DNA from: Pantoea deleyi
GTDB lineage: Bacteria > Pseudomonadota > Gammaproteobacteria > Enterobacterales > Enterobacteriaceae
Reading direction: 5' to 3'
Assembly: GCF_022647325.1 (NCBI RefSeq)
Contig: NZ_CP071405.1
Span: 1,674,001 to 1,738,000, forward strand
DNA: 64,000 nucleotides
Shown here: positions 1 to 64,000 of the stretch, piece by piece
How the letters are laid out: every line of letters starts with the position of its first letter
Position numbering within the stretch: position 1 is the first letter of the stretch
Translations under genes and position numbers: made by a program
The notes under the pieces: generated by a model
What the model was told of the DNA's origin: nothing
What the model saw: only the letters and a program-made list of their open reading frames with translations
The model's database searches: none

Positions 1-75
1 AACCGGCGATTTATGCGCCTCTCTCTGCGGGAATCTTCACCATTTTGCGGCCCGGATCCGCGATACAGAGAAGAG

Positions 76-119
76 CGGGGTGATGGCCACGGCACGCCTG
101 CCGGCCCGGTATCACCCCG
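76..119 (-). terminator. GC-rich inverted repeat downstream of msrA
   Basis: Arms CGGGGTGAT (76-84) and ATCACCCCG (111-119) are perfectly complementary around a GC-rich middle. The structure lies just beyond the msrA stop on its strand, so it may end that transcript, but there is no clean U-tract. I see nothing else in bases 1-124. Confidence 0.35.
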
Positions 120-124
120 GCTAA

Positions 125-658
125 TCAACTTTTCACGCGGTTAGCGAAACTTTTACGCAGTTTCTGCAGCTTGGGCGGGATCACCGCCATGCAGTAGCCG
201 TTGCGCTGACCGGCGCCTTCCCAGTAATCCTGGTGATAGGCTTCCGCCGGATACCACTCTTTCAGCGGCTCAATGGTAGTCACTACCGGCACGTCATGGT
301 CCGCCTGAGCGCGAGCAATGGCGGCGCGCGCTTCCGCTTCCTGTTCCGCATTGGCCGGGAAAATCGCCGAGCGGTATTGCGTGCCGATGTCGTTACCCTG
401 ACGGTTAAGCTGCGTCGGATCATGCGTAACGAAGCTGATATCCAGCAGATCGCCGAAGCTCACTTTCTCCGGATCAAAGCCAATGCGAATCGCTTCGGCA
501 TGACCGGTGGCGCCGCTGCAGACCTGCTCATAGGTAGGGTTTGGCCGGGCGCCGCCGGTATAACCACTTTCCACCGACTCCACGCCGATCACATCTTTAA
601 ATACTGCCTCGGTGCACCAGAAACAGCCACCTGCGATCACTGCATATTCGATTGCCAT
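125..658 (-). CDS. msrA: Peptide methionine sulfoxide reductase A
   Basis: MsrA reduces the S epimer of methionine sulfoxide in oxidised cytoplasmic proteins, recycled by thioredoxin. The 177-residue product carries the family motif GCFWC at residues 11-15, with Cys12 the expected nucleophile. A YHQDYW segment follows, and RNGYC near residue 156 supplies a resolving cysteine. It is shorter than the E. coli enzyme (about 212 residues) because it lacks the N-terminal extension, which is common for the short form. It lies 59 bp downstream of a flavin reductase-like gene on the same strand, so the two may be co-transcribed in oxidative defence; that link is inference. Confidence 0.95.
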
Positions 659-717
659 AATTATTTACTCCTGTCAGGTCGAAAGAGTTGAATGGGGACG
701 GAATGGGGGGCTTTCAA

Positions 718-1284
718 CTACAACAGCATCTCAGGTTTAAAATCACCGCTCTTATCCAGCATTTTATCGCCCATCACGCTGAACCGCCCTTCGCCGGTGT
801 AGTGCAGGGTCGCGGGATACTCCGGCTGTTCAGCGACATGCGCCTTCACGATTTCAAATATAAACAGGTTATAGCGGGCCACCATTGCATCGTCATAGAG
901 CTGACATTCGAAGCTGGCAAAACATTCAGCAATCATCGGCGCGCCCACGACCTGGGCCGGTTCCGGTGTCAGGTTAAAGGCGCTGAATTTATCGAGCTGA
1001 TCGCCGTGGCTGTTGCCGATACCGACCACTTCGTCAATCAGCGAGGCGGAGGGGATGTTCAGGACGCACTGACCGCTCTGGCGGATCAGTTCATGGCTGT
1101 GGTTCATGCCCGCGATCATGCAGCCGACAAGGGAGGGTGAAAACTCCAGCACGGTGTGCCAGCCGAGGGTCATGATGTCGTGGTGATCCTGATACTGCGA
1201 ACTCAGCAGCAGCACCGGACCGGGTTCCAGATATTTGCGGGCTTTACTGACCGGAAAAGCATATTTGTGCATGCGCGGGCTCAT
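718..1284 (-). CDS. Flavin reductase-like (flavoredoxin family) protein
   Basis: A 188-residue protein of the FMN-binding split-barrel/flavin reductase-like family. Recognisable segments are the PVLLLSSQ strand, MTLGWHTVLEFSP, the VGCMIAGMNHSHEL region and the QCVLNIPSASL block, which in family members build the FMN site. These proteins bind FMN and transfer electrons or act in NAD(P)H:FMN reduction. The physiological partner cannot be told from sequence. No signal peptide or membrane segment is visible. It sits upstream of msrA on the same strand, consistent with a redox role. The family call is good; the exact reaction is open. Confidence 0.8.
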   Translation of the reverse strand: MSPRMHKYAFPVSKARKYLEPGPVLLLSSQYQDHHDIMTLGWHTVLEFSPSLVGCMIAGMNHSHELIRQSGQCVLNIPSASLIDEVVGIGNSHGDQLDKFSAFNLTPEPAQVVGAPMIAECFASFECQLYDDAMVARYNLFIFEIVKAHVAEQPEYPATLHYTGEGRFSVMGDKMLDKSGDFKPEMLL

Positions 1285-1399
1285 GGCGTCACTCCGTCAA
1301 GGGAACGTAGCCATTAAGTGTAGAGCACGCTGAGCATGCAGCGGGCGGGTGGCGGCCCGGCCGCGCGGTTTACCACAATTTTTGCGGCAGTATCGCGAG

Positions 1400-1416
1400 C
1401 TTAAGGTTTCCTTAAT
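1400..1416 (+). promoter_or_regulatory. PmrA (BasR) box of the small membrane-peptide gene
   Basis: CTTAAG-GTTTC-CTTAAT is a perfect match to the PmrA direct-repeat consensus (YTTAAK-N5-YTTAAK). A GATACT -10-like hexamer follows at 1427-1432. The gene at 1458 starts about 20 bp after the expected transcription start. The box closely resembles the one in front of eptA at 4987-5003. Confidence 0.85.
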
Positions 1417-1457
1417 ATGCAGTCGCGATACTGCCTGCTCCAACTGAGGAGGATGCT

Positions 1458-1577
1458 ATGAAAACTGTTTCTGCTGACCTGCCTGTTACCACCCCGCGTC
1501 CGGTCAGCGAATATGCTGCACTGCTGATTGCCGCCGCGACGGTCGTTCTGTTTCTCTCGGCCTGGTTCAGCGCTTAA
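1458..1577 (+). CDS. 39-residue single-span membrane peptide, PmrR-like candidate
   Basis: An ATG with a GAGGAGG ribosome-binding site 5 bases upstream opens a 39-codon frame. The product has a polar, proline-containing N-terminus (residues 1-18) and one hydrophobic segment (about 19-38) ending in AWFSA, consistent with an inner-membrane peptide. A perfect PmrA box lies about 45 bp upstream, and the gene converges on pmrB with a 4-bp overlap. In Salmonella and E. coli the PmrA-activated peptide PmrR (about 29 residues, single span) inhibits the lipid A phosphotransferase LpxT. Architecture, control and locus suggest an equivalent, but I recall only weak sequence likeness at the C-terminus, so orthology is inference. 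There is no terminator before it runs into pmrB antisense. Confidence 0.7.
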   Translation: MKTVSADLPVTTPRPVSEYAALLIAAATVVLFLSAWFSA

Positions 1578-2632
1578 AACCGGACCACTGCCCGACAGCC
1601 GCTTTGATCGCGACGGTTCTCTAAGAAAAACTGAAAGCGGTGTAACTGGACGATGCGGCTGACGATGCTCAGCCCGAGTCCGATCCCGCCATAGCGGCTA
1701 TCCATCCGGATGAAGGCCTTACTCAGCTCGCCACTTTTACTCTCATCGATTCCCGGTCCCTGATCTTCCACCACCATCATTGGCTGCGGTGAGGCGAGCA
1801 GATGCACACTGATGGTGCTGTTCTCCGGGCTGTAACGATGGGCGTTCTCCACCAGATTCCGCAGCAGCATCTTCAGCAGTGTCGCATCACCGCGGACAAA
1901 CTGCTCCTGCGGCAGGTCGAACAGCAGCGTCTGCTTGTGCGCCTCCAGCATGATGCTCAGCTCCGCCTCCATCGGCAGAATCACATCTTCAATCAGTCCC
2001 ACGTTCTGATAGGTGCCGGAGGTAAAGGACTGTCCCGCGCGCGCCAGACTTAGCAGCTGCGACACGCTGTGGGTCATCTGATCCAGCCGCTGAACCAGCG
2101 GCTGAACTTTGACATCGCTGTGACGTTCGATTAACTCCAGATGCAGGCGCAGACCGGCCAGCGGCGTGCGCAACTCGTGCGCCACATCGGCGGTAAAGAG
2201 GCGCTCACGCTCCAGGCTGCTGTTCAGACGGGCCACCAGCTGGTTGATTGCCTGGGTAACCGCGTCGATCTCATGTACCTGGCTGTGGCAGGCCACCGGG
2301 TCGAGATTCTCTTCGCTGCGGCTTTCCAGTTCTCTCTGCAGGCGATAAAGCGGCCGGGTGATCCATTTCACCGCCTGATAGCAGAGCAGCAGGGTCAGGG
2401 TGATCATCACCAGACTCGGCACCGCCAGGCTGGCCACGGCTTCGCGGACTTCGCGCTCGACGTTGCTGTCCATATTGCGTTTCTGCAGATGCGCTTCCAC
2501 CAGAAACTGAATCTGCTCTTTACTCTCGTGCCAGAGCCAGACCACGCTGATCACCTGGAAAACCAGCAGGATCAGGCCAATGGTCAGGATAAGGCGAAAG
2601 CGCATACTGCGATGATCGAAACGTTTTATCAT
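1574..2632 (-). CDS. pmrB: Sensor histidine kinase PmrB (BasS)
   Basis: Inner-membrane kinase of the PmrAB system, which senses Fe(III), Al(III) and mild acid. The 352-residue protein has TM1 (about 13-34), a short periplasmic loop (35-70), TM2 (71-90), a HAMP region, the phospho-acceptor motif AHELRTPL (His152) and an ATPase domain with N-box [15 protein letters not shown] and GLGLSI. The loop holds two ExxE motifs, ESKE (36-39) and EVRE (61-64). As I recall, Glu36, 37, 61 and 64 bind Fe(III) in Salmonella PmrB, so iron sensing is likely kept. Its ATG overlaps the pmrA stop (ATGA). Its 3' end overlaps the convergent peptide gene by 4 bp. Confidence 0.95.
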
Positions 2633-3309
2633 GGTGCCTCGCGAAGGCCGTCCTGCGTGACCAGCGCATACCCAAAGCCGCGCACGGTGCGGATGGCGCT
2701 TTTGCCAATCTTGTCGCGCAGATTATGGATATGCACTTCCAGCGTATTGGTCGAGGGTTCGGTTTCCCAGTTGTAGATATCCTGGTAGAGAATTTCGCGG
2801 TGAACCGGATTGCCGGCCTTGAGCATCAGCCGCGACAGAATCGCGAACTCTTTGGGTGTCAGGTCCAGCAGCACGTCGCTGAGGGAGATCTGACGGTGGG
2901 TCATATCCAGCGCCAGCGCGCCCACTCTTACCTGGGTATCACCCTGATTGACATTGCGGCGGATCAGAGCACGGATCCGCGCCAGCAGCTCATCCAGCGA
3001 GAACGGCTTAATCAGATAGTCATCAGCACCGGCGTCAAGCCCGGCAATGCGCTCGCTGATGGTGTCGCGCGCGGTCAGGATCAGCACCGGCGTCATCTTC
3101 TTCTGCCGCCGCAGGCGGATCAGGAAATGGAGGCCATCCTCGTCCGGCAGACCCAGATCCAGTACCACCAGACTGTAGAGCCCGCTGGCAAAGTGCGCCT
3201 CGGCATCGCGCACCCGCGACACGCCGTCGCAGACATAGCCTTCACCTTCCAGCGCCAGCATCAGCCCCTGCAGCAGCAGGGCGTCATCTTCAACAATCAG
3301 TATCTTCAT
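2629..3309 (-). CDS. pmrA: Response regulator PmrA (BasR)
   Basis: OmpR/PhoB-type activator of lipid A modification genes. The receiver domain starts MKILIVEDD and has the acidic pair at 8-9, the phosphorylation site Asp51 and the conserved Lys in IKPFS. The C-terminal winged helix includes LTPKEFAIL and the recognition-helix region ending VRGFGYAL. I chose the internal ATG (226 residues) over an upstream in-frame start because the protein then begins at MKILIVEDD and the start overlaps the eptA stop as TAATG. It lies between eptA and pmrB in one operon. It should bind the two PmrA boxes at 1400-1416 and 4987-5003. Confidence 0.95.
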
Positions 3310-4937
3310 TAAGGTTGGCTCCGACACGATGTCAAAATATCATCCGCAGGCACATATTCGTGAGTTGCGGTGCCGGTTAATCCCAGCAGGGTGGAGAACA
3401 GATTATCCTGAGAGAAATCGTCTGTCGCGGCCAGTTTAGTCAGGCAGCTGCGGTTAACCGCAAAACGTTGCTGATAATCCTGTGACAGCCAGAGCAGCAG
3501 CGGGACATGTTTCTGCGTGTCCGGGGCGATAGCGTAGGGCAGGCCATGCAGATAGGCGCCATTTTCGCCCAGCGACTCCCCGTGATCAGAAAGATAGACC
3601 AGGCTGGTGGTAAAGCGATCCTGATGCGCGCGCAGGATGCCGATGGCCTTATCCACAATGTGATCCACATTCAGTATCGTATTGTCGTAGGTGTTAATCA
3701 GCTGCTGTTGCGAGCAGTCCTGGATCTGATTGGTGTCACAGGTCGGCGCAAACTGACGCAGCTGTGGCGGATAGCGATGGCTGTAGGTCGGTCCGTGGCT
3801 GCCAATCGTATGCAGGACGATCACCGCGTTGCCTTTCAGCTGGCTGATGTACGCATCCAGACCATGGAACAGAACGTCGTCATAACATTCGCCGTCGATG
3901 CACATGCCGGGCAGGTTCAGGCTGGTCATATCCTGATGCGGAACCCGATCGCAGGCACCTTTACAGCTCCCGTCATTCTCATTCCACAACACGCTGATCC
4001 CGGCGCGCTGAATCACATCCAGCAGCCCCTCCTGATGAGCGGCCAGCACGTCGTCGTAGTGGGCGCGCGGCATGTTGGAGAACATGCAGGGCACCGACAC
4101 TGCGGTCGCCGTACCGCAGGAGGTGGTGTGCGCGAAGTAGATCACATCATCTTTCGCCAGCAGGGGATTGGTCAGCCGCGCATAGCCGCCCAGCGAGAAG
4201 TTCTGCGCGCGCGAGGTTTCGCCCAGCACCAGAATGGTGAGCTGGGGTTTACCGGTGCGGTGATCGGGCAGCAGATGCGCATCTTCCCCGATGCGCACCA
4301 GCGGCACGTTCTGCAGCTCCTGATGCTTATACCAGGAGAGCGTCGCGGCGATGCTGTTGGACGGACTCAGCGCTTTCACCAGTTCACGGTTGTTGCGGAA
4401 CAGCGATGCGTAATCTTTATAGAAGAGCAGGGCGACCAGCACGATCAGCGCGGCCGAGAGGATCAGGCTGAGCAGGCGTGCCAGCACGCCGCGCCACTGC
4501 TGCCGTTTCACCCGAGGCCAGAACATCAGCAACGCCATCAGCACGCCTGAGGTCAGCAGGGTAAATATCAGCTGCGGCGTGATCAGCGCAAAGGTTTCTG
4601 AGGCGGTGGTGTCCATCATATTGGTGATCATCGAGCGGTCGATCACGATGTGATAGGTCTGAATAAAGAACTGCGCCGAGGCGGAGACCAGGATAAACAG
4701 CGCGGCCAGCAGCCTGTCCAGCCAGAGAAACGAGGCCAGGGTCAGCACAATATTAATGACGCTGAAGGCGACCAGCGGCATCGATAAAAATACCAGCGTG
4801 GTGTGGAGGCTATCCAGCGGCATCACCGCCAGCACCTGCCGGTAATAGGCAATATTCAGAAAGAGTGCAATGTAGAGCGCAGCGAGGATCAGCAAGCTGA
4901 GGCGGCTAATCAGCGGCCTTTTAAGGGTAAACGCCAT
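3309..4937 (-). CDS. eptA: Lipid A phosphoethanolamine transferase EptA (PmrC)
   Basis: EptA moves phosphoethanolamine from phosphatidylethanolamine to lipid A phosphate on the periplasmic face of the inner membrane, lowering negative charge and polymyxin binding. The 542-residue protein has about five N-terminal membrane spans (residues 10-180) and a periplasmic sulfatase-like domain. The nucleophile is Thr in [10 protein letters not shown]. Zinc-site segments are the [10 protein letters not shown] stretch and the HGLPYAIAP region. Paired cysteines occur in [19 protein letters not shown] and CIDGEC, as in the family. It is first gene of eptA-pmrA-pmrB, directly behind a PmrA box, so the operon should be PmrA-autoregulated. 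Confidence 0.94.
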
Positions 4938-4986
4938 GTGAGCAGAAACCAGAGTAATAAAAGTGTCACGAGAGTGCGCTTTCTAG

Positions 4987-5003
4987 ATTAGGAATACCTT
5001 AAG
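4987..5003 (-). promoter_or_regulatory. PmrA box of the eptA-pmrAB operon
   Basis: Read on the minus strand: CTTAAG-GTATT-CCTAAT, one mismatch from YTTAAK-N5-YTTAAK, about 50 bp ahead of the eptA ATG. A third CTTAAG lies at 5007-5012 with only 3 bp spacing and may be an accessory half-site. Confidence 0.75.
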
Positions 5004-5012
5004 ACGCTTAAG

Positions 5013-5388
5013 GTTGGATAGCGGCCAGCTGTCTCCTGTGCTGAACAGGCCGGATCCCAGTCACGCCTGGCGCGGAACTGCCCCTGCCATCCGGAGAGCC
5101 ACACGCTGACGGGGCGCTTTTCTGCTTATTTAAACGCAGCGGCTGGCATGAAAACTGCATATTTCTGGCGTAACCCCTATTAATGACTACACTTAATGCG
5201 AAGGTGTTCTCAGGTAGCCAGTATTGTCAGCAACGCGTTTGCACGTTTGAGGAGAGTGACCTATCGAATCACCCTGTTTTACCCCTCAATCACCGCCTTT
5301 CAGAATTTCCCGCTTGCTGACCTGACTGCGTCAGGACATTCTTGTTTTAACTCAATGTTTTATTCAATACGATTTCAGGAGAAGTGAC
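5013..5388. other. Intergenic region between eptA and otsB
   Basis: Divergent spacer of about 450 bp in total between the start codons. The left side carries the PmrA box. The right side has a sigma-S-like -10 (5187-5196) and the otsB leader. The GC-rich part (5040-5125) holds partly complementary GCCCC and GGGGC arms followed by GCTTTTCTG, which might end a short transcript, but the loop is large. A 63-codon frame at 5196-5387 has no ribosome-binding site and I do not call it. Confidence 0.5.
5187..5196 (+). promoter_or_regulatory. Sigma-S-type -10 element upstream of otsBA
   Basis: CTACACTTAA matches the extended sigma-S -10 consensus CTAYRCTTAA at every position. It implies a start near 5203 and a leader of about 185 nt before the otsB GTG. 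otsBA is sigma-S controlled in E. coli, which fits. The long leader is unusual, and a closer second promoter cannot be excluded. Confidence 0.6.
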
Positions 5389-6177
5389 GTGAATCAGGTG
5401 GCAGACCCCCATGCCAGTTACCCGACATTAACAAACGGACAGTACGCCTTCTTTTTTGATGTCGATGGCACGCTGGCAGCAATCCAGTCCCGTCCCGAAG
5501 CGGTCTTTATTCCTGAGCAGGTTATCGCCCAACTCCAGCAGCTCTCTGCCCACTCGCAGGGCGCACTTGCACTGGTTTCCGGCAGACCCATTGAACAACT
5601 CGATGCGCTGGCCGCCCCCCTGAAGGGGCCGGCGGCGGGCGTGCATGGTGCAGAACGCCGTGACGCAGAAGGGCACCTGCAGCGTATCAGCCTGCCGGCT
5701 GAGGTCGAGCAGGCGCTCAGAAGCGAACTGCAGGAGGCGATGGATGCCTGGCCGGGCACCCAGCTGGAAGTCAAAGGCATGGCGTTTGCCCTTCACTATC
5801 GCCAGGCGATGCAGCACGAGCAGGATGTGCTGCGTCTGGCTGAACAGTCTGTCAGACGTTTTCCGGGGCTGGCGCTCCAGCCGGGAAAATGTGTGGTAGA
5901 GATTAAACCGCAAGGTATCGATAAAGGCGCTGCCATCAGCGACTTTATGCAGCAGCCCCCGTTTGCCGGACGGACGCCGGTCTTTATCGGCGACGATCTG
6001 ACAGACGAGAAGGGCTTTGCCGCCGTGAACGCCGCGCAGGGCATCTCCATAAAAGTAGGTGAAGGTGCCACAGAGGCGAACTTCCGGCTTGAGGATGTGA
6101 ATGCAGTTTACGGCTGGCTGGAAAAAATATTATTACTATCAGAACAAGACAACGTCGGTAAGGAGTTTAGGTTATGA
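5389..6177 (+). CDS. otsB: Trehalose-6-phosphate phosphatase
   Basis: OtsB removes phosphate from trehalose 6-phosphate to give the osmoprotectant trehalose. It is a cytoplasmic HAD-superfamily enzyme of 262 residues, the usual length. Motif I is FFFDVDGTLAAI, with the first Asp as nucleophile. Motif II is the SGRP stretch, and the motif IV acidic cluster is GDDLTDEKGF. The start is GTG with AGGAGAAG about 5 bases upstream. It overlaps otsA as ATGA, so the two are translationally coupled in the family-typical BA order. A sigma-S-like promoter lies upstream, consistent with induction by osmotic stress and stationary phase. Confidence 0.95.
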   Translation: MNQVADPHASYPTLTNGQYAFFFDVDGTLAAIQSRPEAVFIPEQVIAQLQQLSAHSQGALALVSGRPIEQLDALAAPLKGPAAGVHGAERRDAEGHLQRISLPAEVEQALRSELQEAMDAWPGTQLEVKGMAFALHYRQAMQHEQDVLRLAEQSVRRFPGLALQPGKCVVEIKPQGIDKGAAISDFMQQPPFAGRTPVFIGDDLTDEKGFAAVNAAQGISIKVGEGATEANFRLEDVNAVYGWLEKILLLSEQDNVGKEFRL

Positions 6178-7610
6178 GTCGTTTAGTGGTTGTATCTAAC
6201 CGTGTCGCCATGCCAGATGGGTCTAAAACCAGCGCAGGCGGCCTGGCCGTCGGCATTCTCGATGCCCTGAAAAGCACCGGTGGATTGTGGTTTGGCTGGA
6301 ACGGTGAAATCAGCGAGTTCTCTGGCGAAGAAGAGGAAGAGGTCAGAGTCCAGGAGCATGAGGGTATCGAATATGCCTCATTCCCGCTGAACCAGAACGA
6401 TTACGATCTCTATTATTGCCAGTTTTCGAATACGGTCATCTGGCCCGCTTTCCATTATCGCCTCGATCTGGTGCAGTTCCAGCGTGAAGCCTGGGAAGGC
6501 TACTGCGACGTCAATGATGCGGTGGCGCAGCGCTTAAAACCGCTGATCAAGCCTGACGATATTGTCTGGATCCACGATTATCACTTTTTACCTTTCGCGG
6601 CCGCGCTGCGTCGCGCAGGCATCAATAACCGTATCGGTTTTTTCCTGCATATTCCGTTCCCGACACCGGAAATATTCAACGCGCTGCCGCCGCATAAAGA
6701 GCTGCTGGAGATGCTGTGCGAATATGATCTGCTGGGCTTCCAGACGGAATCGGATCGCGTGGCGTTCCTGGACAGTGTCAGCCAGCTGACACAGTTGCAG
6801 AATAAAGGCGATAAAAAGCACCGTGCCTTTGGCAATACCTTTATGACCGAGGTTTATCCGATCGGAATCGAGCCAGACAGTATTAAAGAGATGGCCGAAG
6901 GACCGCTGCCGCCAAAAATGGCCGCGATGAAGAAAGAGCTGGGCGATGCGCGCAATATTATCGCCTGCGAACGTCTCGACTATTCTAAGGGGCTGCCAGA
7001 ACGGTTCCTTGCCTATGAAGCCCTGCTGGAAAACTTCCCGCAGCACCGGGGCAAAATCCGCTACTCGCAGATTGCCCCGACTTCACGCGGCGATGTGCAG
7101 GCCTACCAGGATATCCGTCATCAGCTGGAAACCGAGGCAGGGCGCATCAATGGTAAGTACGGCACGCTGGGCTGGACGCCGCTTTACTACCTTAACCAGC
7201 ACTTCGACCGTCGCCTGCTGATGAAAATCTTCCGTCTGACCGATGTGGGTCTGGTCACGCCGCTGCGTGACGGGATGAACCTGGTGGCGAAAGAGTATGT
7301 GGCGGCGCAGGACCCGGACGATCCGGGTGTGCTGGTGCTGTCGCGCTTCGCCGGTGCGGCCAATGAGCTGACGTCAGCCTTAATCGTGAATCCTTATGAC
7401 CGCGATGAGGTGGCCGCTGCGCTGGATAAGGCGATTACGATGCCGCGTACCGAAAGGATCTCCCGCTACAACGACATGATGGCGGTACTGCGTAAGAACG
7501 ACATCACCGCCTGGCGCGAAAGCTTCCTGAAGGACCTGGAACGTATCGACCCGCGTAGCGTAGATCACAACACCGTCAACAACGTCGCGACCTTCCCGAA
7601 ACTGGCCTGA
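6174..7610 (+). CDS. otsA: Trehalose-6-phosphate synthase
   Basis: OtsA is a GT20 glycosyltransferase that joins UDP-glucose and glucose 6-phosphate to make trehalose 6-phosphate. The 478-residue product starts [11 protein letters not shown] and carries the GGLAVG loop that binds donor phosphates, the [10 protein letters not shown] motif, the [11 protein letters not shown] block, [14 protein letters not shown] and the C-terminal [14 protein letters not shown] segment. It has no regulatory or phosphatase fusion. It is coupled to otsB by a 4-bp overlap and followed directly by a strong intrinsic terminator, so otsBA is a closed two-gene operon. Confidence 0.96.
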
Positions 7611-7622
7611 TCGGGCTGATAA

Positions 7623-7662
7623 GCGGCAGTGGTATCCTGGGATATCGCTGCCGTTTTTTTTT
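7623..7662 (+). terminator. Intrinsic terminator of otsBA
   Basis: CGGCAG (7624-7629) pairs with CTGCCG (7648-7653). An inner GGTATC/GATATC stem closes a CTGG loop, and nine T residues follow (7654-7662). Confidence 0.92.
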
Positions 7663-8288
7663 GTGCTGCCTGACACGCTCTCTGCTCTCTGACACCGCCC
7701 GCAGGGCCTCTCTCTCTGCGCCCGCGAGCCATCACATAAAATGGCCCGATTCCTGCAACGCTCTTTGTCCTTCTCTGTCAGGCCGCGGCAGGCCGCTTTC
7801 TTTAGCTTTATTACTCAAGTTTTGCGCCGGGCTGCCGATAGAGTCATAGGCGAAGCTTAACCTGTTGTTAATTCATTCGTATTTCTTATATAAACTCTTG
7901 TTACATTGGGTGCTGGAGCCTTAACGCTCTGCTGCAATTGTTAACATCAGGTTGCCTTAAACCCGGCATACTGCCGCTAAGACCTTAACGCTTTCATTAC
8001 TCACCCTGTGCAACTCTCCCCATAAGTAACTAATTTAACTGCAAATAACCACCCCTATGTTTAGCATAAAATGCTGGTAACCCATCATTAGTTGGTTCTA
8101 AATAGGGTGATAAAACGATTAACACCCGATCTTCATTTCATCATCCTCAAAGCCTCGAATAGCGATGCATTTACCCCCTATTAAACCTTTCTCAGGACAA
8201 ATTGGACTTAAAAGTCGTGATTTTTGCTCAAAAAATGACCAGAAGGTTAGCGATGGTAAAGGGTTGCTGAAGAAATTTGCCTTAAAAG
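7663..8288. other. Upstream part of the flhDC control region
   Basis: About 630 bp without a convincing gene, moving from GC-rich to AT-rich. It holds a sigma-28 promoter (7815-7841), a sigma-70-like pair TTGTTA/TATAAA (7865-7870 and 7889-7894, 18-bp spacer) and a small CGGCA-TAC-TGCCG hairpin near 7965-7980. A 42-codon ATG frame (8165-8293) has no clear ribosome-binding site. The AT-rich stretch 7990-8280 would suit H-NS or LysR-type regulators of motility, but no specific site is certain. Confidence 0.5.
7815..7841 (+). promoter_or_regulatory. Orphan sigma-28 (FliA) promoter upstream of flhDC
   Basis: TCAAGTTT-N11-GCCGATAG matches the FliA consensus TAAAGTTT-N11-GCCGATAA at 14 of 16 positions with exact spacing. 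Transcription would start near 7848 towards flhD, about 765 bp away. No gene lies immediately downstream, so the product could be a small RNA or a long feedback transcript into flhDC. Confidence 0.65.
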
Positions 8289-8304
8289 TGTGATCTGCGT
8301 CACA
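8289..8304 (+). promoter_or_regulatory. CRP site of flhDC
   Basis: TGTGA-TCTGCG-TCACA has two perfect CRP half-sites. Its centre (8296.5) lies about 70 bp before the inferred flhDC start, the same distance as the activating CRP site of E. coli flhDC. Confidence 0.9.
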
Positions 8305-8353
8305 CTTTATCCAAAATTCCCTCTGGCTGTCGTTGTATGTCGAAAACAGACGA

Positions 8354-8359
8354 TATAGA
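8354..8359 (+). promoter_or_regulatory. flhDC -10 element
   Basis: TATAGA in GATATAGAT gives a predicted start near 8366, set between the CRP site upstream and the RcsAB box downstream as in E. coli. The resulting leader is about 245 nt. Confidence 0.65.
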
Positions 8360-8371
8360 TTTGCGTTGTTT

Positions 8372-8385
8372 TCGGATTAGTCCTA
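8372..8385 (-). promoter_or_regulatory. RcsAB box of flhDC
   Basis: On the minus strand TAGGACTAATCCGA fits the RcsAB consensus TRVGAAWAWTSYGA at 13 of 14 positions. It lies just downstream of the inferred transcription start, as the repressing RcsAB box does in E. coli and Erwinia flhDC. Envelope stress should therefore shut off flagella. Confidence 0.8.
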
Positions 8386-8456
8386 AAAAACCTAAGAAGA
8401 CATCACGGAAGCTGTCTGAAACTCGAAAATAAAATGGCATGGATTTTTGACCTTTG

Positions 8457-8473
8457 GTGGGTCTGAAACCCAC
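8457..8473 (+). promoter_or_regulatory. Stem-loop in the flhDC leader
   Basis: GTGGGT-CTGAA-ACCCAC forms a perfect 6-bp stem inside the long 5' leader, flanked by U and A runs that could extend it. It is a candidate CsrA or small-RNA control element; function is inferred only from position. Confidence 0.45.
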
Positions 8474-8611
8474 AAAAAACAGAAGGCAGAAGGCATGGCA
8501 TTAAGGTTAGCTGAAGGTTTCTTTGCCATCTTTTGATTTAATATACAGCAGCTCGAACCGCAGATAAGTTTCTGCGATACAGTTACGTCTCATCTCTCAG
8601 GATGGAAAAAA

Positions 8612-8965
8612 ATGGGCACCTCTGAAGTACTAAAACATATTTACGACCTCAACTTGTCTTATTTACTGCTCGCGCAGCGTTTAATTAACCAGGATAAAGC
8701 TTCTGCAATGTTTCGCCTCGGAATTGACGAGAAAATGGCGAACGCATTATCTGAATTAACATTGCCTGAGATGGTAAAAATGGCGGAAACCAATCAACTG
8801 GTTTGTCAGTTCCGTTTTACCGACAGCACAGCGATTAATCGTCTGACACAGGAATCACGCGTGGATGATTTACAGCAAATCCACACCGGTATTTTATTAT
8901 CGAGCGGTTTACTGCGTAACGCGTCTAAAGATGATCTGCCTGCTAAAAAGAGAGCGATGTCATGA
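8612..8965 (+). CDS. flhD: Flagellar master regulator subunit FlhD
   Basis: FlhD pairs with FlhC (FlhD4C2) to activate class 2 flagellar promoters with sigma-70. The 117-residue protein keeps the family core: [19 protein letters not shown], the [10 protein letters not shown] segment, [19 protein letters not shown] and [15 protein letters not shown]. The Cys in LVCQFRF is the one that forms the dimer disulfide in E. coli. The ATG follows GGATGG at a short distance. The stop overlaps flhC as ATGA. Control elements upstream are a CRP site, a -10, an RcsAB box and a long leader. Confidence 0.97.
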
Positions 8966-9540
8966 GTGAGAAAAGTATTGTTCAGGAAGCCCGTGACATT
9001 CAGCTGGCGATGGAGCTGATCACCTTAGGTGCGCGCCTGCAGATGTTAGAGAGCGAAACCCAGCTGAGCCGTGGCCGGTTGATTAAGCTCTATAAAGAAC
9101 TGCGTGGCAGCCCGCCACCGAAAGGCATGCTGCCATTCTCGACGGACTGGTTCATGACCTGGGAGCAGAACATTCACGCCTCGATTTTCTGCAACGCCTG
9201 GAAATTTTTGCTGAAAACCGGCCTGTGCAGCGGCGTTGATGCCGTGATCAAGGCCTACCGGTTATATCTTGAACAATGTCCGCAATCGGACGAGGGCCCG
9301 CTGTTGGCGCTGACCCGCGCCTGGACCCTGGTCCGATTCGTTGAGAGCGGCATGCTGGAGCTGGCGGATTGCAAGTGCTGCAATGGCAGCTTTATTAACC
9401 ATGCGCATCAGCCGGTTGGCAGCTTCACCTGCAGCCTGTGCCAGCCGCCATCACGCGCCGTAAAAAGACGTAAACTTTCTGCAGAACCTGCCGATATGTT
9501 TCCACAACTGCTGGATGAACAGGTTAAACACGCCGTTTAA
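8962..9540 (+). CDS. flhC: Flagellar master regulator subunit FlhC
   Basis: FlhC is the DNA-contacting, zinc-binding partner of FlhD. The 192-residue protein starts [19 protein letters not shown] and has a C-terminal four-cysteine zinc site made of CKCCNGSF and FTCSLC. It is translationally coupled to flhD. Its last 25 codons contain a sigma-28 promoter (9471-9497) that fires towards motA, so the coding sequence doubles as a class 3 promoter. The gene is followed by an intrinsic terminator. Confidence 0.97.
9471..9497 (+). promoter_or_regulatory. Sigma-28 promoter inside the 3' end of flhC
   Basis: TAAACTTT-N11-GCCGATAT matches the FliA consensus with one change in each element and exact spacing. 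It should drive a MotR-like small RNA and, by read-through, motAB-cheAW. I see no other FliA promoter between here and motA. Confidence 0.8.
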
Positions 9541-9596
9541 ATTTGTTCGCATTGTGGAAGTCATCCAGCAGCGGTTAATACCGCTGCTTTTTTTTT
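9504..9596 (+). ncRNA. motR: MotR-like sigma-28-dependent small RNA (predicted)
   Basis: A FliA promoter at 9471-9497 implies a start near 9504, and a strong intrinsic terminator ends at 9596, giving a transcript of about 93 nt. It overlaps the last dozen codons of flhC and lies in the motA 5' region. E. coli MotR has this arrangement: a FliA-dependent Hfq-binding small RNA from the motA leader that boosts flagellar output. The position match is strong; I have not compared RNA sequences, and both ends are predictions. Confidence 0.6.
9567..9596 (+). terminator. Intrinsic terminator between flhC and motA
   Basis: AGCAGCGGT (9567-9575) pairs perfectly with ACCGCTGCT (9580-9588) around TAAT, and an unbroken T run reaches 9596. 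It ends flhDC mRNA and the predicted MotR RNA. Some read-through is needed to express motA. Confidence 0.93.
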
Positions 9597-9670
9597 GCTT
9601 GCGGTTCAGAAATAACAGCTGCTGCGCTGGCGTCACTTCCACCAACACGTTTCGGACGTAAGGAATTTTT

Positions 9671-10558
9671 GTGCTGATAATTATAGGTTACCTGGTTGTT
9701 CTGGGCTCCGTGTTAGGCGGATACGCGCTGGTAGGTGGCCATCTGGGCGCGCTTTATCAGCCGGCCGAATTATTAATGATCGGGGGTGCCGGTGCCGGTG
9801 CTTTTTTAGTCGGCAACAACGGCAAGTCGATTAAGAAAACACTTAAGGCGTTGCCTTTATTATTTCGCGGGTCTAAATACAACAAAGCCGTTTACATGGA
9901 CTTAATGGCGCTGCTTTATCGCCTGATGGCGAAGTCACGTCAGCAGGGGATGTTATCGCTGGAACGCGATATTGAAGATCCCAGCCAGAGCGAAATTTTT
10001 GCTAATTATCCCCGCATCCTTGCCGATAAACAGTTAGTGGATTTTATTACTGACTATTTACGCCTGATGGTAAGCGGCAACATGAACGCTTTCGAAATCG
10101 AAGCCCTGATGGACGAAGAGATCGAGACCTACGAACACGAGTGTGACGTACCAGCGCAAAGTATTGCCGCCGTGGGTGATGGTCTGCCGGCGTTCGGTAT
10201 CGTGGCGGCGGTAATGGGGGTCGTGCATGCGCTCGCCTCAGCTGACCGTCCGGCGGCGGAACTGGGTGCGCTGGTGGCCCACGCGATGGTGGGAACCTTC
10301 CTGGGGATCCTGCTGGCTTACGGGTTTATCTCGCCGCTCTCTTCGGTGTTACGCCAGAAATGTGCGGAAACCACCAAGATGATGCAGTGCATCAAAGTGA
10401 CCCTGCTGTCGAGCCTCAACGGTTACGCGCCACAGATTGCGGTGGAATTTGGACGTAAAACGCTGTACTCCGCCGAGCGCCCGTCGTTCAGCGAACTGGA
10501 AGAGCATGTGCGTAACGCCAAGAACCCGGCTAAACAAACTTCGGACGAGACTTCATGA
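9671..10558 (+). CDS. motA: Flagellar stator proton channel MotA
   Basis: MotA (295 residues, same length as E. coli) has four membrane spans and forms the stator with MotB, coupling proton flow to rotor torque. The N-terminus [18 protein letters not shown] is TM1. The large cytoplasmic loop holds [21 protein letters not shown] and the charged rotor-contact region. TM3-4 include [16 protein letters not shown] and [18 protein letters not shown] with its conserved prolines. The start is GTG with AAGGAA upstream, as in E. coli. It overlaps motB as ATGA and heads motAB-cheAW. Confidence 0.97.
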
Positions 10559-11499
10559 AACACGGCAATCGCCCAATTGTGCTGATCAAAAAGCGCAAAC
10601 ATAAAGGCCATGAAGGCAGCCACGGATCGTGGAAGATTGCCTACGCCGACTTTATGACGGCGATGATGGCCTTTTTTATGGTGATGTGGCTGCTCTCGAT
10701 CGCCAACCCGCAGGAGCTGGTGCAGATCGCTGAGTATTTCAAAACGCCACTGAAGGTGGCGATTACCGGCGGGGCGCGCAGCAGTGACAGCGAAAGCCCC
10801 ATCCCCGGCGGCGGTGACGATCCGACGAAGAAAGATGGCGAAGTAAAAAAGGCCGTCGATATGGATGCCCAGAAACGCCAGCTGGATGATATTCGCCTTA
10901 ACCGGCTGCGTGAAAAGCTGGACCAGTTGATTGAAGCCGACCCGCGCCTGAAAGCGCTGCGTCCGCATCTGATTATCAACATGGTGGAAGAGGGGCTGCG
11001 TATTCAGATTATCGACAGCCAGAACCGCCCGATGTTTAAGACCGGCCGGGCCGAAGTTGAGCCTTACATGCGCGACATTCTGCGCGCGATAGCGCCGATT
11101 CTGAATGACATTCCCAACCGCATCAGTCTGGCCGGGCATACCGACGATTTCCAGTATGCCAGCGGCGACAAAGGCTACAGCAACTGGGAACTGTCGGCCG
11201 ACCGGGCCAACGCCTCGCGCCGTGAACTGGTGATGGGCGGCCTGGATGGCGGCAAAGTTTTACGAGTGTTAGGCATGGCCGACACCATGCGCCTGAAAAA
11301 TCGCGGCGGGAATGACGCAGTGAACCGCCGCATCAGCCTGCTGGTGTTGAACCACGACACCGAAGCAGCAATAGAAAAAGAAAACGCAGAAAGTGATGCC
11401 GTCCAGATCAGCGATCCGGCGGCGATTGAACAGATTCGCGCACCGCTGGCAACACCAGGCAGCGCGGTGAATACAGCAGCCCCCTCACAACCGAGGTGA
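10555..11499 (+). CDS. motB: Flagellar stator protein MotB
   Basis: MotB anchors the stator to peptidoglycan and carries the proton-accepting aspartate. The 314-residue protein has a basic cytoplasmic tail, one span starting [16 protein letters not shown] with the essential Asp at residue 32, a plug/linker region, and an OmpA-like peptidoglycan-binding domain with [23 protein letters not shown] and [13 protein letters not shown]. It overlaps motA by 4 bp, and its stop falls within the cheA start region. Confidence 0.97.
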
Positions 11500-11504
11500 T
11501 TCCC

Positions 11505-13499
11505 GTGAGTATGGACATCAGCGATTTTTACCAGACGTTTTTTGATGAAGCCGATGAGCTGTTAGCGGATATGGAACAACACCTGCTGGGCCTTGACCCG
11601 CAGGAGCCAGATTCTGAGCAGCTTAACGCCATCTTCCGTGCCGCGCACTCCATCAAGGGTGGGGCCGGAACCTTTGGTTTTACGGTATTACAGGAAACGA
11701 CTCATATCCTGGAAAACATTCTGGATGGTGCTCGTCGCGGCGAGATGCAGCTCAGCACCGACATCATCAACCTGTTTTTGGAAACCAAAGATATTATGCA
11801 GGAACAGCTCGATGCTTATAAAACCGCGCAGGAGCCGAACGCGGAGAGCTTCAAATATATCTGTGAAGCACTGCGCCAGCTGGCGCTGGAGGCTAAAGGT
11901 CTGCCGGTCGACGCAGCTGCCCCTGTCGTCGCGGCCAGCGCCGCGCCGGTAAGCGCAGAGGCAGCCAGCACCGGCGGCCTGCGTGTCCAGCTGATCGATC
12001 TCAAAGAGAAAGAGGTCGATCTGATGCTGGAAGAGATGAGCAATCTTGGCACACTGACCGACGTGAAGAAGGGCACCAGCACGCTGGATGTCTGCATCGA
12101 TGGCGTAGGTAAAGATGACATCGTTGCCGTGCTCTGCTTCGTTATCGACGAAGCGCAGATCCGCTTCCCTGACGCTGAGGCCGCAGCGGCCCCGGTGGCG
12201 CCGGTCGCCACACCGCCGGTCGAAGAGGTTCACACTGCCACGGTCACCGAACTGCCGGTGGCGGCGGTGAAGCGCGAGAGCAAGCGCGCGGCGGCGCCAG
12301 CCAAGTCGAGCGAATCCACCAGTATCCGTGTGGCGGTCGAGAAGGTCGATCAGCTGATCAACCTGGTGGGCGAACTGGTGATCACCCAGTCGATGCTCGC
12401 CCAGCGTTCCGGCGAACTCGATCCGGTCGCGCATGGCGACCTGCTGAACAGCATGGGTCAGCTGGAGCGTAACGCCCGCGACCTGCAGGAATCGGTAATG
12501 TCGATTCGTATGATGCCGATGGAATATGTCTTCAGCCGCTTCCCGCGTCTGGTGCGTGACCTGGCCAGCAAACTGGGTAAAGAGGTCGAACTGACGCTGC
12601 TGGGCAGCTCAACCGAACTCGATAAGAGCCTGATCGAACGCATCATCGACCCGTTAACGCACCTGGTGCGTAACAGCCTCGACCACGGGATCGAAACCCC
12701 GGAAAAACGCCTGGCAACCGGCAAAACGGCAACCGGCAACCTGACGCTTTCTGCGGAACATCAGGGCGGCAACATCTGTATCGAAGTCTCGGACGACGGT
12801 GCGGGCCTGAACCGTGAACGTATTCTGGCAAAAGCCCTCTCATCCGGCCTGCCGGTTCACGAAAACATGAGCGACGAAGAAGTCGGCATGCTGATCTTCG
12901 CGCCGGGCTTCTCCACCGCCGAGCAGGTGACCGATGTCTCAGGACGCGGCGTCGGCATGGACGTGGTGAAACGAAATATTCAGGAGATGGGCGGTCACGT
13001 CGAAATCGCCTCGAAGCAGGGCAAAGGCACCACCATCCGTATCCTGCTGCCGCTGACGCTGGCGATCCTGGATGGCATGTCCGTCCGCGTGGCCGACGAA
13101 GTCTTTATCCTGCCGCTGAATGCGGTGATGGAATCGCTGCAGCCGCGCGCCGAAGAGCTGAAACCGCTGGCCGGTGGCGAGTGCGTGCTGGAAGTGCGTG
13201 GCGAATATCTGCCGCTGGTTGAGCTGTGGAACGTCTTTGATGTGCAGGGCGCGAAAACCGAAGCCACGCAGGGCATCGTGGTGATCCTGCAGAGCGCGGG
13301 CAAGCGTTACGCGCTGCTGGTCGATCAGCTGATTGGTCAGCATCAGGTGGTGGTGAAGAACCTGGAAAGTAACTATCGCAAGGTGCCGGGCATCTCCGCA
13401 GCAACCATTCTGGGCGATGGTAGCGTGGCGCTGATTGTGGATGTTTCAGCACTGCAGTCACTTAACCGTGAAAAACGTGTGGCCGGCGCTGCCGCCTGA
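11505..13499 (+). CDS. cheA: Chemotaxis histidine kinase CheA
   Basis: CheA autophosphorylates in receptor arrays and passes phosphate to CheY and CheB. With the GTG at 11505 the protein is 664 residues, starts [13 protein letters not shown] and places the phospho-acceptor at His48 (AHSIKGG), as in E. coli. A GTG at 11496 is also in frame but adds residues absent from the family. The order is P1, an Ala/Pro linker, P2 (about 155-225), a second linker, P3 dimerisation, the P4 ATPase ([27 protein letters not shown]) and P5, the CheW-like domain. It is followed by cheW after 23 bp. Confidence 0.96.
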
Positions 13500-13522
13500 T
13501 TGATAACGTAAGGGTAAATATT

Positions 13523-14020
13523 ATGAGTGGAATGGCAACCGTGACAAAAATCGCTGGCGAAACCGTCGGCCAGGAGTTCCTGGTCTTCACGCTCGGCGAC
13601 GAAGAGTACGGCATCGATATCCTCAAGGTTCAGGAAATTCGCGGTTACGATCAGGTGACGCGCATCGCGAACACCCCTGATTTCATCCGCGGCGTCACGA
13701 ACCTGCGCGGCGTGATCGTGCCGATTATCGACCTGCGCGTGAAGTTTGCGCAGCCCGATGTGGAGTACAATGAGAACACCGTAGTCATCGTGCTGAATCT
13801 GGAAAGCCGGGTGGTTGGTATCGTGGTCGACGGCGTGTCAGACGTGCTGTCACTGACCCAGGATCAGATCCGGCCTTCGCCGGAGTTCGCCGTCACCATG
13901 TCCACCGAGTACCTGACCGGTCTGGGTGCGCTGGGTGAACGCATGCTGATTCTGGTCGACATCGAGAAGCTGCTGAGCAGCGACGAGATGGCGCTGGTGG
14001 ATAACCTGCGCACTGCGTAA
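13523..14020 (+). CDS. cheW: Chemotaxis coupling protein CheW
   Basis: CheW links CheA to receptors in the array. The 165-residue SH3-like protein is nearly identical to E. coli CheW in its core: [64 protein letters not shown] and [18 protein letters not shown]. It is last in motAB-cheAW and is followed by a GC-rich hairpin. A sigma-28 promoter then restarts transcription for the receptors. Confidence 0.97.
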
Positions 14021-14030
14021 TCCCTCCTCA

Positions 14031-14058
14031 TGACGGGCCGGTAATCACCGGCCCGTCA
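14031..14058 (+). terminator. Hairpin after cheW
   Basis: TGACGGGCCGGT (14031-14042) and ACCGGCCCGTCA (14047-14058) form a perfect 12-bp stem around AATC. Only a weak TCGTTCT tract follows, so termination may be partial. Confidence 0.65.
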
Positions 14059-14113
14059 TCGTTCTGCTCCGCATAAATCCCTTTAAAATCATCCACTCCG
14101 CACTATATGATCA

Positions 14114-14140
14114 TAATTCCCTGTCAGGTGCTGCCGATAA
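14114..14140 (+). promoter_or_regulatory. Sigma-28 promoter of the first MCP
   Basis: The -10 GCCGATAA (14133-14140) is a perfect FliA match. The -35 at 14114-14121 (TAATTCCC) keeps only TAA. The start near 14148 rules out an earlier ATG at 14145 as the MCP start. Confidence 0.7.
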
Positions 14141-14183
14141 CTTTTTGGCTACTCTTAATCACCTACATTTATCAGGGTTAATT

Positions 14184-15857
14184 ATGTTAACGAAAATCCG
14201 CGTTGTGACCAGCCTGTTTCTGGTGTTCCTGATCTTCGGACTGCTCCAGGTTCTGTCCGGATCTGTTTTCTACTCGGCGTTAAGCCATGACAAAGAGAGT
14301 TTCGCGGTGTCGCAGCTGGCGACGCAAAACACCCAGGCGCTCAACGATGCCTATATGAGCCTGAACCAGAGTCGGGTGCTGCTGACCCGTATTCAGCTGC
14401 GTTTCGCCAACAGCAGACTGGAAGGGAAAACGGCGGACGTCGCCAGCCTTCTGGAGGAGAGCAAAGGCTTTCTGCAGCTGGCGGAGGGCTTTTTCAAAGA
14501 CTTTAAATCCACGCCGGATACGCCGGGAGAAGATCTGCAGCTCAGCAACCAGCTTGAGCAGCGCTACAGCGATTACGCTGCCGCACTGAACGGCATGCAG
14601 AGTGCGCTGCAGACCGGCGATCTGGTCGCTGCCGGAAAAATCCCGGTCGCTTCCAGCCAGAATGCGTTTCTGACGCTCTACCGCGAATGGCGTGCCGATC
14701 AGAATCGCCTGTCGGCACTGGGGGTGGAAAAGAACAGCGAAGCCTACAGCCGCATGATGTGGATCCTGGCCTGCATCACCACCGCAGTGGTCGCGGTGAT
14801 GGTGCTCTGCTGGTTCGGACTGCGCGAAATCGTACTAATGCCACTGAACCGCAGCATTAAACATATTCAGACCATCGCCCGGGGCGATCTGACTCAGCCG
14901 ATTGAGGTCGCGGGCAACAACGAGATGTCGCAGCTGGCGGCCAGCCTGCACGATATGCAGCAGTCGCTGATGCGGACCGTTACCCACGTACGCGAAGGAT
15001 CGGATGCGATTTTCACCGGTGCCAGCGAGATCGCCGCCGGTAACAACGACCTCTCTGCCCGCACCGAACAGCAGGCCGCCTCGCTGGAACAGACTGCGGC
15101 CAGCATGGAGCAGCTCACCGCCACGGTGAAACAGAATGCCGAAAATGCCCGTCAGGCGTCAAAACTGGCGCTGAGCGCATCGGAAACGGCCGAGAAAGGC
15201 GGCAGCGTGGTCGACAGCGTGGTGAAAACCATGAGAGACATCGCGGGCAGCTCGAAAAAGATTGCGGACATCACCAGCGTGATCGATGGCATCGCGTTCC
15301 AGACCAACATCCTGGCGCTGAACGCCGCAGTGGAAGCGGCGCGCGCCGGTGAACAGGGCCGCGGCTTTGCGGTCGTGGCGGGCGAGGTGCGTAACCTGGC
15401 CCAGCGCAGTGCCCAGGCGGCCAAAGAGATCAAGGGGCTGATTGATGACTCCGTTAACCGGGTTAATGTCGGCTCTCAGCTGGTCGGCACGGCGGGGGAA
15501 ACCATGGGCGATATCGTCAATGCGGTAACGCGCGTCACCGATATCATGGGGGAGATCGCCACGGCGTCGGATGAGCAGAGCCGCGGTATCGAACAGGTCG
15601 GGCTGGCGGTTAACGAGATGGACCGCGTGACGCAGCAGAACGCCGCACTGGTCGAGGAGTCCGCCACGGCCGCCGCCTCGCTGGAGGATCAGGCCAGCCG
15701 GTTAAGCCAGTCCGTTGCCCTGTTTAAAATCAAACGCGACGACGGGCAGCCGAGCCTGACCAGACATCTGCCGATCGCCGGGCCTGAAACGGCGGCACTG
15801 ACGTCACGTAACGCGGTCACCGCGCCGGTCAGCGATACGCATTGGGAAACATTCTGA
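14184..15857 (+). CDS. Methyl-accepting chemotaxis protein, Tar/Tsr class, HWETF tail
   Basis: Inner-membrane chemoreceptor of 557 residues: TM1 (about 7-30), a periplasmic four-helix ligand domain, TM2 (about 192-214), HAMP, methylation helices and the conserved hairpin tip ([20 protein letters not shown]). Ligand-site arginines 64, 69 and 73 of the amino-acid sensors are present, but residue 68 is Thr rather than the Asn of Tsr, so the ligand may differ. It ends in HWETF, a variant of the NWETF pentapeptide that tethers CheR and CheB. I chose ATG 14184 because an in-frame ATG at 14145 precedes the likely sigma-28 transcript. Confidence 0.92.
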   Translation: MLTKIRVVTSLFLVFLIFGLLQVLSGSVFYSALSHDKESFAVSQLATQNTQALNDAYMSLNQSRVLLTRIQLRFANSRLEGKTADVASLLEESKGFLQLAEGFFKDFKSTPDTPGEDLQLSNQLEQRYSDYAAALNGMQSALQTGDLVAAGKIPVASSQNAFLTLYREWRADQNRLSALGVEKNSEAYSRMMWILACITTAVVAVMVLCWFGLREIVLMPLNRSIKHIQTIARGDLTQPIEVAGNNEMSQLAASLHDMQQSLMRTVTHVREGSDAIFTGASEIAAGNNDLSARTEQQAASLEQTAASMEQLTATVKQNAENARQASKLALSASETAEKGGSVVDSVVKTMRDIAGSSKKIADITSVIDGIAFQTNILALNAAVEAARAGEQGRGFAVVAGEVRNLAQRSAQAAKEIKGLIDDSVNRVNVGSQLVGTAGETMGDIVNAVTRVTDIMGEIATASDEQSRGIEQVGLAVNEMDRVTQQNAALVEESATAAASLEDQASRLSQSVALFKIKRDDGQPSLTRHLPIAGPETAALTSRNAVTAPVSDTHWETF

Positions 15858-15863
15858 TAACAG

Positions 15864-15889
15864 GCTGCGCATCCTGCGGGATGCGCAGC
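15864..15889 (+). terminator. Hairpin between the first and second MCP genes
   Basis: GCTGCGCATCC and GGATGCGCAGC form a perfect 11-bp stem around TGCG. There is no U-tract, so it may stabilise the 3' end or give partial termination. Confidence 0.5.
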
Positions 15890-15985
15890 ACCCGCTTCCG
15901 ACCGCTCTGCCACCATCCTCTGCGCCTTCCGGATGATAAAAATAGTTACAAAAGCGCATTCTTACCGGAAAGCGTCGAAAAGCGT

Positions 15986-16012
15986 TAATTAAACGCGTAA
16001 CTGCGCCGATAT
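15986..16012 (+). promoter_or_regulatory. Sigma-28 promoter of the second MCP
   Basis: GCCGATAT (16005-16012) is one base from the FliA -10. TAATTAAA lies at exact -35 spacing (15986-15993) and matches weakly beyond TAA. The predicted leader is about 30 nt. Confidence 0.6.
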
Positions 16013-16048
16013 AGCCGCTGCACCTTAATCAACCTGCAGGGGAACAAG

Positions 16049-17611
16049 ATGTTAAAAAAAATAAAAGTGGTCACCAGTCTTATCGCGGTACTGGTTATCT
16101 TTGGCGTACTCCAGTTACTTTCTGGCAGCCTTTTCTGGTCAGCACTGAATAAAGACAAAACGGCCTTTGCACTGTCGCAGGTCTCTAATCGCAATGTCAC
16201 CGAGATGACGGACGCCTATATCTCGTTAAACAACAGCCGTACCACACTTAACCGCGGCATGCTGCGCTTGCAGACCAGCATGGCGTCACAGATGAACGGC
16301 GGTCAGCTTGATGAGCTGATCGCTAAAGCACAGAAACAGTTAGTGGAAGCCGATCGCCACTTTAAGATCTACTACCACCTGCCGACCACGCCGGGTCTGG
16401 ATGAAACCCTGGGCGACAAGCTGGAAGCCGACTACGCCAGCTACGAGAATGGCCTGAAGGCGATGGTGAAGAGCCTGCAGGCGCGCGATCTGGAAGGGAT
16501 GTTCAGAGAGAACATCGAACAGAAGCAGGTCGCCATGCAGGGCAGTTATGACCAGTGGCGTGCGCGCCAGACGGCGCTCTCCGATCAGGGCATGGCGCAG
16601 AACCAGAAAGCCTTTACGCAGATGATGTGGCTGCTGGCCGTGATTGGCGTGGTGGTGCTGGCGGTGATTATCACCTGCTGGTTTGGCCTGCGTCAGGTCC
16701 TGATTCAGCCGCTGCAGCAGCTGCTGGTGCAGATCCGCACCATCGCGTCCGGGGATTTGACTCAGCCGATTGTGGTGGAAGGACGCAATGAGATGAGCCA
16801 GCTGGCCGCCGGGATCCATGAGATGCAGCAGTCGCTGGTGATGACCGTGGGCAACGTGCGCGACGGGTCGGATGCCATCTTTACCGGTGCCAGCGAAATC
16901 GCCGCCGGCAACAACGACCTCTCTGCCCGCACCGAAGAGCAGGCCGCCTCGCTGGAGCAGACCGCCGCCAGCATGGAGCAGCTCACCGCCACCGTGAAGC
17001 AGAACGCTGACAACGCCCGTCAGGCGTCGAAGCTGGCGCTGACCGCCTCTGAAACCGCGCAGCAGGGCGGCAAAGTGGTGGAGGGCGTCGTCACCACCAT
17101 GAAAGAGATCGCGGGCAGCTCGAAGAAGATTGCCGACATCATCAGCGTGATCGACGGCATCGCCTTCCAGACCAACATCCTGGCGCTGAACGCGGCGGTG
17201 GAAGCGGCGCGTGCCGGCGAACAGGGTCGCGGTTTTGCGGTGGTGGCCGGTGAAGTACGCAGCCTGGCGCAGCGCAGCGCCCAGGCCGCCAAAGAGATTA
17301 AGGCGCTGATCGAAGACTCCGTGTCCCGCGTCAACAGCGGATCGCTGCAGGTGGAGAGCGCCGGCAGCACCATGGATGAGATCGTGGGGGCCGTAACCCG
17401 CGTCACCGACATCATGGGCGAGATCGCCTCGGCGTCCGATGAGCAGAGTCGCGGAATTGACCAGGTCGGTCACGCCGTTACCGAGATGGATCGGGTAACG
17501 CAGCAGAACGCCTCGCTGGTGGAAGAGTCGGCCGCTGCGGCCGCCGCGCTGGAGCAGCAGGCCAGCGCACTGACCCAGGCCGTCTCCGTTTTCAGAATTT
17601 CCCGCGCCTGA
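16049..17611 (+). CDS. Methyl-accepting chemotaxis protein lacking the CheR/CheB pentapeptide
   Basis: A 520-residue chemoreceptor with TM1 (about 7-30), a periplasmic domain, TM2 (about 190-212), HAMP and a signalling domain nearly identical to its two neighbours. The ligand pocket keeps Arg64, Asn68, Arg69 and Arg73, the amino-acid-binding set of Tsr. Unlike both flanking receptors it stops at VFRISRA right after the signalling helix and has no flexible tail or NWETF-type pentapeptide. It should therefore behave like the low-abundance receptors Trg and Tap, depending on neighbours in the array for adaptation. Confidence 0.92.
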
Positions 17612-17626
17612 TTTCTCTGCGATCAC

Positions 17627-17655
17627 CACAGCGGCGGCGTTAAGCCGTCGCTGTG
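17627..17655 (+). terminator. Hairpin between the second and third MCP genes
   Basis: CACAGCGGCGGC (17627-17638) pairs with GCCGTCGCTGTG (17644-17655) with one G-U pair around GTTAA. It ends three bases before the next sigma-28 -35 and has no strong U-tract. Confidence 0.5.
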
Positions 17656-17657
17656 CG

Positions 17658-17684
17658 TAAAGTTCCCCCCTCTGCCGCCGATAA
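17658..17684 (+). promoter_or_regulatory. Sigma-28 promoter of the third MCP
   Basis: TAAAGTTC-N11-GCCGATAA differs from the FliA consensus at a single base. It is the best FliA promoter in the window. The predicted start is near 17692. Confidence 0.93.
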
Positions 17685-17717
17685 ATAAACACGAATCGCA
17701 ATCCCAATGAGGTGTTT

Positions 17718-19394
17718 ATGTTTAGTCGTGTTCGTGTTGTTACCGGTCTGCTGTGCGTGCTGGCGCTTTTTGCGCTGCTGCAGCTCTTCTCCGGCGGTAT
17801 GTTTTTTAAAACGGTCAGTTCAGATAAAGATAATTTTGCTTACAACCAGCAGTTAAACACCCTGCAACAGGCGATGGGCACCTCATGGGTTTCGCTGGTT
17901 CAGGCGCGTAACACCCTGAACCGTGCCGGTATCCGCTTCCTGCAGGATGCGCAGATGTCCGGTTCGGGGGCCAGCGTGAAAGAGCTGGTGGCGCTGGCAG
18001 GCGAGGAGCTGAAACAGGCGGAAGTGAACTATCAGATCTTCAACGACAACCTGTCGGAGAAGGGCAAAACCGCCGAGAACGTCCTGGCGTTACAGGCGAA
18101 CTACAAGGCCTATCACGATGCGCTGGCTGAGCTGATGGTCTTCTTTACCACCGGCAACTTCAAAGGATTTGTGGATCAGCCGACGCAGAGCTATCAGGAC
18201 AAGTTCCAGAAAGATTACACCGCCTGGCTGGATCACAACAAAGAGCTGGCCCAGCAGGGCGTGGAAGCTAACCAGCAGGCTTACAGCCGCTCCATCACCA
18301 TCGTTATCGCGACGCTGGCCGTTACGCTGCTGATGATTATCCTGGTGTGGAACCTGATGCGCTCGATGCTGATCCGTCCGCTGCGTCAGAGTATCGAACA
18401 TATCCAGCACATCGCGCGCGGCGACCTGACTCAGACCGTTGAGATTAACGTCCGTAACGAAATCGGCGATCTGCTGACGTCGGTGCAGCATATGCAGCAG
18501 GAGCTGGTCCGCACCGTCCGCACCGTCCGCGACGGATCGGACGCCATCTATACCGGTGCCAGTGAGATCTCCATCGGTAACAACGACCTCTCTTCACGCA
18601 CCGAGCAGCAGGCCGCTTCGCTGGAGGAGACCGCCGCCAGCATGGAGCAGCTGACCGCCACCGTGAAGCAGAACGCCGAAAACGCCCGTCAGGCGTCGAA
18701 GCTGGCGCTGACCGCCTCCGAAACCGCGCAGCAGGGCGGCAGGGTGGTGGATGGCGTGGTCACCACCATGAAAGAGATCGCGGGCAGTTCCAAGAAAATT
18801 GCCGACATCACCAGCGTGATCGACGGCATCGCCTTCCAGACCAACATTCTGGCGCTGAACGCGGCGGTGGAAGCGGCGCGTGCCGGTGAACAGGGCCGTG
18901 GGTTTGCGGTGGTGGCCGGGGAAGTGCGCAGCCTGGCGCAGCGCAGTGCGCAGGCGGCCAAAGAGATTAAGGGTCTGATTGAGGATTCGGTCAGTCGCGT
19001 GAACACCGGCTCGGTACTGGTAGAGAGCGCGGGTGACACCATGAGCAACATCGTCAGCGCGGTCACCCGCGTTACCGACATCATGGGTGAAATCGCCTCA
19101 GCGTCCGACGAGCAGAGCCGTGGCATCGACCAGGTTGGCCTGGCCGTTACCGAGATGGATCGCGTGACGCAGCAGAACGCCTCGCTGGTGGAAGAGTCCG
19201 CCGCAGCGGCCGCAGCGCTCGAAGATCAGGCAAGTCATCTCAAACAAGCGGTATCTGTGTTCAATATTGGTAAAGAATTTGTCGCGCAGGCCGTTAACAA
19301 GACAACGGCGATAAAAACGCTGCCGTCAGAAGCATCGTTAGCCGTTGGTCGTTCCTCTGCGGGACGCAGCGACGACAACTGGGAAACCTTTTAA
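17718..19394 (+). CDS. Tsr-like methyl-accepting chemotaxis protein, NWETF tail
   Basis: A 558-residue receptor closest to E. coli Tsr, the serine sensor. The ligand helix reads [12 protein letters not shown], with Arg64, Asn68, Arg69 and Arg73 in register with Tsr. The DQPTQ segment at 153-157 aligns with the other side of the pocket, except that residue 152, Phe in Tsr as I recall, is Val here. TM2 (about 194-215), HAMP and the signalling hairpin follow, ending in a flexible tail with the exact NWETF pentapeptide. I chose ATG 17718 over GTG 17712 because of ATGAGGTG spacing. The sigma-28 promoter is nearly perfect. Confidence 0.93.
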
Positions 19395-19474
19395 TTGCCC
19401 GTCGCCCGGCAGCCATTAAGCCGCCGGGCATCGCAGCAGACAGCTATTTTATTCAGTTCGGGCCAGGTGCAGAG

Positions 19475-20347
19475 ATGAAGAAATCGACGGTATTAGATCA
19501 AAATGAGACGACAACGCTGCTGTCGCAGATGGTGCAGCGTTTACCGCTCTCCGATACGCATTTTCGCCGTATCAGCCAGCTGATCTATCAGCGTGCCGGT
19601 ATCGTACTGGCCGACCACAAGCGTGAGATGGTGTACAACCGTCTGGTCCGTCGTCTGCGCACGCTGAACATCGACGATTTTGGTCGCTATCTGGCGCTGC
19701 TGGAGTCCGATCCCAACAGCGCCGAATGGCAGGCCTTTATCAACGCCCTGACCACGAACCTGACCGCCTTCTTTCGCGAAGCGCATCACTTTCCGATTCT
19801 GGCGGAGCATGCGCGCAAGCGCCAGGGCAACTACAGCGTCTGGAGCACCGCAGCGTCAACCGGTGAGGAGCCTTACTCCATCGCCATGACGCTGGCGGAA
19901 ACCCTGGGCACCGGACCGGGCAAGTTCCAGGTTCATGCCAGCGATATCGACACCCAGGTACTGGAAAAAGCGGTAGCGGGGGTTTATCGCCAGGAGGAGC
20001 TGCGCACGCTGTCACCGGCGCAGATGCAGCGCTTCTTCCTGCGCGGCACCGGCCCCCATGCGGGCATGGTGCGGGCGCGTCCCGAGCTGGCCAACCTGGT
20101 CACCTACGCGCAGCTGAACCTGCTGGCGAACGAGTGGTCGCTGCCGGGGCCGTTTGACGCCATTTTCTGCCGCAATGTGATGATCTATTTCGATAAAGAG
20201 ACGCAGGAGAAGATTCTGCGTCGGTTTGTCCCCCTGCTGAAGCCCGGCGGCATCCTGTTCGCCGGTCACTCCGAAAACTTCAGTCAGATCAGTAAAGAGT
20301 TCTGGCTGCGTGGACAAACCGTCTATGGACTGACGAAGGAAAGATGA
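19475..20347 (+). CDS. cheR: Chemotaxis receptor methyltransferase CheR
   Basis: CheR methylates receptor glutamates with S-adenosylmethionine, driving adaptation. The 290-residue protein has the all-alpha N-terminal domain ([13 protein letters not shown]) and a Rossmann SAM-binding domain ([42 protein letters not shown]). The beta-subdomain that docks the NWETF pentapeptide is present, matching the pentapeptides on the first and third receptors. It overlaps cheB and starts cheRBYZ. The 80-bp gap before it holds a GCCCGGC/GCCGGGC stem. Confidence 0.96.
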
Positions 20348-21396
20348 TGAGCAAAATCACCGTGATGTGCGTGGATGACTCTGCGCTGATGCGGCAGTTG
20401 ATGACCGAAATCATCAACAGCCATCCGGATATGGAGATGGTCGCTACGGCACCCGATCCGCTGGTCGCCCGCGATTTGATCAAGCAGTTTAATCCGCAGG
20501 TGCTGACGCTGGATGTGGAAATGCCGCGCATGGATGGCCTCGATTTCCTGGAAAAACTGATGCGGTTACGGCCGATGCCCGTGGTGATGGTCTCCTCGCT
20601 GACCGGCAAAGGCTCTGAAATTACCCTGCGGGCACTGGAGCTGGGCGCGGTCGATTTCGTCACCAAGCCGCAGCTGGGGATCCGTGAAGGGATGCTGGCC
20701 TACAGCCAGATGATCGGCGACAAAATCCGCGCGGCTGCCCGTGCCCGTGTGCATAACCGTGCCGCGATGCCGGTGCCCGCGTCGCTGAAAGCGGGGCCGC
20801 TGCTGAGCAGTGAGAAGCTGATAGCGATCGGCTCCTCCACCGGCGGCACCGAGGCGATTCGCCATGTGCTGCAGCCGTTACCGGCGACCAGCCCGGCGCT
20901 GCTGATTACACAGCATATGCCGCCAGGCTTTACCCGCTCCTTTGCCGAGCGTCTGAACAAGCTCTGTCAGATCACGGTAAAAGAGGCGGAGGATGGCGAA
21001 CGTATTCTGCCGGGCCACGCCTACATCGCGCCAGGCGCGATGCACATGGAGCTGGGCCGCAGCGGGGCCAACTATGTGGTGAAACTGAATGAAGGACCAC
21101 CGGTTAACCGGCACAAACCCTCGGTGGATGTGCTGTTTAAATCGGTGGCGACAAACGCCGGCCGAAACGCGGTGGGGGTGATCCTCACCGGCATGGGCAA
21201 CGACGGTGCCGCCGGGATGCTGGAAATGCACCGGGCGGGCGCCTGGACCATCGCCCAGAATGAAGCCAGTTGTGTGGTATTTGGCATGCCGCGTGAGGCG
21301 ATTGCCACAGGCGGCGTGAGCGAAGTCGTGGATTTAAGCAACATCAGCCAGCACATGCTGGCGAAAATTAGCGCCGGACAGGCATTGCGTATTTAA
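20347..21396 (+). CDS. cheB: Chemotaxis receptor methylesterase CheB
   Basis: CheB removes methyl groups from, and deamidates, chemoreceptors once phosphorylated by CheA. With the ATG at 20347 it is 349 residues, starting [11 protein letters not shown] with the phosphorylation site Asp56 (LTLDVEMP). The C-terminal esterase domain has the catalytic Ser in IGSSTGG, the His in TQHMPPGF and the Asp in LTGMGNDGA. An ATG one codon earlier is possible, but MSK matches the family. It overlaps cheR and is followed by cheY after 39 bp. Confidence 0.96.
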
Positions 21397-21435
21397 CAGG
21401 CCCGTCCTGCCGGGCGAGACAACTCAGGAGTAGAT

Positions 21436-21825
<390 letters not shown>

Positions 21826-21834
21826 GGAGATGTG

Positions 21835-22476
21835 ATGAGCGACCTTCCGAAACCAACTATGGATGCCTCGGCACACGACATCATTACCCGCATTGGCTCT
21901 CTGACGCGCATGCTGCGCGACAGTCTGCGCGAGCTGGGACTGGATAAAGCCATTGCCGATGCGGCTGAGGCCATTCCTGATGCCCGCGATCGTCTGGACT
22001 ATGTGGTGCAGATGACCGCCCAGGCCGCCGATCGTGCGCTGAACTGTGTTGAAGCAGCACAACCTCATCAGGATAAAATGGAAGCCGGGGCAACCCAGCT
22101 GAAACAACGCTGGGATGAGTGGTTTGAGAACCCGATCGAGCTGAGCGATGCGCGGGAGTTGGTGACGGATACGCGCGCATTCCTCACCGACGTTCCCGAG
22201 CATACCTCGTTTACCAACAAGCAGCTGCTTGCCATCATGATGGCGCAGGATTTCCAGGACCTGACCGGTCAGGTTATCAAGCGCATGATGGATGTGATCC
22301 AGGAAATCGAGCGCCAGCTGTTGATGGTGCTGCTGGAGAACATGCCAGAAGTCAGCGCTGAGAAGCGTCAGGAGGGCACCAGCCTGCTGAACGGTCCGCA
22401 GATCCACGCCGATGCACCGGGCGTGGTTGCGAACCAGGATCAGGTTGATGACCTGCTGGACAGCTTAGGATTTTAA
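21835..22476 (+). CDS. cheZ: CheY-P phosphatase CheZ
   Basis: CheZ speeds dephosphorylation of CheY-P. The 213-residue mainly helical protein contains the active-site helix [15 protein letters not shown] with the catalytic Gln, and ends in the CheY-docking tail [17 protein letters not shown] lies 5 bases before ATG 21835. A GTG one codon earlier would be too close to it. It is last of cheRBYZ. GC-rich hairpins (22480-22560) follow before flhB. Confidence 0.96.
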
Positions 22477-22669
22477 TCCCCTGATCGCCTGCCTGCGGGC
22501 GGGCGATCGGGCAGCGGTGAAGCAAAAAGGGGGCACCTTCCGGGTGGCCCCGTTCCCCCTTGTCAGACTCATCCCCGAAAGAACGCCTGTTTTCCCCATC
22601 TTATCTCCGCTTTAACTTAAGCCAGATTTGGCATCCTATGCTCAGAATTCCTGCCAACCGAGGTTTGTC

Positions 22670-23821
22670 GTGGCTGAAGAGAGCGACGAGGACAAAACAG
22701 AATCGCCCACGGCCCACCGACTTGAGAAAGCGCGTGAAGAGGGCCAGATTCCGCGTTCGCGCGAGCTGACATCCTTACTGATGCTGCTGGCGGGCATCAT
22801 GATCCTGTGGATTGGCGGCAACATGATGGCGCACCGGCTGGCGGCGATGGTGGCCACCGGGCTGCGTTTCGACCACGGCATGGTCAGGGATGACAAGATT
22901 ATCGTCAGCCACATCGGCAGCCTGATCACCCAGGCCCTGATGGCGCTGCTGCCGCTGATGGGCGGCCTGGTGCTGGTGGCGATCGCCGCCCCGATGCTGC
23001 TCGGCGGCATCGTGTTCAGCGGCAAATCGATCAAGTTCGACCTGAAAAAACTCAGCCCGATGGCGGGTTTCAAGCGGATGTTCGCCGCGCAGGCCTGGAC
23101 TGAACTGTTTAAAGGCATCCTGAAAACGATCTTAGTGGGCGCGGTGGGCTGGTGGTACATCTGGAGCCACTGGCCGGAGATGCTGCGGCTGATCAGCGAA
23201 TCGCCGGTCACCGCCCTGATCCACGGCATGGAGATGATCGCGGTCTGCTGTTCGCTGGTGATGCTGGGGCTGATCCCGATGGTGGGTTATGACGTCTTCT
23301 GGCAGCTCTACAGCCACTTTAAGAAACTGAAGATGTCGATGCAGGAGATCCGCGACGAGCACAAACAGCAGGAGGGTGACCCGCATGTGAAGGGGCGTAT
23401 CCGCCAGCAGATGCGCGCCGCCGCCCGTCGCCGCATGATGGCCGATGTGCCGAAGGCCGACGTTATTGTAACGAACCCGACGCACTATTCGGTGGCCCTG
23501 CAGTACAACGAGAAGAAGATGAGTGCGCCGAAGGTCATTGCCAAAGGCGCGGGCGAAATCGCCCTGAGAATTCGTGAGCTGGGTGCCGAACACCGCATCC
23601 CGGTTCTGGAAGCACCGCCGCTGGCGCGTGCGTTGTACCGTCACACTGAGATTGGTCAGCACATTCCCGGCGCGCTCTATGCGGCCGTGGCTGAGGTGCT
23701 GGCATGGGTCTGGCAGTCGCGTCGCTGGAAGCGCGAAGGCGGCCTGATCCCAGCTAAACCTAAAAACCTGCCGGTTCCGGCAGAGATGGACTTTGCAGGA
23801 GAGAGCAAAAACGATGGCTAA
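22670..23821 (+). CDS. flhB: Flagellar export switch protein FlhB
   Basis: FlhB is the self-cleaving membrane component of the flagellar type III export gate and switches substrate class from rod/hook to filament. Starting at GTG 22670 (GAGG upstream) it is 383 residues, like E. coli FlhB: an N-terminal KTESPTAHRLEKAREEGQIPRS-type segment, four membrane spans and a cytoplasmic domain with the autocleavage motif NPTH near residue 270. An in-frame TTG at 22628 would add 14 unrelated residues. It overlaps flhA by 8 bp. Confidence 0.95.
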   Translation: MAEESDEDKTESPTAHRLEKAREEGQIPRSRELTSLLMLLAGIMILWIGGNMMAHRLAAMVATGLRFDHGMVRDDKIIVSHIGSLITQALMALLPLMGGLVLVAIAAPMLLGGIVFSGKSIKFDLKKLSPMAGFKRMFAAQAWTELFKGILKTILVGAVGWWYIWSHWPEMLRLISESPVTALIHGMEMIAVCCSLVMLGLIPMVGYDVFWQLYSHFKKLKMSMQEIRDEHKQQEGDPHVKGRIRQQMRAAARRRMMADVPKADVIVTNPTHYSVALQYNEKKMSAPKVIAKGAGEIALRIRELGAEHRIPVLEAPPLARALYRHTEIGQHIPGALYAAVAEVLAWVWQSRRWKREGGLIPAKPKNLPVPAEMDFAGESKNDG

Positions 23822-25907
23822 TAACCTGGCCGCAAAACTACGTTTACCGGGCAACCTGAAAGATATGCAGTGGCAGGTGCTGGCCGGGCCGGTGCTGATC
23901 ATGATGATCCTGTCGATGATGGTTCTGCCATTGCCGCCGTTCATCCTCGATCTGCTGTTCACCTTTAACATCGCACTGTCGATCATGGTCCTGCTGGTGG
24001 CGATGTTCACCCAGCGAACCCTGGAGTTTGCGGCATTCCCGACCATTCTGCTCTTCTCAACCCTGCTGCGTCTTGCGCTGAACGTGGCCTCCACCCGTAT
24101 CATCCTGATGGAAGGGCACACCGGCGCTGCGGCGGCCGGTCAGGTGGTTGAAGCCTTTGGCCACTTCCTGGTGGGCGGCAACTTCGCCATCGGTATCGTG
24201 GTGTTCATCATCCTGGTCATCATCAACTTCATGGTCATTACCAAGGGTGCCGGTCGTATCGCCGAAGTGGGCGCGCGCTTTGTGCTGGACGGGATGCCCG
24301 GTAAGCAGATGGCGATCGACGCCGACCTCAACGCCGGTCTGATCGGTGAAGATGAGGCCAAGCGCCGTCGTGCCGAAGTTACCCAGGAAGCGGACTTCTA
24401 CGGCTCAATGGACGGTGCCAGTAAGTTCGTGCGCGGGGACGCCATCGCCGGGATCATGATCATGGTGATCAACGTCATCGGCGGCCTGCTGGTGGGTGTG
24501 GTTCAGCACGGGATGGATGCGGGACATGCCGCCGAGACCTATACGCTGCTGACCATCGGTGATGGCCTGGTCGCGCAGATCCCGGCGCTGGTTATCTCTA
24601 CCGCGGCCGGTGTTATCGTAACGCGCGTCGCCACCGATCAGGATGTCGGCGAGCAGATGGTGACCCAGCTGTTTAAAGATCCGCGGGTTCTGATGCTCAG
24701 CGCCGGGGTGATTGGCCTGCTGGGCCTGGTGCCCGGCATGCCAAACTTCGTCTTCCTGCTGTTCACCGCCGCTCTGCTGGGCCTGGCCTGGTGGCTGCGT
24801 GGCCGCGAAATGCAGCCAAAGAAAAAACCGGAAGCGGCAGGCGGCATCACCAAAATGGCGGAGACGCCCGCCACGACGGAAGCCTCCTGGACCGATGTGC
24901 AGCTGGAAGATACGCTGGGCATGGAAGTCGGCTATCGCCTGATTCCGATGGTCGATCATCAGCAAAACGGCGAGCTGCTGGGCCGTATCCGCAGCATCCG
25001 TAAGAAAGTGGCGCAGGATGTCGGTTTCCTGCCGCCGGTAGTCCATATCCGCGACAACATGGAGCTGCCACCGGCACGCTATCGCATCCTGATGAAAGGG
25101 GTGGAGATTGGCAGCGGTGATGCCTATCCGGGTCGCTGGATGGCGATTAACCCTGGCACGGCGGCGGGCTCGCTGCCAGGTGAGGCCACAGTCGACCCAG
25201 CTTTTGGGCTGGCGGCGGTCTGGATCGATAGCGCGCTGAAAGAGCAGGCGCAGATTCAGGGCTTCACCGTGGTGGAGGCGAGTACCGTAGTCGCGACCCA
25301 CCTTAACCATCTGATTGGTCAGTACGCCAGCGAGCTGTTTGGCCGTCAGGAAGCGCAGCAGCTGCTGGATCGGGTGACCCAGGAGATGCCGAAGCTGACC
25401 GAAGATCTGGTGCCTGGCGTGATCTCCCTGACCACGCTGCACAAGGTGCTGCAGAACCTGCTGGTGGAGCGGGTGTCGATTCGCGATATGCGCACCATTA
25501 TCGAGACGCTGGCGGAACATGCGCCGGTGCAGAGCGATCCGCAGGAGCTGACCAGCGTCGTGCGTGTGGCGCTGGGCCGGGCGATTACGCAGCAGTGGTT
25601 CCCGGGCAATGACGAGGTGCAGGTTATCGGTCTGGATTCCACGCTGGAACGCCTGCTGCTTCAGGCATTGCAGGGCGGCGGCGGACTGGAGCCAGGCCTG
25701 GCCGATCGGCTGTTAAGCCAGGCTCAGGCGGCCCTGCAGCGTCAGGAGATGCTGGGCGCGCCGCCGGTTCTGCTGGTCAATCATCCACTGCGTGCGCTGC
25801 TGGCGCGCTTCCTGCGCCGCAACCTGCCTCAGCTGGTGGTGCTCTCCAATCTGGAACTGAGCGATAACCGCCAGATCCGCATGACGGCAACGATCGGAGG
25901 TAAATGA
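23814..25907 (+). CDS. flhA: Flagellar export gate protein FlhA
   Basis: FlhA forms the nonameric ring of the export gate and docks chaperone-substrate complexes. The 697-residue protein has eight membrane spans in the first half, with the conserved FHIPEP-family cytoplasmic loop (GARFVLDGMPGKQMAIDADL and KFVRGDAIAG region), then a linker and the cytoplasmic docking domain. The start ATG at 23814 has AGGAGAG upstream. The longer frame from 23793 is rejected. It overlaps flhB by 8 bp and meets flhE at its stop. Confidence 0.97.
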   Translation: MANNLAAKLRLPGNLKDMQWQVLAGPVLIMMILSMMVLPLPPFILDLLFTFNIALSIMVLLVAMFTQRTLEFAAFPTILLFSTLLRLALNVASTRIILMEGHTGAAAAGQVVEAFGHFLVGGNFAIGIVVFIILVIINFMVITKGAGRIAEVGARFVLDGMPGKQMAIDADLNAGLIGEDEAKRRRAEVTQEADFYGSMDGASKFVRGDAIAGIMIMVINVIGGLLVGVVQHGMDAGHAAETYTLLTIGDGLVAQIPALVISTAAGVIVTRVATDQDVGEQMVTQLFKDPRVLMLSAGVIGLLGLVPGMPNFVFLLFTAALLGLAWWLRGREMQPKKKPEAAGGITKMAETPATTEASWTDVQLEDTLGMEVGYRLIPMVDHQQNGELLGRIRSIRKKVAQDVGFLPPVVHIRDNMELPPARYRILMKGVEIGSGDAYPGRWMAINPGTAAGSLPGEATVDPAFGLAAVWIDSALKEQAQIQGFTVVEASTVVATHLNHLIGQYASELFGRQEAQQLLDRVTQEMPKLTEDLVPGVISLTTLHKVLQNLLVERVSIRDMRTIIETLAEHAPVQSDPQELTSVVRVALGRAITQQWFPGNDEVQVIGLDSTLERLLLQALQGGGGLEPGLADRLLSQAQAALQRQEMLGAPPVLLVNHPLRALLARFLRRNLPQLVVLSNLELSDNRQIRMTATIGGK

Positions 25908-26299
25908 TGCGTGGGCTGATCCTGGCTCTGATGCTGCTGCCTCTGGCGGTGCAGGCGGGCGGCGGTGCATGGAACGCCAGCGCCAACGGCCCGCCGCTGG
26001 CGAATCGCGGCAGCTGGCAGCGGTCGCAGCCGCTGGTTCCGCCTGCGGATATCGCGGGTGAAGTCAGCGTCATCAGCTGGCGTTATGAACTGAGCAGACC
26101 GGCCCCCTCCGGTCTGGAAGTGCGGCTGTGCGGTGAGCAGCGCTGCGCCACGCTGGAAGGCGCCAGCGGCAGCACGCGCGGTCTGGCTCACCTGAATGCC
26201 CGCGAAACCCTGCACATGGTGTTTGGCTTTGCCGGCAGCGGGGCGTTGCCGCCCGGATTGCGGGTGGTGAGCAGCGAAGTGATGGTGAATTACGAGTAG
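25907..26299 (+). CDS. flhE: Flagellar protein FlhE
   Basis: Small periplasmic protein of the flhBAE operon, reported to limit proton leakage through the export gate. The 130-residue product has a signal peptide (MRGLILALMLLPLAVQA, cleavage near 17) and a beta-rich mature part with a CGEQRC cysteine pair. Two ATGs lie in tandem (25904, 25907). The second has better spacing to GGAGG and overlaps the flhA stop. It is the last gene of the flagellar block. Confidence 0.93.
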   Translation: MRGLILALMLLPLAVQAGGGAWNASANGPPLANRGSWQRSQPLVPPADIAGEVSVISWRYELSRPAPSGLEVRLCGEQRCATLEGASGSTRGLAHLNARETLHMVFGFAGSGALPPGLRVVSSEVMVNYE

Positions 26300-26429
26300 G
26301 TGACGCTCTGCTGGCATCACCCTGCGCGGGTAGGCGAATCACGACATCAGCCTTTGATGATGGCGCGGGCTGTCACTCCTGCGGCTACGCCCGCTCATCG
26401 CCCCTGTGCCGTCAGGGTGGCGGCGCGTT

Positions 26430-26698
26430 TCAGGCCACCTGATTCCCTTTCTGCGCCAGAAAATCCGGTAAACGTGTGACGCGACCGATCGCCTGCTGGG
26501 CGCGCGCGTCATTTATTACTTCCCGGATATCGACACCATTTTGCAGGTTAAGCCAGAACTCAACGCTGCCGTGATGATGTCCCGCCTGCGCGCGAAGGCT
26601 GATGAGAGGGGTGTGAAACGCTTCCGGACGGGTTGCTATACAGAAACAGTCCTCAGGCCATTCCCCCTGAAGCTGTCAATGTTTCTTAACGTCGCCAC
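26430..26698 (-). pseudogene. Frameshifted small gene of unknown function
   Basis: A GTG start (26698) with GAGGAGG 7 bases upstream opens a frame that stops after 20 codons. A second frame runs open to a TGA at 26430 without its own start. The two meet at a run of five G (minus strand, 26661-26665). Adding one G joins them into an 89-residue protein that begins MATLRNIDSFRGEWPEDC, with HHHGSVEFWLNLQNG in the middle and a LPDFLAQKG tail. I do not recognise the family. It is a fresh frameshift, a length-variable G tract or a sequencing error. It lies between flhE and an aldo/keto reductase. Confidence 0.55.
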
Positions 26699-26763
26699 CT
26701 GATAACCTCCTCTATCACGCTGAAATGAGACTGACGCACCGCAGCACGGTGCGCAACCCATCT

Positions 26764-27762
26764 TCAGGCGTTGACGCCTTTCATCCCTTCCTCCGAATAG
26801 CGACCGCCTTTTATCTCTACCTGCTGATGGAGACTATTCAGCAACCGGATATCATCCGCTTCCAGCACCAGTTCGGCGGCTTTCGCGTTCTCGGTAAGAT
26901 AGGCCAGCTGTTTGGTGCCCGGAATCGGCACAATCTTTTCATACTGCGCCAGCAGCCAGGCGAGGGCGATCTGTCCGGTGGTCGCGTGATATTTTTCCGC
27001 CAGCGGGGTCATCGCATTCAGCAGCCGCAGATTGTGGTCGAGATTTTCCTGACGGAAGCGGTCATTGTTCTTGCGGAAGTCGCCCTCGGCAAAATCGCTG
27101 TGCCTGCGGTATTTACCGGTGAGAAAACCCCGGCCCAGCGGCGAGTAGGGCACCAGGCCGATCCCGAGTTGCTTCACCATCGGCAGGATCGCCTCTTCGA
27201 TGTCACGCGTCCAGAGCGAGTACTCGGTCTGCAGAGCGGTCAGCGGATGGACGGCGTGGGCGCGTGCCAGCGTCGACGCGGAGGCTTCGCACAGCCCGAT
27301 GCGGGCGATTTTGCCCGCCTGCACCAGACGGCTGAGGCACTGCATGCTCTCCTCAATCGGCGTCGCCGGGCTGATGCGGTGCAGATAGAAGAGATCGATA
27401 CGTTCGACACCCAGCCGTTTCAGGGAGGCCTCGCAGCAGCGGGTGAGGTAGTCGGGCTGATTATTGATGGTGCGGGCATACGCCTCCTCTGCCGGGCGTT
27501 CAATACCGCATTTGGTGGCGACGCTGAAGTTCAGCCGCTCAGCCGGGCGCAGGCCCGCCAGAAACTGGCCGAGCAGCCACTCATTGTGGCCACGACCGTA
27601 AAGATCGGCGCTGTCGATAAACGTGATGCCCAGCGTGTGCAGTTGGTTCAGCAGCTGCAGTGACTGCCGGTCATCGGTCTGACCATAAAATTCGCTCAGC
27701 CCCATTGCGCCATAGCCGATCGCGCTGACATCCAGATCCTGACCTAACGTTCGCTTTTCCAT
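26764..27762 (-). CDS. Aldo/keto reductase
   Basis: NADPH-dependent oxidoreductase of the AKR superfamily, 332 residues, cytoplasmic. The catalytic tetrad is Asp50 (FIDSADLYG), Tyr55, Lys84 (SVATKCG) and His128 (LFYLHRI). The C-terminal cofactor segment contains VPIPGTKQ. It resembles the YakC/AKR13-like group; the substrate cannot be told. A LysR-family regulator gene lies 151 bp upstream on the same strand, so it may be the regulator's target, but that is inference. It is not part of the flagellar block. Confidence 0.88.
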   Translation of the reverse strand: MEKRTLGQDLDVSAIGYGAMGLSEFYGQTDDRQSLQLLNQLHTLGITFIDSADLYGRGHNEWLLGQFLAGLRPAERLNFSVATKCGIERPAEEAYARTINNQPDYLTRCCEASLKRLGVERIDLFYLHRISPATPIEESMQCLSRLVQAGKIARIGLCEASASTLARAHAVHPLTALQTEYSLWTRDIEEAILPMVKQLGIGLVPYSPLGRGFLTGKYRRHSDFAEGDFRKNNDRFRQENLDHNLRLLNAMTPLAEKYHATTGQIALAWLLAQYEKIVPIPGTKQLAYLTENAKAAELVLEADDIRLLNSLHQQVEIKGGRYSEEGMKGVNA

Positions 27763-27913
27763 TGTCTCTCCTCGTGAGTGAGCGGCGATTGTTTCACTCC
27801 CGTCGGCCGCACTGAATTGCTCTTTGCGTTATGCAAAAAAGGTATCACCACGCCGGGGAAAGGCTGAGAGGCGGCGGGCGGACTGGCCGCGCCACGCTAA
27901 ACGGTAATGAAAA

Positions 27914-28825
27914 TCAGGGAGAAAGATGCTGCAGGGCAGCGAGGACCGCGTCGCGCTTTTCATCGGCACGCACGGCGGCATAGAGATCAATCGCCAGCGA
28001 CCCGGCGGCGGCGTCGGTGAGCGGACGGTAACAGAGTCCCGACTGATGAAAAGTACACTTCGACTGCGGCAACAGGGCGAATCCTTTGCCACGGGCAATG
28101 TGCGACAGCATCAGCAGGGAGTCATCCGGCTCTCTCACGCGCGTCAGCGTCAGGTTCAGCGTAGAAAAGTAGCGCTCGCATTTGTCATAAAACAGCGGGT
28201 TGGCGCTGCGCGTAAACCAGAACAGCGGCAGATCGGCCAGCATCGCCAGCGAAACCTGCGCCTGCTGGCTGGCCGGGTGCGCGGCAGGGATCGCCGCCAG
28301 CAGTGGCTCGCGGCAGAGCCACACGTAGCGCAGCGTCTCACGCGTTTCCGCGCCTTTTTCCCCGGTGATCACCAGATCCAGACTCTGTCGGGCCAGGCTC
28401 TGCAGCAGCTGGGGAGAGGTCTGGCTGGGCATCTCAATCTCATCGCGGGCGTGAAGCTCCGCCAGCAGCTGGCCGAGTGGTGCAATCCGTTCGACGTTCA
28501 GCGTCCGGGTCAGCCCGATGCGCACGCGGGAAGCGGCAGGCCGGGCAGCCTGCTTCAGCGCACTCAGCGCACACAGAATTGCCTCAGCCTTCGCCACCAG
28601 AGCCTGGCCCGCGAGGGTCAGCGTTACATCATGCGTATTGCGATCGAACAGCGTCTGGCCCAGCAGATCTTCCAGACGCTGGATCTGCCGGGTCAGCGGC
28701 GGCTGCGTCATGCTGAGCCGTTCTGCGGCCCGGCGAAAGTTAAGCTCCTGCGCGACGGCCAGAAAGCACTGCAGTTGCCGGATAGTGGGCAGGTGACTGC
28801 CGGTAAGGTGCGCGTCTGCAGACAT
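27914..28825 (-). CDS. LysR-family transcriptional regulator
   Basis: A 303-residue regulator with an N-terminal winged helix-turn-helix (residues about 14-72: LQCFLAVAQELNFRRAAERL, QPPLTRQIQRLEDLLG) and a periplasmic-binding-like effector domain (about 100-300). The effector is unknown. It is followed on the same strand by an aldo/keto reductase gene and preceded by argS. The gap after it contains TTGCGTTATGCAAAA, of the T-N11-A type that LysR proteins bind, which could serve the reductase. Confidence 0.88.
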   Translation of the reverse strand: MSADAHLTGSHLPTIRQLQCFLAVAQELNFRRAAERLSMTQPPLTRQIQRLEDLLGQTLFDRNTHDVTLTLAGQALVAKAEAILCALSALKQAARPAASRVRIGLTRTLNVERIAPLGQLLAELHARDEIEMPSQTSPQLLQSLARQSLDLVITGEKGAETRETLRYVWLCREPLLAAIPAAHPASQQAQVSLAMLADLPLFWFTRSANPLFYDKCERYFSTLNLTLTRVREPDDSLLMLSHIARGKGFALLPQSKCTFHQSGLCYRPLTDAAAGSLAIDLYAAVRADEKRDAVLAALQHLSP

Positions 28826-28912
28826 CAGGTCATCCTGCGGCTGAGAAGGGGGGCGAACAGAAAGGGAGAACAGCAGAAGAAACGGAGAGGGCAGCCCTCT
28901 CCGCTCCGGTGA

Positions 28913-30643
28913 TTACATGCGCTCGACGGTGTCGATGCCCAGCGTATCCAGTCCCTGCTTCAACGTTTTCGCGGTCAGCGCGGCCAGCTGCAGTCGGCTC
29001 AGACGGATGGCCTCGGATTCGGCGCTGAGGATCGGGCAGTGCTCATAGAAGCCCGAGAACAGCCCGGCCAGATCGTAGAGGTAGGCACACATGACGTGCG
29101 GTGTACCGTCGCGTGCCACCTGCATGATGATCTCTTCAAACTGAAGCAGACGGGTAGCAAGCTGCGCTTCACGCTCTTCGCCAATCACGATCTCCGCATC
29201 CAGCGAATCGGCGTCGATGCCCGCCTTGCGGAACACAGAGAGGACGCGGGTGTAGGCGTACTGCATGTAAGGTGCCGTGTTGCCTTCGAAGGCCAGCATG
29301 TTGTCCCAGTCGAAGATGTAGTCGGTGGTGCGGCTCTTGGAGAGGTCGGCATATTTCACCGCACTGATCCCGACCACTTCGGCCAGCGCTTTCACTTCTT
29401 CTTCGCTCATCTCCGGGTTCTTCTCACGCACCAGCGTGTAAGCGCGCTGCCAGGCTTCATCCAGCAGATCGGCGAGCTTGATGGTGCCGCCGCTGCGGGT
29501 CTTGAATGGGCGGCCATCTTTGCCCAGCATCATGCCAAACGCGTGGTGCTCCAGCGGCACCGATTCCGGCACGTAGCCCGCTTTGCGGACGATGGTCCAG
29601 GCCTGCACCAGATGCTGATGCTGACGGGAGTCGATGTAGTAAAGCACGCGGTCGGCTTTCAGGGTTTCATAACGGTATTTCGCACAGGCGATATCTGTGG
29701 TGGTGTAGAGGTAGCCGCCATCCTTTTTCTGGATGATGACGCCCATCGGCTCACCTTCTTTGTTCTGGAACTCATCCAGGAACACCACGGTAGCGCCTTC
29801 ACTCTCGACCGCCAGGCCTTTCTGCTTCAGATCGGCAACGATGCCAGGCAGCATATCGTTGTAAAGGCTTTCCCCCATCACATCGTTGCGCGTCAGCGTG
29901 ACGTTCATCCGATCGTAGATCTTCTGGTTCTGACTCATGGTGATGTCGACCAGCTTCTTCCACATCTGACGGCAGTATTCATCACCACCCTGCAGTTTCA
30001 CCACGTAACCGCGTGCGCGCTCGGCAAACTCGGGATCTTCGTCATAGGTCCGTTTAGCTTCACGGTAGAAGCCTTCGAGATCGGCGAGGGCCATCTCGGC
30101 GTGATCTTCATTCTGCTGCTTTTCCAGGAACGCAATCAGCATACCGAACTGCGTGCCCCAGTCGCCGACGTGATTGGCGCGGATCACGTTGTGACCGAGG
30201 AACTCCAGGGTACGCACCGCCGCATCACCGATGATGGTGGAGCGGACGTGGCCGACGTGCATCTCTTTCGCCACGTTTGGCGCAGAGTAATCCACCACAA
30301 TGGTCTGCGGTTCAGCCAGCTGCACGCCCAGACGCGGCAGGGTCAGCGCTTCGCGGGCATGTTTTGCCAGCCAGGCGTGGTCAAGGAAGATATTGATGAA
30401 GCCCGGGCCGGCAATTTCAACTTTACGGGCGATACCGGTCAGATCGAGGTGCTGAATCACCGCTTCCGCTAACTGTCGCGGAGCCTGTCCCAGCTTTTTC
30501 GCCACGGCCATGATGCCGTTAGCCTGATAGTCTCCAAACTGAACCCGTGCGGACTGACGAACCTGTGGTTCGCAATCGGCGGGTGCGCCGGCTAAAACCA
30601 TTGCCTGACTGACTTTTTCGGAAAGAAGTGCCTGAATATTCAC
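28913..30643 (-). CDS. argS: Arginyl-tRNA synthetase
   Basis: Class I synthetase charging tRNA-Arg, 576 residues (E. coli 577). The N-terminal Add-1 domain recognises the tRNA D-loop. The HIGH-like signature is HVGH in [17 protein letters not shown]. The KMSK position is replaced by the [14 protein letters not shown] region, as usual for ArgRS. The C-terminal helical anticodon-binding domain ends in the GIDTVERM tail. The gene stands alone on the minus strand, with an AT-rich gap of about 650 bp upstream that contains a small membrane-protein gene. Confidence 0.97.
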
Positions 30644-30853
30644 CGCGTTACCTTCATGTGCTGAACAACGCCCTGCCTGCGAAGCCGGGCTGTCATCATC
30701 TTGCCTGAACCGAGCACGTCACCGGAACAGCGAAACGGATGCGGCAGACAAAACGGAAAAAAATGAGGGGAAAAGTATACGTGAAATGTCAGTGGGCGTC
30801 AGTAGTTGGATGAAGTGGGGAAACAGAGCTGAATAAGATGTTTCCCGGAGGCG

Positions 30854-30976
30854 TTAACGACGTCGTAAGTGACGGCGAGGGTTCTTTACGCTTTTATCTT
30901 CACGCACCTTCCAATGGCGGGAAATTGCAAATCCCATCAGTGCGATAAGGACAGCGACAACGATGAGCATAGACAT
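30854..30976 (-). CDS. 40-residue single-span membrane protein, unrecognised
   Basis: An ATG with AAGGA about 10 bases upstream opens a 40-codon frame. The product has a hydrophobic span at residues 3-18 (LIVVAVLIALMGFAIS) and a strongly basic tail rich in Arg and Lys, ending RRHLRRR, so the C-terminus is expected in the cytoplasm. An ATG at codon 3 is an alternative. The upstream region has a TATAAA -10 (31009-31014, minus strand) and an Rcs-type palindrome about 57 bp before the predicted start. I know no named homologue. The reading frame, ribosome-binding site and control signals together make it a likely real gene. Confidence 0.65.
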   Translation of the reverse strand: MSMLIVVAVLIALMGFAISRHWKVREDKSVKNPRRHLRRR

Positions 30977-31008
30977 AGAGCCATTCCTTTTGGTTGTGTT
31001 AGGTCAAA

Positions 31009-31014
31009 TTTATA
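31009..31014 (-). promoter_or_regulatory. -10 element of the 40-residue membrane protein gene
   Basis: TATAAA on the minus strand gives a start near 31002 and a leader of about 26 nt. The -35 is weak (TTGCAG with a 15-bp spacer), as expected of an activator-dependent promoter. Confidence 0.5.
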
Positions 31015-31051
31015 GGAAGGTGGTGAGGGCTGCAATTGTTTATGTTCCAAA

Positions 31052-31065
31052 TAAGAGTTATCTTA
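31052..31065. promoter_or_regulatory. Rcs-type palindrome 1
   Basis: TAAGA-GTTA-TCTTA is a perfect inverted repeat matching the RcsAB/RcsB consensus (TAAGAATATTCTTA type). Its arms extend to AATAAGA/TCTTATT. It is centred about 57 bp upstream of the inferred start of the 40-residue protein, a position typical for Rcs activation. Confidence 0.65.
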
Positions 31066-31067
31066 TT

Positions 31068-31194
31068 GTATAAAAGAAAGCCATATTAATCATACGATTA
31101 TAGTACTTTCATCAAGAAATTCATGGTCCTAAACAGAAGATAAATCCGAAATGAAAGATGTTATTATACGGTTTTGCGTTAAATTTCGGGTCAA
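31068..31194. other. AT-rich spacer between argS/small gene and yecM
   Basis: AT-rich DNA between two Rcs-type palindromes. A smaller inverted repeat, TAATC-ATAC-GATTA, lies near 31089-31102. No open frame with a ribosome-binding site is seen. The composition would suit H-NS binding. Confidence 0.4.
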
Positions 31195-31195
31195 A

Positions 31196-31209
31196 TAAGA
31201 TGAATCTTA
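31196..31209. promoter_or_regulatory. Rcs-type palindrome 2
   Basis: TAAGA-TGAA-TCTTA, the same arms and spacing as the palindrome at 31052. A TATAAA (31256-31261) downstream could be the yecM -10, placing this box about 65 bp upstream of a yecM start. It might therefore serve yecM, or act as a second site for the divergent small gene. Confidence 0.6.
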
Positions 31210-31290
31210 TCATTATGTGGCGCTCAGCAGGCGGCGCACAATAAACCAGACTGATTATAAATGCTAAACAAATTATGAGGAATCGGGGCA

Positions 31291-31851
31291 GTGAAGAGAT
31301 CTTTTCCGACAGAATTGGATGATTTAAAGACAGATTTAGAACGTTTTGAAGAATCGTTGCTAAATTTTGCGCAGCGACTGGGTTTACGCCTTAACGATCT
31401 GGAAATCGACCACATTGCCGTGCGTTGTCACCAGGAGACCACCGCAATGCGCTGGCAGCAAGGCTTGCAGCAGATTGGTCATCAATTTTCAGCAGCCACG
31501 ATCAACGGACGGCAGATTTGCCTGTTTAAGCTGCATGATCCACTGCGGATAGCCGATCGGGAGATCGATGTGGTGGAGCTGCCGTGGCCGGGCGAAAAAC
31601 GGTATCGCCACGAGGGCTGGGAGCATATCGAGGTGGTGCTGCGCGGCGATCACCAGACGCTGGGAGTGCGCGCCATGGCGTTGCTGTCAGACGAGGCGCT
31701 GACGCAGCCGGGGATCTCGTTCAAAACCAGTGCCCCGCAGGGCGAGAATGAGCGCCTGCCCAATCCGACCCTGGCGGTAACGGACGGGCAGACGACCATC
31801 AAGTTTCATCCGTGGCGACTGGAAGAGATTGTCGCCAGCGAACAGGGCTAA
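31291..31851 (+). CDS. yecM: YecM, VOC/glyoxalase-fold protein
   Basis: A 186-residue cytoplasmic protein matching E. coli YecM, whose structure resembles vicinal-oxygen-chelate metal enzymes; its substrate is unknown. Segments seen are IDHIAVRC with a likely metal-binding His, ICLFKLHDPL, DVVELPWPGEKRY and GWEHIEVVL, plus NPTLAVTDG near the C-terminus. The start is GTG with GAGGAA upstream. Its stop overlaps the stop of the convergent aminotransferase-like gene by 4 bp. Confidence 0.9.
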   Translation: MKRSFPTELDDLKTDLERFEESLLNFAQRLGLRLNDLEIDHIAVRCHQETTAMRWQQGLQQIGHQFSAATINGRQICLFKLHDPLRIADREIDVVELPWPGEKRYRHEGWEHIEVVLRGDHQTLGVRAMALLSDEALTQPGISFKTSAPQGENERLPNPTLAVTDGQTTIKFHPWRLEEIVASEQG

Positions 31852-32993
31852 ATGCGGGCGGCCAGCGCGCGCTTCAGGCGCGCCACGGCCTCATCCAGCA
31901 GCGCGCGGGTACAGCCAAAGTTGAGCCGGACAAACTGATCGTTGCCAAACTCGCGTCCGGCCGTCAGGCCGAGGCCATATTTCTCAAAATAGAGCGCGGG
32001 ACTGGCGACGTTCAGCGCGCTGGCGTCGATCCAGGCGAGATAGGTCGCCTCCGGTGAGGCGACGCGCAGGCCGTTCATTTTGTTTACCTGCGACACCAGC
32101 CAGTCACGGTTGCTGCGCAGATAGGCATTCTGGGCCTTCAGCCAGGGTTCACCGTCGCGCCAGGCGGCCGTCGCGGCCGTCAGCGCCAGGATATCCACCT
32201 CCGGCACAATGCCGCGCCGCAGCCGGTTAAAGCGGGTGCGCAGTTCGGCATTGGGGATAACGGCGATGGATGCACCCAGACCGGCAATATTAAAGGTTTT
32301 GGAAGGGGACATCAGCGTGACGCTGCGCTGCGCCGCATCTTCACTCAGTGAAGCGAACGGGATGTGCTGCGCACCCGGCTCCAGCAGCAGATCGCTGTGG
32401 ATCTCATCGGAACAGACAATCAGATCGTGCTTCTGCGCAAATTCCAGCTGCGCCTGCAGTTCGTCGCGGCGATAAACGGTGCCGCCCGGATTCTGCGGAT
32501 TGCACAGCATTAACAGTCGCTCTTTGCCGGTGAGCTGATCGTCAGCCGCATGCATATCCACTACCCAGCGCTCCTGCTGCAGCGTCAGCGGCAGACTGAG
32601 CTGACCCCGTTCCGCCAGTTTTGCTGAACCGCGAAACGGTGGATAGATCGGCGTGGGCGCCACGGTCAGCTCGTCCGGGGCGGTAAACGCACGCACGGCC
32701 AGATTCAGGCCGCTGACGACGCCCGGTAAAACCACAATCCACTCCGGATTAACGTGCCACTGATAGCGCGAGGCGAGCCACGCTACCGCGCTGTCGATAA
32801 AAGCAACGGGCGTGTCGCCATAACCGAAAATCCCATGTTCGGCGCGGGTTTTAATCGCCTCGATCACGCAGTCAGGCGATCGGAAATCCGTATCGGCCAC
32901 CCAGAGCGGCAGAATGTCCTGGTCCGCATATTTGTTCCATTTAAGGCTATCGCTGTGACGACGGTCTATCCGTTGGTCGAAATTGAATGCCAT
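31848..32993 (-). CDS. MalY/PatB-type PLP-dependent C-S lyase
   Basis: A fold-type I PLP enzyme of 381 residues in the MalY/PatB group, typically cystathionine beta-lyases. Features are the N-terminal [12 protein letters not shown] region, [15 protein letters not shown] (substrate loop), LCNPQNPGG, the SDEIHSDL aspartate pairing with the pyridine nitrogen, the PLP lysine in [10 protein letters not shown] and the carboxylate-binding Arg near the C-terminus (FVRLNFG). I use the ATG at 32993 ([12 protein letters not shown]), since the longer frame adds eight unrelated residues. cutC lies divergently upstream; yecM converges. Confidence 0.88.
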
Positions 32994-33078
32994 AGTTAAC
33001 TTTCCCGGTAAACTCATTCCAGCAGCCAGACTAACCGATGAATCTGCCCTGAACCAGAGTCATGTAAAGGAGAAGAGA

Positions 33079-33831
33079 ATGACCACACTGGAAATTTGCT
33101 GCTATGGCGTGGATTGCGCCGTGACCGCACAGGAGGCGGGCGCCGATCGGGTCGAACTCTGCGCCGCTCCCCGCGAAGGCGGACTGACCCCCTCGATGGG
33201 AGCGCTGCAGGCTGCCCGTCGTGACGTTTCGATTCCGGTTCATCCCATTATCCGGCCGCGCGGCGGCGATTTCTGTTATACCGCCCGGGAGTTTGAGACG
33301 ATGAAATCGGATGTGGCGCTGATCCGCGAACTCGGTTTCCCCGGTCTGGTTATCGGGATGCTGGATGAGGATGCCCACGTGCATCTGGGGCAGATGCGGC
33401 AGATTATGGCGCTCTGCGACGGCCTGGCGGTGACCTTTCATCGCGCCTTTGACCTCTGTCACAGCCCACGTCGTGCCCTGGAGACACTCACGGATTTAGG
33501 GGTGGCGCGTATTCTGACTTCAGGTCAGCAGCAGAATGCTGAAAACGGAATTGCATTGCTCAGGGAACTAAATGAGAGCAGCACCGGTCCTATTATTATG
33601 GCGGGTGCGGGCGTACGCCTCAGCAACCTGCAGAAGTTTCTCGACATGGGGATTAACGAAGTCCACAGCTCGGCCAGTCATCTGATTGTCTCGCCGATGC
33701 GCTACCGCAAAGCGGGGGTCTCCATGTGTTCAGACGCCGAAACCGACGAATTCAGCCGCTATTGTGTCGATGGCGACGTGGTGGAGGCGATGAAGAGCGT
33801 GATGCAGATGAGTACCGTCCGGGTCGCCTGA
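33079..33831 (+). CDS. cutC: CutC family protein
   Basis: A 250-residue TIM-barrel protein historically linked to copper homeostasis; its biochemical role remains unsettled. Family motifs are [26 protein letters not shown], the [13 protein letters not shown] metal-like segment, VTFHRAFD and [12 protein letters not shown]. The ATG at 33079 has AAGGAGAAG upstream. A longer frame from 32983 is not supported. It keeps the yecM-cutC neighbourhood of E. coli, with an extra gene in between. Confidence 0.93.
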
Positions 33832-33890
33832 ACCACAACAGATTTTGCCGCGCAGCACGCCGATCATTGACGTGGTGTTTGCAAGTACCA

Positions 33891-33920
33891 AACCCCAGTA
33901 CGCTTGCTGGGGTTCTTTTT
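33891..33920 (+). terminator. Intrinsic terminator downstream of cutC
   Basis: AACCCCAG (33891-33898) pairs with CTGGGGTT (33907-33914), followed by CTTTTT. A further GCGGAC-AAAA-GTCCGC stem lies at 34032-34047 before the next gene. Confidence 0.85.
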
Positions 33921-34112
33921 GTGCAGCGTCTGCTGACGGCGACTTACGCTCCCGCGCGCCTGCGCCAGAGCGATGATCATCTCACTTATTCCCGGCCCGG
34001 ATGCCCTGAAAGCTGGAACAATCAGGCCACGGCGGACAAAAGTCCGCAGGTTTGACGGCGGCCGGCCGTCGCAGCGTTTACACTCAAAGCATCATCGCCT
34101 GGAGCTTACCCT

Positions 34113-34958
34113 ATGAAACGGAATCTGATGGCTCTTCTGATCCTGACGCTGACGGCCTCCTGCAGTAGCCATGCTGCGTCTGGCGAATGCGGCGTGGCTG
34201 CCGTGGCGAACAGCAATCAGCTGATTTTGCTGGGCGGCAATGCGAAAGGCGCAGTGAAGCAGGTGATTGCAGGTGAATTTGGCAAAGATGTGAATTCGCA
34301 AAAGCGGGTGCTGGGACAGTTTGATGCCTGCGGTGAACTGACGGTGGCCGACGTCAGCTATGATAAAAGTGAACGCAACGTGATCCTCAGCATGGAGCAA
34401 CACATCGCCAGGGTTCAGGGCGGCTGGGTGGCTGAATATGCATATCTGGTCAAAGTGCTGAAAGAGGGCAGGGAAGTCGTTGTTGATAACCGGCAGGGAA
34501 CGATTAACTGGCAGAAAGGCGAGCATGGCAATATTACCAGCGCCTCCGACAGATTTACCAGCATGGGTAGAACCGGCTTTACCGACACCACCTATCGCTA
34601 CGATCGCCAGCTACGACTGGAGAAGAGTGTGGCACGTGGCAGCGATCCGCTCACTAACGGCGAGTTCCATTACCACTGGAATCCAAAGGGCCTGGTGACG
34701 CGCACCACCTCTGCCCGGGGGACCGACGAATACACCTACGATCCCCAATGGCGCGAAGTGCGGCTCAACGGCACGGCGACCACACCGCTCAGCACTATAC
34801 GCTCGGTTGATGAGTGTCAGTCCTGGGATGAGGTCGGTAACTGTACCCTGAGCTATCTGCATGAAACCGAAATCTTCACGCGCGGCACTATTGAGCGCCA
34901 TCTCAGTTCCGCTTACAAGTATGAGTACTGGGATGCGAAGCCTGCAGCGGACGAATAA
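34113..34958 (+). CDS. Exported protein (possible lipoprotein) with YD-repeat-like segments, unknown
   Basis: A 281-residue protein I do not recognise. It starts with a signal sequence (residues 1-16) ending LTASC, so Cys17 may be lipidated, although Thr at -3 is not ideal. The mature part has four cysteines (26, 73, 235, 244), possibly two disulfides. Residues 161-228 hold three units of about 22-24 residues beginning YRYD, FHYHWN and YTYD with a following R/G-L/V pattern, much like RHS/YD repeats; VSYD at 82-85 may be a fourth. It ends in a perfect inverted repeat shared with convergent gldA. It looks like a stand-alone envelope protein. Confidence 0.75.
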   Translation: MKRNLMALLILTLTASCSSHAASGECGVAAVANSNQLILLGGNAKGAVKQVIAGEFGKDVNSQKRVLGQFDACGELTVADVSYDKSERNVILSMEQHIARVQGGWVAEYAYLVKVLKEGREVVVDNRQGTINWQKGEHGNITSASDRFTSMGRTGFTDTTYRYDRQLRLEKSVARGSDPLTNGEFHYHWNPKGLVTRTTSARGTDEYTYDPQWREVRLNGTATTPLSTIRSVDECQSWDEVGNCTLSYLHETEIFTRGTIERHLSSAYKYEYWDAKPAADE

Positions 34959-34983
34959 CAGGCGACCCGCGGATCGCCTGTTA
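34956..34983. terminator. Bidirectional hairpin between the exported-protein gene and gldA
   Basis: TAACAGGCGA (34956-34965) and TCGCCTGTTA (34974-34983) are perfect complements around an 8-base GC-rich loop. The left arm starts with the stop codon of the exported-protein gene. The convergent position suggests use from both sides, though U-tracts are short. Confidence 0.6.
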
Positions 34984-34988
34984 AGAGA

Positions 34989-36086
34989 TTATTTCACCGT
35001 CTGGCTGAAGGCATCCAGCGCCAGCAGCGCGTTGGCAATATCCTCCGGCGCAAGATGAGGATTAAGGTTTTTCAGCGTATCGCCGTCGCTGTTTGCCAGG
35101 GCACCGATCTTTACCAGATTCTCCCAGCTTTCATTCTCCAGATGCATCTCCCTGAGCGTCGTCGGCATGTTGATTGCCCGATAGAAGCGAACATAGCGGG
35201 CAATCTCTTCATCCGGGCGCTGCTCCAGCACCATCTGTGTCAGCGTGCCATAGGCCACTTTCTCGCCGTGCGTCAGATGGTGGATCTCGCCATCAATCGC
35301 GGTAAACCCGTTGTGGATTGCGTGCGCCCCAGCCAGCCCGCCATTTTCAAAGCCCAGACCGGAGAGCAGCGTGTTCGCCTCGACCACCGCCTCCACAGCG
35401 GGCGTGACCCGCTTTTCCGTCACGGCGATGTAGGCGCTGTAACCCCACTTCAGCAGCGTCTCTTCACAGGTGCGGGCAATCGCCAGTCCGGCGAGGGTCG
35501 GATCCCCGTTCACCATCGATTTGGCATGGGAACGCGCCACCGCCTGCGCTTCAACCCAGGTGGCCAGGCCATCGGCAATGCCGGAGGCAAAGAGGCGGGC
35601 CGGGGCGCTGGCGCAGACCGCCGTGTCCACCAGCACCAGGTCGGGGTTTTTACTGTAAAAGCGATAGCTCTCAAAAACCCCGCTGTCGGAATAGATCACC
35701 GACAGGGCGCTGCAGGGCGCATCGGTGGAGGCGATCGTCGGCACGATCGCCACCGGCTGTTTCAGCTCATCCGCTATGGCCTTCACGGTGTCCAGCGTTT
35801 TGCCGCCGCCCAGCCCGACCACCACGTTACAGCCCTGATCCTGCGCCAGCCTGCTGAGGCGGGTGATCTCATTGCTGGAGGCTTCACCGTTAAACTGCTG
35901 CCAGCTGAAGCCGATTCCGGCCGATGTCAGCGTCTGCTGCGTGCGCTCACCAATCAGTGTCCAGACAACCTCGTCCGCCACCAGAAACGCCTGGTCGCCC
36001 AGTTCTGCCAGCCAGGTGCCCAGTTCATCCAGCACACCAGCGCCCTGCACATATTTTCGGGGTGACGAAAAAATAAATTTGCTCAT
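34989..36086 (-). CDS. gldA: Glycerol dehydrogenase
   Basis: Zinc-dependent NAD oxidoreductase interconverting glycerol and dihydroxyacetone, 365 residues (E. coli 367). Cofactor motif VGLGGGKTLDTVKA, the STDAPCSALSV segment with a zinc-ligand Asp, GLAGAHAIHNG and LTHGEKVAYGTLTQ with zinc-ligand histidines are all present. I chose the ATG at 36086 (MSKFIFSSPRKYV); the upstream in-frame ATG adds 16 unrelated residues. The dhaK/talC-type neighbours found with gldA elsewhere are absent here. Confidence 0.93.
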   Translation of the reverse strand: MSKFIFSSPRKYVQGAGVLDELGTWLAELGDQAFLVADEVVWTLIGERTQQTLTSAGIGFSWQQFNGEASSNEITRLSRLAQDQGCNVVVGLGGGKTLDTVKAIADELKQPVAIVPTIASTDAPCSALSVIYSDSGVFESYRFYSKNPDLVLVDTAVCASAPARLFASGIADGLATWVEAQAVARSHAKSMVNGDPTLAGLAIARTCEETLLKWGYSAYIAVTEKRVTPAVEAVVEANTLLSGLGFENGGLAGAHAIHNGFTAIDGEIHHLTHGEKVAYGTLTQMVLEQRPDEEIARYVRFYRAINMPTTLREMHLENESWENLVKIGALANSDGDTLKNLNPHLAPEDIANALLALDAFSQTVK

Positions 36087-36211
36087 AACCACAACTCCGT
36101 GACAGGAATGAATTAACCTGATCCAGCCTGGCACATTCTGGTCATCCTGTGAGCAGCTCCCCGAACGGTTTCGCGGTGTGACACCCTGTAAAGATCGATG
36201 GAGAGGTAATC

Positions 36212-36838
36212 ATGACCGCCACGCTGTTCTCTTTTCTGTTTGCGATAACTATTCTGACGCTGACTCCGGGCTTTGATACGGCGCTGGTGCTGCGCACCGC
36301 GCTTGCGCAGGGCTGGCAGCGCGCCTGGGCCACCGCCTCTGGCGTAACGCTGGGCTGTCTGCTCTGGGGGATTGCGGTGGGATTCGGGCTGGGCGCGCTG
36401 CTGATGGCCTCTGAACTCGCCTATAACCTGCTGAAGTGGACTGGCGCAGGCTGGCTGCTGTATCTGGGGATCAGGTTACTGCTCAACCCGCGCCAGCAGC
36501 CGGTGACAACGGAAGAGGACACGCCATTCAGGCCGCAGGGTTATCTGGCCTGCTTTCTGCGGGGATTAACGGGAAATCTGCTGAACCCGAAAGTGGGCGT
36601 GTTTTATGTCACCTTCCTGCCGCAGTTTATTCCGGCAGGGGCGTCAGTCGCGCTCTGGTGCACGCTGATGGCGCTGGCGCATATGGTGCTGGGGCTGGTC
36701 TGGAATGCGGTGCTGATTGCGGGCAGCCACTACTTTGCGCGGCATCTGCGCAAACCGCCGATCCTGAAGGTGATGGATCGCCTGACCGGCTGCGTGTTTA
36801 TTGGATTTGCGGCGAAACTGGCGTTGTCTCGCCGCTAG
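36212..36838 (+). CDS. LysE/RhtB family amino-acid exporter
   Basis: A 208-residue inner-membrane protein with about six spans. The family signature is near the N-terminus: ITILTLTPGFDTALVLRTAL with the conserved P-G pair, then WTGAGWLLYLGIRLL and GLTGNLLNPKVGVFYVTFLPQF. Family members export lysine, homoserine, threonine or other amino acids; the substrate here is unknown. The ATG has GGAGAGG upstream. The gene converges on cmoB with a 4-bp gap. Confidence 0.9.
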   Translation: MTATLFSFLFAITILTLTPGFDTALVLRTALAQGWQRAWATASGVTLGCLLWGIAVGFGLGALLMASELAYNLLKWTGAGWLLYLGIRLLLNPRQQPVTTEEDTPFRPQGYLACFLRGLTGNLLNPKVGVFYVTFLPQFIPAGASVALWCTLMALAHMVLGLVWNAVLIAGSHYFARHLRKPPILKVMDRLTGCVFIGFAAKLALSRR

Positions 36839-36842
36839 GGCA

Positions 36843-38602
<1,760 letters not shown>

Positions 38603-38617
38603 TTAACCCCGGCTGGC

Positions 38618-39013
38618 TTAATGCAGCGACAGAACCAGATCCCACGGCAGGTAGATCAGGTTGAAAATCACCATGCCGCACAGCGAAAACAGCGTCAGCA
38701 TCATGCCATATTTGCGTCCCGCCATTGCGCTGCTGCGCAACCCCCAGGCGTGCAGCAGACGGCTGATGAAAAACAGCAGGCCGGTGAGATGCACCATCCA
38801 GATGTCGGCGCCGTTCATCTCCATCATGACCAGCAGCAGCAGCGCCAGCGGAACGGTTTCGATGGCATTACCGTGAATCCGGATCGCCATCTTCAGATCG
38901 TGATAGCCGCCGTCGCCATAGGCTACATGATAGAAACGACGATAACGCACCACGTCCAGCGTGAATTTCATCACCAGTATTGCACCCAGTACCACATATA
39001 ATGCGCTAATCAT
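38618..39013 (-). CDS. yecN: MAPEG-family membrane protein (YecN-like)
   Basis: A 131-residue protein with four predicted membrane spans of the MAPEG family. Features are the N-terminal MISALYVVLGAILVMKF span, R-x-R-F after it, the AIRIHGNAIETVPLALLLL signature with the conserved R-x-x-x-N-x-x-E pattern, and the SRLLHAWGL segment. Family members are glutathione-dependent membrane enzymes in eukaryotes; the bacterial role is unknown. I choose the ATG at 39013. It sits between cmoA and yecE as in E. coli. Confidence 0.9.
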   Translation of the reverse strand: MISALYVVLGAILVMKFTLDVVRYRRFYHVAYGDGGYHDLKMAIRIHGNAIETVPLALLLLVMMEMNGADIWMVHLTGLLFFISRLLHAWGLRSSAMAGRKYGMMLTLFSLCGMVIFNLIYLPWDLVLSLH

Positions 39014-39082
39014 CGGGACTCCTGTCACCGTCGGTAAAGTGGTTAGTCTAGCCAGCGGATCGGGCGCTGTCCTGTTACGTGT

Positions 39083-39904
39083 TCAAAACAGTGAGGTCTG
39101 TTGCGGCCAGTCTGGTCCGCTGCCAATGCCGGGGTCGATCTGCTGCAGCTGGGGCCAGAGTGCCTGAACCAGCGGAAAGACCTGGCCCATATCGGGCGTA
39201 TGCAGAAACAGCATCACGTCGCCCTGTTGCTGCCAGGTCATCAGCTTGTCGTGCCAGATCTGAAACAGCGGCACGCTCTCTTCCACGCTGTCGCTGCCGA
39301 TAAACCGCACCATCGGCTGCGAACCGGTGCGCAGGGCGTGCGGCGGCACCCTGGGCTTCTGGGAACGTGCGACCAGCGCCGCCGGACTCTGCGAGGTGGA
39401 GGCGTGAACCGGGCGGCTGTCGAGCATCACGCGGTTAACGCCGCGCGCCAGCAGACCCCGATTCAGCGCCCGCTCCGCGTCGCCTTTGGCAAAGAACGCC
39501 GGGTGGCGGACCTCGACGCCATAGTGAAAACGACGCGGCAGGCTGTCCAGAAACTGCCAGAGCGCATCCAGCTCCGCCGGTGAGAAGCTGGCCGGCAGCT
39601 GCAGCCAGTACTGCCCGATACGGTCGGCCAGCGGCTCCATCAGGCGCAGGAAATCGGTCAGCAGATCGTCGCTGTGTTGCAGCGCCGCCTGATGGCTGAT
39701 GGTGTTGGGGAACTTAAAGCAGAAGCGAAACGCCTCGTGCGTCATGTCGCGCCAGCGCATCACCGTTTCGGCACCGGGCAGCGCATAAAGCGTGGTATTT
39801 CCCTCCACACAGTGGAAATAGCGGGCATAATCCGCCAGGCTCCCGATACCCCAGCGTTTCCAGTGTGAATGCTGCCACTGAGGCAGGCCAATACGAAGTG
39901 TCAC
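39083..39904 (-). CDS. yecE: DUF72 family protein YecE
   Basis: A TIM-barrel-like DUF72 protein of 273 residues (E. coli YecE about 272); function unknown. Conserved stretches are RIGLPQWQHSHW, FHCVEGNTTLYALP, FCFKFPNTISH, YWLQLPASFSP, HYGVEVRHPAFF and MVRFIGSD. GTG at 39904 with AGGAG 6 bases upstream is the best start; an in-frame ATG 33 bases earlier lacks such a site. It is divergent from aspS. Confidence 0.92.
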   Translation of the reverse strand: MTLRIGLPQWQHSHWKRWGIGSLADYARYFHCVEGNTTLYALPGAETVMRWRDMTHEAFRFCFKFPNTISHQAALQHSDDLLTDFLRLMEPLADRIGQYWLQLPASFSPAELDALWQFLDSLPRRFHYGVEVRHPAFFAKGDAERALNRGLLARGVNRVMLDSRPVHASTSQSPAALVARSQKPRVPPHALRTGSQPMVRFIGSDSVEESVPLFQIWHDKLMTWQQQGDVMLFLHTPDMGQVFPLVQALWPQLQQIDPGIGSGPDWPQQTSLF

Positions 39905-40115
39905 GCGCGCTCCTGACGACAGGTTAAGATAGCCCATTATCCGTCAGCGTCGGGCTGAGGGGCAAATGCACTCAGGAAATCGGCGCTTTGGCGTGGATCT
40001 GCTTATCCTGCCTGCCTTTTTCCATTATAATAGCCGCCATTTTTGCGACAGCATCACATAAGGCAACGCGGCTGGATGCTGTCAGCTGCAGCGGCGAAGT
40101 TAAAAGGATAGTGTT

Positions 40116-41894
40116 ATGCGTACAGAATATTGCGGACAGCTCAATCTGTCTCATGTGGGTCAGCAAGTCACGCTTTGCGGCTGGGTAAACCGCCGTCGCG
40201 ATCTGGGCAGTTTGATCTTTATCGATATGCGCGACCGCGAAGGTATCGTGCAGGTGTTTTTTGATCCCGATCGTGAGGACGCGTTTAAGCTGGCTTCTGA
40301 ACTGCGTAACGAATTCTGTATCCAGATCACCGGTACCGTGCGTGCGCGTGATGAGAAGAACAAAAACAGCGACATGGCGACCGGTGAAGTGGAAGTGTTT
40401 GCCCAGGCGCTGACCATCATCAACCGCTCTGAGCCGCTGCCGCTGGACTCGAACCAGACCAACAGCGAAGAAGCGCGTCTGAAGTACCGCTACCTGGATC
40501 TGCGTCGCCCGGAGATGGTGACGCGCCTGAAAACCCGCGCAAAAATCACCAGCTTTGTCCGTCGTTTTATGGATGACGAAGGTTTCCTGGATATCGAAAC
40601 CCCGATGCTGACCAAAGCGACCCCTGAGGGCGCGCGTGACTATCTGGTGCCGAGCCGGGTGCACAAAGGCAAATTCTATGCGCTGCCGCAGTCACCCCAG
40701 CTCTTTAAACAGCTGCTGATGATGTCCGGTTTTGACCGCTACTATCAGATCGTCAAATGTTTCCGCGATGAAGATCTGCGCGCCGACCGTCAGCCAGAAT
40801 TTACACAGATCGACGTCGAAACCTCCTTCATGACCGCGCCTCAGGTGCGTGAAATCATGGAACGTTTAATCCGCAACCTGTGGCAGGACGTGCAGGGCGT
40901 TGATCTCGGTGAGTTCCCGCAGATGACCTTTGCGGAAGCGATGCATCGCTACGGTTCCGATAAGCCGGATCTGCGTAACCCGATGGAGCTGGTGGACGTA
41001 GGCGACCTGCTGAAAAACGTGGAGTTTCAGGTCTTCTCTGGCCCGGCGAACGACGCCAAAGGCCGCGTAGCCGCGCTGCGTGTGCCAGCCGGTGCGCAGC
41101 TGAGCCGCAAGCAGATTGATGAGTACGGCAAGTTCGTCGAGATTTACGGCGCGAAAGGCCTTGCGTGGATGAAGGTCAATGTCCGTGCTGACGGCGCTGA
41201 AGGCGTCCAGAGCCCGGTCGCCAAATTCCTGAACGCGGAGATTGTCGAAGGTATCCTGAGCCGTACGGGTGCGCAGGATGGTGACATCATCTTCTTCGGT
41301 GCCGACCGCGCCAAAGTGGTGGCCGATGCCCTGGGTGCACTGCGCCTGAAAGTGGGCCGCGATCTCAGCATCACCGACGAGAACGCCTGGGCACCGCTGT
41401 GGGTTATTGACTTCCCGATGTTCGAAGAGGACGAAGAGGGCGGTCTGGCGGCGATGCACCATCCGTTCACCGCACCGAAAGAGATGAGCGCCTCAGAGCT
41501 GGCCGCCGATCCTACCCGTGCCGTGGCTAACGCCTACGACATGGTGATCAACGGCTACGAAGTGGGTGGCGGTTCCGTGCGTATCCACAACGGCGAAATG
41601 CAGCAGACGGTCTTCAGCATTCTGGGAATTGAAGCGCACGAGCAGCGCGAGAAGTTCGGCTTCCTGCTGGACGCGCTGAAATTCGGTACGCCACCGCATG
41701 CAGGCCTGGCCTTTGGCCTGGATCGTCTGACCATGCTGCTGACCGGCACCGACAACATCCGTGACGTGATCGCCTTCCCGAAAACCACGGCAGCAGCCTG
41801 CATGATGACCGAAGCACCAAGCGAAGCGAACCCCGCTTCTCTGCTGGAGCTGGGCATTCAGGTCGTGAAAAAAGAAAAGCTCGAGAACAAATAA
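40116..41894 (+). CDS. aspS: Aspartyl-tRNA synthetase
   Basis: Class II synthetase of 592 residues (E. coli 590) charging tRNA-Asp. The N-terminal OB fold binds the anticodon ([24 protein letters not shown]). Class II motif 1 lies in the [11 protein letters not shown] region, motif 2 is [18 protein letters not shown], the bacterial GAD insertion spans about 290-420 and motif 3 is [16 protein letters not shown] precedes the ATG. The stop overlaps the nudB start (TAATG), coupling the two. Confidence 0.97.
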
Positions 41895-42325
41895 TGGGCT
41901 ACAAACACCCGGTTTCAGTGCTGGTCGTGATTTCGGCGCGGGATACTGGCCGGGTGTTAATGCTGCAGCGGCGTGACGATCCCACGTTCTGGCAGTCGGT
42001 GACCGGCAGCCTGGAACCGGGGGAGTCGCCGCTGGCGACCGCCTGTCGTGAAGTGAATGAAGAGGTCGGCATCGACGTCGTGGCTGAGCGGCTGGAGATG
42101 GAGGATTGTCAGCGTCAGATTGACTTTGAAATCTTCCCCCATTTCCGCCATCGCTACGCGCCGGGTGTCACCCACAATCACGAGCACTGGTTTCGCCTGC
42201 AACTGCCGCAGGAGCGGGCGATCGCCCTGACCGAACATCTGGCGTTTCGCTGGCTGACGGCGGCAGAGGCAGCAGCATTAACCCGATCATGGAGTAACCG
42301 CCAGGCAATTGAAGAATTTGCCTGA
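41894..42325 (+). CDS. nudB: Dihydroneopterin triphosphate diphosphatase
   Basis: NudB removes pyrophosphate from dihydroneopterin triphosphate, the second step of folate synthesis. The 143-residue protein has the Nudix box GSLEPGESPLATACREVNEEVG, which fits GX5EX7REUXEEXGU with Val before the final EEVG group, and the family C-terminus LTRSWSNRQAIEEF. It is slightly shorter than E. coli NudB (150) at the N-terminus. Its ATG overlaps the aspS stop, matching the E. coli order. Confidence 0.94.
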   Translation: MGYKHPVSVLVVISARDTGRVLMLQRRDDPTFWQSVTGSLEPGESPLATACREVNEEVGIDVVAERLEMEDCQRQIDFEIFPHFRHRYAPGVTHNHEHWFRLQLPQERAIALTEHLAFRWLTAAEAAALTRSWSNRQAIEEFA

Positions 42326-42603
42326 ATGCGCGTCACCGCCCGCTTTTCCGGCGGCCGGTCGCGTAAATTTTATCAATATGGTGAGTTTTAACAGGACTGC
42401 ACCAGGCTATTAAACAGTCAGGCGTAATCGGTGCCGCGAGGTTGTCCGCCGCCAGCGTGAAGTCGTCAGCGCACGATTCACGAAGCTCGCCCCGCCAGGG
42501 ACGCCCTCATCGGGCATACAGGCAGATCCTGTAAGAGCCGGGCCGGAGGCGCAGTCCGCAGCGCAGAGAGTCTGCACCCTGTAAAAGATCGGAGAAAAGA
42601 GAA
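42326..42603. other. Gap between nudB and yebC
   Basis: A 278-bp spacer with no convincing gene. It holds a short GCCC-TCATC-GGGC hairpin near 42503-42516 and GC-rich repeats near 42540-42570. An AT-rich patch (42362-42400) is the likeliest place for a yebC promoter, but I cannot fix one. Confidence 0.4.
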
Positions 42604-43347
42604 ATGGCTGGACACAGTAAGTGGGCAAACACCAAACACCGTAAGGCGGCACAGGACGCCAAGCGCGGCAAAATCTTCACCAAAATTATTCGTGAACTGG
42701 TGACGGCCGCCAAGCTGGGCGGCGGGGATGCGGGCTCTAACCCGCGTCTGCGTGCCGCGATGGATAAGGCGCTGGCGAACAACATGACGCGTGACACCAT
42801 GGATCGCGCTATTGCCCGCGGCGTGGGCGGCGAAGACAACGCCAACATGGAAACCATCATCTATGAAGGTTACGGTCCGGGCGGCTCCGCCATCATGATC
42901 GAATGCCTCAGCGACAACCGTAACCGTACCGTGGGCGAAGTGCGTCACGCCTTCACCAAAACCGGTGGCAACCTCGGTACTGACGGCTCGGTAGCCTACC
43001 TGTTTAATAAGAAGGGCGTGATCTCCTATGCACCGGGTCAGGATGAAGATGCGGTGATGGAAGCGGCGCTGGAAGCGGGTGCCGAAGATGTCGTCAGTTA
43101 TGACGACGGCGCGATCGATGTGTTCACCGCCTGGGAAGAGATGGGCACGGTGCGTGATGCGCTGGAAGCCGCAGGCCTGAAAGCCGATACCGCCGAAGTG
43201 TCAATGATCCCGACCACCAAAGCGGAAATGGATGCCGAGACCGCGCCAAAACTGCTGCGTCTGATCGACATGCTGGAAGATTGCGACGATGTGCAGGAGG
43301 TTTACCACAACGGTGAAATCTCAGACGAGGTGGCGGAAACGCTGTAA
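42604..43347 (+). CDS. yebC: YebC/TACO1 family protein
   Basis: A 247-residue protein of the YebC/PmpR/TACO1 family, which has been described both as a transcriptional regulator and as a factor easing ribosome stalling at proline stretches. It is nearly identical to E. coli Yeb[24 protein letters not shown] at the N-terminus (a basic region), [35 protein letters not shown] and the acidic C-terminus. It heads the yebC-ruvC pair, 37 bp upstream of ruvC. Confidence 0.96.
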
Positions 43348-43384
43348 TGGCGTCTGCTGTCATCACGTTAACCGGAGAGGCGTA

Positions 43385-43912
43385 ATGTCGATTATCCTGG
43401 GGATCGATCCCGGCTCACGCATCACCGGTTATGGTGTTATCCGTCAGACCGGCCGCCAGCTCACTTATCTGGGCAGCGGCTGTATCCGTACCAATACCGC
43501 CGAACTGCCCGCCAGACTGAAGCTGATCTATGCGGGCGTCTGCGAAATCATCACGCAGTTTTCGCCCGATTTCTTCGCCATCGAACAGGTGTTTATGGCG
43601 AAGAATGCCGACTCAGCGCTGAAGCTGGGCCAGGCGCGCGGGGCCGCCATTGTGGCTGCGGTGAACCACGATCTGCCGGTGTTTGAGTACGCCGCCCGTC
43701 AGGTTAAACAGACCGTGGTCGGCATCGGCAGCGCCGAAAAAAGTCAGGTGCAGCACATGGTGCGAACCCTGCTCAAGCTGCCAGCCAACCCGCAGGCGGA
43801 TGCCGCCGATGCACTGGCAATTGCCATCACCCACTGCCACGTCGCGCAGAATGCGGCGCGGATGAGTGACAGCAAACTGGTGCTGACGCGCGGACGATTA
43901 CGTTCGGGTTAG
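43385..43912 (+). CDS. ruvC: Holliday junction resolvase RuvC
   Basis: RuvC cuts Holliday junctions in recombination repair. The 175-residue nuclease has the RNase H-like fold with acidic catalytic residues in [14 protein letters not shown] (Asp7), FFAIEQVF (Glu66 region) and [13 protein letters not shown]. The start ATG follows GGAGAGG. It is followed by a palindrome serving as both intrinsic terminator and LexA box, which separates it from SOS-induced ruvAB. Confidence 0.97.
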
Positions 43913-43937
43913 TAACGCAGACGCAGGGCTGCCGCTC

Positions 43938-43964
43938 AGGCTGGATATTCATCCAGCCTTTTTT
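43938..43964 (+). terminator. Intrinsic terminator of yebC-ruvC
   Basis: AGGCTGGAT (43938-43946) pairs with ATCCAGCCT (43951-43959) around ATTC, followed by a T run to 43964. The same bases contain the ruvAB LexA box. Confidence 0.85.
43941..43956. promoter_or_regulatory. LexA (SOS) box of ruvAB
   Basis: CTGGATATTCATCCAG has the CTG-N10-CAG form and differs at only two central bases from the known E. coli ruvAB LexA box as I recall it (CTGGATATCTATCCAG). It lies 52 bp before the ruvA start. SOS induction of ruvAB is well established. Confidence 0.85.
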
Positions 43965-44008
43965 ATGTTATAAATTCCGCCACATTCGTCAGTTAAGGAA
44001 GCATTCAG

Positions 44009-44623
44009 GTGATAGGTCGTTTACGGGGCAATATTCTGGAAAAGCAGCCGCCGCTGGTGCTGCTTGAGGCACACGGCGTAGGCTATGAAATTCACATGCC
44101 CATGACCTGTTTTTATGAGCTGCCTGAACTTCAGCAGGAAGCGGTGATCTTCACCCACTTCGTGGTGCGTGAAGACGCGCAATTGCTGTTTGGTTTCAAC
44201 AGCAAGCAGGAGCGTGCGCTGTTTCGCGAGTTAATCAAAGTCAACGGCGTCGGGCCAAAGCTGGCGCTGGCGATCCTCTCCGGCATGTCGGCGCAGCAGT
44301 TTGTGACGGCGGTGGAGAAAGAGGAGATCGCCTCGCTGGTGAAACTGCCGGGCGTGGGTAAAAAGACCGCCGAGCGCCTGGTAGTAGAGATGAAGGATCG
44401 CTTCAAGGGGATGCACGGCGACCTGTTTGGCGGCGACTCCGCCTTTACCCTCACCACACCGGGTCCGGAGCCGGAAACGAACGACGCCGAATCCGAAGCG
44501 GTTGCAGCGCTGGTATCCCTGGGTTATAAACCGCAGGAAGCGAGCCGCATGATCAGTAAAGTCGGTCGACCGGATGCGGATTGCGAAACGCTGATCCGCG
44601 AAGCGCTCCGCGCCGCCATTTGA
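44009..44623 (+). CDS. ruvA: Holliday junction branch migration protein RuvA
   Basis: RuvA tetramers bind the four-way junction and load RuvB motors. The 204-residue protein has the OB-fold domain ([15 protein letters not shown]), two helix-hairpin-helix motifs ([13 protein letters not shown] and [16 protein letters not shown]) and a flexible linker to the C-terminal RuvB-binding domain ([19 protein letters not shown]). The start is GTG at 44009. ruvB follows after 8 bp in the same SOS operon. Confidence 0.97.
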
Positions 44624-44631
44624 GGTAAGTC

Positions 44632-45636
44632 ATGATTGAAGCCGACCGTCTGGTCTCTGCTGCCAGCGTTAACGAAGAAGAGTTAATCGACCGCGCGATA
44701 CGTCCGAAACTGCTGAACGAGTATGTCGGTCAGCCGCAGGTGCGCGAGCAGATGGAGATTTTCATCAAGGCGGCGCAGCTGCGCGGCGATGCGCTCGATC
44801 ACCTGCTGATCTTCGGGCCGCCAGGGCTGGGGAAAACCACGCTGGCGAACATCGTGGCCAACGAGATGGGCGTGAATCTGCGCACCACTTCCGGCCCGGT
44901 GCTGGAGAAGGCCGGCGATCTGGCCGCGATGCTGACCAACCTCGAACCGCATGACGTACTCTTTATCGATGAAATCCACCGCCTCTCACCGGTGGTGGAA
45001 GAGGTGCTCTATCCGGCGATGGAAGACTATCAGCTGGACATCATGATTGGTGAAGGGCCTGCCGCGCGTTCGATCAAGCTCGATCTGCCGCCGTTTACCC
45101 TGATTGGTGCCACGACCCGCGCAGGCTCGCTGACGTCGCCGCTGCGCGACCGTTTCGGCATCGTCCAGCGGCTGGAGTTCTATCAGGTAAAAGATCTGCA
45201 GCACATCGTGGGCCGCAGCGCCGCCTGTCTCGGCCTGGCGCTGAGTGATGACGGGGCGCTGGAGATTGCCCGCCGTGCGCGCGGCACACCGCGTATCGCC
45301 AACCGCCTGCTGCGCCGTGTGCGTGACTTTGCCGAGGTGCGGGCCAACGGCGACCTCAGTGGTGAAGTCTCCTGCAGCGCGCTCGATATGCTTAACGTCG
45401 ACAGTGAAGGGTTCGATTACATGGACCGCAAGCTGCTGCTGGCGATCATTGACAAATTTATGGGCGGGCCGGTCGGGCTGGACAACCTCGCGGCGGCGAT
45501 CGGTGAAGAGCGCGAAACCATCGAGGATGTGATTGAACCCTTCCTGATTCAGCAGGGTTTCATTCAGCGCACGCCGCGTGGCCGTCTCGCCACGCAGCAT
45601 GCTTACCGTCACTTCGGCATCACGCGCGAAGAGTAG
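44632..45636 (+). CDS. ruvB: Holliday junction branch migration ATPase RuvB
   Basis: AAA+ motor driving branch migration with RuvA, 334 residues. Walker A is [11 protein letters not shown] and Walker B is LFIDEIHRL. Sensor 1 is GATTRAG, the arginine finger region is SPLRDRFG, sensor 2 is [17 protein letters not shown] and the C-terminal winged helix ends [14 protein letters not shown]. Its TAG stop directly abuts the stop of convergent znuB with no spacer. Confidence 0.98.
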
Positions 45637-46422
45637 TTACATCGCCGGTTTGCGCACCATGCTGATGATGAACAGGATGGCGGCGCAGAGCACCACGGAC
45701 GGACCGGCGGGGGTGTCGTAGAAGGCGGAGAAGGTCAGACCGCCGGTGACGGCAACGACCCCGATGAGCACGGCGGTGGCCGCCATGCCTTCCGGCGAGC
45801 GCACGAAACGACGGGCGGTCGCGGCCGGGATGATCAGCAGTGAGGTGATAATCAGCGCGCCGACAAACTTCATGGCCACCCCGATGGTCAGGGCCGTGAC
45901 CAGCATCAGGATCAGGCGGGTACGCTGAATGTTCACGCCATCGACCTGCGCCAGCTCCGGGCTGATGGTCATCGACAGCAGGGCACGCCACTGCCACGCC
46001 ATCACCAGCAGCACGACGACCACGCCGCCGCCCATCATCCAGAGATCGTCCGGCGTGACCGCCAGCAGATCGCCAAACAGATAGGCCATCAGATCCACGC
46101 GCACGTTCTTCATCAGGCTGACCACCACCAGGCCCAGCGACAGGGCACTGTGCGCCATGATGCCCAGCAGGGTATCGATAGCCAGATGCGGACGGCGCTC
46201 CAGCCAGACCAGCCCCAGCGCCAGGCAGACGGTGACCATAATCACCGCGTAATAAGGGTTTACGTTCAGCAGCAGGCCAAAGGCCACGCCAAGCAGCGAG
46301 GCGTGCGCCAGCGTATCGCCAAAGTAGGACATCTTGCGCCAGACCACAAACGAACCCAGCGGGCCGGCCGCCAGCGCCAGCATCACGCCGCCAATCCAGC
46401 CCGGTAATAACAACTCAATCAT
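45637..46422 (-). CDS. znuB: Zinc ABC transporter permease ZnuB
   Basis: Membrane subunit of the ZnuABC high-affinity zinc importer, 261 residues, same length as E. coli. About seven to eight spans are visible. The conserved [15 protein letters not shown] cytoplasmic loop contacts ZnuC, and the helix [14 protein letters not shown] is typical of the family. I use the ATG at 46422 ([12 protein letters not shown]), since the longer frame reads back through znuC. It overlaps znuC by 4 bp and abuts ruvB. Confidence 0.96.
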
Positions 46423-47174
46423 GATGAACCCTGTCCTTTGCGTAAAACGATACGTCCCTGAAGGTCGTGACGGTGATTGTGATGGTGACGGTAGATCGCC
46501 AGCTCCTGCGCGCCGCGCGGGCCGAACATCGCGATAAACTCCGGATGCTGCGAGACCGCCTCCGGCGTGCCGGAACAGCAGATGTGATGGTTCAGGCACA
46601 GGACTTCGTCGGTTTTCGCCATCACCAGGTGCAGGTCGTGGGAGACCATCAATACGCCGCAGTTCAGCTCAACGCGCAGCTGATTAATCAGATCATAGAG
46701 CGCAACCTGACCGTTCACATCCACGCCCTGGGTCGGCTCATCCAGCACCAGCAGCTGAGGCTGATTCAGCAGCGCACGCGCCAGCAGCACACGCTGGGTT
46801 TCCCCGCCTGAGAGTTTCTGCAGCGGTGAATGCAGCAGATGGCCCGCCTGCACCCGCTTCAGGGCCGGCAGGATATCGGCGCTTTTGCTGCCCCGCGTCA
46901 GACGCATAAAGCGTTCAACCGTGACCGGCAGGGTGGGATCGATGTGCAGTTTCTGAGGAACATAGCCGACACGCAGGCCGGGCAGACGCTGAACGCTACC
47001 GCTGCTCGGGGCAAGCAGGCCCAGCACGACGCGGACCAGGGTAGATTTCCCGGCACCATTGGGGCCCAGCAGGGTGAGAATACGGCCAGGCTGCAATGCC
47101 AGGCTGACGCCTGATAACACATTACGCTGGGTAAATTTTATCGAAACGTTTTCGAGTGTGACAAGTGAGGTCAT
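46419..47174 (-). CDS. znuC: Zinc ABC transporter ATPase ZnuC
   Basis: Cytoplasmic ATPase of ZnuABC, 251 residues. Walker A is GPNGAGKST, the Q-loop lies at VPQKLHID, the ABC signature is [15 protein letters not shown], Walker B is [12 protein letters not shown] and the switch His is in VSHDLH. A histidine-rich C-terminal stretch ([10 protein letters not shown]) may sense or bind zinc. The ATG at 47174 is chosen over one six codons earlier. It is divergent from znuA across a Zur operator and overlaps znuB. Confidence 0.96.
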
Positions 47175-47200
47175 AGTATTTACAGGTTGCACAGAATTTC

Positions 47201-47221
47201 GAATGTTATAATATCACATTC
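47201..47221. promoter_or_regulatory. Zur operator between znuCB and znuA
   Basis: A 21-bp imperfect palindrome with outer arms GAATGT and ACATTC, closely matching the E. coli znu Zur box. A TATAAT (47207-47212) sits inside it, so Zur-Zn binding should block the divergent promoters. Confidence 0.9.
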
Positions 47222-47251
47222 CACTTCATGGTCACGATGGAATGACGCAAT

Positions 47252-48199
47252 ATGTTACATAATAAAAAGGGCGTAATTTTCGCCTTATCTGCTTTATCCG
47301 TTACCGCTTTGTTAAGCCTTCCGGCACACTCTGCCGTGGTGGCATCTATCAAACCGGTCGGCTTTATCGCCTCCGCCATTGCAGACGGGGTAACCCCGGT
47401 CGAAGTCCTGCTGCCGGACGGCGCCTCTGAGCATGACTACTCCCTGCGTCCCTCTGATGCAAAACGCTTAAAAAACGCAGACTTAGTCGTCTGGGTCGGG
47501 CCGGAAATGGAAGCGTTTATGACCAAATCTGTGGCTGAACTTCCGGCGCAAAAAAATCTCGCGATGGTCAATATCGACGGCGTCAAACCGTTATTGATTA
47601 GCGGTGGTGAAGATGAAGATGAGCACGCAGCGGAAAAATCTGAAGATCATGAGGCCGAAGCTCACCACCACCATCACGGCGAGTTTAATATGCACCTGTG
47701 GTTGTCGCCAGAGATCGCGCGCAAGACCGCGGTTGCAATCCATGGAAAATTATTGGAACTTATGCCGCAAGACAAAGCCAAACTTGACGCCAACCTCCAG
47801 CAGTTTGAGGTAGCGTTGGCGGACACGGACAAACGCGTCAGCGCACAGCTTGCTCCGGTTAAAAATAAAGGATATTTCGTTTTTCACGACGCTTACACGT
47901 ACTTTGAAAAACACTACGGTCTTTCGCCTGCCGGGCACTTTACCGTGAATCCTGAAATTCAACCGGGCGCTCAGCGTTTACACCAGATACGAACACAGTT
48001 GGTTGAGCAAAAGGCGGTCTGCGTCTTTGCTGAGCCACAATTCAGGCCAGCAGTCATCGATGCTGTTGCCCGCGGAACGCAGGTGCACAAAGGCACGCTC
48101 GACCCCCTGGGCACAGACATCAGCTTAGCCAAAGACAGCTATGTGAAATTCCTCTCACAACTGTCGAGCCAGTATGAAAGCTGCCTGAAAGGAGCATGA
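47252..48199 (+). CDS. znuA: Zinc ABC transporter periplasmic binding protein ZnuA
   Basis: Periplasmic zinc-binding protein of 315 residues with a signal peptide (cleavage after AHSA, about residue 28). Zinc ligands are expected in GASEHDYSL (His), the MHLWLSPE histidine and [15 protein letters not shown] metal-catching loop rich in Asp, Glu and five consecutive His lies at about 117-145. A cysteine pair (about 252 and 312) may form a disulfide. It is divergent from znuCB across the Zur box. mepM starts 13 bp downstream, suggesting co-transcription. Confidence 0.96.
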
Positions 48200-48212
48200 G
48201 GAATAGGTAAAA

Positions 48213-49544
48213 GTGCAGCAGATAGCCCGCTCTGTCGCCCTCGCATTTAACAATTTGCCGCGCCCCCACCGCGTTATGCTGGGGTCATTAACCGTTGTTA
48301 CTCTGGCCGTCGCTGTCTGGCGGCCTTATGTTTACCATCCCACCGATGACGTGACGCCGATCGTCAAAACCATCGACCTGGATAAAAACGAACTTCGTAC
48401 GCTGCTGCCGGAAGCCAGTGAGCCGATTGATCAGAGCACACCGGAACCGGACGAAGAGTTGCCTGCAGACGATGTCGACACCGACGTGCCGGACACCGCA
48501 GGCGTCCACGACTATACCGTCTCCTCCGGTGACACGCTCAGCAGTGCCCTCAACCAGTATGGCATCGACATTGGCGACATTAATGCGCTGGTGGTAAGCG
48601 ATCGCGATCTGCGTAATCTGCAGGTCGGTCAGCAACTGAGCTGGACGCTGGATGATGATGGCGGCCTGAAAACCCTGAGCTGGGAGATCTCCCGCCGCGA
48701 AACCCGCACCTATGAGCGTACCCCGAAAGGGGGCTTCACCATGAGCGCGGAGATGCAGAAGGGCGAATGGCGTAACAGCGTGATGCAGGGTGAAGTGCGC
48801 GGCAGTTTCGCGGCCAGCGCCCAGCGTGCCGGTCTGACCGGCGCCGAAGCCAGCGGCGTGATCAAGGCGCTGCAGTGGCAGATGGATTTCCGTAAGCTGC
48901 GGGCGGGTGACCAGTTCAGCGTCCTGATGTCACGCGAAATGCTGGATGGAAAGAGTGCGCAGAGCCAGTTGCTGGGTGTCCGCCTGCGCAGCGGCGGCAA
49001 AGACTACTACGCTTTCCGGGCGGAAGATGGCAAGTTCTACGATCGCAGCGGGTCCGGTCTGGCGCGTGGCTTTATGCGCTTCCCGACCGTGAAGCAGTAT
49101 CGGGTCTCGTCGAACTTCAATCCGCGTCGTCTTAATCCGGTTACCGGCCGTATTGCGCCGCACAAAGGCGTCGACTTTGCCCTGCCAATCGGCACCCCAG
49201 TCCTGGCTGTCGGTGATGGTGAGATCGTCGTGGCGAAAAATGGCGGTGCCGCCGGGAACTACGTGGCGATTCGTCATGGCCGTCAGTACATGACGCGCTA
49301 CATGCACATGAAGAAAGTGCTGGTGAAACCGGGTCAGAAGGTGAAACGTGGCGACCGAATCGGCCTGTCAGGAAACACCGGACGCTCTACCGGCCCGCAT
49401 CTGCATTTTGAAATCTGGATCAATAACCAGGCCGTGAACCCGTTAACTGCCAAACTTCCGCGTATGGAAGGTCTGACCGGCAAAGCGCGCAGCGACTATC
49501 TGGCACAGGTCAGATCCTGGCTGCCTCAGCTCGGCCTGAAGTAA
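48213..49544 (+). CDS. mepM: Murein DD-endopeptidase MepM
   Basis: Zinc metallo-endopeptidase that cuts D-Ala-mDAP crosslinks so new murein can be inserted. The 443-residue protein has an N-terminal membrane anchor (about 21-37), an acidic linker, a LysM domain (VHDYTVSSGDTLSSALNQYGI, about 97-140), an OapA-like middle region and an M23 (LytM) domain with zinc ligands in HKGVDF and HLHF. The start is GTG 13 bp after znuA, so zinc limitation may co-induce it. A hairpin follows the gene. Confidence 0.95.
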   Translation: MQQIARSVALAFNNLPRPHRVMLGSLTVVTLAVAVWRPYVYHPTDDVTPIVKTIDLDKNELRTLLPEASEPIDQSTPEPDEELPADDVDTDVPDTAGVHDYTVSSGDTLSSALNQYGIDIGDINALVVSDRDLRNLQVGQQLSWTLDDDGGLKTLSWEISRRETRTYERTPKGGFTMSAEMQKGEWRNSVMQGEVRGSFAASAQRAGLTGAEASGVIKALQWQMDFRKLRAGDQFSVLMSREMLDGKSAQSQLLGVRLRSGGKDYYAFRAEDGKFYDRSGSGLARGFMRFPTVKQYRVSSNFNPRRLNPVTGRIAPHKGVDFALPIGTPVLAVGDGEIVVAKNGGAAGNYVAIRHGRQYMTRYMHMKKVLVKPGQKVKRGDRIGLSGNTGRSTGPHLHFEIWINNQAVNPLTAKLPRMEGLTGKARSDYLAQVRSWLPQLGLK

Positions 49545-49563
49545 GCGGATTCGTCAGCTCGCC

Positions 49564-49593
49564 AGAAAACCGACGGTTTCCCGTCGGTTTTCT
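49564..49593. terminator. Intrinsic terminator of (znuA-)mepM
   Basis: AGAAAACCGACGG (49564-49576) pairs with CCGTCGGTTTTCT (49581-49593) around TTTC. The stem is 13 bp, with A and T runs on either side. Confidence 0.88.
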
Positions 49594-49667
49594 GCTATCT
49601 GGCGCATGACGATTGCAAATTTTCAGGTGGTCACTATCATTAGCCGGTCATTGCTTGAGGCGAGTGC

Positions 49668-50642
49668 ATGGAAACCCGTAAAAAAAATAACATTGAATTT
49701 ATTCCCGTTTTTGAACGTTCTTTTTTGAAACCTAAATACTGGGGCAGCTGGCTGGCGATTGGTGCGCTGGCCGGGCTGGCGTATCTGCCGGCAAAAGTGC
49801 GCGATCCGCTGCTGGGCCGTTTGGGCCGCTTTGCCGGTAAGCTGGCAAAAGGGGCGCGTCGCCGTGCGCTGATTAACCTCTACTACTGCCTGCCGGAACT
49901 CAGCGAGGCGCAGCGCGCCACGGTGGTCGATGAGATGTTTGCGACCGCGCCGCAGGCGATGACCATGATGACCGAGCTGGTTCTGCGTGACCCGGCGCGC
50001 ATCCGTGAGCGCGTGGAGTGGCATGGCCGTGAAATCATCGATCAGATGAAGGCCGACCAGCAGAATGTGATTTTCCTGGTGCCACACGGCTGGGCGGTGG
50101 ATATCCCCGCGATGCTGCTGGCGTCAGAAGGCCAGAAGATGGCGGCGATGTTCCACAATCAGAGCGACCCGCTGCTGGACTACGCCTGGAATACCGCGCG
50201 TCGTCGCTACGGTGGCCGTATGCACGCCCGTAATGACGGGATTAAACCCTTCATCAGTTCGGTACGGCAGGGCTACTGGGGCTACTATCTGCCCGATCAG
50301 GATCACGGCGCTGAGCACAGCGAGTTTGTCGATTTCTTCGCAACCTACAAAGCCACGCTGCCAGCGGTCGGACGGCTGATGAAAGTGTGCCGCGCCCGCG
50401 TGGTGCCGCTGTTCCCGGTCTATAACAGCGAAACGCATAAGCTTGAAATCTATGTACGTCCGCCGATGGACGATCTGCTGGAAGCCGACGATCGCCAGCT
50501 GGCACGCCGGATGAATGAGGAGGTGGAGGTGTTTGTCCGTCCGCATCCCGAGCAGTACACCTGGATACTCAAACTGCTCAAGACCCGTAAAGAGGGCGAT
50601 ATCGAACCCTATTCGCGCAAAGAGCTTTATCCGCGTAAATAG
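49668..50642 (+). CDS. lpxM: Lipid A myristoyltransferase LpxM
   Basis: LpxM adds the final secondary acyl chain (myristate in E. coli) to Kdo2-lipid A at the inner membrane. The 324-residue protein has an N-terminal membrane anchor (about 27-45) and the acyltransferase motif HX4D as HGWAVD in [14 protein letters not shown]. Further on is the family block [13 protein letters not shown] with the second catalytic-site Asp. A strong terminator follows. It completes hexa-acylation of the lipid A that EptA, elsewhere in this window, decorates. Confidence 0.95.
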
Positions 50643-50645
50643 CAG

Positions 50646-50670
50646 AAAGGCCGCATAAGCGGCCTTTTTT
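50646..50670 (+). terminator. Intrinsic terminator of lpxM
   Basis: AAAGGCCGC (50646-50654) pairs with GCGGCCTTT (50659-50667) around ATAA, and a T run extends to 50670. Confidence 0.93.
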
Positions 50671-50734
50671 ATTCCTGATTGATCCGCCCCGCGCGGCGAA
50701 GAGGCGTCACGCGGTCAGGCCCCGATGCGCAATG

Positions 50735-51967
50735 TTACAATGCTTCCAGCGTGCTGCGGCGCTGACGCTCGCGCATAAACAGTTTCACCAGCCCGAACCA
50801 GAGCACGCCGCTGATAAAGTTGACCAGGCAGAACCACAGCATGCCGCCGCTGAAGTAACCGCTCTTCGCCAGTTCAATCCCTGCCGCCAGCGTCAGAATA
50901 CTGATCATCCCCAGCATCGCCGCCACGCTGCCTTTTCCTTCCTGACTCGCATAGAGTGTCAGGCGATAGAGCCCGGCGTTGACCATACCCGCGCCAAAGG
51001 CGTAGAGGCTCAGCCCGGCGGTCACCAGCAGCCAGGCGTGGCTGTTCAGCAGGCTCGCCACCAGCGCCAGGGTCAGACCGATCAGAATCGGCCAGGCGGC
51101 GAAGATCACCGGCCGCTCGATCGGCACCCGTCCGGCCAGCTTGCTCAGCGTCAGGTTGCCCGCAATCATCGCCATAAACACCGGCAGCTGCAGCAGGGCA
51201 TACTGCATGCGGGAGAGTCCCTCGTCATGTATCAGGATCACCGGAGAAAGCGCCACCCAGGTCAGAATCGGTATAAACACCAGCCCGATGGCAAAGGAGC
51301 CGGACATCACCAGCCGGTCCTTCATCAGCCGGCCATAGTTACGCGCCAGACTGGGCAGGGCGATCGAGTGACTGCGGTCGCCTGCGGTTTCCGGCATCAC
51401 GCGCCACAGCACCACAAACGCGACCACGCTGCAGGCGGCAAACAGCCAGAACATGCTGCGCCAGCTGCCCAGGGTGAGCCAGGCGGCACCGGCCAGCGGG
51501 CCCGCCAGCGGAGCCAGCAGCGCGACGTTGGCCATCAGCGCCATCATGCGCACCGCCAGTGCCTCATCAAACGCCTCCTGAATCGCCGCGTAACCGACCG
51601 CGCCGATAAAGCAGAGGCTGATGCCCTGAATAAAGCGCAGGCTGACAAATTCTTCAATTGAGCTGACCCAGTGGGTCAGGATGCAGGCGACGGCAAAGAA
51701 GAGGATGCCCGTGAGCATCACCGGGCGTCGGCCATATTTGTCAGAGAGCGGGCCGAGCAGCCACTGCAGCACCACGCCGCCAATCAGATAGGCGGTCAGG
51801 GAGGTAGAGACCCATTCCGGGCCGACGGAGAATTCGCGGGTGACGATCAGCATGCCGGGCTGGATCATGTCATGCGCAATGTAGGTGGCAAATTCGAACA
51901 GCACTAACGCCAGAGGAAAGAGTAAAATTCGGCCGGTAAGCTGGCTGATGGGGTGAAAACGGGCCAT
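50735..51967 (-). CDS. mdfA: MFS multidrug exporter, MdfA type
   Basis: A 410-residue major facilitator with 12 membrane spans, close to E. coli MdfA, a proton-driven exporter of cationic and neutral drugs. TM1 keeps the acidic residues in LFEFATYIAHDMIQPG (the Glu and Asp needed for transport in MdfA). The motif A loop reads GPLSDKYGRRPV, followed by the family block QGISLCFIGAVGYAAIQE. It could also be the related MdtM, but TM1 fits MdfA better. It lies between lpxM and pykA and is separated from pykA by a terminator. Confidence 0.85.
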   Translation of the reverse strand: MARFHPISQLTGRILLFPLALVLFEFATYIAHDMIQPGMLIVTREFSVGPEWVSTSLTAYLIGGVVLQWLLGPLSDKYGRRPVMLTGILFFAVACILTHWVSSIEEFVSLRFIQGISLCFIGAVGYAAIQEAFDEALAVRMMALMANVALLAPLAGPLAGAAWLTLGSWRSMFWLFAACSVVAFVVLWRVMPETAGDRSHSIALPSLARNYGRLMKDRLVMSGSFAIGLVFIPILTWVALSPVILIHDEGLSRMQYALLQLPVFMAMIAGNLTLSKLAGRVPIERPVIFAAWPILIGLTLALVASLLNSHAWLLVTAGLSLYAFGAGMVNAGLYRLTLYASQEGKGSVAAMLGMISILTLAAGIELAKSGYFSGGMLWFCLVNFISGVLWFGLVKLFMRERQRRSTLEAL

Positions 51968-51981
51968 CTGGCCTCCTTGTC

Positions 51982-52013
51982 AGAAAAGAAAACGCGACTG
52001 CCAGGCAGTCGCG
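51982..52013 (-). terminator. Intrinsic terminator of pykA
   Basis: CGCGACTG (51993-52000) and CAGTCGCG (52006-52013) form a stem around CCAGG. On the minus strand a U-rich tract TTTTCTTTTCT (51982-51992) follows. Confidence 0.88.
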
Positions 52014-52051
52014 CTGATGATTCTACACTGACAATGTCAACCCGGGCTCAA

Positions 52052-53494
52052 TTAATCCACACGCAGTACACGCGAAGTGTTGGTGGTGCCGGTCGCGCCC
52101 ATCACGTCACCCTGTGTCACGATGACCAGATCACCGGACACCAGGAAGCCTTTGTCGCGCAGCAGATTAACTGCATCGTGGGCTGCCGCGACGCCGTCGT
52201 TGTTGCTGTCGAAGAAGACCGGCGTAACGCCACGGTAGAGCGCGGTCAGGTTCAGCGTGCGCTCATGGCGTGACATGGCAAAAATCGGCAGGCCCGATGT
52301 GATGCGTGAGGTCATCAGCGGGGTACGGCCCGATTCGGTCATGGTGATGATCGCTGTGACGCCCTGCAGATGGTTCGCGGCGTACATGGAGGACATCGCG
52401 ATTGCCTCTTCGATGTTGTCGAACTGCACATCCAGGCGGTGCTTGGAGACGTTGACGCTGGGGATCTTCTCTGCGCCCAGACAGACCTTCGCCATCGCCG
52501 AGACGGTTTCCGCCGGATACTGGCCCGCTGCGGTTTCCGCGGAGAGCATGACCGCGTCCGTGCCATCCAGCACGGCGTTCGCCACGTCCATTACTTCGGC
52601 ACGGGTAGGCATCGGATTGGTGATCATCGACTCCATCATCTGGGTAGCGGTAATGATGGTGCGGTTGAGCTGACGGGCGCGGCGGATCAGGGCTTTCTGG
52701 ATGCCGACCAGTTCCGGATCGCCAATCTCAACGCCCAGATCGCCACGCGCCACCATCACCACGTCGGAGGCGAGAATGATGTCATCCATCGCTTCCTGAG
52801 TCGCGACGGCTTCGGCACGTTCCACTTTAGCGACCAGCTTCGCCTCACAACCCGCTTCGCGCGCCAGGCGACGCGCCAGGTTCATATCTTCGCCACAGCG
52901 TGGGAAGGAGACGGCCAGATAATCGACCTGAATCTTCGCGGCGGTGATGATGTCCGCCTTGTCTTTCTCGGTCAGCGCTTCCGCCGACAGGCCGCCGCCC
53001 AGCTTGTTAATGCCTTTATTGTTCGACAGCGGGCCACCTACGGTTACTTCCGTGAACACCTTCATCTGCTGAACTTCCAGCACTTTCAGCTGCACGCGGC
53101 CGTCGTCCAGCAGCAGGATGTCGCCCGGCACCACATCTTCCGGCAGCCCTTTATAGTCGATACCGACGCGCTCTTTATCGCCTTCGCCTTTACCCAGGCT
53201 GGCATCCAGCAGGAAACGGTCGCCAATGTTCAGGAAAACTTTGCCTTCTTTGAAGGTCGATACGCGGATTTTAGGGCCCTGCAGGTCACCGAGGATCGCG
53301 ACGTGGCGCCCCAGTTTTGCGGCGATCTCGCGGACTTTGTCAGCACGTAACTGGTGATCTTCCGGCGTGCCGTGAGAGAAGTTGAGTCGGACAACGTTCG
53401 CACCAGCAGCGATGATTTTTTCGAGGTTATTATCACGATCGGTAGCCGGGCCGAGGGTTGTAACGATTTTGGTTCTTCTGAGACGTCTTGACAT
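52052..53494 (-). CDS. pykA: Pyruvate kinase II
   Basis: Pyruvate kinase makes pyruvate and ATP from phosphoenolpyruvate and ADP. The AMP-activated type II enzyme has 480 residues, identical in length to E. coli PykA. It shows [31 protein letters not shown], the active-site lysine and Mg-binding acidic residues in the KVERAEAV and [12 protein letters not shown] blocks, and a C-terminal regulatory domain. I use the ATG at 53494 ([11 protein letters not shown]). hexR, whose product represses pykA in related bacteria, lies directly upstream on the same strand. Confidence 0.97.
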
Positions 53495-53582
53495 CGAGGA
53501 CTCCGTAAACATTTAAGCGTGTCCCGGTGGGAGGACACAACATGGTTATCTATTCTATATGATCGACGGGTTGTGATACGAC

Positions 53583-53599
53583 TCACATTGTAAATGTGA
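53583..53599. promoter_or_regulatory. Perfect palindrome in the pykA upstream region
   Basis: TCACATT-GTA-AATGTGA is a perfect 7-bp inverted repeat between the hexR stop and the pykA start, about 90 bp upstream of pykA. It does not match CRP (reversed half-sites) or clearly HexR. It could be an operator or part of a hexR 3' hairpin. Confidence 0.4.
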
Positions 53600-53601
53600 T
53601 G

Positions 53602-54480
53602 TTAATTTTTTTGCTGAACATCCTCTTCCCGCAGTGTGGGCTTTTCGTAACGCGACGCTTTCAACGCCTCTTTCACGCGTTTCAGGTTTTCCCGGAAGGG
53701 TGCTCCCCGTTCCAGGGTCAAACCGGTCGCCAGAACATCGATCACGGTCAGCTGGGCCAGGCGCGATACCATCGGCAAACAGACATCAGTATCTTCCGTT
53801 ACATCAAGCACTAAAGCGATCGCTGCTTCGTGGGCCAGGGGTGAATCGGGAGAGGTGATGGCAATAACGGTGGAACCGTTTACACGGGCCAGGCGAGCCA
53901 GTTCTACCATATTTTTTGTGCGCCCAGTATGCGAAATGAGAACAAAAACGTCACCGGCTCGACTATTTATGCAACTCATGCGCTGGATCACAATATCGTC
54001 CGACCAGATGACCGGCAGATTAAAGCGCAGAAATCTGGTGAAGGCGTCGTGCGCCACCACGCCGGAGGTGCCCAGCCCGAAAAAGGCGAGCTTGTCGGCC
54101 TGCGCGAGCAGGGTGACCGCCTGCTGCAGATGAACGCTGTTCAGCTGATCCCGCACCCGCTGCAGTCCGGCCAGCGCCGAGTCGAAGATTTTGCGGCTGT
54201 AGTGCTCTGCGTCATCATCGTCTTCCACGCCGTGGATGACCCGGTTGCTGTTTGTCACCAGGCTCTGCGCCAGATGCAGTTTGAAGTCGGGAAAGCCGCG
54301 TGTGCCCAGCCGGTGGCAGAAGCGGTTTACGCTGGGTTCGCTGACACAGGCTTCCCGTGCCAGCGTTGCAATGCTGGAGTGTATCGCTGCCTGTGGAGCA
54401 GCCAGAATCTGCCGGGCGACTTTCTGTTCCGCTTTGCTCAGCGCAGCGAACTGCGCCTCAATCTTTTCCAGCATATTCAT
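53602..54480 (-). CDS. hexR: HexR, RpiR-family regulator of central carbon metabolism
   Basis: A 292-residue repressor with an N-terminal RpiR-type helix-turn-helix (about 1-77: MLEKIEAQFAALSKAEQKVARQIL, REACVSEPSVNRFCHRLG) and a C-terminal SIS domain (about 120-270: FFGLGTSGVVAHDAF, LISHTGRTKNMVELA) that binds KDPG in known HexR proteins. It controls zwf, eda, pykA and related genes, all neighbours here. The ATG at 54480 (MNMLEKIEA) is chosen over a start 40 codons upstream. It is divergent from zwf. Confidence 0.95.
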   Translation of the reverse strand: MNMLEKIEAQFAALSKAEQKVARQILAAPQAAIHSSIATLAREACVSEPSVNRFCHRLGTRGFPDFKLHLAQSLVTNSNRVIHGVEDDDDAEHYSRKIFDSALAGLQRVRDQLNSVHLQQAVTLLAQADKLAFFGLGTSGVVAHDAFTRFLRFNLPVIWSDDIVIQRMSCINSRAGDVFVLISHTGRTKNMVELARLARVNGSTVIAITSPDSPLAHEAAIALVLDVTEDTDVCLPMVSRLAQLTVIDVLATGLTLERGAPFRENLKRVKEALKASRYEKPTLREEDVQQKN

Positions 54481-54735
54481 AAGGCAATGACCATCATCAC
54501 TTTTATCAATTTCAATTATCACTGTCGTCGCGGCGGAATAACAGAGACTATATCGCGTCAGCACCCGGCAGGCGCAACGGCGGACAAGCCGATTGCCCAC
54601 AGATTTGAGATACTTTGACCCGCGTCAGATTTTCCTGACACCAGCAGAAACAGAAAAAAATGGCCATCCGCACGGGTCATCACACGCACTGCGCTTATCC
54701 GGTACAGAGTTAATGCGGTTGACCCGGCGAGTCGG
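54481..54735. other. Divergent hexR-zwf control region
   Basis: Left part of a 363-bp spacer between divergent starts. Next to hexR lies an AT-rich stretch with two TCAATT direct repeats (54505-54520) that could hold regulator sites. I could not place a HexR box with confidence. No gene is visible. Confidence 0.4.
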
Positions 54736-54764
54736 TTTACCTGGCGCGGGGAAAAAAGTAGAGT
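54736..54764 (+). promoter_or_regulatory. Predicted zwf promoter
   Basis: TTTACC (54736-54741) and TAGAGT (54759-54764) are separated by exactly 17 bp. The start would be near 54771, with a leader of about 70 nt before the zwf ATG. Confidence 0.55.
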
Positions 54765-54843
54765 GTGCTCAGTAAAATAATAACCTGGACCCGGTGGCAG
54801 AGGATGCATCCCCACCGGACTATCCTGCAATGAGGAGAGGAAA

Positions 54844-56319
54844 ATGGCGGTAACACAAACAGCCCAGGCATGCGATCTGGTGATTTTCGGTGCCAAAGGC
54901 GATCTTGCACGCCGTAAACTGTTGCCTTCACTGTATCAGTTAGAGAAAGCGGGTCAGATCCACGCTGAAACCCGCATCATTGGGGTGGGCCGTGCCGAGT
55001 GGGACAAAGCGGAATACACCAAAGTGGTACGTGAAGCGCTGGAAACCTTCATGAAGGAGAAGATTGACGAAGCGCTGTGGGACAAACTCAGCAATCGTCT
55101 CGACTTCTGCAACCTCGATGTCAACGACACCACGCACTTCCCGAAACTGGGCAAGATGCTGGACCAGAAGAACCGCACCACCATTAACTACTTTGCGATG
55201 CCGCCAAGCACCTTTGGCGCGATCTGTCAGGGGCTGGGCACCGCGAAGCTGAATGCAAAACCGGCGCGCGTGGTAATGGAGAAGCCGCTGGGCACCTCGC
55301 TGGAGACCTCGCAGGAGATCAACGACAGCGTTGGCGAATATTTTGATGAAAGCCAGGTGTTCCGTATCGACCACTATCTCGGCAAAGAGACCGTGCTGAA
55401 CCTGCTGGCGCTGCGTTTTGCCAACTCAATCTTCGTCAACAACTGGGATAACCGCACCATCGACCACGTGCAGATCACCGTGGCCGAAGAGGTGGGGATC
55501 GAAGGCCGCTGGGGTTACTTCGACAAAGCCGGTCAGATGCGTGACATGATCCAGAACCACCTGCTGCAGATCCTGACCATGATCGCCATGTCGCCGCCGT
55601 CCGATCTCAGCGCTGACAGCATCCGTGATGAGAAAGTCAAAGTGCTGCGCTCGCTGCGCCGCATCGACCAGACCAACGTGCGCGAGAAGACCGTGCGTGG
55701 TCAGTACACCGCGGGCTTCGTGCAGGGCAAAAAAGTGCCGGGCTATCTGGAAGAAGAGGGAGCGAATAAGTCCAGCTCAACGGAGACCTTCGTGGCTATC
55801 CGCGTGGATATCGACAACTGGCGCTGGGCGGGCGTGCCGTTCTACCTGCGTACCGGTAAGCGTCTGCCGACCAAATGCTCTGAAGTTGTGGTTTATTTCA
55901 AAAACCCGGAGATGAACCTGTTCAAGGATTCCTACTCTGAGCTGCCGCAGAACAAGCTGACGATTCGTCTGCAGCCGGATGAAGGGGTGGATATCGAAAT
56001 CCTGAACAAAGTGCCGGGTCTGGATCACAAGCACAAACTGCAGACCACCAAGCTGGACCTGAGCTACTCCGAGACCTTTAACCAGTCGCACCTGGCCGAT
56101 GCCTACGAGCGCCTGCTGCTGGAGAGCATGCGCGGTATTCAGGCGCTGTTCGTCCGCCGTGATGAGGTGGAAGCGGCGTGGACCTATGTGGATTCCATCA
56201 TCAACGCCTGGGCCGCCGATGGCGATTCTTCCAAGCCGTATCAGGCGGGCACCTGGGGCCCGGTGGCATCGGTCGCGATGATCACCCGCGATGGTCGTTC
56301 GTGGAACGAGTTTGAATAA
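54844..56319 (+). CDS. zwf: Glucose-6-phosphate 1-dehydrogenase
   Basis: First enzyme of the oxidative pentose phosphate pathway, making 6-phosphogluconolactone and NADPH. The 491-residue protein (same length as E. coli Zwf) has the NADP-binding [17 protein letters not shown] motif, the EKPLG segment, the active-site signature RIDHYLGKE and the C-terminal [10 protein letters not shown] region. GAGGAGAG precedes the ATG. It is followed by a strong terminator and then eda, with no edd between them. Confidence 0.98.
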
Positions 56320-56333
56320 TCAGCATCATGAAG

Positions 56334-56358
56334 AAGCCCGCAACGCGGGCTTTTTTTT
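56334..56358 (+). terminator. Intrinsic terminator of zwf
   Basis: AGCCCGC (56335-56341) pairs with GCGGGCT (56345-56351) around AAC, followed by eight T residues. It separates zwf from eda, which must use its own promoter. Confidence 0.93.
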
Positions 56359-56533
56359 CGCCTGAAGCCAGAATGCCGGCGATCCCCAAAAATTGAACTG
56401 CCGTTTCAAAATGGGCGCAGGAGGATAGACGCTCACGAAGGGGATCATGTATGGTAGTGGCGCAACTTACAGGGCAGGAGCGGATGCTCCATGACCGGGC
56501 CGCAATCCCGGTGTTATCAAGCAAGGGGAACTG

Positions 56534-57172
56534 ATGAAAAACTGGAAAATGAGTGCCGAACAGATTCTGACCACCGGGCCTGTGGTGCCGGTCATCGTTG
56601 TCAATAAACTGGAACATGCGGTGCCGATGGCGAAGGCGCTGGTGGCGGGTGGCGTTAAAGTGCTGGAAGTCACGCTGCGCACGCCCGTTGCGATGGATGC
56701 CTTACGTGCAATGATCAGAGAGGTGCCGGAGGCGATCGTGGGCGCGGGCACGGTCATCAATCCTCAGCAGTTACAGGAAGTCACCGACGCTGGCGCACAG
56801 TTTGTCATCAGCCCTGGCGTAACCGACTCCCTGCTTAAAGCCGCCGTTGAAGGGCCGGTTCCGCTGATCCCGGGGATCAGCACCGTCTCTGAGTTAATGA
56901 CCGGCATGGACTACGGCCTGCGCGAATTTAAGTTTTTCCCGGCGGAAGCGAATGGTGGGGTGAAAGCCCTGCAGGCGATTGGCGGACCTTTTCCGCAGGT
57001 GCGTTTCTGCCCGACCGGCGGTATCTCGCCAGCGAACTACCGCGACTATCTGGCGCTGAAAAGCGTGCTCTGCATCGGCGGCTCCTGGCTGGTGCCAAAC
57101 GACGCGCTGGAAGCGGGCGACTGGGATCGCATCACCCGGCTGGCCCGCGAAGCGGTCGAGGGCGCGAAGTAA
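56534..57172 (+). CDS. eda: KDPG/KHG aldolase Eda
   Basis: Trimeric class I aldolase splitting 2-keto-3-deoxy-6-phosphogluconate into pyruvate and glyceraldehyde 3-phosphate; it also acts on 4-hydroxy-2-oxoglutarate. The 212-residue protein has the catalytic Glu in LEVTLRT, the Schiff-base Lys in [11 protein letters not shown] and the phosphate-binding FCPTGGIS loop. AAGGGG precedes the ATG. Unlike E. coli, edd is not upstream. Here the enzyme may serve hexuronate breakdown (KDG to KDPG) and 2-oxoacid recycling rather than a local Entner-Doudoroff operon. Confidence 0.96.
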
Positions 57173-57206
57173 GTGATGGCGGTGAGCATCGGCTCACCGC
57201 ACACCT

Positions 57207-58385
57207 TTATCCCTGAACGGTGACCGCAGCTGCGCTGGCAACGGCACGCGCAATCGCTTGTGTGGTGCTGTCACCGCTGGCCAGCGCAACGCCCAGACGA
57301 CGCTGCCCGCTGATCTCCGGTTTACCGAACAGGCGCAGTTGCAGACCCGCACCCAGCGCCGCTTCAACATTCACAAACTGCACGTTCTGGCTGTCCAGCT
57401 GCGGCAGGATCACGGCGGACGCGGACGGACCATACTGGCGGATCCCGCCAATCGGCAGGCCGAGGAATGCCCGGACGTGGAGCGCAAACTCCGACAGATC
57501 CTGCGAAATCAGCGTCACCATGCCGGTGTCATGCGGACGCGGCGAGACTTCGCTGAACACTACCTCATCACCGCAGACAAACAGCTCAACGCCAAACAGG
57601 CCATAGCCGCCCAGCGCCTTCACCACCTGCGCAGCCACATCCTGCGCCCGCTGCAGCGCCACATCGCTCATCTGCTGCGGCTGCCAGGACTCACGATAAT
57701 CGCCATCCTCCTGGCGGTGACCAATCGGCGCGCAGAAATGAATGCCGTCTACGGCGCTGATGGTCAGCAGGGTGATCTCGAAATCGAAATTCACCACGCC
57801 TTCGACGATGACGCGACCGGCACCGGCGCGGCCACCCTGTTGCGCATATGCCCAGGCCTGATCGAGCTGGCTGCCATCACGGATAAAGCTCTGGCCTTTA
57901 CCGGAGGAACTCATGACCGGCTTCACGATGCAGGGGAAGCCGATTTCGGCGGCGGCGTCATCGAAACTCGCCTTGCTGTCGGCAAAGCGGTAGCGGGAGG
58001 TCGGCAGGGATAACTCTTCGGCGGCCAGACGACGGATGCCTTCGCGATTCATGGTCAGCCGGGCGGCGCGGGCGGTCGGCACGACGCGCTGACCCTGCTG
58101 CTCAAGCTCAACCAGCATATCGGTGGCGATCGCCTCGATTTCCGGTACGACAAAGTCAGGCTTCTCTTCTGCGATCAGCGCGGCCAGCGCTGCGCCATCC
58201 AGCATGTTAATCACATGGCTGCGATGTGCGACGTGCATCGCTGGCGCATCGGCGTAACGATCCACCGCGATCACCTCCACACCCAGACGCTGACACTCCA
58301 GCGCCACCTCTTTTCCCAGTTCACCTGAACCCAATAACATCACGCGCGTCGCTGCCGGACGCAGCGCGGTTCCGAGAGTTGTCAT
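57207..58385 (-). CDS. purT: Formate-dependent GAR transformylase PurT
   Basis: PurT makes formyl-GAR from GAR, formate and ATP, the folate-independent third step of purine synthesis. The 392-residue ATP-grasp enzyme (same length as E. coli) shows [16 protein letters not shown], the PEIEAIATD segment, [15 protein letters not shown] (ATP loop), [25 protein letters not shown] (metal ligands) and [13 protein letters not shown] use the ATG at 58385. A PurR operator overlaps its promoter. Confidence 0.97.
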
Positions 58386-58416
58386 ACATTCACCTAAGCA
58401 GTCAGAATTCGGCCGC

Positions 58417-58439
58417 AGTATAAACGAAAACGTTTGCGT
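58417..58439 (-). promoter_or_regulatory. PurR operator and -10 of purT
   Basis: ACGAAAACGTTTGCGT (58424-58439) matches the PurR operator ACGCAAACGTTTGCGT at 15 of 16 bases. TATACT on the minus strand (58417-58422) is the adjoining -10, so bound PurR would block the promoter. Confidence 0.9.
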
Positions 58440-58550
58440 TCTCATCTTTCGTCGCGGTTACGCTGCCGTTTGCCTTACTTTTCCCGCTCTGACGTTTCCT
58501 GACATCCGTTTCGCCAGGATAGCAGGCTGATACTGTAAAAGGAGTGGATG

Positions 58551-59207
58551 ATGACTAACTGGTTGCAACAGATTCAGTCCGTGCTGGCGAAAAAGGGGGG
58601 TGAGGGTAAAGCGGGAGGCAGCCTGAGCGATATGCTCGCGCCCGGTGCGCTGGGCGGTCTGGCCGGAATGCTGATCGCCAGTAAATCGTCGCGTAAGCTG
58701 CTGACGAAATATGGTGGCAAAGCGCTGATTATCGGCGGCGGTGCCGCCGCAGGCGCGGTGCTGTGGAGCAAATATAAACAGCGGGTCAGCGAAGCGCACC
58801 AGAATGAACCTGAGTTTGGCGTAACGCAGACGCCGGTTGACCAGCGTGCCGAACGCCTGGTGACGGCGCTGGTGTTTGCCGCTAAAAGCGACGGACACAT
58901 CGACGATCAGGAGCGCGCTGCCATTGAGCAGAATATTCACCAGGCCGGCTACGGGCAGGAGGCGGAGCGGCTGATCCAGAAGGCGATGAACCGTCCGCTC
59001 GATCCGCAGTGGCTGGCCGCCGATGTCAGAAATGAGGAGGAGGCGCTGGAGCTCTACTTCCTGAGCTGCGCGGCCATCGATATCGATCATTTTATGGAGC
59101 GCAGCTACCTCTCTGCGCTGGGCGACGCCCTGAAAATCCCGCAGGATGTCCGCGACGGCATCCAGCAGGATCTCAACGAAGAAAAAGCCCGACTCCCCGC
59201 CGGATAA
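58551..59207 (+). CDS. yebE: YebE, DUF533/TerB-like inner-membrane protein
   Basis: A 218-residue protein like E. coli YebE, a DUF533 member linked to envelope (Cpx) stress. The N-terminal part is polar. A small-residue-rich segment (about 65-85, [17 protein letters not shown]) may be a membrane span. The C-terminal TerB-like helical domain has [17 protein letters not shown] and the [15 protein letters not shown] segment. The second of two tandem ATGs (58551) has better spacing to AAGGAG. A 12-bp stem hairpin follows. Confidence 0.88.
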
Positions 59208-59221
59208 TCCCCGCTGACACA

Positions 59222-59256
59222 CCGCTGACGGGGCAGGTTTCAACCCCCGTCAGCGG
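59222..59256 (+). terminator. Hairpin after yebE
   Basis: CCGCTGACGGGG (59222-59233) and CCCCGTCAGCGG (59245-59256) form a perfect 12-bp stem. It lacks a U-tract, so termination strength is uncertain. Confidence 0.55.
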
Positions 59257-59334
59257 AACCCCTCTGTCCCGCCTCTGGCTTCCGGCTGCTGAAGTGTTAC
59301 GCTTACAGATCATGACGTTCACGGAGAGAGATGG

Positions 59335-61398
59335 ATGAAAGCCCCCATCGCAAAAAAAATTCCTCATGAGATGACGCTGCACGGCGAGACGCGCATAGAC
59401 GACTACTACTGGCTGCGCGACGACAAACGTGAAAACAGCGAAGTCCTTGATTATCTGCGCGCCGAGAACAATTACGGCAAAAAGATCATGTCATCACAGC
59501 AGCCGCTGCAGGAGCGGGTGTTAAAAGAGATCATCGATCGGCTGCCGCCCGAAGATCACTCGGTGCCCTATGTAAAAAATGGCTACCGCTATCAGAGCCG
59601 TTATCAGAGCGGTAATGAGTACCCGGCCTATTATCGCCAGCCCGCCGCGAGTGACGAGTCGGGGGAGTGGACTCTGCTGCTGGACGCCAATCAGCGCGCC
59701 TCGCACAGTGAGTTTTACACCATGGGTGCGCTGCATATCAGCCCGGATAATCGCCTGATGGCGCTGGCGGAAGATTTTCTGTCGCGACGCCAGTATGGTA
59801 TTCGCTTTCGCAACCTTGAGAGCGGCAGCTGGTATCCTGAGGTGCTGAGCAACGCCTCCTCCAGCTTCGCCTGGGGCAACGATTCGCGCACCGTCTACTA
59901 TGTGCGCAAGCATCCGCAGACGCTGCTCTCCTATCAGGTCTGGCGTCATGAACTGGGCACGCCGCAGTCAGATGATCAGCTGGTCTATGAAGAGCAGGAT
60001 GACACCTATCATCTCAGCGTCCATAAAAGCACCTCCAAACAGTTCATCATGATCGCGCTCTACAGCACCAACACCAGCGAAATCCAGCTGATTGATGCTA
60101 ATTTTCCCGACGCGCAGCCGCATGTCTTTCTGCCGCGCCGCCGCGATCATGAGTACAGCATCGATCATTACGATCACCAGTTTTTTATTCGCTCTAACCG
60201 GGAAGGCAAAAACTTCGGGCTTTATCGCAGCCGTTATCTGGACGAGTCGCGCTGGGAGACGCTGATCCCGGCGCGGGAGTCGGTGGTGATGGAAGATTTT
60301 CAGCTGTTCCGCGACTGGCTGGTGGTTGAGGAGCGTCAGCGCGGCTTAACCAGCCTGCGGCAGATCAACTGGGCCAGCGGCGAAACCAGCGGTATCGCCT
60401 TTGACGATCCGACCTATGTCACCTGGCTGGCCTACAACCCTTCGCCACGCACCAGCAAACTGCGTTACGGCTACTCATCGATGACCACGCCGACCACGCT
60501 GTTTGAGCTGGACATGGACACCGGCGAACGGCGCATCCTGAAACAGAGCGCGGTGAAGGGCTTCAACGCAGATGATTACCGGAGCGAGCATCACTGGATC
60601 AAGGTCAGCGACGGCACTGAAGTCCCGGTGTCGCTGGTCTATCACCGTAAACACTATCAGCCGGGGCAGAACCCGATGCTGGTCTACGGCTACGGCGCCT
60701 ACGGCAGCAGCATGGACGCCGATTTCAGCGTCAGCCGCCTGAGCCTGCTGGATCGCGGCTTCGTCTATGCGCTGATCCAGGTGCGCGGCGGCGGCGAGCT
60801 GGGACAGCAGTGGTATGACGGTGGCCGCCTGCTCAACAAAATGAACAGCTTCACCGATTTTATTGAGGTGACGGAGGCGCTGGTGGCACGCGGATTCGGC
60901 CATCCCGATCGGCTTTATGCGATGGGTGGCAGCGCGGGCGGGCTGTTAATGGGCGGGGTGATTAACCTGGCACCGCAACAGTTTCACGGGGTCGTGGCGC
61001 AGGTGCCGTTTGTGGATGTGGTCACGACAATGCTCGATGAGTCGATCCCGCTGACGACCGGCGAGTATGACGAGTGGGGGAATCCCAACGATCCGGAGTA
61101 CTACCACTACATCCGCCAGTACAGCCCTTATGACAACGTGGAGGCGAAAGCCTATCCCCATCTGCTGGTTACCACCGGACTGCACGATTCGCAGGTGCAG
61201 TACTGGGAGCCAGCGAAATGGGTGGCGAAGCTGAGATCGCTGAAAACCGACAATAACCTGCTGCTGCTCTGCACCGACATGGATGCCGGGCACGGCGGTA
61301 AGTCGGGACGCTACAAAGCTTACGAGGGGATTGCGATGGAATATACCTTCCTGCTGGGGCTGGCGCAGGGCACGTTGCCGCCAGCCCAGGATTACTGA
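59335..61398 (+). CDS. ptrB: Oligopeptidase B (protease II)
   Basis: Prolyl-oligopeptidase-family serine peptidase that cuts small peptides after Arg or Lys in the cytoplasm. The 687-residue protein has an N-terminal beta-propeller (about 75-400) and an alpha/beta-hydrolase domain with the catalytic Ser in [13 protein letters not shown], the Asp in the [12 protein letters not shown] block and the His in [10 protein letters not shown]. The acidic EYDEWG segment fits basic-residue specificity. Its 3' end overlaps convergent exoX by 7 bp. Confidence 0.95.
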
Positions 61399-62063
61399 GG
61401 CTCGGTCAGGTATTTTCGCAGCGCCTGTCGCAACGGCGGGCGCAGGTCGCTGACATTCTCCAGCACCCACTTCAGGTAGCCCGGATCCTTGCGGGCAATC
61501 ACCGCGATCGCCTGGCCGCGATATTTGCCGAACGGCAGGATGTCGTCGCGCTGGGCTGCCGGTTGTGAACGGACAATCATTTCGGACGCGCTCCAGCCCG
61601 AGGTCTCCATGATCCGGATCAGCAGCGCCGCCGTGACATAGCAGTCATAGAGCGCGCGGTGGGCATGCAGATCGGCAGGGGGCGTCACATCCAGCTTCAG
61701 CGAATGACGCAGCGCCTGATTGCCATACTTAATGCCCGGCCAGAGCTGACGCGCCAGCTGCATCGTGCAGATCCATTCGCCAAACATCTCCGGCAGCATC
61801 CTGCGGTCAAAGCTGGCGTTGTGCGCCACGTAAAAAGCGCTGCCGTAATAGCGCGGAATCGCCTCTTCAATGGTCGGTTTACCGGCCACCATCGCTTCGG
61901 TGATGCGATGCACCGCCATCGCCTGACGGCTGATCGGGCGGTCAGGCAGGATGAGGTCGCTCATGGGATTCACAATCTGCCCATCCACCACATCCACGGA
62001 GGCGACTTCGACCACGCCGCCCTGCAGGCCGCAGGTTTCGGTATCGATAACGCGAAACATCAT
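61392..62063 (-). CDS. exoX: Exodeoxyribonuclease X
   Basis: DnaQ-family 3'-5' exonuclease used in mismatch repair and recombination. The 223-residue protein has the DEDDh acidic residues in [19 protein letters not shown] and the [13 protein letters not shown] block. The C-terminal part ([19 protein letters not shown]) matches the family. Two tandem ATGs are possible. The start overlaps the holE stop, so the two are coupled. Its 3' end overlaps ptrB by 7 bp in the opposite direction. Confidence 0.94.
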
Positions 62064-62293
62064 GATTTCATCTTCGGTTCATAAGGCAGACGCGACAGGC
62101 TGAGTGAGGCCTGGCGATAGTGCATCAGACGCTGACGGAACCAGTCGCGCAGCGCTTCGGGCTGCTCCTGCACGACCATCTCGGCCACCACCGGCATGTT
62201 GTAGCGCTCTTTAAACGCCACGCCCGCGGCCGCCAGATCGACATTAATCCTGTCTTTCTCTTCCTGGGTCAGTCGGGCAAGGTTATGACTCAT
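62060..62293 (-). CDS. holE: DNA polymerase III theta subunit
   Basis: Theta binds and stabilises the epsilon proofreading subunit of DNA polymerase III. The 77-residue protein (E. coli 76) is recognised by [19 protein letters not shown], the [16 protein letters not shown] helix and the C-terminus [16 protein letters not shown] precedes ATG 62293. The longer frame from 62410 is not supported. It overlaps exoX, grouping two DNA-end-processing partners in one operon. Confidence 0.95.
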
Positions 62294-62444
62294 AATATTC
62301 TCCTGAGGACAGCGGGCAAAAGTAATGTTTTCGACGGTCTGAATCAAGGATAAAGGATCGCATCGCTGGCCTCGACAGTGCAAATACAGCAGCGTATCCT
62401 TTTGCCTCATTTGTCGCCCCGGCGGCGGTTAAAAGGATGATCTT

Positions 62445-62822
62445 ATGCAGAAAAAACGTATTTCTCGTGTGGTTATTGCGCTGATGGCCGCCGGGACGAT
62501 GGCATTCAGCTCGCTGGCTGCCGCACACGCGCATCTTCGTTCCTCGGCCCCGGCTGACAATGCGCAGGTGGCCGCTTCCCCCGATACCCTGACGCTGACT
62601 TTCAGTGAAGATATCGAAGCGGCCTTCAGCGGCGTGACGCTGGTGGACAGCCATCAGAAGCCCGTTGCCACCGATAAAGCCCGCGTGGCCGCTGACCAGA
62701 AAAAGCAGCTGATTGTGGGCCTGTCGCAGCCGCTGAAGGCGGGAGATTATCAGGTTAACTGGCATGTCCTGTCGGTCGATGGACACAAAACGGCCGGACA
62801 CTATCGCTTCAGCGTGAAGTAA
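62445..62822 (+). CDS. yobA: CopC-domain periplasmic protein YobA
   Basis: A 125-residue periplasmic CopC-like protein with a signal peptide (about 1-28). The mature chain then begins near the HAHLRSSAPAD segment, whose first His is the usual copper ligand. A further ligand His is in WHVLSVDGHK. CopC proteins bind copper and work with CopD-type membrane partners. yebZ (CopD-like) starts 5 bp downstream, followed by yebY, the same order as in E. coli. Confidence 0.93.
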   Translation: MQKKRISRVVIALMAAGTMAFSSLAAAHAHLRSSAPADNAQVAASPDTLTLTFSEDIEAAFSGVTLVDSHQKPVATDKARVAADQKKQLIVGLSQPLKAGDYQVNWHVLSVDGHKTAGHYRFSVK

Positions 62823-62827
62823 GGCCG

Positions 62828-63703
62828 GTGACTACCCTCTGGATAGTGTTGCGGGCGTTGCACTTCGCCGCCGTGATGCTGCTGACGGGCAGCGCCTGTT
62901 TCAGCGCGCTGCTGGCGCCGCGGCGTTATCGTCCGCAACTGACCGGGCGACTCTTTCCGCTGATAAGAGGGAGTGCCTGGCTGGCGCTGCTCACTGCGCT
63001 GGCGATGCTGGCCTGTCAGAATGTGCTGATGAGCGGTGACAGCACGCATCTGGCCGACGCCGCTATCTGGATGGCGGTACTGAGCACGCATTTTGGTACG
63101 GTCTGGCAGGGTGAGATCCTGTTCAGCCTGCTGGCCGCTGGCGCCCTGTTCGTGACCGGCAGCGTTCGCTCTCCACTGCTTTTGCTGGCGGGCGTACTGC
63201 AACTGGTCGCAATGGCCCTGATTGGGCACGCCGCGATGCGCGATGGCTGGGCCGGCGTGCTGCAGCCGTTCAACCATGCGCTGCATCTGATAGCGTCCGC
63301 GTTCTGGGCTGGGGGGTTACTGCCCCTGTTGCTGCTGATGCGCGAAGCGCGTCAGATTGATCGCCGCACCGATGCTATCCGCACCATGATGCGGTTTTCA
63401 CGCTACGGGCACCTGGCGGTGGCGCTGACGCTGCTGAGCGGGGTCATTAACAGCCTGATGATCGCGGGCTGGCCGCTGGCCCGGCAGGACTCGCGCTATA
63501 TTGAGTTGCTGCTGTACAAAGTATTGCTGGTTGCCCTGATGGTCGGCGTGGCGCTGTTTAACCGTTACTGGCTGGTTCCGCGCTTTCGTCTGGCGGGCAG
63601 CGGAACGCAGCAGAAATTTATTCGCATGACGCAGCTTGAACTGCTGCTGGCGTGCGGAGTGGTTGGGCTGGTCAGCGTTTTTGCCACGCTGTCGCCAGCC
63701 TGA
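62828..63703 (+). CDS. yebZ: CopD-family membrane protein YebZ
   Basis: A 291-residue inner-membrane protein of the CopD family with about eight spans, proposed to take part in copper uptake or handling with the CopC-like YobA. Histidines in spans ([38 protein letters not shown]) are likely metal ligands. The start is GTG 5 bp after yobA. It is followed by yebY 26 bp later. Confidence 0.92.
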
Positions 63704-63729
63704 AATCGTTAAGAGAGAAAAGGGTCTTT

Positions 63730-64000
63730 ATGTTGCTGAAGAAAGTGGTCCCCGCAATCCTGTTGTTATCCCTCTGCGGCCAGGCGCTGGCGGCACAAAT
63801 CATTACCGTCAGCCGCTTTGAGATTGGCAAGGAGAAGTGGCCCTTCAATCGTGAAGAGGTGATGCTGACCTGCGAGAAAGATGGGGCGCTGTTTGCCATC
63901 AACCCGAGCACCCTGATGCAATATCCGCTGAACGACATCGCAGACCAGCTGTTTAAGAACAAACAGGTGAAAGCGCAGCCAATCAGCGTGATTCAGAGCG
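63730..64000 (+). CDS. yebY: YebY, DUF2511 periplasmic protein (3' end cut by window)
   Basis: The first 90 codons of a DUF2511 protein that belongs to the yobA-yebZ-yebY set, described in E. coli as induced by copper. It has a signal peptide (about 1-21, ending GQALA) and the start of the mature domain, with [11 protein letters not shown] and [29 protein letters not shown] lies upstream of the ATG. The frame is open at the window edge, so the end is not seen. Confidence 0.9.

Follow-up and report, generated by a model that had tools for sequence, protein, structure and literature searches.

Rcs is a main envelope-stress system of the Enterobacterales, and it is known largely from E. coli and Salmonella. 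The RcsAB consensus is reportedly due to Wehland and Bernhard, and the RcsAB-box promoters of flhDC and rcsA are the described systems that most resemble the locus reported here. Among small proteins the nearest comparison, made by description, is MgrB, a PhoP-induced single-span protein with a periplasmic part. Stress-induced small single-span proteins such as MgrB and AcrZ often act by binding a larger protein in the membrane.

The locus lies in the argS-yecM gap of a 64-kb window (the whole stretch of Pantoea deleyi DNA that was analyzed) and consists of a 40-codon open reading frame (ORF) preceded by Rcs-type boxes. Its box shares with those of flhDC and rcsA, within the same genus, the form of a 14-bp near-palindrome and the same kinds of half-site; unlike them, it is centered approximately 58 bp before an inferred transcription start and would control an apparently undescribed small membrane protein. 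As with MgrB, a small single-span protein appears to be placed under a stress phosphorelay, but the tail of the protein described here is basic and probably cytoplasmic. What appears to be new here is a conserved target gene of the Rcs type.

The small gene and its predicted product

The ORF shares its strand with argS, which lies downstream, and diverges from yecM:

30854-30976, minus strand: 40-codon ORF, predicted single-span membrane protein with a basic C-terminal tail (from conservation and profile searches)
30984-30989, minus strand: Shine-Dalgarno sequence AAGGAA, 7 nt 5' of the ATG, kept in the genus alignment
28913-30643, minus strand: argS, downstream of the small ORF
31291-31851, plus strand: yecM (PF06185), divergent neighbor of the small ORF

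Translation of the ORF yields the 40-residue product MSMLIVVAVLIALMGFAISRHWKVREDKSVKNPRRHLRRR. Residues 3-19 form its most hydrophobic 17-residue stretch, with a mean hydropathy of 2.84, and residues 20-40 carry a net charge of +8 (histidines left out of the charge). A sequence-only reading of this DNA had proposed a single-span protein with a basic tail in the argS-yecM gap, and these values, which are themselves predictions from sequence, bear it out; placement in the inner membrane is very probable. The same reading had called the protein unannotated. This is only partly right, since some relatives are present in databases, some labelled 'hypothetical protein' and one 'FeoB-associated Cys-rich membrane protein'. 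A Pfam and NCBIfam profile search with the window's protein returned no family above the cut-off. The FeoB-associated family, PF12669, matches weakly over the span (E 0.0075) but was rejected as an identity: the score is 16.9 bits against a 27-bit cut-off, the protein has no cysteines, and its neighbors are argS and yecM, not feoB. Matches to DUF2162 and to a phage holin model are weaker still. A literature search, weak in that most subscription papers lie outside its coverage, returned no description of the gene, nor of the gene as an Rcs target. The protein apparently represents an undescribed family of small membrane proteins.

By DNA search, 59 of the 60 genomes examined from the genus contain the region. 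Of these 59 loci, 57 have an intact frame of 39-40 codons; of the two broken copies, one has lost its stop codon (G041) and the other is frame-shifted (G014). Among 54 forty-codon copies from the genus, variable codons are mostly synonymous; variation is free at residue 37, more limited at residues 2 and 36, and nearly absent elsewhere. Because the frame is intact in nearly all genus loci and change is mostly synonymous, we regard the ORF as a real gene, and the synonymous pattern led us to reject a chance ORF. Among the 47 loci of a separate collection, carriers identified by name include Pantoea agglomerans, P. ananatis, P. stewartii, Mixta and Winslowiella.

Searching the order with a single sequence returned same-genus copies only (4/295) and by itself would point to restriction to the genus, a picture that profile searches corrected. 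Relatives from other genera emerged with the first profile. A wider second one had hits at E<=1e-3 in 71 of the 392 sampled genomes, which represent 29 of the 154 genera. By our own count, the gene adjoins argS in 26 sampled genera other than that of the window, with yecM on the opposite side where the locus reaches that far. Conservation of the frame, a check that the sequence-only reading had named, is thereby found both within the genus and well beyond it. Named sources of these relatives include Serratia, Erwinia, Brenneria, Gibbsiella and Symbiopectobacterium. In the family consensus a leucine-rich span is typically followed by (Y/F)A(I/L)-x-RH-(W/F)-K-x-R; the C-terminal ends are basic across the family (for example RRR, KKR or KKH).

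Two further genera stand apart. The match in genus g216 is weak, lies within a longer frame and is probably due to chance. Genus g160 holds a distant relative elsewhere in the genome, outside the argS slot; two of its four loci (L223, L239) have a box scoring 10 of 10 (by the pattern described below) at 89 bp before the start, and L221 and L222 are without a good box. Judged by eye, the neighbors of L223 and L239 resemble LuxR-type genes. An E. coli counterpart was rejected at the DNA level and for this locus. DNA searches with positions 30854-31290 against an E. coli collection, and with the L239 relative against E. coli, gave no match, and the 215-bp argS-yecM gap of E. coli K-12 contains neither an annotated gene nor a box, the best box score there being 7 of 10.

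Boxes and promoter upstream of the gene

The elements found between the ORF and yecM are the following:

31052-31065, minus strand: P1, Rcs-type box TAAGATAACTCTTA, an exact palindrome, conserved (plus-strand letters TAAGAGTTATCTTA)
31196-31209, unstranded: P2, Rcs-type box, TAAGATTCATCTTA on the minus strand (plus-strand letters TAAGATGAATCTTA), genus-only
31136-31149, minus strand: P3, weaker element resembling a box, TCGGATTTATCTTC, with a genus-conserved core and of uncertain significance
31030-31035, minus strand: -35 element TTGCAG (ATTGaa in the family consensus), separated by 17 bp from the family -10
31007-31012, minus strand: -10 element TAAATT at the family position, with ungapped conservation in 54 non-genus orthologues

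The sequence-only reading had pointed to two upstream palindromes of the form TAAGA-N4-TCTTA, 144 bp apart. Both are exact and the spacing is right; the 57 bp given for the nearer one has to be corrected, since P1 ends 75 bp before the ATG. P1 and P2 are the only exact matches in the 64 kb (shuffle mean 0.01) and two of the eight in the 4.68-Mb genome. Dinucleotide shuffles of the 314-bp gap between the ORF and yecM gave at least one palindrome in 14 of 20,000 rounds and two in none of the 20,000, in keeping with the earlier statement that the duplication is unlikely by chance. When up to two mismatches are allowed, the window holds 8 matches vs 7.7 expected, so only the exact form stands out. 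Six exact palindromes lie elsewhere in the genome, and their neighbors include no clear Rcs target, except perhaps at G000:C3:34434-34447 (L070). The gene near this last palindrome looks, by eye, like AriR/YmgB, a family tied to Rcs signaling.

A first box pattern, fixed from the genus boxes before any upstream region outside the genus was viewed, found a box beginning 79-94 bp before the start in 21 of 25 loci outside the genus. The pattern was slightly widened once this outcome was known. By the widened pattern, 54 of 56 distinct non-genus orthologues, which share ancestry and are not independent events, score at least 9 of 10, and 33 of them score 10; L210 and L237 score below 9. The 56 were obtained from 81 family loci by leaving out 5 that are not in the argS slot and 20 that duplicate the protein of another locus. 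Shuffled controls reached a mean of 1.35 and a maximum of 5 in 200 rounds, six other upstream windows gave 1-7 of 56, and the reversed and the complement-only patterns gave 7 of 56 each. Three hundred permuted patterns averaged 1.5 of 56, with one at 32 of 56, which means that a similar AT-rich pattern can mimic the score. Each of the 26 argS-slot genera has at least one locus with a box of 9 or 10. Among the 59 genus loci, 58 have a P1 that reaches 9 or more out of 10. Conservation of the near box, likewise named as a check, is found in both sets, and chance palindromes were rejected on the shuffle tests together with the box in the orthologues.

In the 54 boxed orthologues outside the genus (the two low scorers being left out of the alignment), the near box begins 79-102 bp, or roughly 90 bp, 5' of the start codon. 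An ungapped alignment of these promoters, anchored on the box, reveals three conserved blocks, namely the box followed by AA, an ATTG -35 and a TAnnTT -10, with a spacer of 17 bp between the two hexamers. The -35 and -10 blocks had no role in the choice of boxes, yet they align without gaps. In the window, a TATAAA beginning 2 bases upstream of the TAAATT overlaps it (31009-31014, minus strand). The center of P1 is about 58 bp before the inferred transcription start, about where activators commonly bind, and conservation of only the first half of the -35 (ATTG) suggests dependence on an activator. Judged from these alignments, the near box is a conserved promoter element of the small gene. One genus locus, L060 of G012, carries a 34-bp deletion between P1 and the -10 that places the box at -55 and removes the -35 region.

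P2 also scores at least 9 of 10 in 58 of 59 genus loci, at exactly 144 bp from P1 in 55 of 59, and has no fixed counterpart outside the genus. Its letters in many relatives are TCGGATTCATCCGA. Within the genus, conservation at the center of P2 extends past the bases contacted by RcsB (GATTCATC in 35 of 59 loci, GAATCATC in 10). Symmetry holds between positions 2 and 13 in 42 of the 59 loci (C..G 25, A..T 17) and between positions 3 and 12 in 41 (G..C 22, A..T 19), the remaining loci being asymmetric at those pairs; the symmetric pairs suggest selection on the dyad. The distance from P2 to the start of yecM, measured in 58 genus loci, is 79-82 bp in 56 of them, much like the 76 bp between P1 and the ORF in the window. 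As a proposed second box of the small gene, P2 is thus present and exact but carries less weight, being genus-only and as near to yecM as P1 is to the ORF. Given its genus-only fixation and this distance, P2 may serve yecM; that P2 alone acts on yecM is conceivable, if somewhat doubtful. Further strongly genus-conserved stretches occur between P2 and P1, at 31070-31150 (AGG-x-CCA; near TTACTTTATGAAAGTGAC in many relatives).

Proposed assignment to Rcs and competing explanations

The window contains its own positive control:

8372-8385, unstranded: flhDC Rcs-type box TCGGATTAGTCCTA, 227-240 bp before flhD (8612)

This box is one of five places in the window at which the widened pattern scores 10 of 10. 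It is present in 29 of 29 genus loci, at 235-244 bp before flhD in 28 of them; in G012 (L269) it lies 421 bp before flhD. Boxes of the form TRAGA-N4-TC(C/T)TA are found 290-307 bp before rcsA in all 30 genus loci examined, drawn from 58 genomes matched and not including the rcsA upstream of the window's own genome. Many of these rcsA upstreams (L075-L104) also have extra box-like sites near -470 (e.g., TCAGACGATTCCTA) and -540 (e.g., TGAGGAAATTCTGA). The half-site variants of P1 and P2 (TRAGA, TCGGA, TCAGA) also occur before flhDC and rcsA in the genus, where both count as Rcs targets by orthology. In the RcsB-flhDC DNA crystal structure (PMC5829831), RcsB contacts A, G and A (A-x-G-A) of each half-site. 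The corresponding bases of the right half-site occur as T10 in 54, C11 in 54 and T13 in 50 of the 54 boxes, counts that are inflated at scored bases because the boxes were chosen by score. In the left half-site G4 is kept, and the first contacted A is found in only 20 of the 54. The Rcs box pattern recognized in the sequence-only reading holds in silico, with a conserved box at a fixed promoter position and half-sites that match those of the flhDC and rcsA boxes.

The genome of the window encodes both rcsB and rcsA, and 58 of the 60 genus genomes have a match to rcsB and 58 to rcsA, some of the latter with stops or truncated. The rcsA match of G012 is in two pieces with an in-frame stop. There is no rcsB match in G014, where the small gene is frame-shifted and rcsA is a remnant only, or in G051, which has no match to the region. 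Absence of rcsB alongside a damaged or absent small gene fits joint loss in these two genomes, both of which are reduced and have lost much else. In G041 rcsB is present although the small-gene copy lacks its stop codon. On these comparisons, a conserved gene for a small, predicted membrane protein with an Rcs box is strongly supported. Binding of RcsB or RcsAB at the box is highly likely, and activation rather than repression likely.

The operator of some other dimeric regulator with a TRAGA-N4-TCTTA-like site could resemble these boxes, and the conservation of the P2 center beyond the contacted bases would suit such a protein. However, half-sites of these kinds also precede flhDC and rcsA in the genus, and the bases contacted by RcsB are among the most conserved of the right half; a regulator other than RcsB is quite improbable. 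It is also very improbable that the boxes mainly regulate yecM, with the small ORF a bystander. The steady distance from P2 to yecM in the genus speaks for such an arrangement, but outside the genus it is the distance from box to ORF that is maintained, whereas the gap between ORF and yecM varies from 280 to 505 bp and the yecM side lacks any fixed box.

An arginine leader peptide that attenuates argS might look like this ORF, which precedes argS in the same orientation and has RRR at its end. The tail is, however, KKR or KKH in many genera, conservation spans the whole protein and not the Arg codons alone, and the hairpin 3' of the ORF has no T tract and is ordinary (z -1.06; 28 of 200 shuffles as good). 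Furthermore, argS has a promoter-like site of its own:

30774-30802, minus strand: sigma-70-like promoter of argS, CTGACG-17-TATACT (1 found vs 1.6 expected in shuffles, not significant alone)

The stretch 30753-30802, which includes this site, is matched separately in several genus genomes. With neither a conserved regulatory-codon run nor a terminator before argS, an aaRS or amino-acid leader peptide was rejected, and attenuation of argS is extremely unlikely. TisB- or Hok-like peptides, which are induced by stress and damage the membrane, are similar in length, single span and basic tail. Against this, the residues are in our opinion more conserved than such peptides would lead one to expect, and a known RNA in the window was rejected, as an Rfam search of the window at gathering scores returned no match; a toxin of this kind is improbable.

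Proposed mechanism and implications

The preferred reading, that this is a genuine gene whose promoter is activated at P1 by phosphorylated RcsB, alone or with RcsA, is quite likely. Envelope stress would pass through the Rcs phosphorelay to give phosphorylated RcsB, which, alone or together with RcsA, would bind P1 and recruit RNA polymerase to a promoter whose -35 is poor. Activation would then yield more of an inner-membrane protein of approximately 40 residues with one span, its N-terminus predicted to lie outside and its basic tail, by the positive-inside rule, in the cytoplasm. The protein might bind and modulate a larger inner-membrane protein through the span and the conserved terminal RH-x-K-x-R motif, a step that we propose tentatively, as the best guess at its action, by analogy with other stress-induced small membrane proteins. 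That the partner is the Rcs apparatus itself (IgaA, RcsC or RcsD), which would make the protein a feedback peptide comparable to MgrB acting on PhoQ and a dedicated, long-conserved Rcs output in Pantoea, Erwinia, Serratia, Brenneria and relatives, is the boldest version and an unlikely one. If that feedback reading were true, absence of the gene from the argS-yecM gap of K-12, the main Rcs model, would explain why it was overlooked.

The small gene is probably an unstudied product of the cell-envelope alarm system in Pantoea, Erwinia, Serratia and their relatives. If the assignment is true, Rcs would have an output that is conserved widely, under a rigid promoter of the Rcs type in 27 sampled genera, and that is unseen at this locus in E. 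coli. As both a promoter and a knockout target, the gene would offer a handle on how Rcs output acts on the membrane.
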